In this document: positions 1 to 53,323 of the stretch, in pieces
Position numbering within the stretch: the stretch's first letter is position 1
Layout: the number at the start of each line of letters is the position of its first letter
From: Phycisphaerae bacterium
Lineage (GTDB): Bacteria > Planctomycetota > Phycisphaerae > Sedimentisphaerales > Anaerohalosphaeraceae
Length of the DNA: 53,323 bases
NCBI GenBank assembly: GCA_018052735.1
Contig: JAGPMT010000017.1
Coordinates: forward strand, 1-53,323
Direction: 5' to 3'
Notes under the pieces: model-generated
Seen by the model: the letters and a program-made list of their open reading frames with translations, nothing else
Told to the model about the DNA's origin: nothing
Databases searched by the model: none
Position numbers and translations under genes: made by a program

Positions 1-556
1 GCATAATGTACTCAATGCCCTCGCTGTTATTGCCGCAGCAGAAGCGGCCGGTTTAAATTGGTCCATCCTGCAGCGGGAACTGGGGGATTTTGCCGGCATT
101 GACCGGCGGCTGATGCTTAAGGCCAAAATCGGGGGCATCACCATTTTGGATGATTACGCTCATCATCCTACAGAAATTCGTGCTTCGCTGGCGGCTATCC
201 GAGAAAAATATGCTCCGAAGCGGCTGTGGTGCCTTTTTCAGCCCCATCAATACAGCCGAACCCGTTTTTTGCTTGATGATTTTGCAGAAAGCTTTAAGCT
301 TGCCGATATAACCATTGTGCCGGAAATCTATTTCGTGCGGGACACTGCCGAAAGCAGAAGCAAAGTCAGCGCAGAAACGCTGGTCGAACGAATTACCCAA
401 CATCAGTGTCAAGCTCTGTTTATTAAGGATTTTGCCGGTATAGTGGAGTATTTGAAACAAAATGTAACTGACGGCGACTTGGTTGTTACAATGGGCGCCG
501 GAACCATTTGGAAGGTAGCCGATGAATATATTCAGTGGCTTGGAAAGCATTGTTAG
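1..556 (+). CDS. murC: UDP-N-acetylmuramate--L-alanine ligase, C-terminal part (MurC)
   Basis: Only the 3' end of the gene is in the window; the first complete codon is at base 2 and the frame is open to a TAG at 554-556. MurC is the cytoplasmic ATP-dependent ligase that adds L-alanine to UDP-MurNAc. What is seen is the end of the central Mur ligase domain (HNVLNALAVIAAA, the usual H-N-x-x-N-x-x-A run) and the whole C-terminal domain, with DDYAHHPTEI and FQPHQYSRT, both hallmarks of MurC rather than MurD/E/F. It overlaps murB by 35 bases, which implies co-translation. Order murC-murB-ddl-ftsQ is the classical division and cell wall cluster. Confidence 0.95.
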   Translation, partial: HNVLNALAVIAAAEAAGLNWSILQRELGDFAGIDRRLMLKAKIGGITILDDYAHHPTEIRASLAAIREKYAPKRLWCLFQPHQYSRTRFLLDDFAESFKLADITIVPEIYFVRDTAESRSKVSAETLVERITQHQCQALFIKDFAGIVEYLKQNVTDGDLVVTMGAGTIWKVADEYIQWLGKHC

Positions 557-1400
557 AAAAAACTGTCCCCTGCGGGATTTTACCTGGTATGGGCTGGGGG
601 GCAATGCAGAGTATCTTATTCAGCCCAAGACAGCCGACCAGCTAAGAGAGATCCTGAATCGGTGCCGGGAAAACGATATGCCGGTACGGGTTCTGGGATT
701 TGGATCGAACCTGCTGGTCAGCGATGAAGGCGTGCGCGGTGCGGTGCTCAAACTGGATGCCGATGCGTTCTGCCGCTATGAGTTCAGCGGGACAACCCTG
801 ACGGCTGGCGCTGGAGTCAACCTCAATAAGCTGGTGCTTGAATCGGTCCGCAAAGGCTTAGGCGGATTAGAGGCATTGACTGGCATCCCGGGTTCGGTAG
901 GCGGTGCGGTTCGTATGAACGCGGGGGGCAATTTCGGCGACATCGGCTCTTGTGTTAAAAGCGTAACTGTTATGGATAAGTACGGCAATCAGTTTGAGAA
1001 AGAAAAGCCCGAATTGGTGTTCGACTACCGCTGGACCAACATTACTGCCCCGGTCATTCTGTCTGCAACGATCGAATTGACCGAGTCAGACCCGGATGCA
1101 ATGCTTAAAACAGTCAAAGAGGTCTGGATTTACAAGAAAAACTCCCAGCCCCTGAATACACGGAATGCCGGGTGCATTTTCAAAAATCCCAGAGGCATGT
1201 CTGCCGGCGCCCTGATTGACCGTGCCGGATTAAAGGGGACGCAGTTGGGCGGAGCCGTTGTGAGTGAAAAGCATGCCAATTTCATCGTGACTGAAAGCGG
1301 CTGCACCAGCTCCGATGTCAAGCAGCTCATTGAGCTGATCCGGACCAAAGTCAAAGAAGTCTTCGACGTGGATCTCGAACTGGAAATTGAAATCTGGTAA
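522..1400 (+). CDS. murB: UDP-N-acetylenolpyruvoylglucosamine reductase (MurB)
   Basis: FAD-dependent reductase that makes UDP-N-acetylmuramate from the enolpyruvyl intermediate, the substrate source for MurC. 292 residues, normal for a short (type II) MurB. The FAD-binding half shows GLGGNAEYL (about 24-32), GFGSNLLVSD (about 59-68) and GIPGSVGGAVRMNAGG (about 121-136). The C-terminal substrate domain has NAGCIFKNP and GALIDRAGLKG. The position that holds the catalytic Ser229 in E. coli (G-S-F-F-K-N-P) is Cys218 here. The ATG at 522 lies inside murC; starting there gives a normal N-terminus (MNIFSGLESIV), so a long overlap is likely real. Confidence 0.95.
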   Translation: MNIFSGLESIVRKNCPLRDFTWYGLGGNAEYLIQPKTADQLREILNRCRENDMPVRVLGFGSNLLVSDEGVRGAVLKLDADAFCRYEFSGTTLTAGAGVNLNKLVLESVRKGLGGLEALTGIPGSVGGAVRMNAGGNFGDIGSCVKSVTVMDKYGNQFEKEKPELVFDYRWTNITAPVILSATIELTESDPDAMLKTVKEVWIYKKNSQPLNTRNAGCIFKNPRGMSAGALIDRAGLKGTQLGGAVVSEKHANFIVTESGCTSSDVKQLIELIRTKVKEVFDVDLELEIEIW

Positions 1401-1405
1401 TAAAT

Positions 1406-1510
1406 AATCCGAAACCCTAAGTACAAAAATCCAAGTAATTCATTTGCATTAAGACACAGACATGCAGGGTACTGTGTTTGTTTTGGATTGAGAACTTAGA
1501 ATTTCGGATT
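1406..1510. repeat. Long imperfect inverted repeat in the murB-ddl gap
   Basis: The 139-base gap between murB and ddl is almost filled by one imperfect palindrome. AATCCGAAA (1406-1414) pairs with TTTCGGATT (1502-1510), CTAAGT (1417-1422) with ACTTAG (1494-1499), AATCCAA (about 1428-1434) with TTGGATT (1483-1489), and ACACAG (1454-1459) with CTGTGT (1472-1477). A T-run (1509-1514) follows the right arm. It could be a mobile palindromic intergenic element or an RNA hairpin between co-transcribed genes. It has no coding capacity. Confidence 0.6.
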
Positions 1511-1539
1511 TTTTCATAACAACAGCCGATATAAATTAA

Positions 1540-2514
1540 ATGCAGAAAGAACTGACACAACTGAAAATTGCGGTTTTAGCCGGCGGCATCGGCTCGGAAA
1601 GGCCTATCAGCTTATTGAGCGGCCAGACAGTATGCAGCGCCCTCAAAGAAGCAGGATTTACGGTTGTTTTGAGCGATATTACTCCCGACAACACAGCTAT
1701 TTTAGAGGACGACTCTATTGATGTCTTCTTCCCGATTCTGCATGGTCAGTTTGGGGAAGATGGGCATCTTCAGCAGCTTTTTGAGCAGCGCAATCTGTGC
1801 TTTACCGGTTCGGGCTCACAGGCCAGTCGGCTGGCTTTTGACAAACTGCTCAGCAAACAGGTTTTTTTTCAGGCAGGGCTTCCGATAGCCCGGCATCTGG
1901 TTGTTCATTCCTCCGATACGGAGGCGGATTTGAAGCAGCTGCTGCCCCGGCTGGCCGACAAATTCGTTATCAAGCCCGTCCGGCAAGGCAGCAGTGTCGG
2001 GGTTACCATTACCGACGATCTCAATATCGCCGCCGCCAAAGCAATGGAATGCCTGCATCAGTACGGCGACTGCATGGTTGAGGAGTTTATTGCCGGCCGA
2101 GAAATTACCGCCGGCATTCTCAATGGAACTGCCCTTCCGCTTATCGAGATCCGCAGCAAAGCCGCTTTTTACGATTTTAAGGCCAAGTATGAAAGCGATG
2201 AAACAGAATATTTATTCGATACGATTAACGACCAGAGTCTTGTGAAAAAGATTCAGGACACAGCAGCTGCCTGCTTTAAGGAACTTGGCTGCCGGCATTT
2301 GAGCCGGGTGGATTTTATCGTTACCAATGACGGCCGGCCGGTCATACTGGAAATCAATACGCTGCCGGGATTTACCAGCCATTCACTGCTTCCGATGGCT
2401 GCCCGGAAAGCGGGGATTTCAACGCCGCAGCTGTGCCGGCAGATTGTCGAGGCGGCATGGAAAGACTATAACAACCGTTCGCATCGGTGTTCCTGTCGCC
2501 GAAGCGGCAGCTGA
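1540..2514 (+). CDS. ddl: D-alanine--D-alanine ligase
   Basis: ATP-grasp ligase joining two D-alanines for the peptidoglycan stem peptide; cytoplasmic. 324 residues. Seen in order: N-terminal LAGGIGSERPISLLSG (about 12-27), HGQFGEDG (about 68-75), ATP-binding FVIKPVRQGSSVGV (about 143-156), VEEFIAGREITAGIL (about 178-192), and metal/substrate-binding EINTLPGFTSHSLLP (about 270-284). These match the Ddl pattern of G-G-x-S-x-E-R at the start and E-x-N-t-x-P-G-f-T near the end. It sits in the usual place between murB and ftsQ. The last dozen residues (after WKDYN) are polar and basic and not typical of the family. Confidence 0.95.
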   Translation: MQKELTQLKIAVLAGGIGSERPISLLSGQTVCSALKEAGFTVVLSDITPDNTAILEDDSIDVFFPILHGQFGEDGHLQQLFEQRNLCFTGSGSQASRLAFDKLLSKQVFFQAGLPIARHLVVHSSDTEADLKQLLPRLADKFVIKPVRQGSSVGVTITDDLNIAAAKAMECLHQYGDCMVEEFIAGREITAGILNGTALPLIEIRSKAAFYDFKAKYESDETEYLFDTINDQSLVKKIQDTAAACFKELGCRHLSRVDFIVTNDGRPVILEINTLPGFTSHSLLPMAARKAGISTPQLCRQIVEAAWKDYNNRSHRCSCRRSGS

Positions 2515-2576
2515 GCTTAAAACCGTCTTTCGGCGGATAGAGTCTGCCGGTTTTACTATTGTGTACTATTTCGCTG

Positions 2577-3512
2577 ATGACACGAAAAAAAGCAAAATCG
2601 GATACAGGTTCAGGCGGCTTCTTTTTTCAAAAGAAAAAACGCCGCAAAAGCGGCACCGCTATTTCGTGGGTAACGGCGCTGAAAATTACCCTGTCGATTA
2701 TGTTCCTGACACTTCTGGCCGCCGGAGGTGCTGTCGGTCTGATATATCTTGAGCGTTATGTTAAAGAGGCTGCTGCTGCACAAACACCAACGGGTTCGCT
2801 GAAGCTGGTCAACTCGCCGGCGTGGCTCAATCAGGACTGGATTGACGCCTTGGTAAAGGCCGCCGGCGGCAAACGGTTTGAGCTGGATGACAAATCTGCC
2901 CGTCAGGTGGCAAGACGGCTGGAACAGCTGTCGTGGCTGACCGATGTGAGAGTGCAAACCACACCGGAATTTCTGGAAGTAACAGCAATTTATCGAAGAC
3001 CTATCGCGATAGTTTCGGTCAGTCGAACCCGCAAATTTTATCTGGATGCGGATATGGTTGTACTGGATTATATCCCCGTTTCGGCTATTCCCGTTATCGA
3101 AATCACGGGACTGGCCAAAACCAACGTATCCGAACCGGGGCAGATCTGGCTGGCCGATGACGCCAAAGCTGCCGTTGAACTTCTTAATTGGCTGTATCTG
3201 ATGGATGTGCACTTTCAGCAGGAACAAAAACTGCCTAAACCGCTGATAGATGAAATCATAAGCGTTGACGTATCCAATTTCGCCGCTCGGAAAAGCCGGT
3301 CTGCCCCCAATATCGTTTTAAACGTCAAAGACGGCACTCGGATTCTTTGGGGAGCTGCCTGGGGGCAGTCAGATGTTTATTTAGAAGCCAGCGAAAAGAT
3401 CAAAGTGGCCCGCTTGTATGAATACTTTATCGACCACGGCTATACCTTGCAGGGATCCGCAAAAAATATTGAACTCCGCTGGCTGGAAGACAGCATTCCG
3501 CGGCCCCAGTAA
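2577..3512 (+). CDS. ftsQ: FtsQ/DivIB-like cell division protein
   Basis: Single-pass inner-membrane protein of about 311 residues. A basic cytoplasmic N-terminus (MTRKKAKSD..., KKKRRK) is followed by one membrane segment (about residues 35-58) and a periplasmic region. The first periplasmic stretch (about 70-145) looks like a POTRA domain, with NSPAWLNQDWIDALVKAAGG followed by LEQLSWLTDVRVQ...LEVTAIYRRPIA, as in FtsQ. FtsQ links FtsL/FtsB to the divisome; that role is inferred from topology and from the position after ddl. ATG at 2577 was preferred over an in-frame TTG at 2559. No ftsA or ftsZ follows: the next gene is convergent and unrelated. Confidence 0.72.
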   Translation: MTRKKAKSDTGSGGFFFQKKKRRKSGTAISWVTALKITLSIMFLTLLAAGGAVGLIYLERYVKEAAAAQTPTGSLKLVNSPAWLNQDWIDALVKAAGGKRFELDDKSARQVARRLEQLSWLTDVRVQTTPEFLEVTAIYRRPIAIVSVSRTRKFYLDADMVVLDYIPVSAIPVIEITGLAKTNVSEPGQIWLADDAKAAVELLNWLYLMDVHFQQEQKLPKPLIDEIISVDVSNFAARKSRSAPNIVLNVKDGTRILWGAAWGQSDVYLEASEKIKVARLYEYFIDHGYTLQGSAKNIELRWLEDSIPRPQ

Positions 3513-3540
3513 GAATGATTCTTTCTGCCTACTGGCAAAA

Positions 3541-4713
3541 TTACCACAGCCATCGGCACAGATGCGCTGACAGGAGTCCCAAAAATGTCCCGACGATATT
3601 TCCCAGCACAGCCATCAGCAAGCCCACAGGTGCAAGCTGGGGATGATAAATGCCGGCCGTTACAGGCGCAGAAGCAGTTCCTCCAATGCAGGCCTGACTG
3701 GCGGCAGCCAGCAGAGCCAACGGGACTTTCATCAACCGTGCTGCGGCCAGCAGACAGGCAGCATGAATCACTATCCAGATGACTCCGACTGCAAGAAAAA
3801 CCGGCAGATTTCCTGCATATGACAAACCAGTTTTCGCTCCGAGGGAAGCCAGCACCAGATACAGCAGCAGGAAGCCCGCACGGCTTGAGCCGCAGGTCTG
3901 GAGTCTGCGGGCGGGTGTGAAAGACAGCCCGATTCCCATCAGTGTAGCCAACATAATCGACCATACAGCAGGATTAATAATGCCCTGCACAGAAGGAAGC
4001 AATCGACCAGCCCAGACAGATATGCCGGCGGCAGCAGATGCGATGATGGCGACAGCAGCCATACCGGCAATGCGATTGCCGCTATCCGCGGGAGAAGATT
4101 TCTGTCTGGCACGAGCGGCTAAATCGTTCAATAAACCGATGCGGGAGCCGTTCCAGCAGTCAAAGCGGCTTTGATGAGCAGCCAGCGACACCAGCAGCGC
4201 CATCCATCCATAGGCAATCAGCGTATCGGTCAGAATAATTAGTCCAAACAGCTCATCGGGGGTTCCAACAGCCTCTTTAACAGCAATCATATTAAATGAG
4301 CCGCCTATCCAAGAGCCGCATAAAGGACCGATGGCTTTCCATGCGTCATCGGGCAGCCAAGGACGCAACAGCAGCATTGCTGCCGGTCCCCCCAGCAGAA
4401 TACCTATTGCCGCAATTGCCATGACGCCCAGCGCCACCGGCCCGAGACGGACAATACCGCTGACATCAGACGACAGCAGCAGCAGCGTTAATGCGGCCGG
4501 CAGTACCCATGCCGTTATCCAGCTGTAAACTTCACTCTGCTTGGGCAGAATACCAGCGGTATGGGCTAACATGGGAATGGTATAAATCCAGAACATTGAC
4601 GGCAGGATGCTGAACAGTTTTTTGCCCACAGGCCGGGAATCAATAAACACTATCAGCCCCTCGATTGTCAGCAGGACAATCAGAGTCCAAACAGGATGAG
4701 CGGTTATATTCAT
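3541..4713 (-). CDS. DUF819-family (YjcL-like) integral membrane protein
   Basis: About 390 residues, almost entirely hydrophobic helices (roughly ten segments), so a polytopic inner-membrane protein. Matching the DUF819 pattern are GSWIGGSFNMIAVKEA in the middle and, near the end, CIGGTASAPVTAG followed by LAPVGLLMAVLGNIVGT. These two glycine-rich motifs look like paired transporter half-sites, but the family's substrate is not known to me. The ATG at 4713 overlaps the TGA of the upstream dNTPase gene (ATGA, 4710-4713), so translation is coupled; upstream in-frame codons would run deep into that gene and were rejected. Last gene of the 8310-3541 operon. Confidence 0.8.
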   Translation of the reverse strand: MNITAHPVWTLIVLLTIEGLIVFIDSRPVGKKLFSILPSMFWIYTIPMLAHTAGILPKQSEVYSWITAWVLPAALTLLLLSSDVSGIVRLGPVALGVMAIAAIGILLGGPAAMLLLRPWLPDDAWKAIGPLCGSWIGGSFNMIAVKEAVGTPDELFGLIILTDTLIAYGWMALLVSLAAHQSRFDCWNGSRIGLLNDLAARARQKSSPADSGNRIAGMAAVAIIASAAAGISVWAGRLLPSVQGIINPAVWSIMLATLMGIGLSFTPARRLQTCGSSRAGFLLLYLVLASLGAKTGLSYAGNLPVFLAVGVIWIVIHAACLLAAARLMKVPLALLAAASQACIGGTASAPVTAGIYHPQLAPVGLLMAVLGNIVGTFLGLLSAHLCRWLW

Positions 4714-5810
4714 TGCGTTAAAGGCAAAGCAAGCTGAAGACAATAGCGGTCGGTCATTCCCGCAATATAGTCGCAGACAACCCGATACAGTCCCTGTGAA
4801 GCAATCATTTGCCGGTAAAAGTGCGGCATTTTGTCTGGGCACAAACACAAATCCTCAAACAGCGCCGCCAGCCAATCCTGCGCCTTTTCGGCTGTCTGGC
4901 GGATGGTCGGATCCAGATACATATTCTGCATCAGGAATGTTTCAAGCTGGCAAAGGGCCGTATGGATGCTGTCGGACAGACCAATCAGCGGATGGGGATG
5001 CTCATAGACCTGTTCGAGCCGAACAATTGATGCCTCATTTATTTTTTTTCGGCTGGTTTCTATAACATCGCTTGCCAGAATATCCATAATGGTTTTGACC
5101 AGACGGGTGCGCCGGATCACATAGTCGTGAATACGGTCAAGTGCAATCTTCTTTTCGGCCAGCTTATACAGCGCTAAACCGGTCAGTTCAGACAGGTCAA
5201 GCAGCCGAGACCGAAGACCGTCTTCAAGATCATGGCAATTATAGGCAATCCGGTCGGCAATGTCGGCAATCTGACCTTCCAAAGACGGTCGGACAGGCCA
5301 GCCGGAGTGCCTGAAAGGACGGTCATAAGGGCTGGTGTGTTTGACCAAGCCCAGACGTGTTTCGAACATCAGGTTCAGACCGCGGAAATCAGGATAAGGA
5401 CACTCGATAAAATCAACAATCCTTAAGGCCTGACTGTTGTGTTCAAAGCCGCCATAGTCAGCCATCAAATCATTGAGAATATGCTCGCCGGTATGGCCGA
5501 AAGGCGGATGCCCCAAGTCATGGGCAAGACAAATTGCCTCTGTGAGGGCCTCGTTGAGGTTGAGAGCACGGGCAATTGTGCGGCCGATCTGGGCAACCTC
5601 GATACTATGGGTCAAACGGGTACGGTAATGGTCGTCCAGACCGGTTGTAAAGACCTGTGTTTTGCCTTCCAGCCGGCGGAAGGCAGCACTGTGGATGATG
5701 CGGTCGCGGTCGCGTTCAAAAGCCCCCCGAAACGGATGGGGCGGTTCGGGGATTTGCCGGCCGCGGCTGATAGATTCCGTAACAGCATAACTGGCAAGCA
5801 ATTCGGTCAT
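4710..5810 (-). CDS. dgt: HD-domain deoxyguanosinetriphosphate triphosphohydrolase-like protein
   Basis: 366 residues. dNTP triphosphohydrolase of the Dgt type 2 group: cleaves dNTPs to the nucleoside and tripolyphosphate, lowering the dNTP pool. Visible features are the N-terminal RDRIIHSAAFRRLEGKTQVF (about 34-53) and the HD metal site RTRLTHSIEVAQI ... LAHDLGHPPFGHTGE (H, HD and downstream D), plus FEHNSQALRI. This set is diagnostic for Dgt-like enzymes. The start ATG at 5810 overlaps the upstream HIT gene stop (ATGA at 5807-5810) and its own end overlaps the DUF819 start, so three genes are translationally chained. Actual substrate preference cannot be read from the sequence. Confidence 0.9.
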   Translation of the reverse strand: MTELLASYAVTESISRGRQIPEPPHPFRGAFERDRDRIIHSAAFRRLEGKTQVFTTGLDDHYRTRLTHSIEVAQIGRTIARALNLNEALTEAICLAHDLGHPPFGHTGEHILNDLMADYGGFEHNSQALRIVDFIECPYPDFRGLNLMFETRLGLVKHTSPYDRPFRHSGWPVRPSLEGQIADIADRIAYNCHDLEDGLRSRLLDLSELTGLALYKLAEKKIALDRIHDYVIRRTRLVKTIMDILASDVIETSRKKINEASIVRLEQVYEHPHPLIGLSDSIHTALCQLETFLMQNMYLDPTIRQTAEKAQDWLAALFEDLCLCPDKMPHFYRQMIASQGLYRVVCDYIAGMTDRYCLQLALPLTQ

Positions 5811-6319
5811 CGTCGGCTTGGCAGATGTTCGGTTCGGCTGATTTCAACAAGTTGGTCGTAGAGTTCATAAAGCCCCTGACTGATGACATCCGTATCACTG
5901 CAGACATGCATAAAGTTGGTGTCGCCGTCCCAGCGGGGCACAACGTGAATATGCAAATGGCCCGGCAATCCCGCTCCGGCACAGCGTCCGAAATTCATTC
6001 CGACATTAAAACCGTGCGGGCGTATTGCCAGCGACAGAGCCTTCTGGCAATCCCGAACCAAGGTCAGCAAAGTCAGCAATTCCTCATCGGATGCATCATC
6101 CAGCGTGGCAATATGGCGATTGGGAGCTATCAATAGGTGTCCATTGTTGTATGGAAACCGGTTGAAGACAACAAACGCCTGTTCCGTGCGCCATAACAGG
6201 CAATTATCACGGTCTTTCTCGACAGCAGCCAGATAATCACACAGAAAACAGCCCTCCTTGTGGGAAAGGCCTTGTATATATTTGATCCGCCATGGCGCCC
6301 AGAGATTTTTTCGTTCCAT
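5807..6319 (-). CDS. HIT-family nucleotide hydrolase/transferase
   Basis: 170-residue histidine-triad protein. The triad HLHIHVVPRW (about 121-130) is preceded by NGHLLIAPNRH (about 59-69) and by CFLCDY near residue 25, a Cys pair that binds zinc in this HIT branch. The opening WAPWRIKYI with this layout is typical of bacterial HIT proteins related to Ap4A phosphorylase. Likely reaction: attack on a nucleotide phosphoester or diadenosine polyphosphate through the middle histidine. A strong ribosome site (AAGGAG) lies about 9 bases before the ATG at 6319. Neighbour of a dNTPase, so a nucleotide-salvage or sanitation role is plausible. Confidence 0.9.
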   Translation of the reverse strand: MERKNLWAPWRIKYIQGLSHKEGCFLCDYLAAVEKDRDNCLLWRTEQAFVVFNRFPYNNGHLLIAPNRHIATLDDASDEELLTLLTLVRDCQKALSLAIRPHGFNVGMNFGRCAGAGLPGHLHIHVVPRWDGDTNFMHVCSDTDVISQGLYELYDQLVEISRTEHLPSRR

Positions 6320-6339
6320 GGATTCGGCTCCTTGCGCCG

Positions 6340-7329
6340 TCAGGGATTCGGGATATACTCCAGTGATATGGTCTGGCTGACCGTCAGGACCGGCAGCGAA
6401 TCACCCAACGGCAGCATAAACTCTGCCATCACATTCAGGGTGTACTGCTGCTGCTCGCTTTCAATCAGCCCCCGGTCGATATCAAAAATCTGTGTACCTG
6501 TTCCTTCAAGGGATTTGAACTTGTAATTGCGAAGAAAACCAAAAAGCCCCCGCATCTGGAAACTGGTTTCATCGTACGGACGGACAAAATCCTTCATCGG
6601 CTCGTCGCTGAGGGCATAACGGCATTGGATAACAGCCTTGCGCGGCTGGTCCGGTTCGGCAGTAATATGATCCAGCGTATAGGTTGTGATGCGGGCCGGT
6701 GGCTGATAGAGCGGAGCCGGCCAAGGAACCAGCTGTTTGGTCTGCCATGTTTGACCGACTGTCAAACGAACCGGATCCGGCACAGCGGCGGCTGAATCCC
6801 ACAAAAACCACTGCATTGCAATAAAGTCATAAAGCATGTCGGGATTTTTAATATTCTGGGTGGCGCTTTTATCAAATGACTCCTTGCCCAGCTCTTTGGT
6901 TATCCGCTCAAGGTCGCTGTAATCTGCGATTTCCCCCGTCGGAGACAGCTTCAGGATAAACCCTTTGCCCGGCAGGGTCTCCATAGCATCCTGCGACTCT
7001 TTTCGGCCGGAAAACGATGAACGGGTTACTTTGGCGGATACGCATTCGGCTTTAAGGGTTGTCAGGCCGAAGGGGTCAACCTCCATCGGCGTGTAGCTCA
7101 TCACCAACTCCAGTTTTTCACTCATTGTCTGAGGGCGAGATTTCTTGGATGGGTCGCTGGTGGTCAAGTCGATTTCTGTGACCCGCTCGGAGACCATTTT
7201 GTAGGTAATCGGCACTCCTTTTTCAAACGAAACCAGAAGCCATGTATCCTGCGGCAGCTGCCCCGTATGGCGGCAGCCGGCAGTCATCAGCACAAGCGGC
7301 AGAATCAGCCAAAGCCAGCAATTCTTCAC
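6340..7329 (-). CDS. Lipoprotein, DUF6263-like
   Basis: 329 residues with a lipoprotein signal (hydrophobic WLWLILPLVLM followed by TAGC, Cys19). The mature part is beta-rich and has no catalytic motif I recognise. It shares an outline with the next upstream gene: a stretch such as YKMVSERVTEIDL near the N-terminus, then GFILKLSPTGEIADYSDLE in the middle (paralogue: SYTIKLSPNGKAELLDAQ), then SWT/TWQTKQLVPWPAP-type and YKF...FDIDRGL stretches. This layout resembles planctomycete DUF6263 proteins, whose function is unknown. The gap to the upstream paralogue is 33 bases and to the HIT gene 20 bases, so it is within the operon. Assignment to DUF6263 is tentative. Confidence 0.65.
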   Translation of the reverse strand: MKNCWLWLILPLVLMTAGCRHTGQLPQDTWLLVSFEKGVPITYKMVSERVTEIDLTTSDPSKKSRPQTMSEKLELVMSYTPMEVDPFGLTTLKAECVSAKVTRSSFSGRKESQDAMETLPGKGFILKLSPTGEIADYSDLERITKELGKESFDKSATQNIKNPDMLYDFIAMQWFLWDSAAAVPDPVRLTVGQTWQTKQLVPWPAPLYQPPARITTYTLDHITAEPDQPRKAVIQCRYALSDEPMKDFVRPYDETSFQMRGLFGFLRNYKFKSLEGTGTQIFDIDRGLIESEQQQYTLNVMAEFMLPLGDSLPVLTVSQTISLEYIPNP

Positions 7330-7362
7330 AGCGATTCCTTTCCTGCAAAACCGGCACAGCGG

Positions 7363-8310
7363 TTAGTCTAATTTCTCCAGGCGAATGCGATTGGTAAACT
7401 GCATGGTCAGGGTATCGGGGCCCTTGGCAGGATCGCCGTTTTCCGGCATCTCCTGAGCGACATAACGGCTCACCAATGTCTCTTCGCTCAGCAGAACTGT
7501 TCCCGTACTGGTATCCAGCTTCATGGTGCCGGTATAGATGTCTTCGTTATCAAACATTTTGGCAAACATGCCCATAGAACCCGAAGCAGCCGTCCCCTCT
7601 GCAGCCGGTTCAGCCGTTTCAGAGGCCACCATATCTATGGTAGCGATGTGGCCATCCAAACGGGTAAAGGTATAAACCTTTTTATAGGTCTTTGGAGCCA
7701 GCAATCCCGGCGGTGAAGGCACAACTTGCGTCCACGAGTCTTTGAGGGAAATGTCAGCCGCTTTCTCTTTCGGCAATGCGGCAATCTGGTGACGCTCGGC
7801 AACTGCCTTAGCATCCAGCAAACCTGTTACAAGCTGTTTTTCGTATCCCGAGGAAACAGAGGCCAAAGCGGCTTGTGCATCCAGCAGTTCAGCTTTGCCA
7901 TTCGGTGAAAGCTTAATGGTGTAGCTTTGCCCCAGCAGTTTGGCCAGCGGGCTGGATTTATCTTTCTCGTCAGCGCTGTTGAAGGCAAATTTCGGCTCAT
8001 TCTTGTTGATTACATTAACCGCCAAGTCATTAATCGTTACCTTGACTGCGGCAATGCCGTCGGCATCTACACTTTCGACTGTCTGGGTGAAGCCCATCTC
8101 AATCCATGTCTTGGTCTGCTCTTCACGCAGCTTGCCGAGGTTGGGCTGGTCAAACCGGAAGTCTTTAATAAGCTCTGTGGTTGCTTTATAGCGAGCGGTT
8201 GAATCGGGAGTCAACTTCAGCCCCAGCTGCGCCGAGGGTCCGCACCCGCTCAACAGCACTGCCGCACCCGCTGCCACCACCGCCAGAATCACACCTTGAT
8301 TGCGTGACAT
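7363..8310 (-). CDS. Lipoprotein, DUF6263-like; first gene of the operon
   Basis: 315 residues with a clean lipobox (LLSGC, Cys23). The mature N-terminus LGLKLTPDSTARYKATTE is characteristic of DUF6263-type planctomycete lipoproteins, followed by YTIKLSPNGKAELLDAQAAL in the middle, and DIYTGTMKLDTSTGTVLLSEET towards the end. Similar architecture to the downstream lipoprotein suggests an old tandem duplication. Predicted to be anchored in the periplasmic face of a membrane; no enzymatic motif seen. ATG at 8310 follows a GGAGAGCGGTT leader, which serves as ribosome site. It is the first gene of the run ending at 3541, so the operon promoter should lie in 8311-8530. Confidence 0.7.
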   Translation of the reverse strand: MSRNQGVILAVVAAGAAVLLSGCGPSAQLGLKLTPDSTARYKATTELIKDFRFDQPNLGKLREEQTKTWIEMGFTQTVESVDADGIAAVKVTINDLAVNVINKNEPKFAFNSADEKDKSSPLAKLLGQSYTIKLSPNGKAELLDAQAALASVSSGYEKQLVTGLLDAKAVAERHQIAALPKEKAADISLKDSWTQVVPSPPGLLAPKTYKKVYTFTRLDGHIATIDMVASETAEPAAEGTAASGSMGMFAKMFDNEDIYTGTMKLDTSTGTVLLSEETLVSRYVAQEMPENGDPAKGPDTLTMQFTNRIRLEKLD

Positions 8311-8464
8311 AACCGCTCTCCTTAATGCATAAAAGGTTTACCGTTCTATCCAACCATTTCGGCGATTGATTATAACTGTTAACTACTCATCTGACAACAG
8401 GAAATAAGACAGGAATCTGAAAATTGTGGAGATTTTTTTGTGGCAATGGAGAAAAAATCCAGTC

Positions 8465-8489
8465 GCTATGGTTTTCATAGCCCTTTTTT
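8465..8489. terminator. Candidate hairpin terminator after the GH51 gene
   Basis: GCTATG (8465-8470) and CATAGC (8476-8481) form a 6-bp stem with a GTTTT loop. T-rich tracts lie on both sides (TTTTTTT from 8484 on the + strand; TTTTTT on the - strand after a short spacer). It sits 40 bases downstream of the GH51 stop on the - strand. The stem is short, so this is a modest call. Confidence 0.4.
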
Positions 8490-8530
8490 AACTTGTACGG
8501 TCTGAAAAAGCCCCGGCTGCTCAGTTTGAG

Positions 8531-10138
8531 TCATTTCAGGGGTATTTTAAGAATTGTCAGCGAATGCGGCGAAAGCTTGACACTTCCATTGTCTAACAGC
8601 AGCTGCTTCTTTTCAGGACTAACCCGATGGGGATGCTCGATGTCATTATAGGCCTCGGGCATATCACCTGCCAACACTACTGCCTCTAACCAGCCTGACG
8701 GCAGGGGGGCTCCTCTAAAATCGATTGTGCAGATTACCTCTTGTAAGGGGTGCCTGTTGACCAGAGCGACTGTGCATACTGACTGTGCCTCATTGACGGT
8801 TCCAATAGCATCAAGCACGGGAATCGATTGGCCGCCGCCGGCAAGCGGTCCGGCCTGGACTTCCGTTTTGGCAACCCGACTGCCCAGCAGGTTGGCATAC
8901 ATTGCCATTGTATGGAAGGTTGTTCGCTTAACTATCCCGCCGGGATACACATACAGCGGTCCCCGTGTATTGACCAGCGGGGCAATGTTGGCCATTCCCA
9001 CATCCTCCGAATGCCGCAGGCAGGCATTGAAAAACGAGGCCGAAAACAGAGCATCGGCCATCGTATATTGCGACGGGATCAAATTTTTATCCCTTGCCCG
9101 GACCAATTCAATAATATGGGGATCATTATAATTGCTGACTTCCCTGCGCGGAAATCCCGGATGGTGCCAGCCGCGCAGATTCCATTCATCGAAAGCGATT
9201 TTTATACGCCCGCGGTATCCGTACTTTTCAAGGAGCTGGATTGTCTGGACAATCTGATTTTCCGGACCATTGGAGTACATCACACAGGTCAGATAATCCG
9301 GCTGCTGGTTCTTTTCATTGCATATCAGCCAGTATCCGTGTATAGAAATATAATCCAAGTATTGGCCTGCCGCTTCAAGCAGCCGGCCCACCCATTCGTC
9401 GCTTGCTACCGCCGCTGCAGCCAGTTTGATGCCCGCATCGACGGCCTTCATTCTTTGGGCCGCTTCCCTGACCATCGGCGCCCACTGGTCGGCTGTTTTA
9501 TGGCCGATTTCCCACGGTCCGTAATTTTCATTTCCGATACTCCATAGTTTGACATTGAAAGGGGCCAAATGACCGTTGGCAATACGCAGATATGCAGCGC
9601 CTGTTTCGGGGGTATTGCAGTATTCAACCCACTCGACCATTTCGTCAATTGTCCCGTTTCCGGCATTGTTGCAGATATAGGGCTGCCAGCCGGCCAGCCG
9701 GCAAAGCTCCACAAACTCATCGGTGCCGAAGGCATTGGACTCCCTTACGCCCCAAGCCATATCATCAACAGGAATCCGATTGGGACCAATGCCGGCTTTC
9801 CAGTGATAGCCGCTGACAAAACAGCCTCCCGGCCATCGGACGACAGGCACCTTCAGCTCCTTCAACGCTTCGATAACATCCAGACGGAATCCTTTTTCAT
9901 TTGAAAGCGGCGATTGCGGCTCATAGACTCCTCCATATATCTGGCGATTAAAATGCTCCAGAAAACCTCCGAAAATCATCGGGCTGTAGGATTTTGTATC
10001 ATTGAGGAAAACTGTTACTTTCGATACTTCTTTCGCTTGGGAAGAACCGAAATCAGTCACAGAATCTGCTGATTGGCCCAAAAGAGCAGGAAATACTGTG
10101 AAAAAAACAGCGGCGGCTAAAATGGACTGCTTATACAT
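8531..10138 (-). CDS. Secreted GH51 alpha-L-arabinofuranosidase
   Basis: 535 residues with a signal peptide (MYKQSILAAAVFFTVFPALLG). Clan GH-A family 51: removes terminal alpha-L-arabinofuranosyl groups from arabinan, arabinoxylan or arabinogalactan. Motifs in order: FGGFLEHFNRQIYGGVYEP, VVRWPGGCFVSGYHWKAGIGP, NNAGNGTIDEMVEWVEYC, acid/base Glu in WSIGNENYGPW (about residue 203), ISIHGYW, nucleophile Glu in IAFDEWNLRGWHHPG (about residue 318), and a C-terminal beta-sandwich ending SLTILKIPL. Most GH51 enzymes are intracellular, so the signal peptide is notable though not unique. Transcribed alone, divergent from ilvD. Confidence 0.93.
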   Translation of the reverse strand: MYKQSILAAAVFFTVFPALLGQSADSVTDFGSSQAKEVSKVTVFLNDTKSYSPMIFGGFLEHFNRQIYGGVYEPQSPLSNEKGFRLDVIEALKELKVPVVRWPGGCFVSGYHWKAGIGPNRIPVDDMAWGVRESNAFGTDEFVELCRLAGWQPYICNNAGNGTIDEMVEWVEYCNTPETGAAYLRIANGHLAPFNVKLWSIGNENYGPWEIGHKTADQWAPMVREAAQRMKAVDAGIKLAAAAVASDEWVGRLLEAAGQYLDYISIHGYWLICNEKNQQPDYLTCVMYSNGPENQIVQTIQLLEKYGYRGRIKIAFDEWNLRGWHHPGFPRREVSNYNDPHIIELVRARDKNLIPSQYTMADALFSASFFNACLRHSEDVGMANIAPLVNTRGPLYVYPGGIVKRTTFHTMAMYANLLGSRVAKTEVQAGPLAGGGQSIPVLDAIGTVNEAQSVCTVALVNRHPLQEVICTIDFRGAPLPSGWLEAVVLAGDMPEAYNDIEHPHRVSPEKKQLLLDNGSVKLSPHSLTILKIPLK

Positions 10139-10265
10139 TTAAGTGTGCCTTTCAAAATGGGAGACTTGAATGTCGCATTGTTAATCTCGATATGAAACGG
10201 CATTTTAACATAAAACAAAAGGCTGTCAATTCAAACAGGCTGAGCTCCTTTTTGTAATTTTGGGA

Positions 10266-10295
10266 TTGGCTAAAACTGCCTAGACTGAGTATAAT
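10266..10295 (+). promoter_or_regulatory. Candidate sigma-70 promoter of ilvD
   Basis: TTGGCT (10266-10271), an 18-base spacer and TATAAT (10290-10295). Transcription would start near 10302 and leave an untranslated leader of about 80 bases before the ilvD ATG at 10381. No leader peptide or attenuator hairpin is evident in that leader. Confidence 0.6.
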
Positions 10296-10380
10296 TTATG
10301 AGTTTTTGGGTGACCGTAAAAATCGGATTTTTAGAATCGAAGATAAAATTGATGACAGGTTCTTAATAAGGGAGACGGCT

Positions 10381-12048
10381 ATGAACAGTGACAGAATTAA
10401 AAAGGGATTCCAGCGTGCACCGCACAGGGCGCTTTTGAGGGCCTGCGGGTTGAAGACAGAAGATATGAACAAACCCTTTATTGCGGTGGCCAACAGCTAC
10501 TGCGATATCGTGCCGGGACATGTGCATCTTCACGAAGCAGCCAAGGCGGTCAAGCAGGCCATTCGCCAAGCTGGGGGGATACCGTTTGAGTTCAATACCA
10601 TCGCCGTCTGCGACGGGATAGCCATGGGACATACCGGGATGAAATATTCACTGGCATCGCGAGAGATTATTGCCGATGCTGTGGAGACGATGATTCGCGC
10701 CCACTGCTTTGACGGGATGGTCTGCATTCCCAACTGCGATAAAGTTGTGCCGGGGATGCTGATGGCGACGGTGCGGCTGAACATCCCGACACTGTTTGTC
10801 TCCGGCGGGCCGATGGCTGCCGGCAAACCCAAAAACGGCAAAGCTACAGACCTGATTACCATTTTTGAAGGAGTTGCTCAATACAACGCCGGAAAAATTA
10901 CGGAAGCAGATCTGACAGAGCTGGAATGCATCGGGTGTCCGACACAGGGAAGCTGCTCGGGAATGTTTACAGCCAACAGCATGAACTGCTTGTGCGAAGC
11001 AGTCGGAATCGCCCTGCCGGGCAACGGCACCATTCTGGCTGCAGCGCTGCGGCGGCAGGAATTATACAAGCAGGCCGGCAGGCGGATTGTAGAGATGGTT
11101 AAAGAAGACCTTCGTCCATCGTCGATTATTACGGAACAGTCGCTGGACAATGCTTTTGTACTGGATATGGCGATGGGCGGCTCAACCAATACGGTGCTCC
11201 ATACTCTGGCTGTTGCCAATGAAGCGAAGATACCGTATGACCTTGACCGCATCAACGCCATCAGTGCCAAGTGTCCCAACATCTGCAAGGTGTCGCCGTC
11301 AAGCCACTGGCATATCGAAGATGTAGATGCCGCCGGCGGCATCAGTGCGATTTTGAAGGAAATCAGCAAAACGGGGCTGCTGCATACCGATTGCATGACC
11401 GTCTCCGGCGTTACGCTTGGACAGCGGATTAAAGATGCGGACATTAAAAATCCTGACTGCATTCGGCCGCTGGAAAAAGCATACTCCAATACAGGCGGGC
11501 TTGTAATTCTGCGGGGCAATCTGGCACCCAACGGCTGCGTGGTCAAAGCCGCCGGCGTCGCACCGTCGATGCTCAAGCACAGCGGTCCGGCAGTCATTTT
11601 TGAAAGTCAGGAAGAGGCCTGTGAGGGTATTTTGGCCGGCAAAGTCAAGCCGGGGGATGTAGTGATTATCCGCTATGAGGGTCCCAAGGGCGGACCGGGG
11701 ATGCAGGAGATGCTGTCGCCGACCAGCTACATTATGGGTGCGGGTCTTGGCGAGTCGGTGGCGCTGATTACCGACGGACGTTTTTCCGGCGGCACACGCG
11801 GGGCCTGCATCGGACATGTCAGTCCCGAAGCAGCGGTCGGCGGTCCGATTGCCTTAGTCAAAGAAGGCGACATTGTTGAGATTGACATTCCCGCCAACAA
11901 AGTGGATGTTAAGCTTAGCGATGCCGAGCTATCCCAGCGAAGGAAGTCCTGGAAGCCGCGCCCGCCGCGAATTACGGAAGGCTGTTTAGCCAAATATGCA
12001 GCTATGGCTACCAGTGCGGATACGGGCGCTGTGTTGAAATGGGACTAA
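10381..12048 (+). CDS. ilvD: Dihydroxy-acid dehydratase (IlvD)
   Basis: Dehydrates 2,3-dihydroxy-isovalerate and 2,3-dihydroxy-3-methylvalerate, the penultimate step of valine and isoleucine synthesis (and a precursor of leucine and pantothenate). 555 residues, the usual length. Fe-S cluster cysteines are visible at Cys41 ([12 protein letters not shown]), Cys119 (PNCDKVVPG) and Cys192 ([16 protein letters not shown]). Later motifs are [18 protein letters not shown] and [20 protein letters not shown] near the end. The start at 10381 is set by GGGAG 6-10 bases upstream; the frame is open further 5' but that stretch is leader. Isolated from other ilv/leu genes. Confidence 0.97.
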
Positions 12049-12081
12049 CAGCAGGCCAACAAGTAATATTGCAAATATGAA

Positions 12082-12118
12082 AAGAGGCGGCTGGAATGCA
12101 GCCGCCTCTTCTTTTTTT
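12082..12118 (+). terminator. Rho-independent terminator of ilvD
   Basis: Perfect 12-bp stem: AAGAGGCGGCTG (12082-12093) and CAGCCGCCTCTT (12099-12110) with a GAATG loop, followed by C and seven T (12112-12118). It lies 33 bases after the ilvD stop. On the - strand only a TTTT run follows the stem, so its effect on the convergent metallothionein-like gene is weaker. Confidence 0.93.
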
Positions 12119-12154
12119 AAAGCCGCTGATTGGCAGCGGCAAATTCTCTACTTA

Positions 12155-12475
12155 TTAAGCGGCCTTTTTACAGCCGGCGCCGGTTTTAGGGCAGCCGTTT
12201 TGGCCTTTGCCGCACTTGCCGTCAGAACAGCTGCAAGTACCACACTTGCAGGTTTCGCATTTGCACGAATCGCCGCATGAACCCGCCTTGCAGGTGCAAT
12301 CCGTGCATTGACAGTCGGCACAGCATTTACCCTCGGCGGGCGCCTGCGTGCAGCAGCTTGCCATAGCCGATGCCGCTGTCGATTCACTATGCGAGACAGC
12401 AGGGGTACCGGAAAAAGCAAACAAAATCCCGGCCGCAATTGTTAACACCACGATTGAAATGATTATTTTATTCAT
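12155..12475 (-). CDS. Exported metallothionein-like cysteine-rich protein
   Basis: 106 residues. The first 25 form a signal peptide or membrane anchor (MNKIIISIVVLTIAAGILFAF), then a short Ser/Ala linker, then about 60 residues holding 18 cysteines in C-C, C-x-C and C-x2-C spacing (for example CKCETCKCGTCSCSDGKC) with Lys, Gly, Asp and almost no aromatic residue. That composition is what metallothioneins use to bind soft metal ions (Zn, Cd, Cu) by thiolate clusters. Known bacterial metallothioneins such as SmtA are cytoplasmic, so export is odd. Ribosome site AAAGGT precedes the ATG. It sits 75 bases downstream of another exported Cys-rich gene, probably one transcript. Metal and fold are inferred. 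Confidence 0.75.
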   Translation of the reverse strand: MNKIIISIVVLTIAAGILFAFSGTPAVSHSESTAASAMASCCTQAPAEGKCCADCQCTDCTCKAGSCGDSCKCETCKCGTCSCSDGKCGKGQNGCPKTGAGCKKAA

Positions 12476-12550
12476 AGTATCTACCTTTCAGTTTGATTGG
12501 AAAAAATTTGATATTTTTTAACAACAAAAACAGATCAGTGATGGATAATA

Positions 12551-12946
12551 TCAACAATTCAGCTGGCAAATCCTCTCTTGTATTGATGCATTGCAATATG
12601 GCAGTACAGAGATAACAGAAGGGAATTCTATTTCGAGGGTCCCCAACGCAGGAAGCATTTGAAGATCCAGTGCTGTTGGGTGTATAGCTGGAGGTTCAAA
12701 ATTTAAGGGGGAAACCAGCCAATCACAGCATGTCTGAGTACAGGACATAGCACAGCAGCAATTGACAGAATATGAAGAACTTTCCGAAGATTGCCGGCCA
12801 GAACAGCAGGAATCTGATTGCTCAGAAACCTTGCTTTTTAAGCTGAAATCAGAAATGCTGCAGTGGCATAAATGCTGTTTTGCAACAGGAAGCACCGCAA
12901 CTGCTAACAAACCGGCCCAAAAACCTATATATCGCTGGATATTCAT
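12551..12946 (-). CDS. Exported cysteine-rich protein of unknown function
   Basis: 131 residues, not recognised. A hydrophobic N-terminus (YIGFWAGLLAVAVLPVA) looks like a signal peptide. The next stretch has clustered cysteines (CHC at about 27-29, CC, CCC, C, CC) in a Ser-rich background, and the C-terminal half is hydrophobic/Pro-rich with three more cysteines (YCNAS, ERICQLNC). The cysteine clusters and the neighbouring metallothionein-like gene suggest a shared role in metal binding at the cell surface or periplasm. No transporter or metal sensor is adjacent. The ATG at 12946 has only a weak upstream purine tract. Reality of the gene is supported mainly by its signal peptide and Cys pattern. 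Confidence 0.55.
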   Translation of the reverse strand: MNIQRYIGFWAGLLAVAVLPVAKQHLCHCSISDFSLKSKVSEQSDSCCSGRQSSESSSYSVNCCCAMSCTQTCCDWLVSPLNFEPPAIHPTALDLQMLPALGTLEIEFPSVISVLPYCNASIQERICQLNC

Positions 12947-12959
12947 CTTTATTCTCTAA

Positions 12960-13598
12960 ATTTTATGCATATTTTACAATTTATACGAATTAGGACACCA
13001 AAAGGTTTTTTTTATTATAAATTCAATTCGATATTGGTTTGTCGCTATGCTTTGTCTGCAATCCATTATTGCCTTGTATTTTTCGAAGTTCTTGACCGTC
13101 TAAAAAACCACAAAGAACAGGCCCCAATCCCCGCCCAAGCCAGCGATATTACTCAGAATGACTCAAATTGAGCGGGCGGCTTATTTATATGCTGGAGATA
13201 ATAACGCCCTCCATCCGCTCCCAACAATATTTCAGATTACAGAAATGTCAAGATTTACCGATAGTTAAGTTTCCCAGAAAAATGCCAACTGTCTGTTATG
13301 GGATCAGTTCATGGACATTTGACAGTAAAATAGATAGGGTCGTCCATGGAATCACCTCCCCTACTCGATTAAGCGTATTTGCCCATCCGTTGGCAACTGA
13401 GCACATAGCTGAAAATAAAAAGCTCCTTGCCGGCCGGTGATACAGGAAAAAACCGATTTTGATATTCAGTGTTTTGATATCGTGGGAGATTAAGGGAGTG
13501 GCCTACAAAGTAAAAAAGTTATTTTTTGTAAAAAAGAAAAGTGGTACACTGTCTGGTACGTGATATATCTTTTTAAGGTTTTGCAAGAATCAAAAAAT
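12960..13598. other. AT-rich stretch with no supported gene
   Basis: About 640 bases. Two short open frames exist on the + strand (12965-13171 and 13168-13440), but neither has a ribosome site, a signal peptide or a family resemblance. The stretch must hold the promoters for the - strand Cys-rich pair and the + strand phosphoesterase; no convincing -35/-10 pair was found. A run of A/T (13510-13540) precedes the phosphoesterase. Confidence 0.5.
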
Positions 13599-14873
13599 AT
13601 GGTTAGGTCGTGTTCATCTGGAGTTATACGAGACCGTATATTGCGGATTGCGGTGTATGTGATCCTGGCGACACTGACAGGAATTGTCGGCGGATGCATC
13701 ACCGGCAAAAAGACATCAACAGCCGGGCGGGCGGACTATGGTTTTATTTTTCTGGGCGACCTCCATTTTGACCGGCCGGGGCATCATGATATGGACTGGG
13801 TCTGTTCCAATTATCCCGGCGATGTTGTGCAGATTCAGGATTATTGCCGGATTACCGAGGAGCATACACCGGGGCTGTTTGGGGCAATCAGCGGGACCAT
13901 AAAAGAGCGGCCGCATCCAGTATTCGCTGTTGTGCAGGCGGGGGATTTTGTGGAGGGCTTATGCGGCAGTTATGAACTGCAGAGGATACAATTCGAAGAG
14001 GCGAAAACATTTGCGGAGGGATATTTCAAGACGGTTCCGTTTTTAATCAGCAAGGGTAATCATGACATCACCGGTCCGGCGGCACAAGAAGCGTACCGGG
14101 ATGTCATACTGCCGTGGATAGGCGGCCAGCTTGGCCGAGCCGTCACACAGGCGTCATACGCGGTCCGACGAAGCAATGACCTGTTTATTTTCTTTGATGC
14201 CATTCGTCCGGACCTTGACTGGCTTGAAGAAACGCTGCGGAATTCGAATGCCCGGCATACATTCTTTGTGACGCACAAGCCGGTGGTGCCGTTTGATGCA
14301 AGGGCGAACTGGCATCTGTTTGCCGAAGAGGGAGCCGCAGCGCAGCGGGAACGGCTGCTGGAATTGTTGGGGCGGCATCGGGCGATTGTGCTGTGCGGGC
14401 ATCTTCATGCTTATTCGCTGCTGAGCCGCAAGACAGCCGGCGGGGGATTTGTACAGCTTGCCGCAAACAGCGTTGTGCGTCAAAAGGAGGGAGCAATTGA
14501 AAAATATTTTGTGAGCAAAGATGCCTATGGGGCCGATTTGGTGAGCCTGGAACCGTCATTTTCGCCAGTGACCTTAGAGGTGCGGAAACACAATCTGGAG
14601 ACTGAAAAACCGGAGATTGGATTTTTTGAGTATGCGCGGACCGCCGGCTGGTGTTTTATCCAGTGCTGTCCGGATAAGGTGGTGGTTGAGGTCTATCCCG
14701 GCTGCAGTCAGACGCCATGGCGAGTATACGACATTTCCTTATTTGGCGGCAATTACACAATCGAGAAAGCAAAACCAGATGCTGGCCGCCGACACCAGCG
14801 AGAGGATACCGGTATGCCGGAAATTACAGTGGAGGTCGAAGCGGGTATCGGGAGTTTTCCGGGGCACAAATGA
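13599..14873 (+). CDS. Calcineurin-like metallophosphoesterase, probable lipoprotein
   Basis: About 424 residues from the ATG at 13599 (an in-frame GTG at 13560 is an alternative). A basic N-terminus, a hydrophobic segment and a VGGC lipobox-like site (Cys33) predict a membrane-anchored lipoprotein. The five metallophosphatase motifs are in order: GDLHF (D-x-H), QAGDFVEG (G-D), KGNHDI (G-N-H-D), FVTHKPVVP (H) and LCGHLHAYS (G-H-x-H). The enzyme therefore binds two metal ions and hydrolyses a phosphoester outside the cytoplasm; substrate unknown. A C-terminal beta-rich extension of about 130 residues follows. It stands alone between gene-poor stretches. Confidence 0.88.
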   Translation: MVRSCSSGVIRDRILRIAVYVILATLTGIVGGCITGKKTSTAGRADYGFIFLGDLHFDRPGHHDMDWVCSNYPGDVVQIQDYCRITEEHTPGLFGAISGTIKERPHPVFAVVQAGDFVEGLCGSYELQRIQFEEAKTFAEGYFKTVPFLISKGNHDITGPAAQEAYRDVILPWIGGQLGRAVTQASYAVRRSNDLFIFFDAIRPDLDWLEETLRNSNARHTFFVTHKPVVPFDARANWHLFAEEGAAAQRERLLELLGRHRAIVLCGHLHAYSLLSRKTAGGGFVQLAANSVVRQKEGAIEKYFVSKDAYGADLVSLEPSFSPVTLEVRKHNLETEKPEIGFFEYARTAGWCFIQCCPDKVVVEVYPGCSQTPWRVYDISLFGGNYTIEKAKPDAGRRHQREDTGMPEITVEVEAGIGSFPGHK

Positions 14874-15258
14874 GATTGAAAACAGAAAACGCAGATTTCA
14901 CAGAAGGAATTTTTTTGACGGGATTAATGGGATTAAACAAATAAAAGAAAAGAGATACAGTATTCTTTAACGTTCCCATTTGGGGATAGTTAAGGGTCGT
15001 ACTTTGTTTCTTGTTATGGTCTATCATGGATCGTTTTAAGCTGTTGCAAAATCCAGAAAAGGAGTAATCTTTGAATCGGGAAGTAATCAAGAGCTCGCAT
15101 TTGAGATATTCTTATCTTTTTATTTGTTTTAAATGTGAGTTTATCGCTATTGAAAAAAACGCGATAAGAATTTGACTGGAGTTGCAGTACTTTTAACCGT
15201 TATAATTATCTTGAGTTGTTTCTGTAAATCGGTCCTAAATTTCTAAGTTAGGCTGCAA
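14874..15258. other. Intergenic stretch with short repeats and a hairpin
   Basis: No gene seen in 385 bases. 14920-14937 is a tandem pair of GGGATTAAT/GGGATTAAA 9-mers, close to AACGCAGATTTCACAGA (14889-14904), a kind of degenerate intergenic text. TTATCGC (15141-15147) pairs with GCGATAA (15161-15167); TTCTTATC (15109-15116) can pair instead with GATAAGAA (15163-15170). A TATAAT at 15201-15206 may be a -10 box for the following YkgJ gene, although the nearest TTGACT (15172-15177) is 23 bases away. Confidence 0.45.
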
Positions 15259-15711
15259 TTGAACAATACATGGTATTCATCGGGTTTGCGGTTTGAGTGT
15301 GTCGGGTGCGGGGGATGCTGCGCAGGGCCGGCGGAGGGGTATATCTGGGTGAGCAAGCCGGAGATAGAGTTTCTGGCACGGCATCTTGGCCGGTCTGTGA
15401 AGGATTTTAAGAAGATGTATCTGAAGCGGATTGGACTAAAATACAGTATCCGGGAAGACCCGCTTACGAAGGACTGTGTTTTTCTTGAGATGGTCAGCAA
15501 CGGCTGCCGCAGCTGTGCTGTTTATGCGGTCCGTCCGAACCAATGCCGCACATGGCCATTCTGGTCATTTAACCTGCACAGCCCCGAGCAGTGGGAGATG
15601 GCGGCGCAGCGGTGTCCGGGGATCAACCGGGGACGGCTTTATACGGCTGAGGAGATTGAAGCGATAAAAAATCAGCAAACATGGTGGGATAATACTATCA
15701 AAAAACAGTAA
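15259..15711 (+). CDS. YkgJ-family cysteine-cluster protein (first of a pair)
   Basis: 150 residues. The N-terminal C-x2-C-x2-C-C signature (CVGCGGCC at about 14-21) and downstream cysteines (DCVFLE, GCRSCAVYAVRPNQCRTWPFW) define the YkgJ / zinc- or iron-chelating domain family, thought to bind a metal or Fe-S centre; biochemical role unknown. The only in-frame start that keeps the first Cys cluster with some leader is the TTG at 15259, so the start is uncertain; no ATG is available in this frame before the cluster. Followed 47 bases later by a related gene. Confidence 0.82.
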   Translation: MNNTWYSSGLRFECVGCGGCCAGPAEGYIWVSKPEIEFLARHLGRSVKDFKKMYLKRIGLKYSIREDPLTKDCVFLEMVSNGCRSCAVYAVRPNQCRTWPFWSFNLHSPEQWEMAAQRCPGINRGRLYTAEEIEAIKNQQTWWDNTIKKQ

Positions 15712-15758
15712 GATGACGAACAGTCCTTTGGGAGGGGGCTTTTATTGATTCGCATTTT

Positions 15759-16190
15759 ATGCATAAACAGTTAATAGAAGAGGTTGCAGCAATTTACCGG
15801 CGGCTGGACGAGCAAACAGCCCCTTTGGCAGGCGGCTGCACAGCCTGCGGGGAGTGCTGCGATTTTGAGCGTTTCGGACATCGGCTGTATGTAACAACGC
15901 CTGAGCTTCTGTATTTTGGATATTTTGCCCGGCAGCCGATACAGGAAATGAATGGCGGTATTTGCCCTTACCGCATCAGCGGAAAATGCAGCGTTTATCC
16001 GTATCGTTTTTCCGGCTGCCGCATTTTTCAGTGCAGACAAGATAGTCAGCAGCAGCAGAACACTATCAGCGAACAGACAGTCCGCCAATTGAAGACACTA
16101 TGCACCCACTATAGCATTCCTTATCATTATGTTTACCTGCAGGCCGGATTGAAAATGCTGCGGACAGGGATGCTGCCGGAGCAGCTGTAA
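15759..16190 (+). CDS. YkgJ-family cysteine-cluster protein (second of a pair)
   Basis: 143 residues with CTACGECC (about 28-35), then ICPYRISGKCSVYPYRFSGCRIFQC, the same pattern of C-x2-C-x2-CC followed by C-x5-7-C-x-x-Y-x-x-R-x-x-x-C seen in YkgJ proteins. It differs from its neighbour in length and sequence, so this is an old paralogue or a second lineage member rather than a recent duplication. Starts at the ATG at 15759, about 20 bases after a GGAGGGGG tract (15731-15738), somewhat far for a ribosome site. Convergent with the helicase gene; only 36 bases separate the stops and no terminator is visible. Confidence 0.82.
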   Translation: MHKQLIEEVAAIYRRLDEQTAPLAGGCTACGECCDFERFGHRLYVTTPELLYFGYFARQPIQEMNGGICPYRISGKCSVYPYRFSGCRIFQCRQDSQQQQNTISEQTVRQLKTLCTHYSIPYHYVYLQAGLKMLRTGMLPEQL

Positions 16191-16226
16191 AAGACCGGTA
16201 CTGTTATATGCCGTCTGTGCAAACCG

Positions 16227-18221
16227 TCAATCTGCCCAATCATGCAGGCCGACAATGTCAATCCGGCATTTGGGAATAGCATCCAAGAACTGCCGGCCGT
16301 AGGATTTGCGGACAATGCGGCTGTCCAGCACAACAACCATGCCCGTATCCTGCCGGGTACGAATGAGCCGTCCAAAGCCCTGCTTGAACTTGATTACAGC
16401 CATTGGAAGCTGATAGGCAAAAAAAGGATTTTCGCCTCGCTGCTTAAGCATGTCGATGCGTCCGGCAATCAGCGGGTGGTTCGGCACAGCAAACGGCAGT
16501 TTGACAATAATGACGTTGGACAGACTTTCCCCCGGCACATCCACCCCCTGCCAGAAGCTGTCGGTACCGAACAGCACGCTGCGGGATCCCTGCTTAAAAC
16601 GTGCCAGCATTCGCGCTCGGTCGAGGGTGCCGCCCTGTACCAGCAGCTCCATTTTCTGCTCAGTCATCCAGTCCCGCAGCCGATTGGCCGTTTCGGTCAG
16701 CATTGAGTAGCTGGTAAACAGCACGAACGCACGGCCGCCGCTTTTGAGCAGATATTTTTTTATCGCCTCACAGGCCGGCTCCAAAAAAGCCTCTTCATTG
16801 GGATCGGGTAAATCGGCCTCAATAAACAGCCGCACCTGCCGCTGGTAATCAAAAGGTGAACCGACCTGCAGGGCTTTGTAGGTATCAAGGCCAATGCGGT
16901 CGGCAAAAAATGCAAAGCCCTCTTCATCTCTTCCCTCAGGCGCACAGCTTAGGGTAGCACTGGTCAGCACAACCGATTTGTAGGCATCAAACAGACAGCG
17001 CTTGATATACGGGCCTGCATCCAGAGGAGCGCTGCGCAGGTGGATTTTGGTGCGTCGGTTCTGCTCGATTTCCACCCAATAGACGCAGCCTTCCCGGCGC
17101 TGTCCGACAAAATCTTTCAAATCCGTTTCCAAACCGTTGAGCTGGTCGCCGAAACGTGTCAGCTCATATTGCTGGTCTTCATCTCGGCTCTGTTTTGCCA
17201 GATTGGCCAGAGCAAGCCGCAGGGTCCGAAGGGAAGGACTCAGGTTGTCCTCTACAAATTCCGGCTGACAGCGTGCGGCGCTGTCCTGACCGCTGTGAGC
17301 ATACCAAGCCTGCACCTGCCCGAAAAAGAGCCGGGCCGCCCGACGGCAGGCCTGCACCGCGGTGCGGGCCTGACTGCCCTCTTTGGCATAAGCCAGCAGC
17401 CCTTTGCGCTTACGGTGATGATAAAGCCGGTCCAGCAAACTAACAACGGCATATTGACTGATGCGGATGCCGAAGTACTCTTCGGCAACATGCTCAAGAT
17501 TGTGGGCTTCGTCAACCACGACATAGGTATACTCCGGAAGAATCCCGACGCCGGCTTCTTTGAGGGCTAAATCACTGAACAGGAGTGCATGGTTGGCCAC
17601 AATAATATCGGCCGTTTCCAATGTGCGCCGGGCACGCCAATAAAAACATTTGGAAAAGTAGAAGCACTTGCGTCCTCGGCAGTTTCCATGTTCGCTCTGA
17701 ACCAACTGCCAGACATCAGCCGAAGGAGCAGAGGGAAGGTCTGACAGCGAACCGTCGGAGGTTTCTGCTGCCCAAGCAGCCAAGGCTGCCAATTGAGCAG
17801 TATCATCAAACAGGGTCTGCTGGTGTCTGAGGGCATACTCCAGCCGCCGCCTGCAAAGATAATGACCGCGGCCTTTGGCTAATCGGGCGGTAAAACTGCC
17901 GGGTATAATTTCTTCCAGAAAGGGTATATCTTTTTCAATAAGCTGCTGCTGAAGGTTGAGTGTATAGGTGCTGATAAGCACTTTGCCAGTCTGGCGAACA
18001 GCCTGATCAATGGCGGCGGCCAGATAAGCAAAGCTCTTGCCCACTCCCGTACCGGCTTCAGCGGCCAGATGAAAACCCTCGCGCATGGCCTGCTGAATTC
18101 GGCGTGCCATTGTCACCTGCTGGGGGCGTGACTCAAAAGCCGGCCATTGACGGGCTATCAGACCGTCAGGACCCAGCAGTGCATCGGCATCCAAACCATC
18201 CTGTGGCGCAAAAGCAATCAC
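16227..18221 (-). CDS. dinG: DinG/XPD-family ATP-dependent DNA helicase
   Basis: 664 residues, superfamily 2 helicase with an Fe-S domain, 5'-3' polarity in this family, acting on R-loops, D-loops or damaged DNA. Motif I AEAGTGVGKS is at residues 54-63. The Fe-S cysteines are visible as YLCRRRLEYAL and GNCRGRKCFYFSKCFYW. Motif II is VVVDEAHNLE (DEAH), motif III-like LTSATLS, and motif VI QGFGRLIRTRQDTG near residue 635. The GTG at 18221 is chosen because GGAGG lies 6-10 bases upstream. The gap to the preceding gene is 19 bases, so it is the last gene of the dxs operon. Confidence 0.92.
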   Translation of the reverse strand: MIAFAPQDGLDADALLGPDGLIARQWPAFESRPQQVTMARRIQQAMREGFHLAAEAGTGVGKSFAYLAAAIDQAVRQTGKVLISTYTLNLQQQLIEKDIPFLEEIIPGSFTARLAKGRGHYLCRRRLEYALRHQQTLFDDTAQLAALAAWAAETSDGSLSDLPSAPSADVWQLVQSEHGNCRGRKCFYFSKCFYWRARRTLETADIIVANHALLFSDLALKEAGVGILPEYTYVVVDEAHNLEHVAEEYFGIRISQYAVVSLLDRLYHHRKRKGLLAYAKEGSQARTAVQACRRAARLFFGQVQAWYAHSGQDSAARCQPEFVEDNLSPSLRTLRLALANLAKQSRDEDQQYELTRFGDQLNGLETDLKDFVGQRREGCVYWVEIEQNRRTKIHLRSAPLDAGPYIKRCLFDAYKSVVLTSATLSCAPEGRDEEGFAFFADRIGLDTYKALQVGSPFDYQRQVRLFIEADLPDPNEEAFLEPACEAIKKYLLKSGGRAFVLFTSYSMLTETANRLRDWMTEQKMELLVQGGTLDRARMLARFKQGSRSVLFGTDSFWQGVDVPGESLSNVIIVKLPFAVPNHPLIAGRIDMLKQRGENPFFAYQLPMAVIKFKQGFGRLIRTRQDTGMVVVLDSRIVRKSYGRQFLDAIPKCRIDIVGLHDWAD

Positions 18222-18240
18222 CGCCGCCTCCGTATTTTAC

Positions 18241-19659
18241 TCACGGCTGGCCGGCCGATTCATTTGGGAGGATAAGCTTCTTTAATACCGCTGTCGCTGA
18301 ACTTTCAGCCATTGTATCAGCAGCAATACGAATAGCCCCGGCGGCCTGCTGCAGTTTGCCGTCCAGCCAATAGACATAGGCCATCAGCATCGCCAATTCG
18401 CCAGAGCCGCTGCGCTGCTGCCAGCTGGTCAGCTCGGTCAGACGGCTTTCATATACATCACGCCCGCCAGTAATTGCCGGCAAGTCATAATGGCGGCTGG
18501 CCGTTGTCGCATCCAATTCTATTGCGCGGCTTAAATAATAGGCACTGCTCATATATTCGCCGGCAGCAAACAGTGAAAACGCCTGTCCCAGATAAGCCCG
18601 GGCATCCGCGGGCTTCCATACAGCCGCCAGTGCAAATGTATCGGCGGCCTTATAGAATTGCCCCTGCGACAGAAATGTCTCAGCTGTTTTGATATACCCG
18701 TCAAATTTTGCCTGTGCCAACGACTCAAATGTTTTATGCTCGCCTAAAAGCGCCCGGCCTTCGTCTGGATTTATCGATTTCAGCGCCGCCTCAAGGTCCC
18801 GATTGACTTTGCTGCTGATTTCATCGAGCACTTGCCGAGCAGCAGATTCAGGGCGCTCATCCGCCGTGACTTGGTCGGCGGTTTCAGGCTGCTGTTCAGG
18901 AGTTTTTGCTTCTTCTTTGGACTTATTCTGCGGTTCGGTTTTCTGTGCCGCATCTTTGAGCACCTGAATTTCCTGCGGTGTTAGGGTTTGATCAAAGATG
19001 CTTTTGAATTTGTAGGGTTCCTGCTGTCGCTGTGCGGCATCAAGGTCAGCGGCCTTTTCCAGTTCGGCCTGCCGGCTAAGCAGCAGTTCCAACTCCTGAT
19101 TGTTGGATGACAGCGGCCGCGGGCGGAAAGGTGTCTGCATCGGCAAGGATTCAAGGGGTACAAGATTGTCCGACATCTGGCGCGCCAGTGACGGCGGGGC
19201 AAAAGACGCGATGCCAGTTTGTCTTTGAAACGATGAAACCGCCCTCTGGGGGTCATAATAGCTGGCTATGCGGCCGGGATTGCGGTCGGCTATCGTCGGC
19301 TCAGCCGAGCGCCTCAAAAAGTCGCTGACAGAACTGGCGCCCCGATCAGAGGCATAGGCACCGCTGTAATAGCTGGAGCCATAGGGGACAAAGCCGCGGA
19401 AATACTTCATACCTGCCACATTGCCTGTAACAATATCGTTGCCGCTGGTTTCGTAAGGAGCATTGGGACGTGTAACAAACCGCTGCGGCTGACCGGCACT
19501 GGGGGGATTGGTGCGTGCCCGAAAAGACGGGCTTGGTGCATTGGGATTGGCCACATTGGGATTATCTGAAGCCAAACATAGAGTCGAAAGACAAAACAGA
19601 ATACAGACAACTATGCAATGACCCGCTGTGTGTTTCATATGGCACTTTCTTTTGAACAT
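18241..19659 (-). CDS. Exported TPR-like repeat protein of unknown function
   Basis: 472 residues. Signal peptide at the N-terminus (HCIVVCILFCLSTLCLAS). Residues 30-200 are low-complexity, rich in Pro, Ser, Asn, Arg and aromatic residues (PNVANPNAPSPSFRAR and similar). A charged Gln/Glu/Lys segment follows (about 200-290), then TPR-type helical repeats (about 320-455; FLSQGQFYKAADTFALAAVW, YLGQAFSLFAAGEYMSSAYYLSRAIEL). Probably a periplasmic or outer-membrane scaffold. The ATG at 19659 has a GAGGG ribosome site; a second ATG at 19638 is possible. 29 bases after nadK and 19 before the helicase, so part of that operon. Function not known. Confidence 0.8.
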   Translation of the reverse strand: MFKRKCHMKHTAGHCIVVCILFCLSTLCLASDNPNVANPNAPSPSFRARTNPPSAGQPQRFVTRPNAPYETSGNDIVTGNVAGMKYFRGFVPYGSSYYSGAYASDRGASSVSDFLRRSAEPTIADRNPGRIASYYDPQRAVSSFQRQTGIASFAPPSLARQMSDNLVPLESLPMQTPFRPRPLSSNNQELELLLSRQAELEKAADLDAAQRQQEPYKFKSIFDQTLTPQEIQVLKDAAQKTEPQNKSKEEAKTPEQQPETADQVTADERPESAARQVLDEISSKVNRDLEAALKSINPDEGRALLGEHKTFESLAQAKFDGYIKTAETFLSQGQFYKAADTFALAAVWKPADARAYLGQAFSLFAAGEYMSSAYYLSRAIELDATTASRHYDLPAITGGRDVYESRLTELTSWQQRSGSGELAMLMAYVYWLDGKLQQAAGAIRIAADTMAESSATAVLKKLILPNESAGQP

Positions 19660-19688
19660 ATCAAACCCTCTTTTATAATTTCAACAAA

Positions 19689-20555
19689 TTAGGATAGTTT
19701 ATCAGATGTCTCACTGTATCGGGGTTTTTCTGCCCAGTTGAGTTTGCTTGCCAGTGTTTCCCATTGGGTCCGCCGCGGATTGTTGACTACGCGGAATTGT
19801 CCGGGGTGCTTTTGGAGCAGTACCGCCTGCCCCACAGACAACTTGCGCTGCACCTGACCATCCAACAGCAAAGTTGTCTGTTCATTGAGCCGCATAGGCA
19901 CAATTCGGACTTGATTTTCAGCATTGATGACTATCGGCCGAAAACTTAACGAATGCGGACAGATCGGGGTAATCACTACTGCCGCCAGATTGGCTGACAG
20001 AATCGGTCCGCCCGCTGACAGATTATACGCCGTCGTGCCGGTAGGCGTTGAAACGATTACACCGTCGCCGATGCACAACGCAAGTTTCTGCCCCTGGACG
20101 GATAATTCCAGCTCTATCATATTAAACGGCGGACCTGCTGTAATCACAGCATCATTCACAGCGGTGGATTCAAAAACCGGCTGACCCTGCTGGAGCACTT
20201 GGCAATGCAGAATCATTCGTTTTTCAATGAGCGCCTGACCCATTAAAATACGTTCAAAATCACGCTGGAGTTCTTCGATGCTGAATTCGGCCAGAAAGCC
20301 CAATTTGCCAACATTAACTCCAATGACCGGTACACCGGTTTGACAAAGCTGACGAGCTGCACCCAGAATTGTCCCGTCACCCCCGAAAACAACCGCAAAA
20401 TCTGCCTGCTGGAGAGTCTCCAACGGACAGACGCTTTCCAAACAATTCGACAAGACTATTATCTTCCCGCCGGCAAAGGCAGTAAAGCGTTCCATCGCCT
20501 CTACCGCATGCGGTCGGCTCGGGTCAGCAAACAAGATAAATTTCGGCTTTTTCAT
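19689..20555 (-). CDS. nadK: NAD kinase (NadK)
   Basis: Phosphorylates NAD to NADP in the cytoplasm. 288 residues, normal length. Seen: FGGDGTILGAAR (GGDGT, about 58-69), NVGKLGFLAEF (about 80-90), STAVNDAVI (NE/D motif, about 128-136) and GDGVIVSTPTGTTAYNLSAG (about 164-183), the conserved glycine-rich catalytic core. No good ribosome site precedes the ATG at 20555, but the upstream lyase gene ends only 14 bases away, so translation may be coupled. NadK next to dxs (here with a gene between) is a common bacterial neighbourhood. Confidence 0.95.
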   Translation of the reverse strand: MKKPKFILFADPSRPHAVEAMERFTAFAGGKIIVLSNCLESVCPLETLQQADFAVVFGGDGTILGAARQLCQTGVPVIGVNVGKLGFLAEFSIEELQRDFERILMGQALIEKRMILHCQVLQQGQPVFESTAVNDAVITAGPPFNMIELELSVQGQKLALCIGDGVIVSTPTGTTAYNLSAGGPILSANLAAVVITPICPHSLSFRPIVINAENQVRIVPMRLNEQTTLLLDGQVQRKLSVGQAVLLQKHPGQFRVVNNPRRTQWETLASKLNWAEKPRYSETSDKLS

Positions 20556-20569
20556 AGGGATTTTAATAT

Positions 20570-22486
20570 CTATAATTTCGGCGAAATCCGCATTGATATT
20601 TTCCCAATTTTGACTGGATCGGCAAATTGTATTGCTATCCGCCGGAAATCACCACGCGTGGATTTTACTACTTCATCGCTGATTTTAATATTATTATCGG
20701 TGTTTTCGAGCTGGACTTCCAGAGTCCTGTTTTTGGAGGTAATCTCCAGCCGGTCTGAACCTGTCTGTTTACAGATGCCATAAGTAATCAAAGCAATCTC
20801 ATATGTGTTGGAATCTGTCAATGCAAACTCGTCGATTACCTCCAGTGATTCTATGGGGCTTCTATGATAGATGAAGGTACGTTGAAGTTTTTTTAGCCCC
20901 TGAACCGGATAAGCACTGGCAAGATCCATTACAACCGTATCGGTCGTTTCATTAAAGTCCGTATGGAGAATTTTGGCTTCAGCATCCCTGCCGGCGATTT
21001 GCTCTTGTCCGCCGATCCGCGGTACAGAATGGCCATACGAACGGAGTTTGGGTATCGTGTAACGGTCTTTGCCGAATGTGGTACGGGTATATTCTACAGA
21101 ACCCGGATCCACAATAACCGGCTGATCACCCACCACTACGATAAAGGAACCTAAATCATTGTGGTTATGATGTTCAGCATTATGGCCGCCCTTAAATACG
21201 GCAGCCAAAGAGCCGCTATTGGATGGGCGGCAAAGTAGCACCCCTGCATCCGCAAACCAAGTTCGGGGGCCGCCGTTATCGGGCATAAACGGCGGAGTCA
21301 AAACCGGACGGTTCAAATCCATTCGGCAAAACATCAGAAATTCCACCAGCGAACGGTTTGACGCCGCCGGTCGGATAACAGGCCAGCGTGCATCGCCCAG
21401 TCCCAGCCGAGCATTGACATAGCCCATCCACTCTGCCTGAGGCCGAATATTTACGCTGCAGTCGGCTATTGCCGGATATACGCCATTGACAATTTCAATG
21501 CGGAATGGATACATCGCAGCAGCCAGCCCCTTAGGATTGCTGAACAGGTCTATCTGGCCCTTCGTGGCTGAATAAATCGCCTCGCTCAGGACAATATACT
21601 GTCCATATCCGTAATTCCAGTAGCCCAGTCCTTCCGAGCAGTATCCATCCGGCGTAAAACCCTGATAATAATAATCCATATAATGAATTGCCCGCTCAAT
21701 AAACAAGGCACGGTCGAATTTTTCCGGCAGCAGTGTTATAGCCGCTCCTACTACGCCGGAATGACAGACCGGATTCCAATTATGGGTAGCTGTTTTCCAC
21801 CAGCAGCTGCGTTGGCCTTCAAAAATATCTCGGCAATAGGGAGCAAAAATCCGTTCATGGAGTTGTGTGCGGGTTTTCTCGACCAGCTGCGGATTGATTT
21901 TGCTGCCCAGCAGATACAGACACAGCGCAAAGTTGTGTGCATCATGAGCAGCTTTTAGGTCAATAGTGATAGCACGCTGATAAAAATTATCCAGATTGCC
22001 GTCATGAGCAGGATATACCCACGAGCGGAAGCTCACGCAGGAGTTTAGCACCTCCTCCAGCGATCCGATAAAACGTCCTTTGTTTTCGATGCACTCAGCC
22101 AGACACAGCGCTGCCAGCCGGTCTTGGCGTGCAAATATTACATCTTCTGCAGCAGAACGGTTGCCGTTTTGGGAATACATCAAATACAATTCATCCGTTA
22201 GCAAAGGCATCGGCCGCTGGATAAGCGATTCTGCCTTGCGGAGAATATTCTGTCCGGCTTCAGTATTGCCCAGCTGCTCCCAGAAATCCCGCTTTTCGAC
22301 CGGCATGCCAAATCCCTGCGGGTGGTTTTCCAGCAATGCAGCAATTGCTTCAATCCGCTGGCGCGCTTCCGCCGTTAATTTGGCTGCGGACGCTTCGGTA
22401 TAATATAACGGCTGACAATAGCCGGCCGTACTGATTACTCCCCATAATACAGCCCTTAAAATATTTTGGAGTTTTTGGGGAAGCAT
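20570..22486 (-). CDS. Exported heparinase II/III-like polysaccharide lyase
   Basis: 638 residues. N-terminal hydrophobic signal (LRAVLWGVISTAGYCQ). An (alpha/alpha)-toroid region covers about 60-390, with THNWNPVCHSGVVGAA, HYMDYYYQGFTPDGYCSEG and GYWNYGYGQY. The C-terminal beta-sandwich begins near residue 410 with GGHNAEHHNHNDLGSF and VIVDPGSVEYTR, the heparinase II/III signature. Family members cleave uronic-acid-containing glycans (alginate, heparan, related) by beta-elimination; substrate cannot be fixed here. AGGAGG ribosome site 7-12 bases before the ATG. Oddly placed between dxs and nadK (23 and 14 bases), inside a housekeeping operon. Confidence 0.88.
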   Translation of the reverse strand: MLPQKLQNILRAVLWGVISTAGYCQPLYYTEASAAKLTAEARQRIEAIAALLENHPQGFGMPVEKRDFWEQLGNTEAGQNILRKAESLIQRPMPLLTDELYLMYSQNGNRSAAEDVIFARQDRLAALCLAECIENKGRFIGSLEEVLNSCVSFRSWVYPAHDGNLDNFYQRAITIDLKAAHDAHNFALCLYLLGSKINPQLVEKTRTQLHERIFAPYCRDIFEGQRSCWWKTATHNWNPVCHSGVVGAAITLLPEKFDRALFIERAIHYMDYYYQGFTPDGYCSEGLGYWNYGYGQYIVLSEAIYSATKGQIDLFSNPKGLAAAMYPFRIEIVNGVYPAIADCSVNIRPQAEWMGYVNARLGLGDARWPVIRPAASNRSLVEFLMFCRMDLNRPVLTPPFMPDNGGPRTWFADAGVLLCRPSNSGSLAAVFKGGHNAEHHNHNDLGSFIVVVGDQPVIVDPGSVEYTRTTFGKDRYTIPKLRSYGHSVPRIGGQEQIAGRDAEAKILHTDFNETTDTVVMDLASAYPVQGLKKLQRTFIYHRSPIESLEVIDEFALTDSNTYEIALITYGICKQTGSDRLEITSKNRTLEVQLENTDNNIKISDEVVKSTRGDFRRIAIQFADPVKIGKISMRISPKL

Positions 22487-22509
22487 TGATTATCCTCCTC
22501 TTCCGCTAC

Positions 22510-24426
22510 TTAAATACTTGTTTCTGCTGTTTTGGCGGCAGAACCGGATAGTGTCAATATAGTTCGTGCCAGCTGGGCAGCAGTCAGCCCCATCCACTCA
22601 AGCTGCCGGCGGCGCGATGCAACCGGCAGAAAACCGTCAGGAGCCCCCAGCAGGATGGCTTTGCCGACGGCCTGCCGGATTGGGCTGTTGTCCCCTGCTG
22701 TTTGCAACATCCGCTCAATTACCGCCGAACCAAAACCGCAGGCCCTATTGCTGTCTTCGGCAAAAATGACTGTCTTACCCTGTTCAAACCACACTTCCAG
22801 TGAGGAATCGATCGGCTTAGCAAAGCGGGCGTTAACCACCGTAATAGAAAGCCCTTCTTTCTCCAGCATATCGGCCGCCTGCAGCGCCTCCTGAAGAATA
22901 GGCCCCAGCGTTACCACTACAAAATCTGAATCCCCCTGACGGACAACGGCGGATTTGCCGACTTGGTATGGAGCGTTGTTTTCAGGAATAGACTGCACCG
23001 CATCCCGCGGGTAGCGAACCGCAAACGGTCCATTTCCCGCAACGGCCGCTTGCAGCGCTGCTTTCAGCTCCATCTCATCGGCCGGAGCCGCCACAGTCAG
23101 ATTCGGCAGCATTCGCAGACAGCCGACATCCAGAAAACCGTGATGCGTTGGGCCGTCGCTGCCGACTGCACCGGCACGGTCCACGCAGAAGATGACCGGG
23201 AGATTCTGCAGGGAGGCCTCCTGAAAAATCTGGTCGAAACTGCGCTGCAGAAATGTCGAATAGATGCACACCACCGGCCTCAAGCCCTGCTTGGCCAGTC
23301 CGGCTGCAATATCAACTGCCGCACTTTCGGCTATGCCTACATCATAATAGCGCTGGGGAAATTTCTCCCGAAACGGCACTAATCCGGTCCCATCAGGCAT
23401 AGCAGCCGTAATGGCCACGATTCTCCTGTCGCCAGCGGCCATTTCAACCAGAGCTTCACCAAAGGCCGAAGTAAAGGTTCGCTGCTCGCTTTCGGCCTGA
23501 CTGCCGCTGCCGTTGACCTCAAAAGGACCCGTGCTGTGGTATTTTCTCGGATTGTCGTCGGCGGGCAGATATCCTTTGCCCTTGCGGGTATAGACATGGA
23601 GTATGGCCGGAGTATTCAGCTCCGACAAGGCCTCAAATAAATCAATCAGCGAACCGATGTCGTGTCCATCCACCGGACCAAAATAAGCAATATTCATGCT
23701 CTCAAACAGCCGGCTGGGCGTATTGGCCATGCGCAGCGTTTTTTTAAGATTTTCCAAGGCCTCTTCCATCGGCCGGCCAACCAGCGGCAGATGTTCGAGT
23801 ATGCGATTGGTCGTTTTACGGATATCTTCATAGGTATGGCTTAGCCGCACGCGCGATAAAAATGCCGCCATTGCTCCTTGGGTTACATCAATAGCCATCG
23901 AATTATCGTTAAGGACTATCAGCATCTGCCGTTTGACCAGCGATACATTATTGAGCGCCTCAAACGAAAGTCCATTGACAATACTTGCATCGCCGACCAA
24001 GGCAACAATTTTTTCATCGGTTCCGTTGTGCATTGCCCCCAGTGCCATCCCGAGGGCTGTGGCAATAGATGTGCCGGCATGGCCGACACTGAAGACATCA
24101 TACTCGCTCTCCTCAGGGCTGGGAAAACCGGACAATCCATTTTCCTGACGAAGCCGACCGAATAACTCTTTGCGGCCAGTTAGAATCTTATGGGCATAGC
24201 ATTGATGGCCTACATCCCACAGCAGCCGGTCGCGGCGGAAGTTAAATACCCGATGCATTGCAATGGTCAGATCCACAATACCCAAGTTGCTGGCCAGATG
24301 GCCGCCGGTCTGACTGACTGTTTGGGTTATCAGTTCGCGGATTTCAGCGGCCAAATGATTTAATTGTTCCATTGATAAGCGGCGCAAATCCTGCGGCCCT
24401 TGGATTGTCTCAAGCAGTGTACTCAT
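22510..24426 (-). CDS. dxs: 1-deoxy-D-xylulose-5-phosphate synthase
   Basis: Thiamine diphosphate enzyme making DXP from pyruvate and glyceraldehyde-3-phosphate, first step of the MEP isoprenoid route. 638 residues, usual length. Visible: LASNLGIVDLTIAMHRVF, WDVGHQCYAHKILTGR, SVGHAGTSI, ThDP/Mg motif GDASIVNGLSFEALNN ... NDNSMAI, then the transketolase middle domain (DVGIAESAAVDIAAGLA, FCVDRAGAVGSDGPTHHG) and C-terminal domain. GAGG precedes the ATG at 24426. First gene of a run continuing to the helicase at 16227. Confidence 0.97.
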   Translation of the reverse strand: MSTLLETIQGPQDLRRLSMEQLNHLAAEIRELITQTVSQTGGHLASNLGIVDLTIAMHRVFNFRRDRLLWDVGHQCYAHKILTGRKELFGRLRQENGLSGFPSPEESEYDVFSVGHAGTSIATALGMALGAMHNGTDEKIVALVGDASIVNGLSFEALNNVSLVKRQMLIVLNDNSMAIDVTQGAMAAFLSRVRLSHTYEDIRKTTNRILEHLPLVGRPMEEALENLKKTLRMANTPSRLFESMNIAYFGPVDGHDIGSLIDLFEALSELNTPAILHVYTRKGKGYLPADDNPRKYHSTGPFEVNGSGSQAESEQRTFTSAFGEALVEMAAGDRRIVAITAAMPDGTGLVPFREKFPQRYYDVGIAESAAVDIAAGLAKQGLRPVVCIYSTFLQRSFDQIFQEASLQNLPVIFCVDRAGAVGSDGPTHHGFLDVGCLRMLPNLTVAAPADEMELKAALQAAVAGNGPFAVRYPRDAVQSIPENNAPYQVGKSAVVRQGDSDFVVVTLGPILQEALQAADMLEKEGLSITVVNARFAKPIDSSLEVWFEQGKTVIFAEDSNRACGFGSAVIERMLQTAGDNSPIRQAVGKAILLGAPDGFLPVASRRRQLEWMGLTAAQLARTILTLSGSAAKTAETSI

Positions 24427-24472
24427 CCAACCTCAAATTCAGGACAATATCGTTCGTCAAACAAAACAATGT

Positions 24473-24501
24473 ATTATAATGCTTTTAAGAAAACTTTTCA
24501 A
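24473..24501 (-). promoter_or_regulatory. Candidate sigma-70 promoter of the dxs operon
   Basis: On the - strand: TTGAAA (24501-24496), a 17-base spacer and TATAAT (24478-24473). Transcription would start near 24466, about 40 bases before the dxs ATG. It is back-to-back with the pfp promoter in the same gap. Confidence 0.7.
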
Positions 24502-24567
24502 ACATCTTATATTACAGCATCGAAGGATTAATTTTGAATACTGCATCTCCAAAATCAAGGTTTGGCC

Positions 24568-24595
24568 TTGCAAAAAAGGGACTGTTGTGTATAAT
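24568..24595 (+). promoter_or_regulatory. Candidate sigma-70 promoter of pfp
   Basis: TTGCAA (24568-24573), a 16-base spacer and TATAAT (24590-24595). The start would be near 24602, leaving a leader of about 50 bases to the ATG at 24655, with AGAAAGG as ribosome site. Confidence 0.6.
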
Positions 24596-24654
24596 TTCCT
24601 GCCCAATGGTATTAAAACAGTAAACAGAAACTACCTTATAAGAAAGGTTTTATC

Positions 24655-25851
24655 ATGGCCAATGCAGTTGTCAGTCAATCGGGGGGGCCAACGGGTGTTA
24701 TTAATGCCTCGCTGGTAGGCGTCATCGAAGAAGCTGCCAAACACAAGGAAATTGATCGTCTATACGGCGGCTTGCACGCTGTAGCGGGGATTGTTAAAGA
24801 GCAGTTTATCGACCTTAAAAAACTATCGGTTGATACGCTGGAGAAAGTTGCCGCTTCGCCCTCGTCTGCTTTGGGTTCCAGCAGGGATAAGCCCGATGCG
24901 GCCTATTGTGAAAAGATATTAAATGTATTCAAGAAAAGAGATGTCCGTTATTTCTATTATATCGGTGGCAATGACTCGGCTAATACATGCTACATTATTA
25001 ATACGATGGCCGAAAAGACCGGTTATGATCTAAAGGCCTTCCATGTTCCTAAAACAGTAGATAATGACCTGCTGGTAACCGACCATTGCCCAGGGTATGG
25101 AACAGCGGCCAAATTTGTGGCTTGTGCTTTGATGGGCGATGACTTGGACAACCGCGCTCTTCCTGGCGTTAAAATTGATGTTATTATGGGACGGCATGCC
25201 GGTTTTTTGACAGCAGCAGCAGTCCTTGCCAAGCAGCGTGAAGATGATGGGCCGCATTTGATTTATATTCCAGAGCGGCCCGTCACCATGGATAAATTTT
25301 TAGCGGATGTGGATGCTGTTTATAAGAAACTGGGCCGCTGTGTGGTAGCAGTCAGTGAAGGCATCTGCGACCATGACCATATAACATGGGCAGAAAAGCT
25401 TGCCCAAAATGCCGAACGGGACGCTCACGGCAATGTTCAGCTTTCCGGCACAGGGGCCCTTGCCGACTTCTTGGCCGCCCAAATCAAGGGCAAGCTCAAA
25501 ATTAAGCGCGTTCGGGCAGACACCTTTGGTTATCTGCAGCGCAGTTTTGCCGGACTTCAGTCAGAGACCGATGTCAAGGAAGCCCGTGCGTGCGGTCGAA
25601 TGGCTGTGCTGTATTCGCTGAAGGAAGACAACGGTTCGGTGGCCATGAAACGCACGGGAAATGGAGCCAAATACGGCGTGGAATATTTCCGAACTGAGTT
25701 GTCCAGCGTGGCCGAAAAAACCAAATCTCTGCCAGATGCTTATATCAATGCCGACGGCAACGGAATGACAGAGGCCTTTGTTGAATATGCGATGCCGCTG
25801 GCAGGAACTCTGCCTCAGACAGAATATCTGGGGAATTATCCCCTTGTTTGA
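24655..25851 (+). CDS. pfp: 6-phosphofructokinase, probably PPi-dependent
   Basis: 398 residues, phosphofructokinase superfamily: interconverts fructose-6-phosphate and fructose-1,6-bisphosphate. Seen: N-terminal VSQSGGPTGVINASL (phosphate donor site), YIGGNDSANT (residues 102-111), VPKTVDNDLL (131-140) and MGRHAGFLTAAA. In the ATP enzyme these sites read G-G-D-G-S and P-G-T-I-D-N-D. Here the donor-site Gly is replaced by Asp107 and the Gly before T-x-D-N-D by Lys133, the known signature of pyrophosphate-using enzymes. The reaction would then be reversible and could serve gluconeogenesis too. Single-gene transcript with its own promoter and terminator. Confidence 0.92.
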   Translation: MANAVVSQSGGPTGVINASLVGVIEEAAKHKEIDRLYGGLHAVAGIVKEQFIDLKKLSVDTLEKVAASPSSALGSSRDKPDAAYCEKILNVFKKRDVRYFYYIGGNDSANTCYIINTMAEKTGYDLKAFHVPKTVDNDLLVTDHCPGYGTAAKFVACALMGDDLDNRALPGVKIDVIMGRHAGFLTAAAVLAKQREDDGPHLIYIPERPVTMDKFLADVDAVYKKLGRCVVAVSEGICDHDHITWAEKLAQNAERDAHGNVQLSGTGALADFLAAQIKGKLKIKRVRADTFGYLQRSFAGLQSETDVKEARACGRMAVLYSLKEDNGSVAMKRTGNGAKYGVEYFRTELSSVAEKTKSLPDAYINADGNGMTEAFVEYAMPLAGTLPQTEYLGNYPLV

Positions 25852-25907
25852 AAAGTGCCGGTGGTATTAAACTGGCAGACTAAAAAATTATGCGGGATTG
25901 CTTCAAA

Positions 25908-25942
25908 AACCCGCCGGAAATCAATAACCGGCAGGTTTTTTT
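25908..25942. terminator. Bidirectional terminator between pfp and the pil operon
   Basis: AACC-C-GCCGG (25908-25917) pairs with CCGGC-A-GGTT (25928-25937) with one internal mismatch. Seven T (25936-25942) follow on the + strand and five T (25909-25905) on the - strand. It lies between convergent stops at 25851 (pfp) and 25941 (last pil gene), so it can serve both. Confidence 0.85.
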
Positions 25943-26462
25943 ACAGGTTGCGCCGTACCAATGCGGCGGCGGCAAGGGTTTTAGAGACTTTGCCGGCATC
26001 ATCGGTTACAGTCATCACGATTCGGACATCCCGAATGCCGGTAAAGGTAGTCATACCGCCGGCGCCATTGTCGCGTTCGACTTGGCATTCGGTACGAGAG
26101 AAGGTCATCGCTGCTACATGTCCGCACAGGGCATAGCTTTGCCCGGTGCTATTGTCATCGTAATAAAGCGTACTGTCATCGGCATTAAAACGATAGGTAA
26201 TATTTTTGCCGTCGCGGGTAACCAGACTGACTTGTGTGGCAGGTTCATCAGCAATAAGGGCAACAGCATTGGCTGTGCGGATATCGTTTGTTATGCGCAG
26301 CAGAGCGGCCCGCGCGGTGTTGACGGTCTGGTAAATTCCCTGGTTGGTCTGATAATTTTTAACCGACGCATCAAAAGCCAAAGCGGCTGCTGTTGTCAGC
26401 ATTGCCAGAATAACCAGCGCCATCAGCACCTCAATGATGGTAAATGCGGTTTTCTTCTTCAT
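25941..26462 (-). CDS. Prepilin-like protein (minor pseudopilin, GspJ/PilW-type size)
   Basis: 173 residues with an N-terminal class III signal: MKKKTA then FTIIEVLMALVILAML, in which the fifth residue after the cut is the conserved Glu. The residue before the predicted cleavage is Ala instead of the usual Gly. The globular part (about 40-170) is beta-rich with ITNDIRTANAVAL and YRFNADDSTLYYDD, resembling minor pseudopilins of type II secretion/type IV pili. Follows the other prepilin gene by 10 bases. Likely part of a pilus tip or pseudopilus; exact class is a guess. Confidence 0.8.
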   Translation of the reverse strand: MKKKTAFTIIEVLMALVILAMLTTAAALAFDASVKNYQTNQGIYQTVNTARAALLRITNDIRTANAVALIADEPATQVSLVTRDGKNITYRFNADDSTLYYDDNSTGQSYALCGHVAAMTFSRTECQVERDNGAGGMTTFTGIRDVRIVMTVTDDAGKVSKTLAAAALVRRNL

Positions 26463-26472
26463 ACATCACTCG

Positions 26473-26907
26473 CTAATTCAGACGAGCCCGAACCCAGCTT
26501 GTTGAGCTGATAGGCACATTGTTTTTGTAGATTGTTACGGTCAGGCGAATAAAATCGGTTGGCGAGGAGGAGACCTGCGTCAGATTGCCGGGCTGCAGAT
26601 AATCTGCATCGATTTTCTGAATAAATTCCGAAAACTCCGGCAGGGTGTTGCCTGCGGCATCTTTAGGAGGCCCCCAAGCCACATCATCCAGCGATATCAA
26701 TCCGTCAATGGTCACTTCCGGCCGGGTGGTCATTTCTCGCACTTGTTCAATAAGAAATTCAGCAGTGGATAAGTCTACACCGTAACCGTTTGCCACAGTA
26801 AATGCCCCGCTGGCGGCGACCAGCGCCACTACAACCAGCCCTATCAGCATAGCGGCAAACAGGGCTTCCAGCAGGGTAAAACCTCTGTATTGTCTGTATG
26901 TTTTCAT
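26473..26907 (-). CDS. Prepilin-like protein with type IV signal
   Basis: About 144 residues. Signal MKTYRQYRG/FTLLEALFAAMLIGL: Gly before the cut, Phe after it, Glu at +5, then a hydrophobic helix. The remaining 110 residues have no family I can name. The ATG at 26907 is preferred over an in-frame TTG at 26913. About 100 bases separate it from pilC upstream; PilV/GspI-type minor pseudopilins have a similar size. It is too atypical to call a major pilin with confidence. Confidence 0.78.
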   Translation of the reverse strand: MKTYRQYRGFTLLEALFAAMLIGLVVVALVAASGAFTVANGYGVDLSTAEFLIEQVREMTTRPEVTIDGLISLDDVAWGPPKDAAGNTLPEFSEFIQKIDADYLQPGNLTQVSSSPTDFIRLTVTIYKNNVPISSTSWVRARLN

Positions 26908-27007
26908 AATCAATGCCCCGTTATTTGGCGCAGATTATCCCTGGATTCAGGAACAGCCCGCTGTGCACCTGTCCCTTTGCTCTGCGGATAATCTGCGGTT
27001 TTGGGTT

Positions 27008-28177
27008 TTATCCGACAACACTGGACATCTTGAAAATGGGCAGAATAATGCTCATTGCAATAAAGCCGACCAGCACACCCATTACCACAATCATCAGGGG
27101 CTCAATCATACTGGTGACCGTTTTAATAACCGTCTTGAGCTCACGGGCATAGAATTCAGAAATATCCCGCAGGACATCACCCAAAGTTCCCGATTCTTCG
27201 CCGCTTTGAATCATCTGAACAACATTGGCGGGCATCAGGGCATAATTGCCCAGCGAGGGGGCGATTTTCTTGCCTTGGCGCACTTCTTCAAAAACACCTT
27301 TCCACATATCCTCAAACAGCACATTGCCTGATATATGGGCTGTAATAGACAGTGTATCCAGAATCGGCACACCCGCATTGGTCAGCACACCCATCGTATG
27401 GAGACCCCGTGTGATATACAGACTGCGGCACAGTGTTTTAAGAAGCGGAAGACGCAGTTTGGTTTTGTCCCACCAGTATTTTCCGACTGTTGTCTTGCTG
27501 GTAAAATACCAAAAGCCCATCAGTGCAGCACCAATGCCCGGAAATACGAGAAACCAGTAATTGCGCATCACCATACTCAGGGCCATAATCACTTTGGTTG
27601 GCCCCGGCAGGAGGTGTTCCTTGCCGGCAAACACCACCAAAAATCGAGGCAGCACAAATGTCAGAAGAAAGGTTACGCAGACGATTGCCATCGTTGCAAT
27701 AATTCCGGGATAGACCATTGCACTGATAACCTGACTGCGGGTTTCCGCTTCCTGATCAAGGTATTCCGTGAGGCGCTGGAGCATTGAACTCATTGAACCG
27801 GAGATTTCTGCCGCCGCCACCATATTGATATACAGGTTTGAAAAAACCTCCGGATGGGCGGCCAGGGCCTGTGAAAAGCTTTGTCCGCCTTCGATGCGTG
27901 CCTTTAAATCCAAAACAACATAGCGGAACTTTTCTTTGGCAATCTGGGTGCCGATAGACTCGAGGGCATCCTGCAGACTGATGCCCGCCCGAACCATAAC
28001 AGCCAGCTGGTTGGTAAAATTCAGAATGTCTTTCTTGCTCGGCCCAAAATCGATGTGAAATCCGCCTTTGTGTGCAACGCCGGCTGAAGTCGAGGCAATT
28101 GCAGCCGCCACATGCTGGCTGCGCTGGAGTCCTTTGGCTTTGGTGTCCTGCGGTTTGAGCTTTTCAAGCAATGACAT
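27008..28177 (-). CDS. pilC: Type IV pilus / type II secretion platform protein (PilC/GspF)
   Basis: 389 residues, inner-membrane platform on which the pilus motor acts. Two T2SSF domains are seen: about 50-175 (FTNQLAVMVRAGISLQDALE, IEGGQSFSQALAAHPEVF, MVAAAEISGSM) and about 255-380 (RGLHTMGVLTNAGVPILDTL, IAPSLGNYALMPANVVQMI, SGEESGTLGDVL). Three membrane segments lie at about 170-195, 215-240 and 360-385. GGGAG precedes the ATG. 18 bases downstream of pilT, in the order pilB-pilT-pilC that is standard for type IV pili. Confidence 0.93.
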   Translation of the reverse strand: MSLLEKLKPQDTKAKGLQRSQHVAAAIASTSAGVAHKGGFHIDFGPSKKDILNFTNQLAVMVRAGISLQDALESIGTQIAKEKFRYVVLDLKARIEGGQSFSQALAAHPEVFSNLYINMVAAAEISGSMSSMLQRLTEYLDQEAETRSQVISAMVYPGIIATMAIVCVTFLLTFVLPRFLVVFAGKEHLLPGPTKVIMALSMVMRNYWFLVFPGIGAALMGFWYFTSKTTVGKYWWDKTKLRLPLLKTLCRSLYITRGLHTMGVLTNAGVPILDTLSITAHISGNVLFEDMWKGVFEEVRQGKKIAPSLGNYALMPANVVQMIQSGEESGTLGDVLRDISEFYARELKTVIKTVTSMIEPLMIVVMGVLVGFIAMSIILPIFKMSSVVG

Positions 28178-28195
28178 AGAGCGTCTCCCTTAGCA

Positions 28196-29284
28196 TCAGA
28201 CCTGTTCCTGCAGAGCGCCTTGCGGTGTTGCAGGAAGAATTTTTTCCATTTTGCCGGGGTTCGTCGCACGAATAATAGCTTCATCCCGGTCAATATATCC
28301 CTTGATGTACATCTGCTGGATGCTGTGATCCATCGTCTGCATACCCAAGCGGCGTGAGGTTTCAATGATATTGGGAATTTCATAAATCCGGTTTTCACGG
28401 ATGCAGTTGCGGACGGCGGAGGTGCACAGCAGGATTTCTGTGCAGGGGACCATGCCGGGCTGATCAACGCGGCGGAACAGCGTCTGGGAAATAACCGCCT
28501 GCAGGGTATTGGCCAGCATCGCCCGAATCTGATTTTGCTGGCTGGGCGGATACACGTCGATGATACGCTCGACCGTCTGCGAGGCGTTGATGGTATGCAG
28601 GGTACTGAGCACCAGATGGCCGGTCTCGGCTGCAGTGATTGTAGAACTGGTCGTTTCAAGGTCGCGCATTTCGCCGACCAGAATAATATCCGGGTCCTGA
28701 CGCAGCGCATGGCGAAGGCCGGAGGCAAAAGACGGACAGTCCGAGCCGATTTCCCGCTGCTCAATCATACACGATTTGTTTTCCATCAGATATTCAACAG
28801 GGTCTTCCAGCGTAATAATACGCTTGCGGTACTTGCGATTGATTTCATTAATCATCGATGCCAGCGTGGTGCTTTTGCCTGAACCGGTATGCCCTGTCAC
28901 CAGCACCAGTCCGCGGGGCAGATCGGTCAGCTCCTTAACCACCTCGGGCAGGTGCAGGTCTTCGATATCCGGTATGCTGTTGGAGATGGCACGAAATGAG
29001 AGGGCAAAGGTTTCCTTCTGAAAATGAGCATTAACGCGGAACCGGCTGCCGTCCTCAATCATTGTCGAAAAATCCCAGTCGCGCTTTTCCAGAAAGAGTT
29101 TGAATTTATCCTCGCCTATCATTTCGAGAATCATCCGGCCGGCATCCTCATTGGACACTTCGGGCAGATCCATCATAATCAGTTCTGTGTTGATGCGCAT
29201 AATGGGAGGCATGCCCACATTGATATGCACGTCGGAAGCACTGTTCTTGATAGCAGCTGCCAGCATTTGTTTTGTATCAATCAT
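28196..29284 (-). CDS. pilT: Type IV pilus retraction ATPase PilT
   Basis: 362 residues, hexameric cytoplasmic ATPase that depolymerises pili (twitching). N-terminal SASDVHINVGMPPIMRI; Walker A GHTGSGKST (about 130-138); Asp box EDPVEYL; Walker B-like RQDPDIILVGEMRD; His box TAAETGHLVLSTLHT; and the retraction-specific C-terminal motif AVRNCIRENRIYEI, corresponding to A-I-R-N-L-I-R-E in PilT. The last motif separates it from PilB/GspE. A strong ribosome site (GAGGAG) precedes the ATG. Implies that the operon makes a retractable pilus rather than only a secretion system. Confidence 0.95.
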   Translation of the reverse strand: MIDTKQMLAAAIKNSASDVHINVGMPPIMRINTELIMMDLPEVSNEDAGRMILEMIGEDKFKLFLEKRDWDFSTMIEDGSRFRVNAHFQKETFALSFRAISNSIPDIEDLHLPEVVKELTDLPRGLVLVTGHTGSGKSTTLASMINEINRKYRKRIITLEDPVEYLMENKSCMIEQREIGSDCPSFASGLRHALRQDPDIILVGEMRDLETTSSTITAAETGHLVLSTLHTINASQTVERIIDVYPPSQQNQIRAMLANTLQAVISQTLFRRVDQPGMVPCTEILLCTSAVRNCIRENRIYEIPNIIETSRRLGMQTMDHSIQQMYIKGYIDRDEAIIRATNPGKMEKILPATPQGALQEQV

Positions 29285-29330
29285 AATTCAACTCCTCAAT
29301 AATCTGTGCCTTTCCATACACCCCCGGCTC

Positions 29331-31187
29331 TCACACCGCAACAGCATCGCCCTGTTTTTTTTCGCCGGCCGCCGCAGGGTCCAGGGCATCCGCTACTTCG
29401 GCCACGCGGAGCACCTCCTCAATCGTCGTAATGCCCTGCTTGACTTTCTGCAGTCCGTCTTCAAACAGATTCGGCCACCCGCTCCGGCGGAAGGCCTCAC
29501 GCATACTGTTGACCGAAGAATCGGTATTGATAATGCGGCGAAACTCATCATCGACAATCAGCAGTTCGTGAATGCCGCAACGGCCTGCATAACCGCTGTT
29601 TCGGCACTGGTCGCAACCCCTGCCGTGCATCAATTCGTGGGGCTCAATGCCGGCTATATCGAGATATTTCTGCAATCCTTCGGGGGCCGCAAACGGCTCT
29701 TTGCAGTTATTGCAGATGCGCCGCACAAGCCGCTGGGCTAAAATGCCGTTCAGCGAGGCGGCAATCAGATAGGGCTCGATGCCAATATTAACCAGCCGTG
29801 AAACACTGCTGGGGGCATCATTGGTATGCAGCGTGCTGAGCACCAAGTGGCCGGTTAAAGCGGCCTGGACGGCTATGCGAGCTGTTTCCTGGTCACGGAT
29901 TTCGCCCACCATAATAATGTCCGGATCCTGACGCAAAAGAGACCGCAGGGCTGCCGCAAACGTCAGGCCGGCTTTTTCGTTGACCTGAACCTGATTGCAG
30001 AATTCAAGATTATACTCTACCGGATCTTCGACCGTGGACACATTCAGCCGGTCACTGTCCATCTGGGCCAGTGCTGAATACAGGGTGGTGCTTTTGCCCG
30101 AACCGGTGGGACCGGTAACCAGCAGGATGCCATGCGGTAGAGCAATCTGTTCCTGAAACGCTTTTAGGATGCGGGGCTGCATCCCCGACTTTTCCAGACT
30201 AATCATGATGCTTTTGCTGTCCAGCAGACGAATCACAACTTTTTCGCCATGGCATGTCGGCAGAACGGACACGCGCAAGTCTACTCCGCGGCCGCCCATA
30301 ATCACAGCAATCTTGCCGTCCTGCGGCACCCGGCGCTCGGAGATATCCAGATTGGCCATAATTTTCAAACGCGAGACAATTGCAGGATGCATGCGCGACG
30401 GAGCCTGTTTGATATCAAACAGAATACCGTCAATGCGGTAGCGTATCTTGGTGTATTTCTCTTTGGGTTCGATATGGATATCACTGGCTCCTTCGTGCAG
30501 AGCATTGCTCAGCAGAAAATTCACAAACTTGATAACCGGCGACTGGCCGGCACTCTTTTCGAGGTCCTCAACTTTTTCTTCGGTATCCTGCACCAGCTCG
30601 ATATCTTCCATCGCGAATTCCTCGACGCTGCAGTCAAATTTGCTCTCGTCGAATTCGCTGCAGACAGCCTCGATATCTTCGGCGGGACACACTACCACAT
30701 CTACCGGTTTACCTGTCTGCCTTTTGACATCATCGATAGCGAAAACATTGGATGGCTGGGTTGTTGCCACTACCAATGTTCCGTCTTCTCGGAAGCGGAC
30801 CGGCATAATCTGCTGACTTCGGATGGCACTGATTTCCAGCAGTTCAAACGCCTTTTTGTCCACATCCTGCGGTGCAATCCGCTCAAAGGCATAGCCGTGC
30901 AGTTTAGCTTTCGCAGCTAAGATTTGCTCGGCGGTAATGCCGCGCTCTGCCAGCAGTTTCTCCAGTTCGCCGCCGGCCTGCTGGTCTTGACGAATCTGAT
31001 CCAGCGCACCCAGCGTCAGAATCTCATCTTCTGCCAGAATATCGGCAATATCCCGCAGACGGGTTTGGGTCGTTATCTGCGGGCTGTACAAATTCTGCAA
31101 GCCCGGCGCCAAATCAGTCTGTCCGGAATCCAGCTCCAGCAGAGCCGCAGCTTGCGGCTGCACTTTTTTTCCAAAAATACGCTTCAT
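29331..31187 (-). CDS. pilB: Type IV pilus assembly / type II secretion ATPase PilB/GspE
   Basis: 618 residues. N-terminal MshEN-type domain (about 50-190; LAERGITAEQILAAKAKLHG), then an acidic linker, then the GspE core: GASDIHIEPKEKYTKIRYRIDG, Walker A GPTGSGKSTTLYS (about 358), EDPVEY, RQDPDIIMVGEIRD, ALTGHLVLSTLHTNDA, and the zinc tetracysteine CNNC ... CDQC (about 510-545). Extension motor of the pilus or pseudopilus. Its ATG at 31187 overlaps the TGA of the pilP-like gene (ATGA), so the two are translationally coupled. Confidence 0.95.
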   Translation of the reverse strand: MKRIFGKKVQPQAAALLELDSGQTDLAPGLQNLYSPQITTQTRLRDIADILAEDEILTLGALDQIRQDQQAGGELEKLLAERGITAEQILAAKAKLHGYAFERIAPQDVDKKAFELLEISAIRSQQIMPVRFREDGTLVVATTQPSNVFAIDDVKRQTGKPVDVVVCPAEDIEAVCSEFDESKFDCSVEEFAMEDIELVQDTEEKVEDLEKSAGQSPVIKFVNFLLSNALHEGASDIHIEPKEKYTKIRYRIDGILFDIKQAPSRMHPAIVSRLKIMANLDISERRVPQDGKIAVIMGGRGVDLRVSVLPTCHGEKVVIRLLDSKSIMISLEKSGMQPRILKAFQEQIALPHGILLVTGPTGSGKSTTLYSALAQMDSDRLNVSTVEDPVEYNLEFCNQVQVNEKAGLTFAAALRSLLRQDPDIIMVGEIRDQETARIAVQAALTGHLVLSTLHTNDAPSSVSRLVNIGIEPYLIAASLNGILAQRLVRRICNNCKEPFAAPEGLQKYLDIAGIEPHELMHGRGCDQCRNSGYAGRCGIHELLIVDDEFRRIINTDSSVNSMREAFRRSGWPNLFEDGLQKVKQGITTIEEVLRVAEVADALDPAAAGEKKQGDAVAV

Positions 31188-31840
31188 TGTTCCATCTTCA
31201 ATAAAATAGGCACGCCTTTATAATCCAGCAGAACGGTCTTGTTCTCTATGGATTTGACGGTCATCTCACGAAAGGTGTCGCCGACATACAGCACCTTATC
31301 ATTAATCATACAGCACATTCCTTTGGGAGTTGCGGTAATGCTCCACAGTTCCAGACCCATCTGGAGACGGTTGGCTTCCTCGCGCAGGCGCATCTGCTGC
31401 TGAGCATACAACGCATCGGAATCGGGCGCATCAGCCGCAAAATCCAGTTCTCGCCGGAAGGGATTCTTTTTCAGCTCATCCACACCAACCTGATCAATGT
31501 TGGAAAACTGGTAAAACCGCCCAACCACCGAATTCATCTGTGAATTCACTTCGCTCTGCATCGCATTCAGCTGGGCTAAAGCAGCATCAAGCTGGGTTTG
31601 GTCCTGACTGGCAGCGGCTTCGGCCGAGGCAGGGGCTGTTTTTTTAATCATAAACCAAACGGCCAATGCCCCGACTGCAAAGACTGCTATCAGCAGTATT
31701 GTGCTCTGCCGCACTTTTCTGCCGTGACCGGAAACTGTCAGATAGTCCGCAGGCCGGCTGGCTGTATCCGGGCTTTGCGCCGCCTGCTGGGCCTGCTCCA
31801 GAACCGGCGACTGACTTCCGTCTTTGAGGTAATTTAACAT
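31184..31840 (-). CDS. pilP: PilP/GspC-like inner-membrane alignment protein
   Basis: 218 residues from the ATG at 31840, which has a good AAGGAG site; a longer open frame upstream would overlap pilO and is rejected. Cytoplasmic N-terminus of about 45 residues, one membrane segment (ILLIAVFAVGALAVWFMI), a short coiled-coil-like region, then a C-terminal beta domain with KKNPFRRE (the N-P-F motif common in PilP/GspC) and VLYVGDTFREMTVKSIENKTVLLDYKGV, the homology-region type fold. Classical PilP is a lipoprotein; this one has a membrane helix and so is more GspC-like. Role: linking PilN/PilO to an outer-membrane pore. Confidence 0.72.
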   Translation of the reverse strand: MLNYLKDGSQSPVLEQAQQAAQSPDTASRPADYLTVSGHGRKVRQSTILLIAVFAVGALAVWFMIKKTAPASAEAAASQDQTQLDAALAQLNAMQSEVNSQMNSVVGRFYQFSNIDQVGVDELKKNPFRRELDFAADAPDSDALYAQQQMRLREEANRLQMGLELWSITATPKGMCCMINDKVLYVGDTFREMTVKSIENKTVLLDYKGVPILLKMEQ

Positions 31841-31871
31841 AACGATTCTCCTTGACTGTACAGTAAAGGGT

Positions 31872-32402
31872 TCAGGCCGCACTCTGGAAGAAAATGCTCA
31901 TCACAAATGTCGCTTCTGTCTGACCTTCCTGTTTGCTTTTCTTAAGCGTCAGCTCGCGAATCTTGGTAATGCGGTCCAGTTTCTCAAGTTCCAGAAGAAA
32001 CGCATAGTACGAGTTGAAATTGCCGTGCAGTTCCATCGACAGCGGCTGCTCGATATAGCCGCGGTTCTGGCGGTTTTTGAGGGTGCGAATCGCCTTCGGG
32101 GTTAATCCCTGCCGCTGGGCAATCAGGGTTACATTTTCCAGCACAGTATGAATTTCGCTGCTGGGAGGCAGCTTGCTTTCAAAAGCGGCAATGGCTTCTT
32201 CGATTTTCTGAAGCTGAACATTGAGGTCCTGTGCCGTTGCCGTCGCCCGCTCTAGTTCGTTGAGCTTTGCCTGCAGGGCTTCCATCTTGGCCCGTTCTTG
32301 TGTCAGATGGGCATTGGCCGGCTTAATCATATACGCCCAAGCCACATACGAGAGTCCGACAATCAGCACAAAAAAGATTAAATAGCGAATCCCGCTGTTC
32401 AT
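31872..32402 (-). CDS. pilO: PilO-like pilus alignment protein
   Basis: 176 residues: one N-terminal membrane helix (YLIFFVLIVGLSYVAWAYMI), a coiled coil (about 30-80; ERAKMEALQAKLNELERA) and a ferredoxin-like C-terminal domain (about 95-175; SMELHGNFNSYYAFLLELEKLDRI, which matches the PilO G-x-Y-x-x-l-l-x-F-l pattern). Forms the inner-membrane alignment complex with PilN. Between pilN and pilP, the standard order. A GGAA-type ribosome site is present. Confidence 0.88.
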   Translation of the reverse strand: MNSGIRYLIFFVLIVGLSYVAWAYMIKPANAHLTQERAKMEALQAKLNELERATATAQDLNVQLQKIEEAIAAFESKLPPSSEIHTVLENVTLIAQRQGLTPKAIRTLKNRQNRGYIEQPLSMELHGNFNSYYAFLLELEKLDRITKIRELTLKKSKQEGQTEATFVMSIFFQSAA

Positions 32403-32436
32403 TACAAGGTTCCTTTCGAATAAATCGCTTATCCGC

Positions 32437-33147
32437 TTACATCAGCTGATTCCGTTTTTCACGGATCGAGTCAATATCCTCTTTGGTCAGGGTCAGGCCG
32501 GGTTTAAGGGCGGCTTTGAGCCGAAATTCGCGCATCCTGATTTTGTCTATTTCCACTTCCTTGGATTCAACCAGCGAAACAGCATCAAATAAAATCGAGC
32601 TGCTCAGCCGCGCAATGAAGCCGGCCACCTGAATATCGCTGGGCGCCAGACCTTTAATGTCGAGGTTCGTTTCGATACGAACTTGAGGCTGGTCGGTCGG
32701 CTCGGATTTGGCTGTGGCAGCCGCCCGCTGATACTGATTGCTGCCGGCCGGTTTGGCTGGTGATGGACGGGCTGTCTGAACTTCTTTTTCCTCCAGCTTG
32801 AATTCCGTCAGGGAGACGCCCGAAGGCAGGTTGTTGGTCAGAGACGCCAATATTACACTGCGGGGAACAGGTTCCAGCAGTTCGGCGGTCATCACCATTG
32901 TTTTCATCATGGTTTTGCTTTTGGCCTTCAGCTCTTCCAGCTGGGCAATCTGCTGCTGGGCCTTGGCCATTCGTTCATTGAGCTGAGCCAGCTCGGCCTG
33001 CACAGCCCGCTGACGCATCTTGATGAAGCCGAATGTAATGCCGATAGCACCAAGCATAGCCATCAGCAGCATCAAATACAGAATATTTGCCCGGCTGGCA
33101 CGCCGCTGCTGTACATAATCATCTGGAACAAAATTAATAGTTGCCAT
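32437..33147 (-). CDS. pilN: PilN-like pilus alignment protein
   Basis: 236 residues. The short cytoplasmic N-terminus ATINFVPDDY corresponds to the I-N-L-L-P motif of PilN that docks on PilM. One membrane helix follows (ILYLMLLMAMLGAIGITFGFI), then a coiled coil (about 50-90; AELAQLNERMAKAQQQIAQL) and a PilN-type domain with PRSVILASLTNNLPSGVSLTEF. A Pro/Ala/Gln insert (about 128-155) breaks the periplasmic domain. AGGAA precedes the ATG; 18 bases after pilM. Confidence 0.88.
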   Translation of the reverse strand: MATINFVPDDYVQQRRASRANILYLMLLMAMLGAIGITFGFIKMRQRAVQAELAQLNERMAKAQQQIAQLEELKAKSKTMMKTMVMTAELLEPVPRSVILASLTNNLPSGVSLTEFKLEEKEVQTARPSPAKPAGSNQYQRAAATAKSEPTDQPQVRIETNLDIKGLAPSDIQVAGFIARLSSSILFDAVSLVESKEVEIDKIRMREFRLKAALKPGLTLTKEDIDSIREKRNQLM

Positions 33148-33165
33148 AATCGTATTCCTATCTGA

Positions 33166-34143
33166 TTAACTTAATCCTTCTAAGCTCAGCCCGAAGGCTG
33201 TTGCCCAGTCTACCCGGCTGTTCCGCCGGTCAATAAGACACTGGGGCGTTTGGTTTATCTCAATGGCACTGGTAACATCACCTACCTGTGCAGGAATCTG
33301 CATCCGGCGAGCCAATTCAGCAAACCGGTCGCAAAGCGTGCGGCTGGCGCCGGATCCGGCCAGAAAGACCAGCCGCTCTATCCGAGCACCCGAAAAACTT
33401 TCCTCAAAATACCGAACACAGGCATCCAGTTCTGACAGCAAACGCTGCAGCATCTGGGTCTGCTCAAGCTGGGCATATCCGATTGAAATAGCACGGGCAA
33501 ACAGCAGATTTGCCCCGCGGGTTATGACCACATTGCTATGGGAAGTGCCGACGGTCAGCAACAGCGCGATAACATTCTGCTCGTTGCTGCGGCGGCAGAA
33601 AAACTTGGAAAAGCTTGTAATCATGGCCGTCGGCCAGATACCGATTTTGCTGACTTCCAGTCCGGCGGCTTCGTAAATCGCAAGATGACGATTCACTGCT
33701 TCACGGTTAACTGCTATAGTCAAGATATCTGCGCTGTCCGAAGGGGCTCTCTCGGTCGGCTCGGCCACTATATACTGAAACAGAGCATCATTAACCGGAA
33801 ACGGCAGACGCTTCTGGAGTTTAGGCGGTATTACTTCATCGAGCCGATCCACGGTCGTACGCGGCACCTTCACCGGATCGATAAACAAATCATCCGTCGG
33901 CAATGCTGTGATAACCTCTTTGCCTTTGAACTGCCCTTCTCGCATGAGGGAGCGAACAGTATCTACTGCCCAGTGCTGCCAGGCGGGACTGCGAAACTCA
34001 ATGTCGGCAGGGACAGCACGCAAAGTGGCACTGTGCAGATAGAGTCCGTTTCCATTCCTGCCAATCTGCACCATCCGCAAATAGCCACTGCCCATATCGA
34101 CGCCGATGGGGCAGGTTTTTTTGCTGTTAAATCCTAATACCAT
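33166..34143 (-). CDS. pilM: PilM-like actin-fold pilus assembly protein
   Basis: 325 residues, actin-like ATPase of the FtsA group, cytoplasmic, binds the PilN N-terminus. The first phosphate loop region is PIGVDMGSGYLRMVQI (about 12-27). Further PilM-typical stretches are VITALPTDDLFIDPVKVP, LPFPVNDALFQYIV, ADILTIAVNREAVNRHLAIYEAAGL, VGTSHSNVVITRG and LVFLAGSGASRTLCDRF. First gene of the pil operon; AAGGA precedes the ATG at 34143. No clear promoter was identified in the 484 bases upstream. Confidence 0.9.
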   Translation of the reverse strand: MVLGFNSKKTCPIGVDMGSGYLRMVQIGRNGNGLYLHSATLRAVPADIEFRSPAWQHWAVDTVRSLMREGQFKGKEVITALPTDDLFIDPVKVPRTTVDRLDEVIPPKLQKRLPFPVNDALFQYIVAEPTERAPSDSADILTIAVNREAVNRHLAIYEAAGLEVSKIGIWPTAMITSFSKFFCRRSNEQNVIALLLTVGTSHSNVVITRGANLLFARAISIGYAQLEQTQMLQRLLSELDACVRYFEESFSGARIERLVFLAGSGASRTLCDRFAELARRMQIPAQVGDVTSAIEINQTPQCLIDRRNSRVDWATAFGLSLEGLS

Positions 34144-34627
34144 ACATATCCTTAAACTTACAAATCGGGCTGGTTTGGAATTATCTGCCCAATTGTCTCA
34201 GAAAAATACACCTTAAACAGTTTGGTTTCTTCTGGTGTGTCGTCCATATTGGCGGCAGGGTTAACCAGCCAAATTCTGACAATCGCTGGGATTTGACGGC
34301 AAATACCCAATAAAATCTAAGAAACAACCCCGGAGCGGTCAAAAAGATAGGTTGAATTCTTAATCAAAAATCTACGCCCGATAATATTATTGCTGATAAG
34401 ACAGGGCTACAAATATTGAAAAAAGCCGATTAATTTTGAGCTTTCAAAAAAAGGATAATTTGGACAATTTTGTGCTGATAAAATCTATTCAGATATACAC
34501 CAAGATACTTCGAAGTGTCCGATAAATAAAATTGATGTACCCGCCTTTATTAGAGCATTCTGCTCCCTCAGGCACCTGCCGCAGGCCCGTTATTCTATGT
34601 TTCGAGTGTTGAATGTTTCGAGATAAC
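34144..34627. other. Intergenic region between nadB and pilM, with a direct repeat
   Basis: No gene supported. It should hold the pil promoter, but no -35/-10 or -24/-12 pair stands out. ATGTTTCGAG occurs twice (34597-34606 and 34613-34622) right after the nadB stop, next to GC-rich CAGGCACCTGCCGCAGGC. This is likely the 3' region of nadB and a small repeat element rather than a gene. Confidence 0.45.
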
Positions 34628-36244
34628 TTATTCGCGGGCCAGTTCGATATGGTATGAAAAGTGCTTGTCATCACGGTTGGGATAATCCTGTCGGTAGTGA
34701 ACTCCGCGGGATTCCTGACGCTTATAGGCAGCATGGGCCATCAGCAACGCCACTGTCAGCATATTCTGACATTCCCAACCAAACGGCTCGCTGAAAACCT
34801 TGTCCATTACATAACGCTGCCAGAACTGGATAATTTCCATCGCCTCTTGCAGCGGTGTTGCACTCCGGGTGATGCCGACATTGCGCCACATCAAAGCCCG
34901 CAACGAATTCCGGACATCATCGGTATCCAATCGGCTCCGGTCGGACGGCGGTACATCAAACTGCATCCGGCGATAACCTACTGTGCCGGCTTTTGCCAGC
35001 AGTTCCACAGCAGATTGACCAGCAATGCGTCCAAAGACCAGCCCTTCGAGCAGGGAATTGCTCCCGAGGCGGTTGGCGCCGTGTAGGCCGGTCGAGGCAG
35101 CTTCGCCGCAGGCAAACAGCCGGGGAATGCTGGTGGCTGCCGAAATGTCAGCTTTCAGGCCGCCAATCATATAATGGGCACTGGGGCGAACAGGAATCAG
35201 GTCGGTTGATACATCGATATCGAAACTTTCACACAGTTCACTGATAAGCGGAAAACGCTTTTTGAAATGGGCTTTATCGAAGTGGCGAATATCCAGATAA
35301 ACATGTGTTGCCTGTGTTTTAAGCATCCGGTCAAGAATAGCCCGGCTGACAACGTCACGCGGCGCCAGCTCTCCTCTGGGATCATATTCCTTCATAAATG
35401 GTTCATGGTTAATGTCGCGCAGAATAGCCCCCTCGCCGCGGAGCGTTTCGGTGACCAAGGCCCGTGAGGCACCGGCAATATAGAGGGTCGTCGGATGAAA
35501 CTGCATAAACTCCATATCCCGCAAAACAGCCCCTGCCCGCCAAGCCATTGCCAGACCGTCAGCGGTAGCACATTCCGGATTGGTGGTTTCACGGTAAAGC
35601 CGACCTGCGCCGCCGGTAGCCAGAATCGTGGCACCGGCCCAGATAATCTGCAGGGACCCGCTGGGGCGGCGTCCGATGACACCGACGCACTGGCCATCTT
35701 CGCTGGTCAGCAGATCTATTGTGAAAAAATGCTCCATAACATTAATTGTCGGGCTTTGCTGGACACGTGCGATAAGGGTTTCGGCAATGCCGCGGCCTGT
35801 AGAATCGCCATGGGAATGAGCAATACGGGCATGGCTGTGGCCCCCTTCCAGCGAGATATCAATTTCGCCGTCCACCAAATCAAAGGCTGTTCCCCAGTCA
35901 GCCAGCTGGCGTACCAAGCCCGGACCTTCCCGGACAACCCGTTCTATAACAGGTTTGTCCCCCAGCCCGCATCCTGTGCGGAGGGTATCTTCAATGTGAG
36001 CCTCAAAACTGTCCTCAACCTCGTCCAGCACCGATGCAATGCCGCCTTGGGCATTCCACGTGTTGGTGTCAGAGAAGGTGCCTTTGCAGACCAGCGTTAC
36101 ATTGCAGTGCGGGGCTGCTTCCAGCGCAGCGCGCAGTCCCGCAATGCCGGCTCCAATAACTAAACAGTCGGTAAACAACTGCTGTGTGGAAGCGGTGTTT
36201 ATCGGTACCAAATACCGTCGAATATCGGCTTGTCGTGTCGGCAT
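34628..36244 (-). CDS. nadB: L-aspartate oxidase (NadB)
   Basis: FAD enzyme oxidising L-aspartate to iminoaspartate, first step of de novo NAD synthesis. 538 residues. Seen: FAD-binding DCLVIGAGIAGLRAALEA (about 26-43), NAQGGIASVLD, HSHGDSTGRGI (substrate loop H-x-x-x-D-x-T-G-R), ATGGAGRLY, MEFMQFHPTTLY, RPSAHYMIGGL (R-P-x-x-H-Y), CGEAASTGLHGANRLGSNSLLE, then the helical C-terminal domain. These distinguish NadB from succinate dehydrogenase flavoprotein. 10 bases after bioD, so co-transcribed. nadA and nadC are not in the window. Confidence 0.96.
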   Translation of the reverse strand: MPTRQADIRRYLVPINTASTQQLFTDCLVIGAGIAGLRAALEAAPHCNVTLVCKGTFSDTNTWNAQGGIASVLDEVEDSFEAHIEDTLRTGCGLGDKPVIERVVREGPGLVRQLADWGTAFDLVDGEIDISLEGGHSHARIAHSHGDSTGRGIAETLIARVQQSPTINVMEHFFTIDLLTSEDGQCVGVIGRRPSGSLQIIWAGATILATGGAGRLYRETTNPECATADGLAMAWRAGAVLRDMEFMQFHPTTLYIAGASRALVTETLRGEGAILRDINHEPFMKEYDPRGELAPRDVVSRAILDRMLKTQATHVYLDIRHFDKAHFKKRFPLISELCESFDIDVSTDLIPVRPSAHYMIGGLKADISAATSIPRLFACGEAASTGLHGANRLGSNSLLEGLVFGRIAGQSAVELLAKAGTVGYRRMQFDVPPSDRSRLDTDDVRNSLRALMWRNVGITRSATPLQEAMEIIQFWQRYVMDKVFSEPFGWECQNMLTVALLMAHAAYKRQESRGVHYRQDYPNRDDKHFSYHIELARE

Positions 36245-36254
36245 TCTTGCAGTC

Positions 36255-36998
36255 CTATGCCCGGCTTAATGCGTTCCAGTCGCATAAACTCAAAGTATCA
36301 ATAATCAGCGGGCTCAGCTTGCCGTTTTCGACGCTGGAATCCTCATCAAACGGCACCACTGCCAGCAGATTTACCCTGCTGATACTGCAGATAACATCCG
36401 GGGCTGTTTCCTCAGCAGTATCGGCTCGGGCGGCATTATACCCGCTGATAACCAATCCTGCAACAGGCAGGCCGGCATTTCGGGCTGCCTGAATCGTCAA
36501 TAAGCTGTGATTGATGGTACCCAGATTTGGCCGGGCAGCAATAACAGCCGGAAGGTCAAACTCTACAGCTAAATCCAGAACTGTTTCAGTCGGGGTCATC
36601 GGCACCAGAATTCCCCCGATGCCTTCAACCAGTACAATATCACAGGTATCACACAGATACTTATAAGCCGCTGCAATAGCATCAAAATCAATTGGTCTGC
36701 CTTCTATTTCAGCACAGACCAGCGGTGCAGCAGGCGTTTTGTACGTCACCGGCGTAATGACGCTCAAGGGGTAATCCGCATCGGCACATAGAGCCAGAAA
36801 CTCGGCATCAGTGCTGACCAGCCCCTCGCGGCTAGGCCGGCAGCCGGTGGCAATGGGCTTGAAAACTCCGACTTTAAGGCCCTGCCGGCGCAGAACAGCT
36901 GCTATGGCACCCGTTATCAAGGTCTTGCCCACGCCGGTATCTGTGCCGGTGATAAATAAACCATTCTTTTTGGGCAGTTTTAACTCAAGCATACTCAT
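36255..36998 (-). CDS. bioD: Dethiobiotin synthase (BioD)
   Basis: ATP-dependent carboxylation of 7,8-diaminopelargonate to dethiobiotin. 247 residues. P-loop FITGTDTGVGKTLITGA (about 15-31), KPIATGCRP, PAAPLVCAE, VLVEGIGGILVPM (E-G-x-G-G), NLGTINHSLLTIQ and GLVISGYN fit BioD throughout. Either of two nearby ATGs (36998 or 36992) could start it. Gap to nadB 10 bases; the GH127 gene ends 39 bases upstream. bioA is 8 kb away on the same strand, with glycosidase genes between. Confidence 0.95.
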   Translation of the reverse strand: MSMLELKLPKKNGLFITGTDTGVGKTLITGAIAAVLRRQGLKVGVFKPIATGCRPSREGLVSTDAEFLALCADADYPLSVITPVTYKTPAAPLVCAEIEGRPIDFDAIAAAYKYLCDTCDIVLVEGIGGILVPMTPTETVLDLAVEFDLPAVIAARPNLGTINHSLLTIQAARNAGLPVAGLVISGYNAARADTAEETAPDVICSISRVNLLAVVPFDEDSSVENGKLSPLIIDTLSLCDWNALSRA

Positions 36999-37037
36999 TC
37001 CAATTTATGATTGAATATCAAATTGCACTATGTCGAC

Positions 37038-39098
37038 TCAGTTAGATACAGATTTCCTTTTCTCATCCGGCAGCCATACCTCCATTCTGGCGGTATTTCC
37101 TCTGTTATCCTGACAATAAAACGGAATTGCTGTCAATGTAACGTTTTGAGCTTGTCCGTTTGGCCCAATACTGAATGCCTCCGCTTTGATACAATTCACT
37201 CCGCCCAAAAAATCTGGATTGTATTCCAAAACCAATGGGCTGCCTGTTTTCAGAGAAATGGTGTCTATTGCCGGATTATCCTGTTGTTCGATACAGTAAA
37301 CAAGCGGGCCAGATTGGATCGCCAGCCGCCCCCTGCAGGCCTTCACCTCCGGATGGGCATAGATACGACGGGGCTGCACCGGAAGCTCCAGAATGACTTC
37401 ATCTCCTTTGTTCCATGCCCGTTTGATAACGGCATAGCCCCGACTTATTTCCGATGCAGATATACTTTGGCCGTTTACGCGTAATTCAAACTGTGAGGCC
37501 AAATCCGAGGTGTAGAGTCCAAACGGATTTTCCTGTCCCCTTGCCCATCCCGGTATGCGTACAAATAATGCAAATTCTGTCTGTGCTTGGGTATCCAGCA
37601 CAATTTTCACGTTACCTTTCCAAGGGTATTCGGTTTGTTGCACAATTTTCACAGATTGATTTTCCAGCGGAATTACAGCTTTGCTGCCGATAAACAGATT
37701 CACATAGATTTCCTGACTGTCATAGGCATAAATATAACCTCCCAGCCCCGAGACGAATTTTAAAAACATCGGGGGACAACACGGGCAGTCATGCCACTGC
37801 CAGCGCCTGTGTCCGTTGGCCGATAGCGGATTTTGATAATAATAACGGGTACCGTCGAGAGAAACACCATTAATCACATTGTTGTACAAGGTGCGTTCCA
37901 GCTGGTCGATATATCGGGCATCCGCAAACAGCAGATTCATATTGAAATGAAAAAAACCAGCCCCGACTGCTGCACAGGTTTCCAGATACGCATCATTGGG
38001 AAGGGTATAATCCGGGCCGAATTTCTCTTCATGTGCGAACGCCCCCACGCCGCCGGTGATGTGCATCCGCTTTCCGACCATATTTTCCCATAGGCGAACC
38101 GCCGCATCCGCATAGGCGGTTTTGCCATTAACAGCCGCGGCGGCACTTAAACCCGTGCATAACAGCGTGGCACGGACAGCATGCCCTTCCATTGTTTCCT
38201 GCTGGAAAACAGGTTTGTGGTCTTGTGCGTACTCTCCCCAGCTGGGTCTGCCGCTGCCATACTTCTGCTGGCGTATCCATTCTTCGCATCCACGGCCGTT
38301 ACGATCCCACATTTCAGAGGCCGGCTGGCCGCAATGACGGCCGCGCATTTCAATCCAGAATTCAGCAAGATGAAGATAAGCCGCTTCATCCACAGGAACA
38401 TTCAGCCTCTCTTTCAGAGAAGGGCTTTCCTGAAACAGCACATACAGCTTCATCATCGCCTCTTCTGCCAGTGAATGCGCAGGAACGATATTTTTTTTCG
38501 GCTCCGGCCCGATGATTTGGGTCATATAGTTGGCCAGCTTTACAGCAGCTCTAAGCAAATCGATCTTGCCTGTTGCACGATAATAATGAATTCCGGCTTC
38601 TGCCAGCGCGCCGGCATTGTAAACATCATGCTGCCACCGCAAAAAACCGCCATTCAATCCCCAGCGATGATCGGGCTCATCCAGCTGGGTGTATGTCATA
38701 ACATAGCCGTCGGGATCTGCCGCCTGTGCAGCAGCAATCCGCTGAATATATCCATCAATTCGGGCTTCAAGTTCTTTATCCGGATAGGCAACCAAAAAAT
38801 CGGATGCTCCGCGAATGGTTTCATAGACAAGCACGTCAAACCAAGGCGGTCCTTCATGTTTTGGCTCTAACTTGCCGGCAATCCGGTCGAAATTACGAAA
38901 AGCCCCAGCTGCTTCAAATTTATCCAGCACATTCTTTAATGTTATCGAATTCCAGATGTTGAGCTTCGGGCTCCAGAACGCATCTTCTATCCGGACAGAT
39001 CCCGCAGGGACAGGTTTGAGAAGATGAATTTCCTCTGCAGAAAGCAGACCTACGGCAACGAGAAAACTTATCACATACGCCAATTGCTTATACAGCAT
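37038..39098 (-). CDS. Exported GH127 beta-L-arabinofuranosidase-like enzyme
   Basis: About 686 residues; signal peptide LAYVISFLVAVGLLSA. GH127 (formerly DUF1680) releases beta-L-arabinofuranose through a zinc-bound cysteine nucleophile. The expected ligand set is visible: Glu and Cys in DAYLETCAAVGAG (about 369-381) and the Cys pair in HDCPCCPPMFLKF (about 434-446). The (alpha/alpha)6 barrel has TYTQLDEPDHRWGLNGG and NIVPAHSLAEEA; beta-sandwich domains follow (YVNLFIGSKAVI). ATG at 39098 chosen for GAGAG in front; GTG at 39110 is poorer. Divergent from the GH43-like gene, 167 bases apart. Confidence 0.88.
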   Translation of the reverse strand: MLYKQLAYVISFLVAVGLLSAEEIHLLKPVPAGSVRIEDAFWSPKLNIWNSITLKNVLDKFEAAGAFRNFDRIAGKLEPKHEGPPWFDVLVYETIRGASDFLVAYPDKELEARIDGYIQRIAAAQAADPDGYVMTYTQLDEPDHRWGLNGGFLRWQHDVYNAGALAEAGIHYYRATGKIDLLRAAVKLANYMTQIIGPEPKKNIVPAHSLAEEAMMKLYVLFQESPSLKERLNVPVDEAAYLHLAEFWIEMRGRHCGQPASEMWDRNGRGCEEWIRQQKYGSGRPSWGEYAQDHKPVFQQETMEGHAVRATLLCTGLSAAAAVNGKTAYADAAVRLWENMVGKRMHITGGVGAFAHEEKFGPDYTLPNDAYLETCAAVGAGFFHFNMNLLFADARYIDQLERTLYNNVINGVSLDGTRYYYQNPLSANGHRRWQWHDCPCCPPMFLKFVSGLGGYIYAYDSQEIYVNLFIGSKAVIPLENQSVKIVQQTEYPWKGNVKIVLDTQAQTEFALFVRIPGWARGQENPFGLYTSDLASQFELRVNGQSISASEISRGYAVIKRAWNKGDEVILELPVQPRRIYAHPEVKACRGRLAIQSGPLVYCIEQQDNPAIDTISLKTGSPLVLEYNPDFLGGVNCIKAEAFSIGPNGQAQNVTLTAIPFYCQDNRGNTARMEVWLPDEKRKSVSN

Positions 39099-39265
39099 TT
39101 TTTCTCTCACACTAAGTTAAAAAGAGGGGAATCAGGCGTTTTTCAGCTTGGTTCTGATATTTTTTCTGGACAATTGACCTCTGTTGTGTTATATTTTTAG
39201 ATTAGTAAAAATCAGAACAATGTCAAACGAAAAGTTTGTCTATTCCGCTCAAATAAACAGACGAT

Positions 39266-42100
39266 ATGAAGCAGTATGTAACTATCATCACATTGGGCAT
39301 CGTCTTATGGGCAGCCCCGCTATTGGAAGCAATGGATAATCCGTTCAGTTATGAAGACGGCATCAACGACTGCGATGTCATCAAATATAACGGCGAATAT
39401 TACATCACAGGCAACTGGCTGGGCGGCGATATGTTCCGCTCGCGCAATCTGACCGACTGGGGGGAACGAATCCATATCTTCTCGTGGAACAATACTTGGC
39501 ACGTCCAGAGAAATGCCAATCGTGATATGGATATTCACGGCACCCATATTGCCTATGACAATGGACAGTTCCATTTATATGCCCATCTGGATACACCTGC
39601 CGGCAATCTGCTCGGAATTGTTCATGCCGTCAGCAATCAAGTGACGGGACCTTATACGGAACCTGTTGATGCACCGTTTGCGACTGATACTATTGATGTC
39701 AAAACATTCCGCGATGAAGATGGTTCCCTTCATTTTTACAGCACCCGATTCGGCGGCGTCAGCGCCAACCACAACGATTACCGCAGCATGCAGGATTACA
39801 GCACGTTTACCAGCGGCTATAAGACATTAATCTGGCCTACCGGAGGCTGGGAAATTCATCCTGAACTGCCGGAATTCAGCTATGGTCCGACCATTAATGA
39901 AGGACCTTTCGTATTTAAGTACCGCGGCAAATACTACATGCTGTATAATGCCAACCATACCGGCGATACATCCTATGCCATCGGCTGCGCAATGGCTGAC
40001 ACAGCCAGCAGTTTCAGCAATGCCGGCAAACTTCCGAGTCCGGTTCTCGGAAAAACGCTATATACCATCGGTTCGAGTAGTTTTACCATCTATACGCTGG
40101 GACAACCTTGGGTGGTTGATGGTCTCAACGGATTTGAAAAATGGATCGGCTACTTTGCAATTGACGAGAATGAACGCTATGAAGGCCGCACGCAGCGGAT
40201 TGATCGAATCCATTTTCTTGACCGAACATTGTATATTGACGGTCCAACCAACCGGTACACCCCGGGCTATCACCCCGGACCGGCCGAACCCCAGCTTCGC
40301 AGTCTTTTCTATCTGCCGGATGGCCCAATGCCGTCCACCGACTGGATACAAACTTCACCCAATAACAACCCCGGACTCTGGCAAATCAGCAGCGGACAAG
40401 CTCTTCAAAGCAGCCAATCTTGTTTCAGCTTTAATCTTGTCAACCGCGACGCGGCAACTTGTTATCTTTTTGAAGCCAATGTGACAATGCCGCAGCCACG
40501 CGACAGCGAAGATAAAGCCGGCGTGGTGGCCTACTATAAAAACTCGACCAACTGGGTAATCATCGGTCTGGACCGAAGTCTGGGCTACGGAGCCGACAAT
40601 TGGTACTGCCATATCCGTACAGATGCATATAACGGTGTCGTTGCCGCCGGCGGATTCGGGGGCCGCCTCAACTACGGCGTTTATCATAAAATACGCGTCG
40701 AGCGAAACAGCACGCTTTTCAGGGTCTGGATTGACGATATGCTGCCGCCGGGCTTTTCGAATATTCAAACATCCATCACTGACGCCGGCGTGCCGGGCCT
40801 TTACTCTGATCATGCGGCCGCACTATTTGACGGCATTATCTATACAATCGGCTGGGATGAGTACGGCAGCAACATTACCGGCTGGGGCAACGGCCTTAAC
40901 GGCAGCAGGCAAATCGGCACCTGGACAGTTGGTGCCGACGGCATTGCCGTAACAGGCGGCGGAACTATCTATAAAGGCGATCTTATGGAAGCGTATGAGT
41001 TTTCCACGCATCTGTATAAAACCGGCATTGCCGAGAATCGGATGGGTATTTATGCTGCCGCAATCGATGCGAATAACTTTCTCCGGGCCTATTTCGATCT
41101 GCCTGCTGACACATTCGTTGTGGACGGAAAACAAAACGGACAGCATCTAAGCCCGCAAATCATAAATATTCCCAATCAGCAGGATTATAATCTGCGAGCT
41201 GTGAAGCTGCCCGATCGAGTGATATTTTTTGTCGACGGACGAGAAGTCTTAAGCCGCTCTATCTGTTTTCCTGCATCCCAGACAGCGCTGTTTGCAGACA
41301 ATATGAGTGCCCGCTTCAACGGGATTCTTGCTTACCGCATCGAAGCAGAAACGCTGCCGTCTTCATGGAAGCATACGGATGTAGGCTCTGTCGGTTTTAA
41401 AGGCAGTGCAAGCTATAATGAAGGAACTTTTACTGTAAACGGTTCCGGCAGCGATATCTGGCTTATACAGGATGGTTTTCATTTTGTCTATCAGGATCTT
41501 TACGGTGACGGGGAAATCATTGCGAGGGTGGTTTCCAATGACATCACAGACTGGTGGAATAAAGCCGCAGTTATGATTCGGGACGGTCTTAACAGCAGTG
41601 CAGGCATGGCGCTGGTAACGCTTTGCGGTGGGGGAAATCTGCAGTTTCTCTGGCGCACAGGTCCCGGAGTTAATGCCCAAGGCATCGATGCTCCCAATCC
41701 TCCCTATCCGCAGGGTGTCTGGCTTCGGCTTAAACGGACCGGCCGACAGTACGACGGCTATTATTCTTATAATGGGTCAAACTGGACATTGATCGGCTCC
41801 CGTACACTTAATTTCAGCAGTCATCTCCAGATTGGACTGGCGGTAACCGCACATCATAACAACCGGCTGAACGGAGCCGTATTTGATAATGTTGCTATTG
41901 GCGGATGTACGCCCGGTGAATACCAAACTGACCTGAATCGGGATTGCACCATCGATATAAGCGATCTACTGGTGCTGGCCGGACAATGGCTGGACACAGT
42001 CTCAGCAGGCACGTCTGCAGATTTGGACGGCAATTTGAAAATCACCCTTGGCGATTATGCGATTTTAGCAAGCGACTGGCTGATTGATTACAGATATTAA
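39266..42100 (+). CDS. Secreted multidomain GH43-like glycosidase with dockerin-like C-terminus
   Basis: 944 residues. Signal peptide (YVTIITLGIVLWAAPLLEA). Residues about 25-340 form a five-bladed propeller of GH43 type: DCDVIKYNGEYYITG (base Asp), TIDVKTFRDEDGSLHFYSTR (pKa-setting Asp) and NEGPFVFKYRGKYYMLYNAN (acid Glu). Two concanavalin/jelly-roll-like modules (about 360-550 and 550-705) and a DUF1349-like module (about 705-880; IARVVSNDITDWWNKAAVMIR) follow. The end (about 885-944) has two Ca-loop/helix repeats, DLNRDCTIDISDLLVLAGQW and DLDGNLKITLGDYAILASDW, as in dockerin type I. No clear ribosome site. Probably arabinan or arabinogalactan active. Confidence 0.78.
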   Translation: MKQYVTIITLGIVLWAAPLLEAMDNPFSYEDGINDCDVIKYNGEYYITGNWLGGDMFRSRNLTDWGERIHIFSWNNTWHVQRNANRDMDIHGTHIAYDNGQFHLYAHLDTPAGNLLGIVHAVSNQVTGPYTEPVDAPFATDTIDVKTFRDEDGSLHFYSTRFGGVSANHNDYRSMQDYSTFTSGYKTLIWPTGGWEIHPELPEFSYGPTINEGPFVFKYRGKYYMLYNANHTGDTSYAIGCAMADTASSFSNAGKLPSPVLGKTLYTIGSSSFTIYTLGQPWVVDGLNGFEKWIGYFAIDENERYEGRTQRIDRIHFLDRTLYIDGPTNRYTPGYHPGPAEPQLRSLFYLPDGPMPSTDWIQTSPNNNPGLWQISSGQALQSSQSCFSFNLVNRDAATCYLFEANVTMPQPRDSEDKAGVVAYYKNSTNWVIIGLDRSLGYGADNWYCHIRTDAYNGVVAAGGFGGRLNYGVYHKIRVERNSTLFRVWIDDMLPPGFSNIQTSITDAGVPGLYSDHAAALFDGIIYTIGWDEYGSNITGWGNGLNGSRQIGTWTVGADGIAVTGGGTIYKGDLMEAYEFSTHLYKTGIAENRMGIYAAAIDANNFLRAYFDLPADTFVVDGKQNGQHLSPQIINIPNQQDYNLRAVKLPDRVIFFVDGREVLSRSICFPASQTALFADNMSARFNGILAYRIEAETLPSSWKHTDVGSVGFKGSASYNEGTFTVNGSGSDIWLIQDGFHFVYQDLYGDGEIIARVVSNDITDWWNKAAVMIRDGLNSSAGMALVTLCGGGNLQFLWRTGPGVNAQGIDAPNPPYPQGVWLRLKRTGRQYDGYYSYNGSNWTLIGSRTLNFSSHLQIGLAVTAHHNNRLNGAVFDNVAIGGCTPGEYQTDLNRDCTIDISDLLVLAGQWLDTVSAGTSADLDGNLKITLGDYAILASDWLIDYRY

Positions 42101-42130
42101 ACAGCATCTGTCTTTCGATTCTGCTGTTTT
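42099..42130 (+). terminator. Possible weak terminator of the GH43-like gene
   Basis: AAACAGCA (42099-42106) can pair with TGCTGTTT (42122-42129) across a 15-base loop, starting within the stop codon, with a short T-run at the right arm. A second small palindrome (CAGCAGTTCTGCTG, 42155-42168) lies nearby in this convergent gap. T-tracts are poor, so confidence is low. Confidence 0.3.
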
Positions 42131-42211
42131 CTGCTGTATTTTTAAAAACTTTTACCAGCAGTTCTGCTGAAAATCACCTGCTTTTCAAAATATCTTTATT
42201 CGTCTGGCGGA

Positions 42212-45130
42212 TTAGCGTGTATGAATGGTTATCTTTTCCCGGTCAAGCCCTTCGGCTTGAGCGTGCAGCACAATATCTCCAGCGCCGCCTCTGGGTCGAA
42301 GGATAGCCAAACACCGCCCCTGAAATGTTTTGCGCTGCGGGCTTTTAAAACTTGCCGGTTCATTTGGAACTCCACTTCCCTGTGCAGCAAGCTCCCCTGC
42401 ACCCATAACAGAAAAGTGAACAAGAACCTCCGCATCCGGGACACGCTGGCCGTCTGCGTCAACCACTTCAACGGTTACATAGGCAAGGTCACTGCGGCTG
42501 GCACGGATAGATGTCCGGTCAGCTGTCAGCCGCAATTTTTTCGGGGGGCCGGCGGTTTTAAGCGTCGCTTTTGCTGCAACTTTTCCGCTGATTAATCCCA
42601 GAGCACACAATTCGCCGGGAGCGTACGGCACACGGAATTGGGCTGTCAATGTTGGAGAAACAGGCCGCTGGCCGACTACTTTTCCATTGAGCTCGAGCCG
42701 GACCGTTTCGCAGCGTGAATAAACCGTTATTTGCAGAGGTCTTCCTTCCTGTCCCGGCCAGTTCCAGCTTTGCAATTCATCCGGCCAAGCCCACCAGCTG
42801 AGTTTTTCAGCCAGTCCAGGCGGGATAGGTCTGTGCACAAATATTTCTATCGGACTGCGACGCCACACTACATCTCGATAGAACGATTGCGGCTTCTTGA
42901 ATCCGCAAATGTCCAAATCCCCGCACCAGGCATTGAACCACGGCCATGACATAAAAAAACTCTCCGGCTGGCTGCTCAGCACCGCATGAGCAAGACCTGC
43001 CTCGCCCAGATAATCCATCCCCGACCAGACAAAATCACCGATTACATAGGGATGCTCCTCGACAAGCGACCAGTAAAGGAGGGCCTCTTTCGGGAATGAT
43101 TCTGAGCCGTACATTACCCGCTGGGGATAACGAACATGGTCTGATTCATATTTATCCGGCAAATAATTGTAGCCGGCGACATCCAGATGCTTGAAGGCAA
43201 GCCCGGAAAGCTCATCCCAGCTGCGGGCAACTTTGCCCCAATCTGAACAGATCGCCTGGGTCACAGGCCGGGTTGTATCGTGCAGTAAAACCGCTTGACG
43301 CAGGCGCTTGGCCGTTTCCTCATCGCGGAATTGCTCAGGGATTTCGTTGCCAATTGACCACATAATAACCGAGGGATGATTGCGGTCCCGCCGGACCATC
43401 GAGGCGATATCCTGCTGATGCCAGTCGCTGAAAAAACGCTGATACCCTTCGGTTCTATTCTCTTTGGCTTCATTCCATTGATCGAATGCCTCAACAATCA
43501 CCAGCATGCCCAGCCGGTCGCATGCTTCCAGAAAGGCAGAAGAAGGCGGATTATGGCTGCAGCGAACAGCATTAAAGCCGTTGGCCTTCATTAATTCAAC
43601 ACGCCGTTCTTCTGCGCGGTCGATGGCCGCCGCCCCGAGCGGCCCATTGTCATGATGCAGATTGGCACCCTTGAGAAGAACTGTCCGGCCGTTCAGCCGA
43701 AAGCCATTGTGGGCGTCAAATTCAATCGTTCGAATGCCAAACGGGACAACAACGGCATCGGAAATCTTACCGGCAGTGACCACTTCAATTTTTGCAGTGT
43801 ACAGATTCGGGGTCTCCGGCGACCAGAGGCGGGGGGATGGCACGTCAATACATATCTCCGCGGAATGTGTTTGGACGGCCGACAGGCTCAGCGCTGTTTC
43901 TACGCGGCCTGCCAAACGGCCATCTGCATCCTGCAGCTCTGTTCGCACAACCGCCTGTGTCGGGACAGCGGCAGCATTGTACACCTCAACCGCTGCTTTT
44001 ACCAACGCTTTGTCTGCGGATACCTCAGGCGTTGTAATAAATACACCCCCCGTCGGCACATGAATCAACTCGTTAATCAGGAGCTGCACATGGCGGTAAA
44101 TGCCTGATCCGGAATACCAGCGGCTGTTTTTGCCTTCATTGCGGACCCGAACAGCCAGCACATTGTCCTGCCCAGGGGCGTTCAGACAGCGCGTCAGATC
44201 GAACTCAAAACTCGTATAGCCGTGCGGATGCCCGCCGAGCCTTCGGCCGTTGAGCCAGACTTCGGCGTTCATATAAACACCATCAAAAAGCACAGAAACC
44301 TGTTTGTTCGGCTGCTCGACTGTAAAATGCTTGCGATACCAGCCGATGCCGCCGACAGTATAGCCGGTAAAATGACCGCCGGCACTGAGAACCGGATCAA
44401 AAGGACCGATGCGAACAGATTTGGAACCCGCCTGATAGATACCGCCGCTGCCGCTGCCGTCAAACACCCGAACCGCTACGACATCGGTGCCGTCGCCGCG
44501 CACCAATAACGCTGGAACGCGGTAGCGCCGCTGGATTGTCCAGGCGGTCTGATAATTGGGCGGAAAGGAGCCTGTACCGCCGATCCGCCAGCCGTTGAAC
44601 CATACTTCATCGACATCATCAATACAGCCCAGCAGCAGGTCAAAATCCTTCCCTTTGCAATTATCAGGAATTTCCAGATGCCGGCGGAACCAGCCGAAAA
44701 CATTGTCGGCGGTATGATCCGAATGATGTTCCCATGTATCGGGAAGCAAAACCGACTGCCAATCGCTGTCGTTCAGCTGTCGGGCTTTCCAATCTGCATC
44801 ATCTCCTTTGCGAAAACGCCATAGGCCGGTGACAGCTTCCAATTCTGGAATAGATCCGTCTGCAGGCGGCAGATCCTCGATACTCCAATCATGGGGCAGA
44901 TCCAGAACTGGCCAAGATGTATCATCATAGTCCGGCTGCTGTGCTCCGGCCGCATCGCCGCGAAAGAAACGCCAGTCTGAATCGAACGGCCGGTCTTGGA
45001 AACTGCTTTCAACTTTTTGCGTACTTTCATCCGGTCCCCAGGATTCCGAAGAAAGGAATACGCCGCACGCAGCCAGCACAACAACAAGTATTCCCAATAA
45101 TGCAATCTGCCAAAAACAGTTCTTTTTCAT
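42212..45130 (-). CDS. GH2-family glycosidase lipoprotein with a nested sugar-binding-like domain
   Basis: 972 residues. Lipobox VLAAC (Cys22). The GH2 N-terminal domain begins at residue 48 (RPFDSDWRFFRGD ... LPHDWSIE), is broken at about 98 by some 150 residues, and resumes at about 260 (GIGWYRKHFT, FDGVYMNAEVWLNGRRLG). The insert has the same kind of pattern (WRFRKGDDADW, FGWFRRHLEIP, DDVDEVWFNGWRIG), so it looks like a second jelly-roll. The catalytic barrel shows LKGANLHHDNGPLG, VRCSHNPPS, acid/base Glu in MWSIGNEIPE (about 593) and nucleophile in YGSESFP (about 675). C-terminal Ig-like domains follow. Probably beta-galactosidase-like, substrate unproven. AAAGG before ATG. Confidence 0.9.
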   Translation of the reverse strand: MKKNCFWQIALLGILVVVLAACGVFLSSESWGPDESTQKVESSFQDRPFDSDWRFFRGDAAGAQQPDYDDTSWPVLDLPHDWSIEDLPPADGSIPELEAVTGLWRFRKGDDADWKARQLNDSDWQSVLLPDTWEHHSDHTADNVFGWFRRHLEIPDNCKGKDFDLLLGCIDDVDEVWFNGWRIGGTGSFPPNYQTAWTIQRRYRVPALLVRGDGTDVVAVRVFDGSGSGGIYQAGSKSVRIGPFDPVLSAGGHFTGYTVGGIGWYRKHFTVEQPNKQVSVLFDGVYMNAEVWLNGRRLGGHPHGYTSFEFDLTRCLNAPGQDNVLAVRVRNEGKNSRWYSGSGIYRHVQLLINELIHVPTGGVFITTPEVSADKALVKAAVEVYNAAAVPTQAVVRTELQDADGRLAGRVETALSLSAVQTHSAEICIDVPSPRLWSPETPNLYTAKIEVVTAGKISDAVVVPFGIRTIEFDAHNGFRLNGRTVLLKGANLHHDNGPLGAAAIDRAEERRVELMKANGFNAVRCSHNPPSSAFLEACDRLGMLVIVEAFDQWNEAKENRTEGYQRFFSDWHQQDIASMVRRDRNHPSVIMWSIGNEIPEQFRDEETAKRLRQAVLLHDTTRPVTQAICSDWGKVARSWDELSGLAFKHLDVAGYNYLPDKYESDHVRYPQRVMYGSESFPKEALLYWSLVEEHPYVIGDFVWSGMDYLGEAGLAHAVLSSQPESFFMSWPWFNAWCGDLDICGFKKPQSFYRDVVWRRSPIEIFVHRPIPPGLAEKLSWWAWPDELQSWNWPGQEGRPLQITVYSRCETVRLELNGKVVGQRPVSPTLTAQFRVPYAPGELCALGLISGKVAAKATLKTAGPPKKLRLTADRTSIRASRSDLAYVTVEVVDADGQRVPDAEVLVHFSVMGAGELAAQGSGVPNEPASFKSPQRKTFQGRCLAILRPRGGAGDIVLHAQAEGLDREKITIHTR

Positions 45131-45205
45131 AACGGCCTTTATTCATTTTCTCACAGCCAAGCTGCATTTAAAACTTATCGTCAGCGGATAGCAAATCAGA
45201 CATTT

Positions 45206-46567
45206 TTATCCGGCTGCGATTTTCGGCAGCTCATTTATCAGCGTATCTTCGATAATGTGTAGCAGCGTGTCCAGCGTTTGGACATCTATCCCCACCGGCG
45301 GCATCAGAACAATCACATCGCCCAGCGGGCGCATCATAGCCCCCTTGGGACGCATAGCAGAACAGACTTTGGCACCAAGCCGCAGCGGGTACGGGAATGG
45401 TTCTTTGGTATTCTTATCCTTTACCAGCTCAATGCCGGCCATCATCCCGCATTGTCGAACATCGCCTACATAAGGCAGTATTGCAGCCCGTTGGAGAAAA
45501 CGGGAAATAAGCGTAATCTTTTCCGGCAGCGTCTCCAAAATACGGTGTTCTTCAAACAACTCCAGCGAAGCCAGCGCTGCTGCGCAGCCCAGCGCGTTGC
45601 CCGTATAGGTATGGCCGTGATAAAAGGTTTTGCAAATGTCGCCGCATACACAGAAAGCATCAAAGATTTTTTGCGTTGTCAGCGTTGCTGCCAGCGGCAG
45701 ATAGCCGGCACTGATGCCTTTGGCAATACACATCAGGTCAGGATGCACATCCTCCTGCTCGCAGGCAAACATTCTGCCCGTTCGGCCGAATCCGGTAGCC
45801 ACTTCATCGGCAATCAGAAGGGTATCGTATTTTCTGGCTAGTGTTTCGGCGCCTTTTAAGAAGCCTTTGGGGTGCACAAGGATGCCCGCAGCCCCCTGCA
45901 CCAGCGGCTCAACAACAATGGCTGCGATTCGGCCGGCGTGTTCTTTGAGAAGAAACTCCATTTTTTCTAAGCTGGATGCGACACATTGTTCAGCTGTGCC
46001 GTCAAAACGGTACGGATGGGGGCTGGGGACATAGTATGTTTCAAACAGCAACGATTTGAAAATGCCGTGAAACAGCTCAATCCCGCCGATGCTGACAGAA
46101 CCGACCGTATCGCCGTGGTAGGCTTCTTCGAGGGCGATGAATTTCGTTCGGCCCTTCTGACCGATATTCTGCCAGAACTGATAGGCAATTTTGACGGCGA
46201 TTTCAACGGCCGTCGCACCGCTGTCGGAGTAAAAAACCTTCGTCAGTCCTTTGGGGGCAATCTGTATCAGCTTTTCGGCTAATTCAATAGATGCCGTCTG
46301 CCCAAGCCCAAGCAGCGTGCTGTGGGCAATTTTGTCTAATTGGGAACGGATGGCATCATCAATTTTTCGGACACGGTGTCCGTGCACATTGCACCATAGG
46401 GAGCTTACGCCGTCAATATAGCGGCGGCCCTCGGTATCAATCAGATAAAAACCCTCGCCGGATTCGATGATTACCGGCTCACAGGCAAGCCAATCGGCCA
46501 TCTGTGTAAACGGATGCCACAGATAGCGTTTGTCCAGTTCTATAAGCTGTTTCGTTCTGTTGTTCAC
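45206..46567 (-). CDS. bioA: Adenosylmethionine-8-amino-7-oxononanoate aminotransferase (BioA)
   Basis: PLP aminotransferase making 7,8-diaminopelargonate for biotin, the step before BioD. 453 residues. Seen: LDKRYLWHPFTQM (W-H-P-F-T-Q-M is a BioA hallmark), DGVSSLWCNVHGH, SDSGATAVEIAVKIA, EEAYHGDTVG, LLIADEVATGFGRTG, CIAKGISAGYLPLAAT with the PLP lysine, and FYHGHTYTGNALGCAAALASL. Start codon is GTG at 46567; the ATG just upstream is out of frame. The GH2 gene starts 75 bases downstream on the same strand. Confidence 0.95.
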   Translation of the reverse strand: MNNRTKQLIELDKRYLWHPFTQMADWLACEPVIIESGEGFYLIDTEGRRYIDGVSSLWCNVHGHRVRKIDDAIRSQLDKIAHSTLLGLGQTASIELAEKLIQIAPKGLTKVFYSDSGATAVEIAVKIAYQFWQNIGQKGRTKFIALEEAYHGDTVGSVSIGGIELFHGIFKSLLFETYYVPSPHPYRFDGTAEQCVASSLEKMEFLLKEHAGRIAAIVVEPLVQGAAGILVHPKGFLKGAETLARKYDTLLIADEVATGFGRTGRMFACEQEDVHPDLMCIAKGISAGYLPLAATLTTQKIFDAFCVCGDICKTFYHGHTYTGNALGCAAALASLELFEEHRILETLPEKITLISRFLQRAAILPYVGDVRQCGMMAGIELVKDKNTKEPFPYPLRLGAKVCSAMRPKGAMMRPLGDVIVLMPPVGIDVQTLDTLLHIIEDTLINELPKIAAG

Positions 46568-46689
46568 AAAATACCATTATGTCAAAAATCCGCAACTCGT
46601 CAAGAATAAGAGCCGATAAGTGCTTGCAGATTCAGCGGCTTAATTTTAAACTGGTTTTGCAGAGCAACTATTTTTATCGGAGCAAAACA

Positions 46690-48732
46690 ATGTCTATCGA
46701 AAAGATATGCTTGTTCTTTTTTCTTGCCGCCTCCCCGCTTTGGGCTGGATATTCGCTGTTCGTCAGTCCCACCGGAGATGATACCGCAGCCGGTACAAGT
46801 CCTGAAAATCCCATAAAAACCCTTCAGAAGTCTATCGATCTGGCAAGGCAAATTAAAAACCAGCCCGTAATAGTTTACCTCAAAGGCGGTGATTACGAAG
46901 TCACAAAACCGCTGACTTTCGGTATGGACGATTCCCGAACTGCCGACAATCCGCTGACCTTCAAGCCCTTTGAAAACGAAAAGCCCATTGTCTTCGGAGG
47001 CCGGCGTATCCGCAACTGGCAAAAACAGCCCTCTGGTATTTGGACTGCGCAAATTGATGAAGTTAAAAACGGTCAATGGTATTTTTCGCAGTTATTCATC
47101 AATGGGCAGCGGCGCCGCCGTGCCCGCATCCCAAACGAAGGATTTTTGCGCGTAGCCGGTTTTCCCGACGGCGGACGAGATGTGCATTACCACACAGACT
47201 GCCAGCGGTTCGAATACAAGCCCGGCGATATTGATCCAAACTGGGTAAATATGGAAGATGTCGAGGTTATTGTATATCATTTCTGGACAGATTCGCACCT
47301 GCCGATTGCTTCCATTGATCCCAACACACACATAGTAACCTTCAAGCATAAAGCCGGCAAAATCTTTACAGATGACTTTACCAGCACTGGGGCGCGCTAT
47401 ATTGTCGAGAATGTCTATGAAGGGCTTGATGCCCCGGGAGAATGGTATTTAGACCGCAAAACAGGTGTCCTATCCTGCATTCCCATGCCCGGGGAGGATA
47501 TAGCCGAAGCGATTGCGCCGGTTGCACCAGAGCTTGTGCGAATAGAAGGAAGTCCCAGTGATATGCGGTATAGTGAGCATATCCGTTTTGAAGGAATTGA
47601 GTTTGCGTATACCCATTGGCTCTTGCCTCCGGGCAACAGCAATGATGCACAGGGAGCTTCCAGTGTGCCGGCTGCCATCACGCTGACGGGCTGCCGGTCT
47701 ATCTGTTTTGACCGCTGCACCGTGCGTGATCTCGGCACATTCGCTTTTGATATTGGCGCCGGCTGCCGCGAAATCACCATCAGCCGATGTACGCTGAAGA
47801 ATCTCGGCGGCGGGGGCATTCGCATCAGCGGCGGCAGCTTCAGCAGTCCGCCGCTGCTCCGGACCGGCCGTAATGTCATAGCGGATAATCACATTGGACC
47901 CTATGGCGAGGTATATCCTTCAGCTGTCGGCGTACTGCTGATGCATACCTTCGGCAACACCATCTGTCACAATGAGATTCATCACGGCTGGTACACGGGC
48001 GTTTCGGTCGGGTGGGAATGGGGCTATCAGCCAAGCATCAGCAGAGATAATATCATCGAATACAACCATATTCATCATATTGGACAGGGGCTGCTGTCAG
48101 ATATGGGAGCGATTTACACATTGGGCGTATCCCCGGGTACAATCATCCGCAACAACTTGATTCACGATATTGATTCCAACCACTACGGCGGCTGGGGTAT
48201 TTACAACGACGAAGGATCCAGCCATATTCTGGTAGAAAACAATATCGTTTATAACACCAAATTTGCCGGCTATAACATCCACTACGCCAAGGAAATCATC
48301 GTACGCAATAACATCTTTGCATACGGACGGTTTCAGCAGCTCAGCCGCGGCCGTATGGAGCCGCATCGCAGCTGCTTTTTTGAAAATAATATTGTGTATT
48401 TTACCGAAGGTGCCCTGCTGGACGGCAATTGGAAAGATGCATCCTATGTATTCTATTACAATCCTAATGAACCCAAAGGCAGAGAAACATTAAGCACTTT
48501 TGAGATCGATTGGAACTTGTATTACAATCCTGCTTTGCCGCTGGAAAAGGTTTCCTTCAACGGCCAGACCTTTGCCGACTGGCAAAAACGCGGGAAAGAC
48601 AGGCACTCCCTTTATGCTGACCCGCTGTTTGTCAATCCGGACAGTTTTGACTTTCGTCTCAAACAAGATTCGCCGGCGATGAAGCTGGGCTTTGTACCGA
48701 TTGATACTTCAACTGTCGGCCCGCGTCCCTGA
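46690..48732 (+). CDS. Exported right-handed parallel beta-helix protein (possible glycosidase)
   Basis: About 680 residues from the ATG at 46690, which has GGAG 8-11 bases upstream (the frame is open further 5'). Signal peptide KICLFFFLAASPLWAG. The start SLFVSPTGDDTAAGTSPENP is the opening common to beta-helix carbohydrate enzymes such as GH120, GH141 and several lyases. A jelly-roll insert follows (SQLFINGQRRRRARIPNEG) and GEWYLDRKTGVLSCIPMPGED. Helix coils are rich in N-x-I (IRNNLIHDIDSNHYGGWGIY, HILVENNIVYNT, IIVRNNIFAYG). The family could be GH141-like; the sequence does not settle it. Divergent from bioA and next to a glycosidase cluster. Confidence 0.8.
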   Translation: MSIEKICLFFFLAASPLWAGYSLFVSPTGDDTAAGTSPENPIKTLQKSIDLARQIKNQPVIVYLKGGDYEVTKPLTFGMDDSRTADNPLTFKPFENEKPIVFGGRRIRNWQKQPSGIWTAQIDEVKNGQWYFSQLFINGQRRRRARIPNEGFLRVAGFPDGGRDVHYHTDCQRFEYKPGDIDPNWVNMEDVEVIVYHFWTDSHLPIASIDPNTHIVTFKHKAGKIFTDDFTSTGARYIVENVYEGLDAPGEWYLDRKTGVLSCIPMPGEDIAEAIAPVAPELVRIEGSPSDMRYSEHIRFEGIEFAYTHWLLPPGNSNDAQGASSVPAAITLTGCRSICFDRCTVRDLGTFAFDIGAGCREITISRCTLKNLGGGGIRISGGSFSSPPLLRTGRNVIADNHIGPYGEVYPSAVGVLLMHTFGNTICHNEIHHGWYTGVSVGWEWGYQPSISRDNIIEYNHIHHIGQGLLSDMGAIYTLGVSPGTIIRNNLIHDIDSNHYGGWGIYNDEGSSHILVENNIVYNTKFAGYNIHYAKEIIVRNNIFAYGRFQQLSRGRMEPHRSCFFENNIVYFTEGALLDGNWKDASYVFYYNPNEPKGRETLSTFEIDWNLYYNPALPLEKVSFNGQTFADWQKRGKDRHSLYADPLFVNPDSFDFRLKQDSPAMKLGFVPIDTSTVGPRP

Positions 48733-48756
48733 AAGGCCATTACGAATACAGACTGC

Positions 48757-49320
48757 CTATTTGACAGGGCACAGTTCCATTGGGTCGCCGAAAAATTTCT
48801 CGACGGCCAGACCTTCCAGAAGGAATTTCTGGAGATTTTCTGCTCTATCGGTCAGCACCACTCGGTCATCTTCAACCACCTCATGTTTGATAAGCTGCGG
48901 CTTTTCTTTAAGCAGCTTGCCGACTTCATCCGGATTCATCGCCGCCAGTTTAAACGACTCAGCTGTCTTTTCGACTTTGAAAAACAGATGCACAGGCAGT
49001 ATATGCAGCTTTAGCCACTCGCCGGCTTCAAGCTCTGCATCCGTAGCGGGGTAAAAGTCGAAAAAACGCTTTCCGCTAACTTCAACCAGACGAGCAATCA
49101 GCTTGCTTTGTCTGCCTTCCTTTTCGCTGATTGTGAGAGTATAGGACTTTTCTTGAGGATTGCCGACAAATACCCATGTGGACTCATCTTGTTTGTATGT
49201 GCCGGCTATGGTATCATCGAAAATCAGCGTTTTATCTGTCCACAATTGATGCAGCGAAGGAACACAGCCGGCTAGAATCCCTAATAAACTCGCGGAAAGA
49301 AGCAGATATGACGTTTTCAT
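48757..49320 (-). CDS. Small lipoprotein of unknown function
   Basis: About 187 residues from the ATG at 49320 with GGGAG in front (a longer frame upstream lacks support). Lipobox ILAGC (Cys19). The mature part starts PSLHQLWTDKTLIFDDTIAGTYKQDESTW and runs as alternating beta strands, ending in KFFGDPMELCPVK. The D-x-x-I-x-G-x-Y/W-x-x-x-x-x-x-W pattern is common in small planctomycete lipoproteins of unknown role. No catalytic motif. Convergent with the beta-helix gene (24 bases between stops). Confidence 0.75.
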   Translation of the reverse strand: MKTSYLLLSASLLGILAGCVPSLHQLWTDKTLIFDDTIAGTYKQDESTWVFVGNPQEKSYTLTISEKEGRQSKLIARLVEVSGKRFFDFYPATDAELEAGEWLKLHILPVHLFFKVEKTAESFKLAAMNPDEVGKLLKEKPQLIKHEVVEDDRVVLTDRAENLQKFLLEGLAVEKFFGDPMELCPVK

Positions 49321-49423
49321 AGCATTTCTCCCTAAACTATCCAGCAAACGCCATTTCAGATAACAAGAACCTACCACATTTCTTCTATTATATTATGCTC
49401 TGGGGGCTTTGGGACAAAAAAAA

Positions 49424-49825
49424 TCAGGATACTTTTGCAGGCATTTGCTTGGCCCGCGCAATCCAATCAGGATTTTCAAAAAATTCTTTCAGATCCAAAT
49501 ATTCTTTTTTAACCGCAGCAAACAGTTCCCCGACATTGTCTAATTTTTTCTCAGCAGCAGCTTTTTCCAGCCGCCAAGCCTTTTTAGCAAGGGCAATAGC
49601 CCCCATATTGGATGCCGATCCTTTTAACGCATGTGCATAGAGTTCAATCTGCTCGGGACTTATGCTTGCAACAGCACTTTTGAGTGAAAGCATCAAGGTC
49701 AAGCTGTTCTTGAGAAAAGCACCAGCAAACTCCTCAATGATGGATTCATCACCAATCCGCCCGTAGACGTCGTCCCAGTTCAGCGGACATTTAGCATCAT
49801 CTATTGTATCTTCATTATAACTCAT
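49424..49825 (-). CDS. Histidine phosphotransfer (HPt) domain protein
   Basis: 133 residues, one HPt domain (about 20-115). Helix bundle with phospho-acceptor His65 in YAHALKGSASNMGA, exactly the H-x-L-K-G-s-a/s pattern; a following helix has ALAKKAWRLEKAAAEKK. The first residues (MSYNEDTIDDAKCPLNWDDV) resemble the N-terminus of stand-alone HPt modules that shuttle phosphate between a hybrid kinase and a response regulator. No kinase or regulator gene is adjacent, so its partners are encoded elsewhere. Divergent from pcm. Confidence 0.88.
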   Translation of the reverse strand: MSYNEDTIDDAKCPLNWDDVYGRIGDESIIEEFAGAFLKNSLTLMLSLKSAVASISPEQIELYAHALKGSASNMGAIALAKKAWRLEKAAAEKKLDNVGELFAAVKKEYLDLKEFFENPDWIARAKQMPAKVS

Positions 49826-49971
49826 AAGTTCTCGTCTTCTGCTTTATCGGACATTTTTCATATAAAATAAAGTGGCCATTTATATTTCGACCAAATCAGG
49901 GTAAAACATTATTGGCCTGAGGAGATTTTCATTGCATCTTAAATTAAATAAGCACAATATAAATTTCTGTT

Positions 49972-50649
49972 ATGGTCAGTTTTGATGAAAAAAACCGCTA
50001 TGAAATGGCACGACGAGCAATGGTCGATTCAGACTTGCGGGGTCGGGATATAAACGACAGCCGTGTACTGAAGGTTATGGCCGAAATACCCCGCGAGGCC
50101 TTTGTACCTGCAAAATATGTAGGCCAGAGCTATGCGGACTATCCTTTGCCTATCGGAATGGGGCAGACCATCAGTCAACCTTATATGGTGGCTCTGATGA
50201 CCCAGTGTCTTGAACTTTCTGGAACCGAAGAGGTCTTGGAAATCGGAACCGGCAGCGGCTATCAGACAGCAATTCTGTCAAAGCTGGCCGCTCGGGTTTA
50301 TACCATTGAGCGATTCTGCGAACTGGCTCAATCGGCTCAAACTGTATTATCCAATCTTGGCCTAACTAATATTGAATATTATATCGGTGACGGCAGCACC
50401 GGCTGGCCCGAGCCTCGGCATTTTGATCGCATTATCGTTACTGCAGGCGTCCCCGAAGTCCCGCCCCCGCTGATTGATCAGCTCAAAGATGGCGGTCTGC
50501 TGACAGCCCCTATTGGCGGACAGTGGTCTCAGGAACTTATTGTGGGCCGAAAGCAGAATAACCAGCTGACTACTCGTACGGTGTGCGGCTGCCGATTTGT
50601 TCCGCTGATAGGCAGATACGGCTATTCCGAACCAAAAGAAATGAGATAA
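49972..50649 (+). CDS. pcm: Protein-L-isoaspartate O-methyltransferase
   Basis: 225 residues. SAM-dependent repair enzyme that methylates L-isoaspartyl residues in aged proteins. Seen: REAFVPAKYVGQSYADYPLPIGMGQTISQPYMVALM in the N-terminal region (cofactor lid and substrate part), the SAM motif VLEIGTGSGYQTAIL (about 84-98), DRIIVTAGVPEVPPPLIDQL and LLTAPIGG. All standard for PCMT. There is no Shine-Dalgarno before the ATG; a TATAAA (49958-49963) ends only 8 bases upstream, so the transcript may be leaderless. Confidence 0.95.
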   Translation: MVSFDEKNRYEMARRAMVDSDLRGRDINDSRVLKVMAEIPREAFVPAKYVGQSYADYPLPIGMGQTISQPYMVALMTQCLELSGTEEVLEIGTGSGYQTAILSKLAARVYTIERFCELAQSAQTVLSNLGLTNIEYYIGDGSTGWPEPRHFDRIIVTAGVPEVPPPLIDQLKDGGLLTAPIGGQWSQELIVGRKQNNQLTTRTVCGCRFVPLIGRYGYSEPKEMR

Positions 50650-50691
50650 AAGAAGATAGCCAATTACCATATAAAAATTTTTGTGATCATT

Positions 50692-50716
50692 GTTGAAACT
50701 TCTCAGAGATTTCAAC
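50692..50716. other. Palindrome between pcm and tyrS
   Basis: GTTGAAA (50692-50698) and TTTCAAC (50710-50716) form a 7-bp stem; the inner TCTC and GAGA can extend it. No T-tract follows, so a terminator is unlikely. It could be a regulator site or RNA hairpin in the 296-base gap that otherwise holds the tyrS promoter. Confidence 0.35.
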
Positions 50717-50875
50717 TGCTGAAATGCCGGTTAAATTCTGACAAATATGGATAGAGATATATTGTAAACATAATAAGATTGTACCAATACTGCTTATATA
50801 GCCGAAAATTCCATTGAAACCGAAAAAAACTGCCATAATGGGTCCGAACCATCTGTTGCAGCTGAAATTAGCTTA

Positions 50876-50904
50876 TTGCCTGCCGAGACTTTGGATGTTA
50901 TAAT
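50876..50904 (+). promoter_or_regulatory. Candidate sigma-70 promoter of tyrS
   Basis: TTGCCT (50876-50881), a 17-base spacer, and TATAAT (50899-50904) with an extended TG two bases before it. Start expected near 50911, leader about 35 bases, then GAGGTG ribosome site before the ATG at 50946. No T-box features are seen in such a short leader. Confidence 0.75.
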
Positions 50905-50945
50905 TTGACCTTCTAATTTAAACAAGACCTTTGAGGTGCAGAACA

Positions 50946-52166
50946 ATGACATTAGATGTCACTGAACAAGTCAAACTGCTCAAACGCGGTACGGTAGAAG
51001 TGTATCGTGAGGATGAACTGGCTCAGCGCTTAGCAGAAGCAGCCAAAGAAGGCCGGCAGCTTCGGGCAAAACTGGGGATGGACCCAACGGCGCCGGACAT
51101 TCATCTGGGGCACACGGTAGTACTTCGTAAGCTAAGGCAATTTCAGGACTTAGGGCATAAAGCCGTATTGATTATCGGCGATTACACCGCCCGCATCGGC
51201 GATCCTACTGGGCAAAACGCAACCCGGCCGATGCTGTCTCCTGAACAGATTGAGCAAAACGCAACAACCTATTTCCAGCAGGCCGGCAAGATTCTGGATA
51301 TGTCCCCTGACAAGGTTGAAGTGAGGTTCAACAGCGAATGGCTGGCCGATTTACGGTTGGCGGACATCATCAAGCTGACAGCATCCATGACGGTGGCTCG
51401 TATGCTGGAGCGGGACACTTTCGAGATTCGCTATAAAAAAGGGGATCCCATCGGCATTCACGAATTTCTCTATCCCCTGATGCAGGGATATGATTCGGTA
51501 GCAATCAAAAGCGATGTCGAATTAGGAGGCACCGACCAGACCTATAATAATCTGGTAGGTCGGGACTTGCAGAAGCTTGATGGTCAGAAGCCGCAGATCG
51601 TTATTACAATGCCGATTCTGGTCGGTCTGGACGGCGTGCAGAAGATGAGCAAATCCAAGGGCAACTATATCGGCGTAACTGACAGCCCGGCTGATATGTT
51701 CGGCAAGACGATGAGCATTCCCGACAATCTGATGGAAAACTATTATACGCTGTTGACCGATATACCGGTTGATGAAATTAAGGTTCTTTGCGATCCTCAA
51801 CAAACCCACCCGAAAGAAGCCAAGGTTAAACTGGGCAAACTGATTGTCCAGCAATTTTATGATGCTCCAACAGCTCAAAAGGCCGCTGAGGAATTTGACA
51901 AGATTTTCGCCCAAAATCAGCTTCCTGAGCAAATGCCCGAGGTGGAAATCCCGGCAGAACCAATTATGATCAGCAAACTCTTGGTGCAGTGCGGCTTAAC
52001 AGCCACCGGCGGGGAAGCGAGGCGGATGTGCATTCAGGGCGGGGTGCGGATTGATGACCAGCGTTATCCCGACCCTGCCGCTGTGGTAACACCTGTCAGC
52101 GGGATGGTTGTTCAGGTCGGCAAGCGAAAATTCGCCAAATTAAAAATTAAAGAGCAGCCGATTTGA
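50946..52166 (+). CDS. tyrS: Tyrosyl-tRNA synthetase
   Basis: 406 residues, class I aminoacyl-tRNA synthetase charging tRNA-Tyr. Class I signature HLGH at residues 53-56 (HIGH variant), [61 protein letters not shown], and KMSKS at 233-237 ([12 protein letters not shown]). An S4 RNA-binding domain ends the protein ([25 protein letters not shown]). Length and KMSKS region match the TyrZ type rather than the TyrS type of E. coli. The ATG at 50946 with its GAGGTG site is preferred over upstream in-frame codons. Confidence 0.95.
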
Positions 52167-52215
52167 CAGACAAACAATAAACTTGCAATGTCAGCAATTT
52201 GGCAGTTTGGAGAAT

Positions 52216-52797
52216 ATGATGAAATTGCCTCAATTAACTGAGCCAGATAAATATACCGGTTTTTATGCAGTGGACTTCGGTGACCATAGCGGCGTAGGAT
52301 TTACGGCAGAAGAAGTAGCCGAACTGCTTGAAAGCGAGAAGTTTAGCGATATAAAGGTTTATCGCATCTGCCGTGCCTATCCAGATGGAACATTAGAATT
52401 GAAGGGCGTTCGCCGCGAAACCTTCCAGATGGAAGCGGGTATGTTCTTCTACGCCGCCGATGAAGAACAGGCAAGGATGGATTTTGACCGCTTGCTTGAC
52501 TGGGCCAACCGCCAGCCGGCGCCTTGCCGTGCCAAAGTGCATCTGGCTCGTTTGGGCAATAGTTTCGTCACAGCCCTCATCTATCCGGCAGAATATGATG
52601 ATGATATCAGCCGCTGGCTGCTGGATGGTCATTACCGCACATGCGGTGCAGCGGAAGGCGGTACAGGGGCAGTTAATCGATATTATCAGGCCGATTCTCA
52701 AGTGCTGGACCGGCGGCAATTATGGCCGGCATCGTCGATTGAGCATCTCCAAGGCCAAGCCCTTCTGGAAGCGGCTAAACGAGCGATAGTACGATGA
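52216..52797 (+). CDS. Conserved-looking hypothetical protein after tyrS
   Basis: About 193 residues from the ATG at 52216 (a second ATG follows at 52219) with GGAG 5-8 bases in front. No signal peptide, membrane helix or motif I can name. The start KLPQLTEPDKYTGFYAVDF and VGFTAEEVAELLESEKFSDIKVYRI are well-behaved globular sequence. Tyr- and Asp-rich, no cysteine cluster. Probably cytoplasmic. It lies 49 bases after tyrS and overlaps the next small gene by ATGA, so the three are likely one transcript. Function unknown. Confidence 0.7.
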   Translation: MMKLPQLTEPDKYTGFYAVDFGDHSGVGFTAEEVAELLESEKFSDIKVYRICRAYPDGTLELKGVRRETFQMEAGMFFYAADEEQARMDFDRLLDWANRQPAPCRAKVHLARLGNSFVTALIYPAEYDDDISRWLLDGHYRTCGAAEGGTGAVNRYYQADSQVLDRRQLWPASSIEHLQGQALLEAAKRAIVR

Positions 52798-53009
52798 AAT
52801 CCGTTTGTTCAGGCAGGCATCGTCATCTGCAAAAACATTTGGGCTGGCTTGCAGGGCTTTTCCTGCAGCGGTTCGGCCGAAAACCGCCCGAAAAAAACGC
52901 CGCACACATGTATAAACAGGACTTTTCCACAAGCACACAGCGGCTGGGGCTGCGTTTTACTGACCGCCTGCGGGATGTGTTTCGCCGGCATTGGCTGCGG
53001 CTCAAATAA
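52794..53009 (+). CDS. Small basic hypothetical protein coupled to its upstream neighbour
   Basis: 71 residues, strongly basic (many Arg, Lys, His). The ATG at 52794 overlaps the TGA of the previous gene (ATGA, 52794-52797), which supports translation. The C-terminal half, RLGLRFTDRLRDVFRRHWLRLK, looks like an amphipathic, Arg-rich helix; an RNA or membrane-surface role is possible but not shown. No family recognised. The overlap and co-direction with tyrS are the main reasons to accept it. Confidence 0.5.
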   Translation: MKSVCSGRHRHLQKHLGWLAGLFLQRFGRKPPEKNAAHMYKQDFSTSTQRLGLRFTDRLRDVFRRHWLRLK

Positions 53010-53123
53010 ATTCATAATGGCGGCCTATCAGGAGTAATTTTCTTGAAATACAGAGCAGATGCCGGTAAAGTATGCTCATCTGACCATAAAATTCACCGAT
53101 TGGAGCTTAGCGGTCAACCAACG

Positions 53124-53210
53124 GGAGAGGTGTCGGAGCGGCTGATCGAGCTGGTTTCGAAAACCAGTGTGCGCGTAAGCGTACCGCGGGTTCGAATCCC
53201 GCCCTCTCCG
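53124..53210 (+). tRNA. tRNA-Ser (anticodon CGA)
   Basis: Class II tRNA. Acceptor stem GGAGAGG (53124-53130) pairs with CCTCTCC (53203-53209), discriminator G at 53210. Anticodon stem CTGGT/ACCAG with the 7-base loop TTCGAAA gives anticodon CGA (reads UCG serine). A long variable arm (GTGCGCGTAAGCGTAC) and T-arm GCGGG-TTCGAAT-CCCGC complete it. No CCA is encoded at the 3' end; a GTTTTTC tract follows. Confidence 0.96.
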
Positions 53211-53323
53211 GTTTTTCAACATAGTTTTTGATCTATCATCAATAATCGCCGCAAAAGAAACATCAATTCTATCTTTTTTAAAATTGCACCGCTCAACAAT
53301 AAGACTTTTCTGGTATTTTGTGT

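Follow-up and report, generated by a model that had tools for sequence, protein, structure and literature searches.

A candidate copper-sensing leader protein encoded ahead of a putatively exported metallothionein-like protein in planctomycetes

Results

Two cysteine-rich genes on the minus strand

The window (the whole stretch of DNA that was analyzed, 53,323 nucleotides from a Phycisphaerae bacterium) contains two small, adjacent genes on the minus strand, ORF-A first and ORF-B after it. ORF-A (12946..12551) encodes a cysteine-rich protein of 131 residues and 13 cysteines that is predicted to be exported and is proposed here to be a metal-sensing leader; 31 relatives of it were found. ORF-B (12475..12155) encodes a metallothionein-like protein of 106 residues, also with predicted export. 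The intergenic region (12476..12550, minus strand) is 75 nt long and holds a Shine-Dalgarno (SD)-like AGGTAG for ORF-B (12486-12481, minus strand). A sequence-only reading of the window had described open reading frames at 12155-12475 and 12551-12946 that share one direction and are 75 bases apart, and this is borne out, the strand being minus; the plus strand carries stop codons throughout both stretches.

The pair is flanked by ilvD, which is convergent with it, and by a metallophosphoesterase gene, which is divergent, and neither a pump nor a metal sensor is among the annotated neighbors. Between ilvD and ORF-B lies a palindrome with a 12-bp stem (12082..12110), which was scored as the terminator of ilvD (plus strand), the T run on the minus strand being the shorter one. 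The upstream sequence revealed neither a recognizable promoter nor a metal operator, and the promoter scan was at chance level. The single Cu P1B-ATPase of the genome is encoded on a different contig, and a search for CusA in this genome gave nothing above the curated cut-off.

Elsewhere in the window, two cysteine-cluster proteins are encoded side by side about 2.3 kb from the pair and on the opposite strand (15259-15711 and 15759-16190, plus strand); the product of the first is a CxxCxxCC protein (PF03692, putative zinc- or iron-chelating). A cluster at 25941-34143 (minus strand) resembles, by eye, a type II secretion or type IV pilus system, with a PilC-like protein, pseudopilins and two ATPases (29331-31187 and 28196-29284).

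ORF-B resembles a metallothionein

Hydropathy places a hydrophobic core at residues 4-15 of ORF-B, preceded by basic and no acidic residues. All 18 cysteines lie between residues 41 and 102, a stretch of 62 residues (12170..12355, minus strand), in five CxC and two CC motifs, in keeping with the 18 cysteines in about 60 residues, with C-x-C and C-C spacing behind a signal or anchor, that had been reported from the sequence. From residue 41 on, 18 of 66 residues are cysteine, and the cysteine-rich part contains no histidine and no aromatic residue. The dense CxC and CC thiolates and the scarcity of aromatics by which metallothioneins are recognized are both found in ORF-B. Pfam and NCBIfam, metallothionein models included, gave no family for ORF-B, and solved structures gave nothing at E<=1; two ORF-B relatives matched PF00131 (Metallothio) weakly (best E 0.0031). 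High cysteine density and CxC/CC spacing are common to ORF-B and the metallothioneins (PF00131; bacterial SmtA and PmtA), whereas ORF-B differs from them in its predicted export signal, in matching none of the models and in the absence of histidine from its cysteine-rich part.

Judged by these features, ORF-B appears to be an exported metallothionein-like protein that should soak up metal. It has a likely role in copper buffering in common with the Csp copper-storage proteins, to whose helical bundle it shows no resemblance and to which it is unrelated in sequence. The sequence-only reading placed the described bacterial metallothioneins in the cytoplasm, which was too strong, since PmtA has been reported at the surface of Pseudomonas aeruginosa (PMC11237414). 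The metallothionein-like ORFs found downstream of ORF-A relatives at four other loci (L114, L046, L120 and L073) contain 14 to 36 cysteines, differ greatly in length and have little in common except their position. The spread in length and cysteine number of the exported metallothionein-like proteins suggests repeat expansion.

Anatomy and relatives of ORF-A

ORF-A begins with a signal or anchor segment (residues 1-25; 12872..12946, minus strand), in which hydropathy finds a basic n-region and a hydrophobic core at residues 11-22 (AGLLAVAVLPVA, at residue 11), and which is a helix in AlphaFold models. Its cysteines are grouped as CHC (27-29), CC (47-48), CCC (63-65) and CC (73-74), clusters that had been read correctly before, and as a C-terminal C127/C131, which had been missed. 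The CxC formed by C63-C64-C65 (12752..12760, minus strand) lies 69 residues before the C-terminus, and the protein ends in the motif QERI-C-QLNC-stop (12551..12580, minus strand), with a cysteine at position -5 from the stop. Pfam and NCBIfam gave no family for ORF-A.

Matches to the ORF-B sequence were obtained in only three of 59 related genomes, each with an ORF-A-like gene just upstream; ORF-A diverges much faster and was therefore matched by plain sequence search in the window's own genome only. Searching 396 genomes of the class with a profile yielded nine clear ORF-A genes, each followed by an ORF-B-like gene, and the relatives found across the phylum make, with the window's own protein, a set of 32. 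The order A then B is kept in 17 genomes, which upholds the expectation that the pair is conserved side by side in planctomycetes. The genomic setting of the pair varies (a rimO/ksgA interval in one genus, a helicase and a NAD-synthase-like gene in another, ilvD here) and its distribution is patchy; nine further members of the window's genus, several with incomplete genomes, gave no match to ORF-B. A scan of the genome collection for named organisms returned a single locus, in an uncultured Phycisphaerae bacterium, and tblastn of plasmids with an ORF-A relative as the query returned none. Most relatives are in draft genomes, and several of their neighbor genes were identified from translations alone. 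Weak profile matches with E>1e-3 (e.g., L012-L014, L017-L021, L030-L041, L045, L047 and L048) were rejected as chance, from reading of the ORFs or from poor scores. No description of an ORF-A-type family was found in the literature searched.

Comparison of sister genomes reveals purifying selection on both genes, with dN/dS of 0.21-0.37 for ORF-A and 0.05-0.23 for ORF-B. Every cysteine is retained among G032, G025 and G061 (11/11 in ORF-A, 19/19 in ORF-B) and between G907 and G703 (14/14 and 17/17); the more distant pair G035 and G392 retains 8 of 14 in ORF-A and 20 of 22 in ORF-B. Within G032, G025 and G061, which belong to one genus, ORF-A compared with that of G061 is 29-33% identical in the middle and 67-80% identical over the last 15 residues.

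A conserved C-terminal motif at a fixed distance from a CxC

The end of ORF-A follows the pattern [Q/R]xxL-C-x-[W/F/L]-x-x-stop, most commonly in the form Q-x-x-L-C-[VIR]-W-[RL]-x-stop. The cysteine at -5 from the stop is present in 32/32 proteins, a figure partly favored by the search, since the profile included the C-terminus and so favors members that carry the motif; six lineages found purely by adjacency to ORF-B are less biased, and the chance of one all-cysteine column among them is about 1e-5. W, F or L occupies position -3 in 29 of the 32 proteins and Q or R position -9 in 26. The ORF-A encoded in the window ends in ICQLNC, a divergent version of this motif that lacks the tryptophan.

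The last CxC and the C-terminus are separated by 69.5 ± 2.2 residues in 28 ORF-A proteins, and the distance from the start to the CxC is 88.7 ± 28.9 residues. The CxC-to-end distance is unchanged in 20 non-redundant proteins, and the mean identity of the linker is 9%. Four relatives (G016, G035, G392 and G700) have no CxC some 70 residues before the C-terminus; G016, G035 and G700 have another cysteine pair or a CxxC near that position. AlphaFold predicted ORF-A to be unfolded from its N-terminal helix to its C-terminal helix, with a mean pLDDT of 45 in one model and of 60.6 overall, about 50 in the middle, in the other, which was built from 32 sequences. A linker that is kept in length and not in sequence matches what is predicted of a ruler in a nascent chain. 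In a folded domain, sequence conservation would be expected.

The same data bear on the most serious rival explanation, that ORF-A is an accumulating extracytoplasmic metallochaperone with a CusF-like role, which would pass metal to ORF-B or to a Cus pump and whose C-terminus would be part of a metal site or a docking tail. ORF-A is cysteine-rich and predicted to be exported, it adjoins metal sinks and pumps, and the cysteine and tryptophan of its conserved C-terminus could bind Cu(I); CusF binds Cu(I) through Met, His and Trp. However, a linker of fixed length and unconserved sequence, and the lack of a predicted folded domain, argue against a metallochaperone, and we consider this explanation rather unlikely.

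Genes downstream of ORF-A

The gene next after ORF-A encodes an exported metallothionein-like protein in 17 of 32 cases, and in most of the others it is of a copper type (CusBA efflux pumps, YHS/TRASH proteins or a copper-storage-like protein). ORF-A heads a CusCBA efflux operon in G459 and a CusBA operon in G431, the pumps matching TIGR00914 with 768 and 821 bits. Pfam identified a CusB with a heavy-metal-binding domain after ORF-A in G886 and an RND pump in G1033, and CusB/CusA were recognized from translations in G997, G904, G594, G633 and G1066b. YHS/TRASH-domain protein genes follow ORF-A in G850 and G1015, and a Csp-like copper-storage gene (PDB 5fig, E 4.9e-5) takes the place of ORF-B in G1008; G874, G1051 and G1066 stay outside this classification. 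These partners point to copper as the probable metal. ORF-A is always upstream of the metal gene, which is a further argument against the metallochaperone.

ORF-A relatives that share the C-terminal signature lead Cus operons, YHS/TRASH genes and a Csp-like gene, so a self-contained copper-responsive operon is a likelier description of the pair than, as the sequence-only reading had it, two genes outside any metal-resistance locus. That reading took both products for extracytoplasmic metal traps. Such a view, in which ORF-A and ORF-B each serve simply as an exported trap for metal or as a thiol buffer, constitutive or under transcriptional control and merely co-transcribed, agrees with the predicted export and cysteine content of both proteins and with their adjacent, same-strand genes. 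It seems distinctly improbable, given that ORF-A also precedes unrelated metal genes and that a trap would need neither the fixed C-terminal register nor the ruler of ORF-A. A trap still appears apt for ORF-B, as a prediction, but not for ORF-A, whose relatives bearing the same signature lead copper-type genes. Likewise, the remark that no pump or metal sensor is near stands for the annotated neighbors, but ORF-A itself is the likely sensor.

In three of the loci (L115, L117 and L123), a small protein resembling, by eye, an S23-type four-helix bundle (SHRDLIVYQKSFAAGKRIFELSR...) is encoded after the cusB-like gene. It sits before cusA where the sequence extends to that gene, and a position between cusB and cusA, seen here in planctomycetes, is unusual for such a protein.

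The RNA between ORF-A and the next gene

The gap between A and B is 66-96 nt in most pairs. G032, G088, G016, G035 and G907 show complementarity between the first 15 nt beyond the ORF-A stop and the SD of the following gene, stronger than for any other segment of the gap. This specific complementarity test was devised after a test of overall SD accessibility and was then re-run on other segments and loci; it gave a Fisher value of 1.9e-5 over 11 lineages, 6.9e-3 to 8e-5 with twelve other choices of segment, and 0.008 in a second set of 12 loci, in which G700, G1033 and G594 carry the signal. Overall SD accessibility was significant only in G025, G061 and G088 (0.066 in G032). No SD-hiding arm after the stop was detectable in the window (p ~0.5), and such an arm is also absent in G210, G685, G794, G459 and G431. 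For the SD core in the window, the predicted pairing partner is bases 11-17 downstream of the ORF-A stop, with occlusion no greater than in shuffled gaps. An RNA arm is therefore supported in part of the ORF-A family, and the window lies outside that part.

Anti-SD arms that begin directly after the ORF-A stop, as in G032, G088 and others, are also what plain translational coupling would produce, ribosomes that end ORF-A opening a hairpin over the start of ORF-B with no sensing of metal. Coupling of this kind would leave the invariant C-terminal Cys/Trp motif and the CxC ruler unexplained, and neither the window nor five other lineages have the arm; we regard coupling alone as highly improbable. 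That the complementarity begins right after the ORF-A stop in several lineages also speaks against the metallochaperone.

The A-B gap of three loci (L003, L004 and L010) contains a long hairpin, with TTCGTT..CTTTC right after the stop and GAAAGGAACGAACC ahead of the start. Its arms are almost unchanged despite near-saturated synonymous sites.

Discussion

The well-studied copper-sensing nascent proteins are CutF and CruR only. CutF, from the cutFOG genes of Rhodobacter capsulatus, is a small exported protein encoded directly upstream of a copper-detoxification gene and has been studied experimentally (PMC9973294). ORF-A, for which hydropathy predicts export, shares with CutF a cysteine metal motif, a conserved C-terminal motif and a copper-detoxification gene downstream; the RNA stem over the downstream SD of CutF has a counterpart in some lineages of the ORF-A family, and neighbors such as OEP and CusB/CusA are common to CutF-like proteins and the ORF-A family (PMC9973294). 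Among the features that define CutF-like proteins, ORF-A has the cysteine metal motif in its mature part (as CC, CC and CxC) and the same-strand metal-homeostasis gene immediately downstream. CutF-like proteins have a proline-rich C-terminus, a CxxxC and DUF2946, whereas the ORF-A of the window has none of these, carries a CxC and a different C-terminal motif, and is planctomycete. The DUF2946 model (PF11162) matched none of the 32 ORF-A proteins at E<=1, nor that of the window at E<=10, and PP is absent from the last 15 residues of the latter, which ends YCNASIQERICQLNC. We do not place ORF-A in the CutF-like/DUF2946 group, since it neither matches the model nor carries the C-terminal PP. The survey of CutF-like proteins required PP in the last 15 residues (PMC9973294), and so the ORF-A family would have been passed over.

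CruR of Bordetella pertussis (DUF2946), also studied experimentally, is an upstream ORF that heads a copper operon; it has a CXXC, a 45-residue spacing and RAPP, functions without a signal peptide and represses with copper through Rho (PMC9426467). CruR and ORF-A both head copper-type operons with a fixed spacing from cysteine motif to C-terminal motif, but the CXXC, 45 residues and RAPP of the former stand against a CxC some 70 residues before the C-terminus, QxxLCxW and downstream detoxification genes in the latter. CopL is a metal-binding regulator upstream of a copper oxidase and does not act in trans (PMC9973294). The CopL family (NF033807) resembles the proposed ORF-A in being a metal-binding regulator ahead of a copper gene; its model was matched weakly, far below certainty, by one of the 32 ORF-A proteins (E 0.0049) and not by that of the window. 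According to PMC10987492, translation arrest had not been demonstrated for CutF or CruR.

On balance, we favor the view that ORF-A is an undescribed type of exported copper sensor, one that acts as a nascent chain in the manner of CutF and CruR and would control ORF-B in cis, the pair forming a small copper-response operon. The relatives carry the proposed leader ahead of copper-detoxification genes, so ORF-A probably turns ORF-B on with copper outside the cell. The sequences show how the pair is laid out, that ORF-A keeps its ruler and C-terminal motif, that it keeps company with copper-type genes and that RNA pairing occurs in some lineages; export, metal binding, stalling, copper specificity and the direction of regulation are inferred, as follows. 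ORF-A would be a cis-acting leader that senses metal during its own synthesis. Its signal would deliver the nascent chain to the Sec translocon, and with the C-terminal motif at the peptidyl-transferase center, the CxC some 70 residues back would lie just across the membrane. The ribosome tunnel holds about 35 residues and the translocon about 30; as a distance of about 70 residues approximates to tunnel plus Sec translocon, the CxC would emerge outside during translation of the C-terminal motif. Metal on the CxC would hold the chain, and the ribosome may stall or linger at the LCxW-type motif or at the stop codon. Parked there, it would, in several relatives, sit over the RNA arm by which the ribosome-binding site of the detoxification gene is otherwise concealed, and that gene would be translated. 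Beyond the cytoplasm, ORF-B would use its 18 thiolates to chelate metal, with Cu(I) as the most likely ion.

A wider claim is advanced more tentatively, with slightly less credence than its converse: ORF-A may be the first of a planctomycete-wide family of nascent-chain sensors for extracytoplasmic copper, with a CxC about 70 residues before a new arrest motif, QxxL-C-[VIR]-W-[RL]-x-stop, as its ruler, and would turn on the genes for exported metallothioneins, Cus pumps and copper stores. Another family, to all appearance unrelated, in which the C-terminal cysteine is invariant and the CxC-to-end length fixed, would be a clean and testable model for a ribosome that reads metal beyond the membrane. 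For planctomycetes, ORF-A suggests a route by which exported metallothioneins and Cus pumps may be controlled without a nearby transcriptional sensor.
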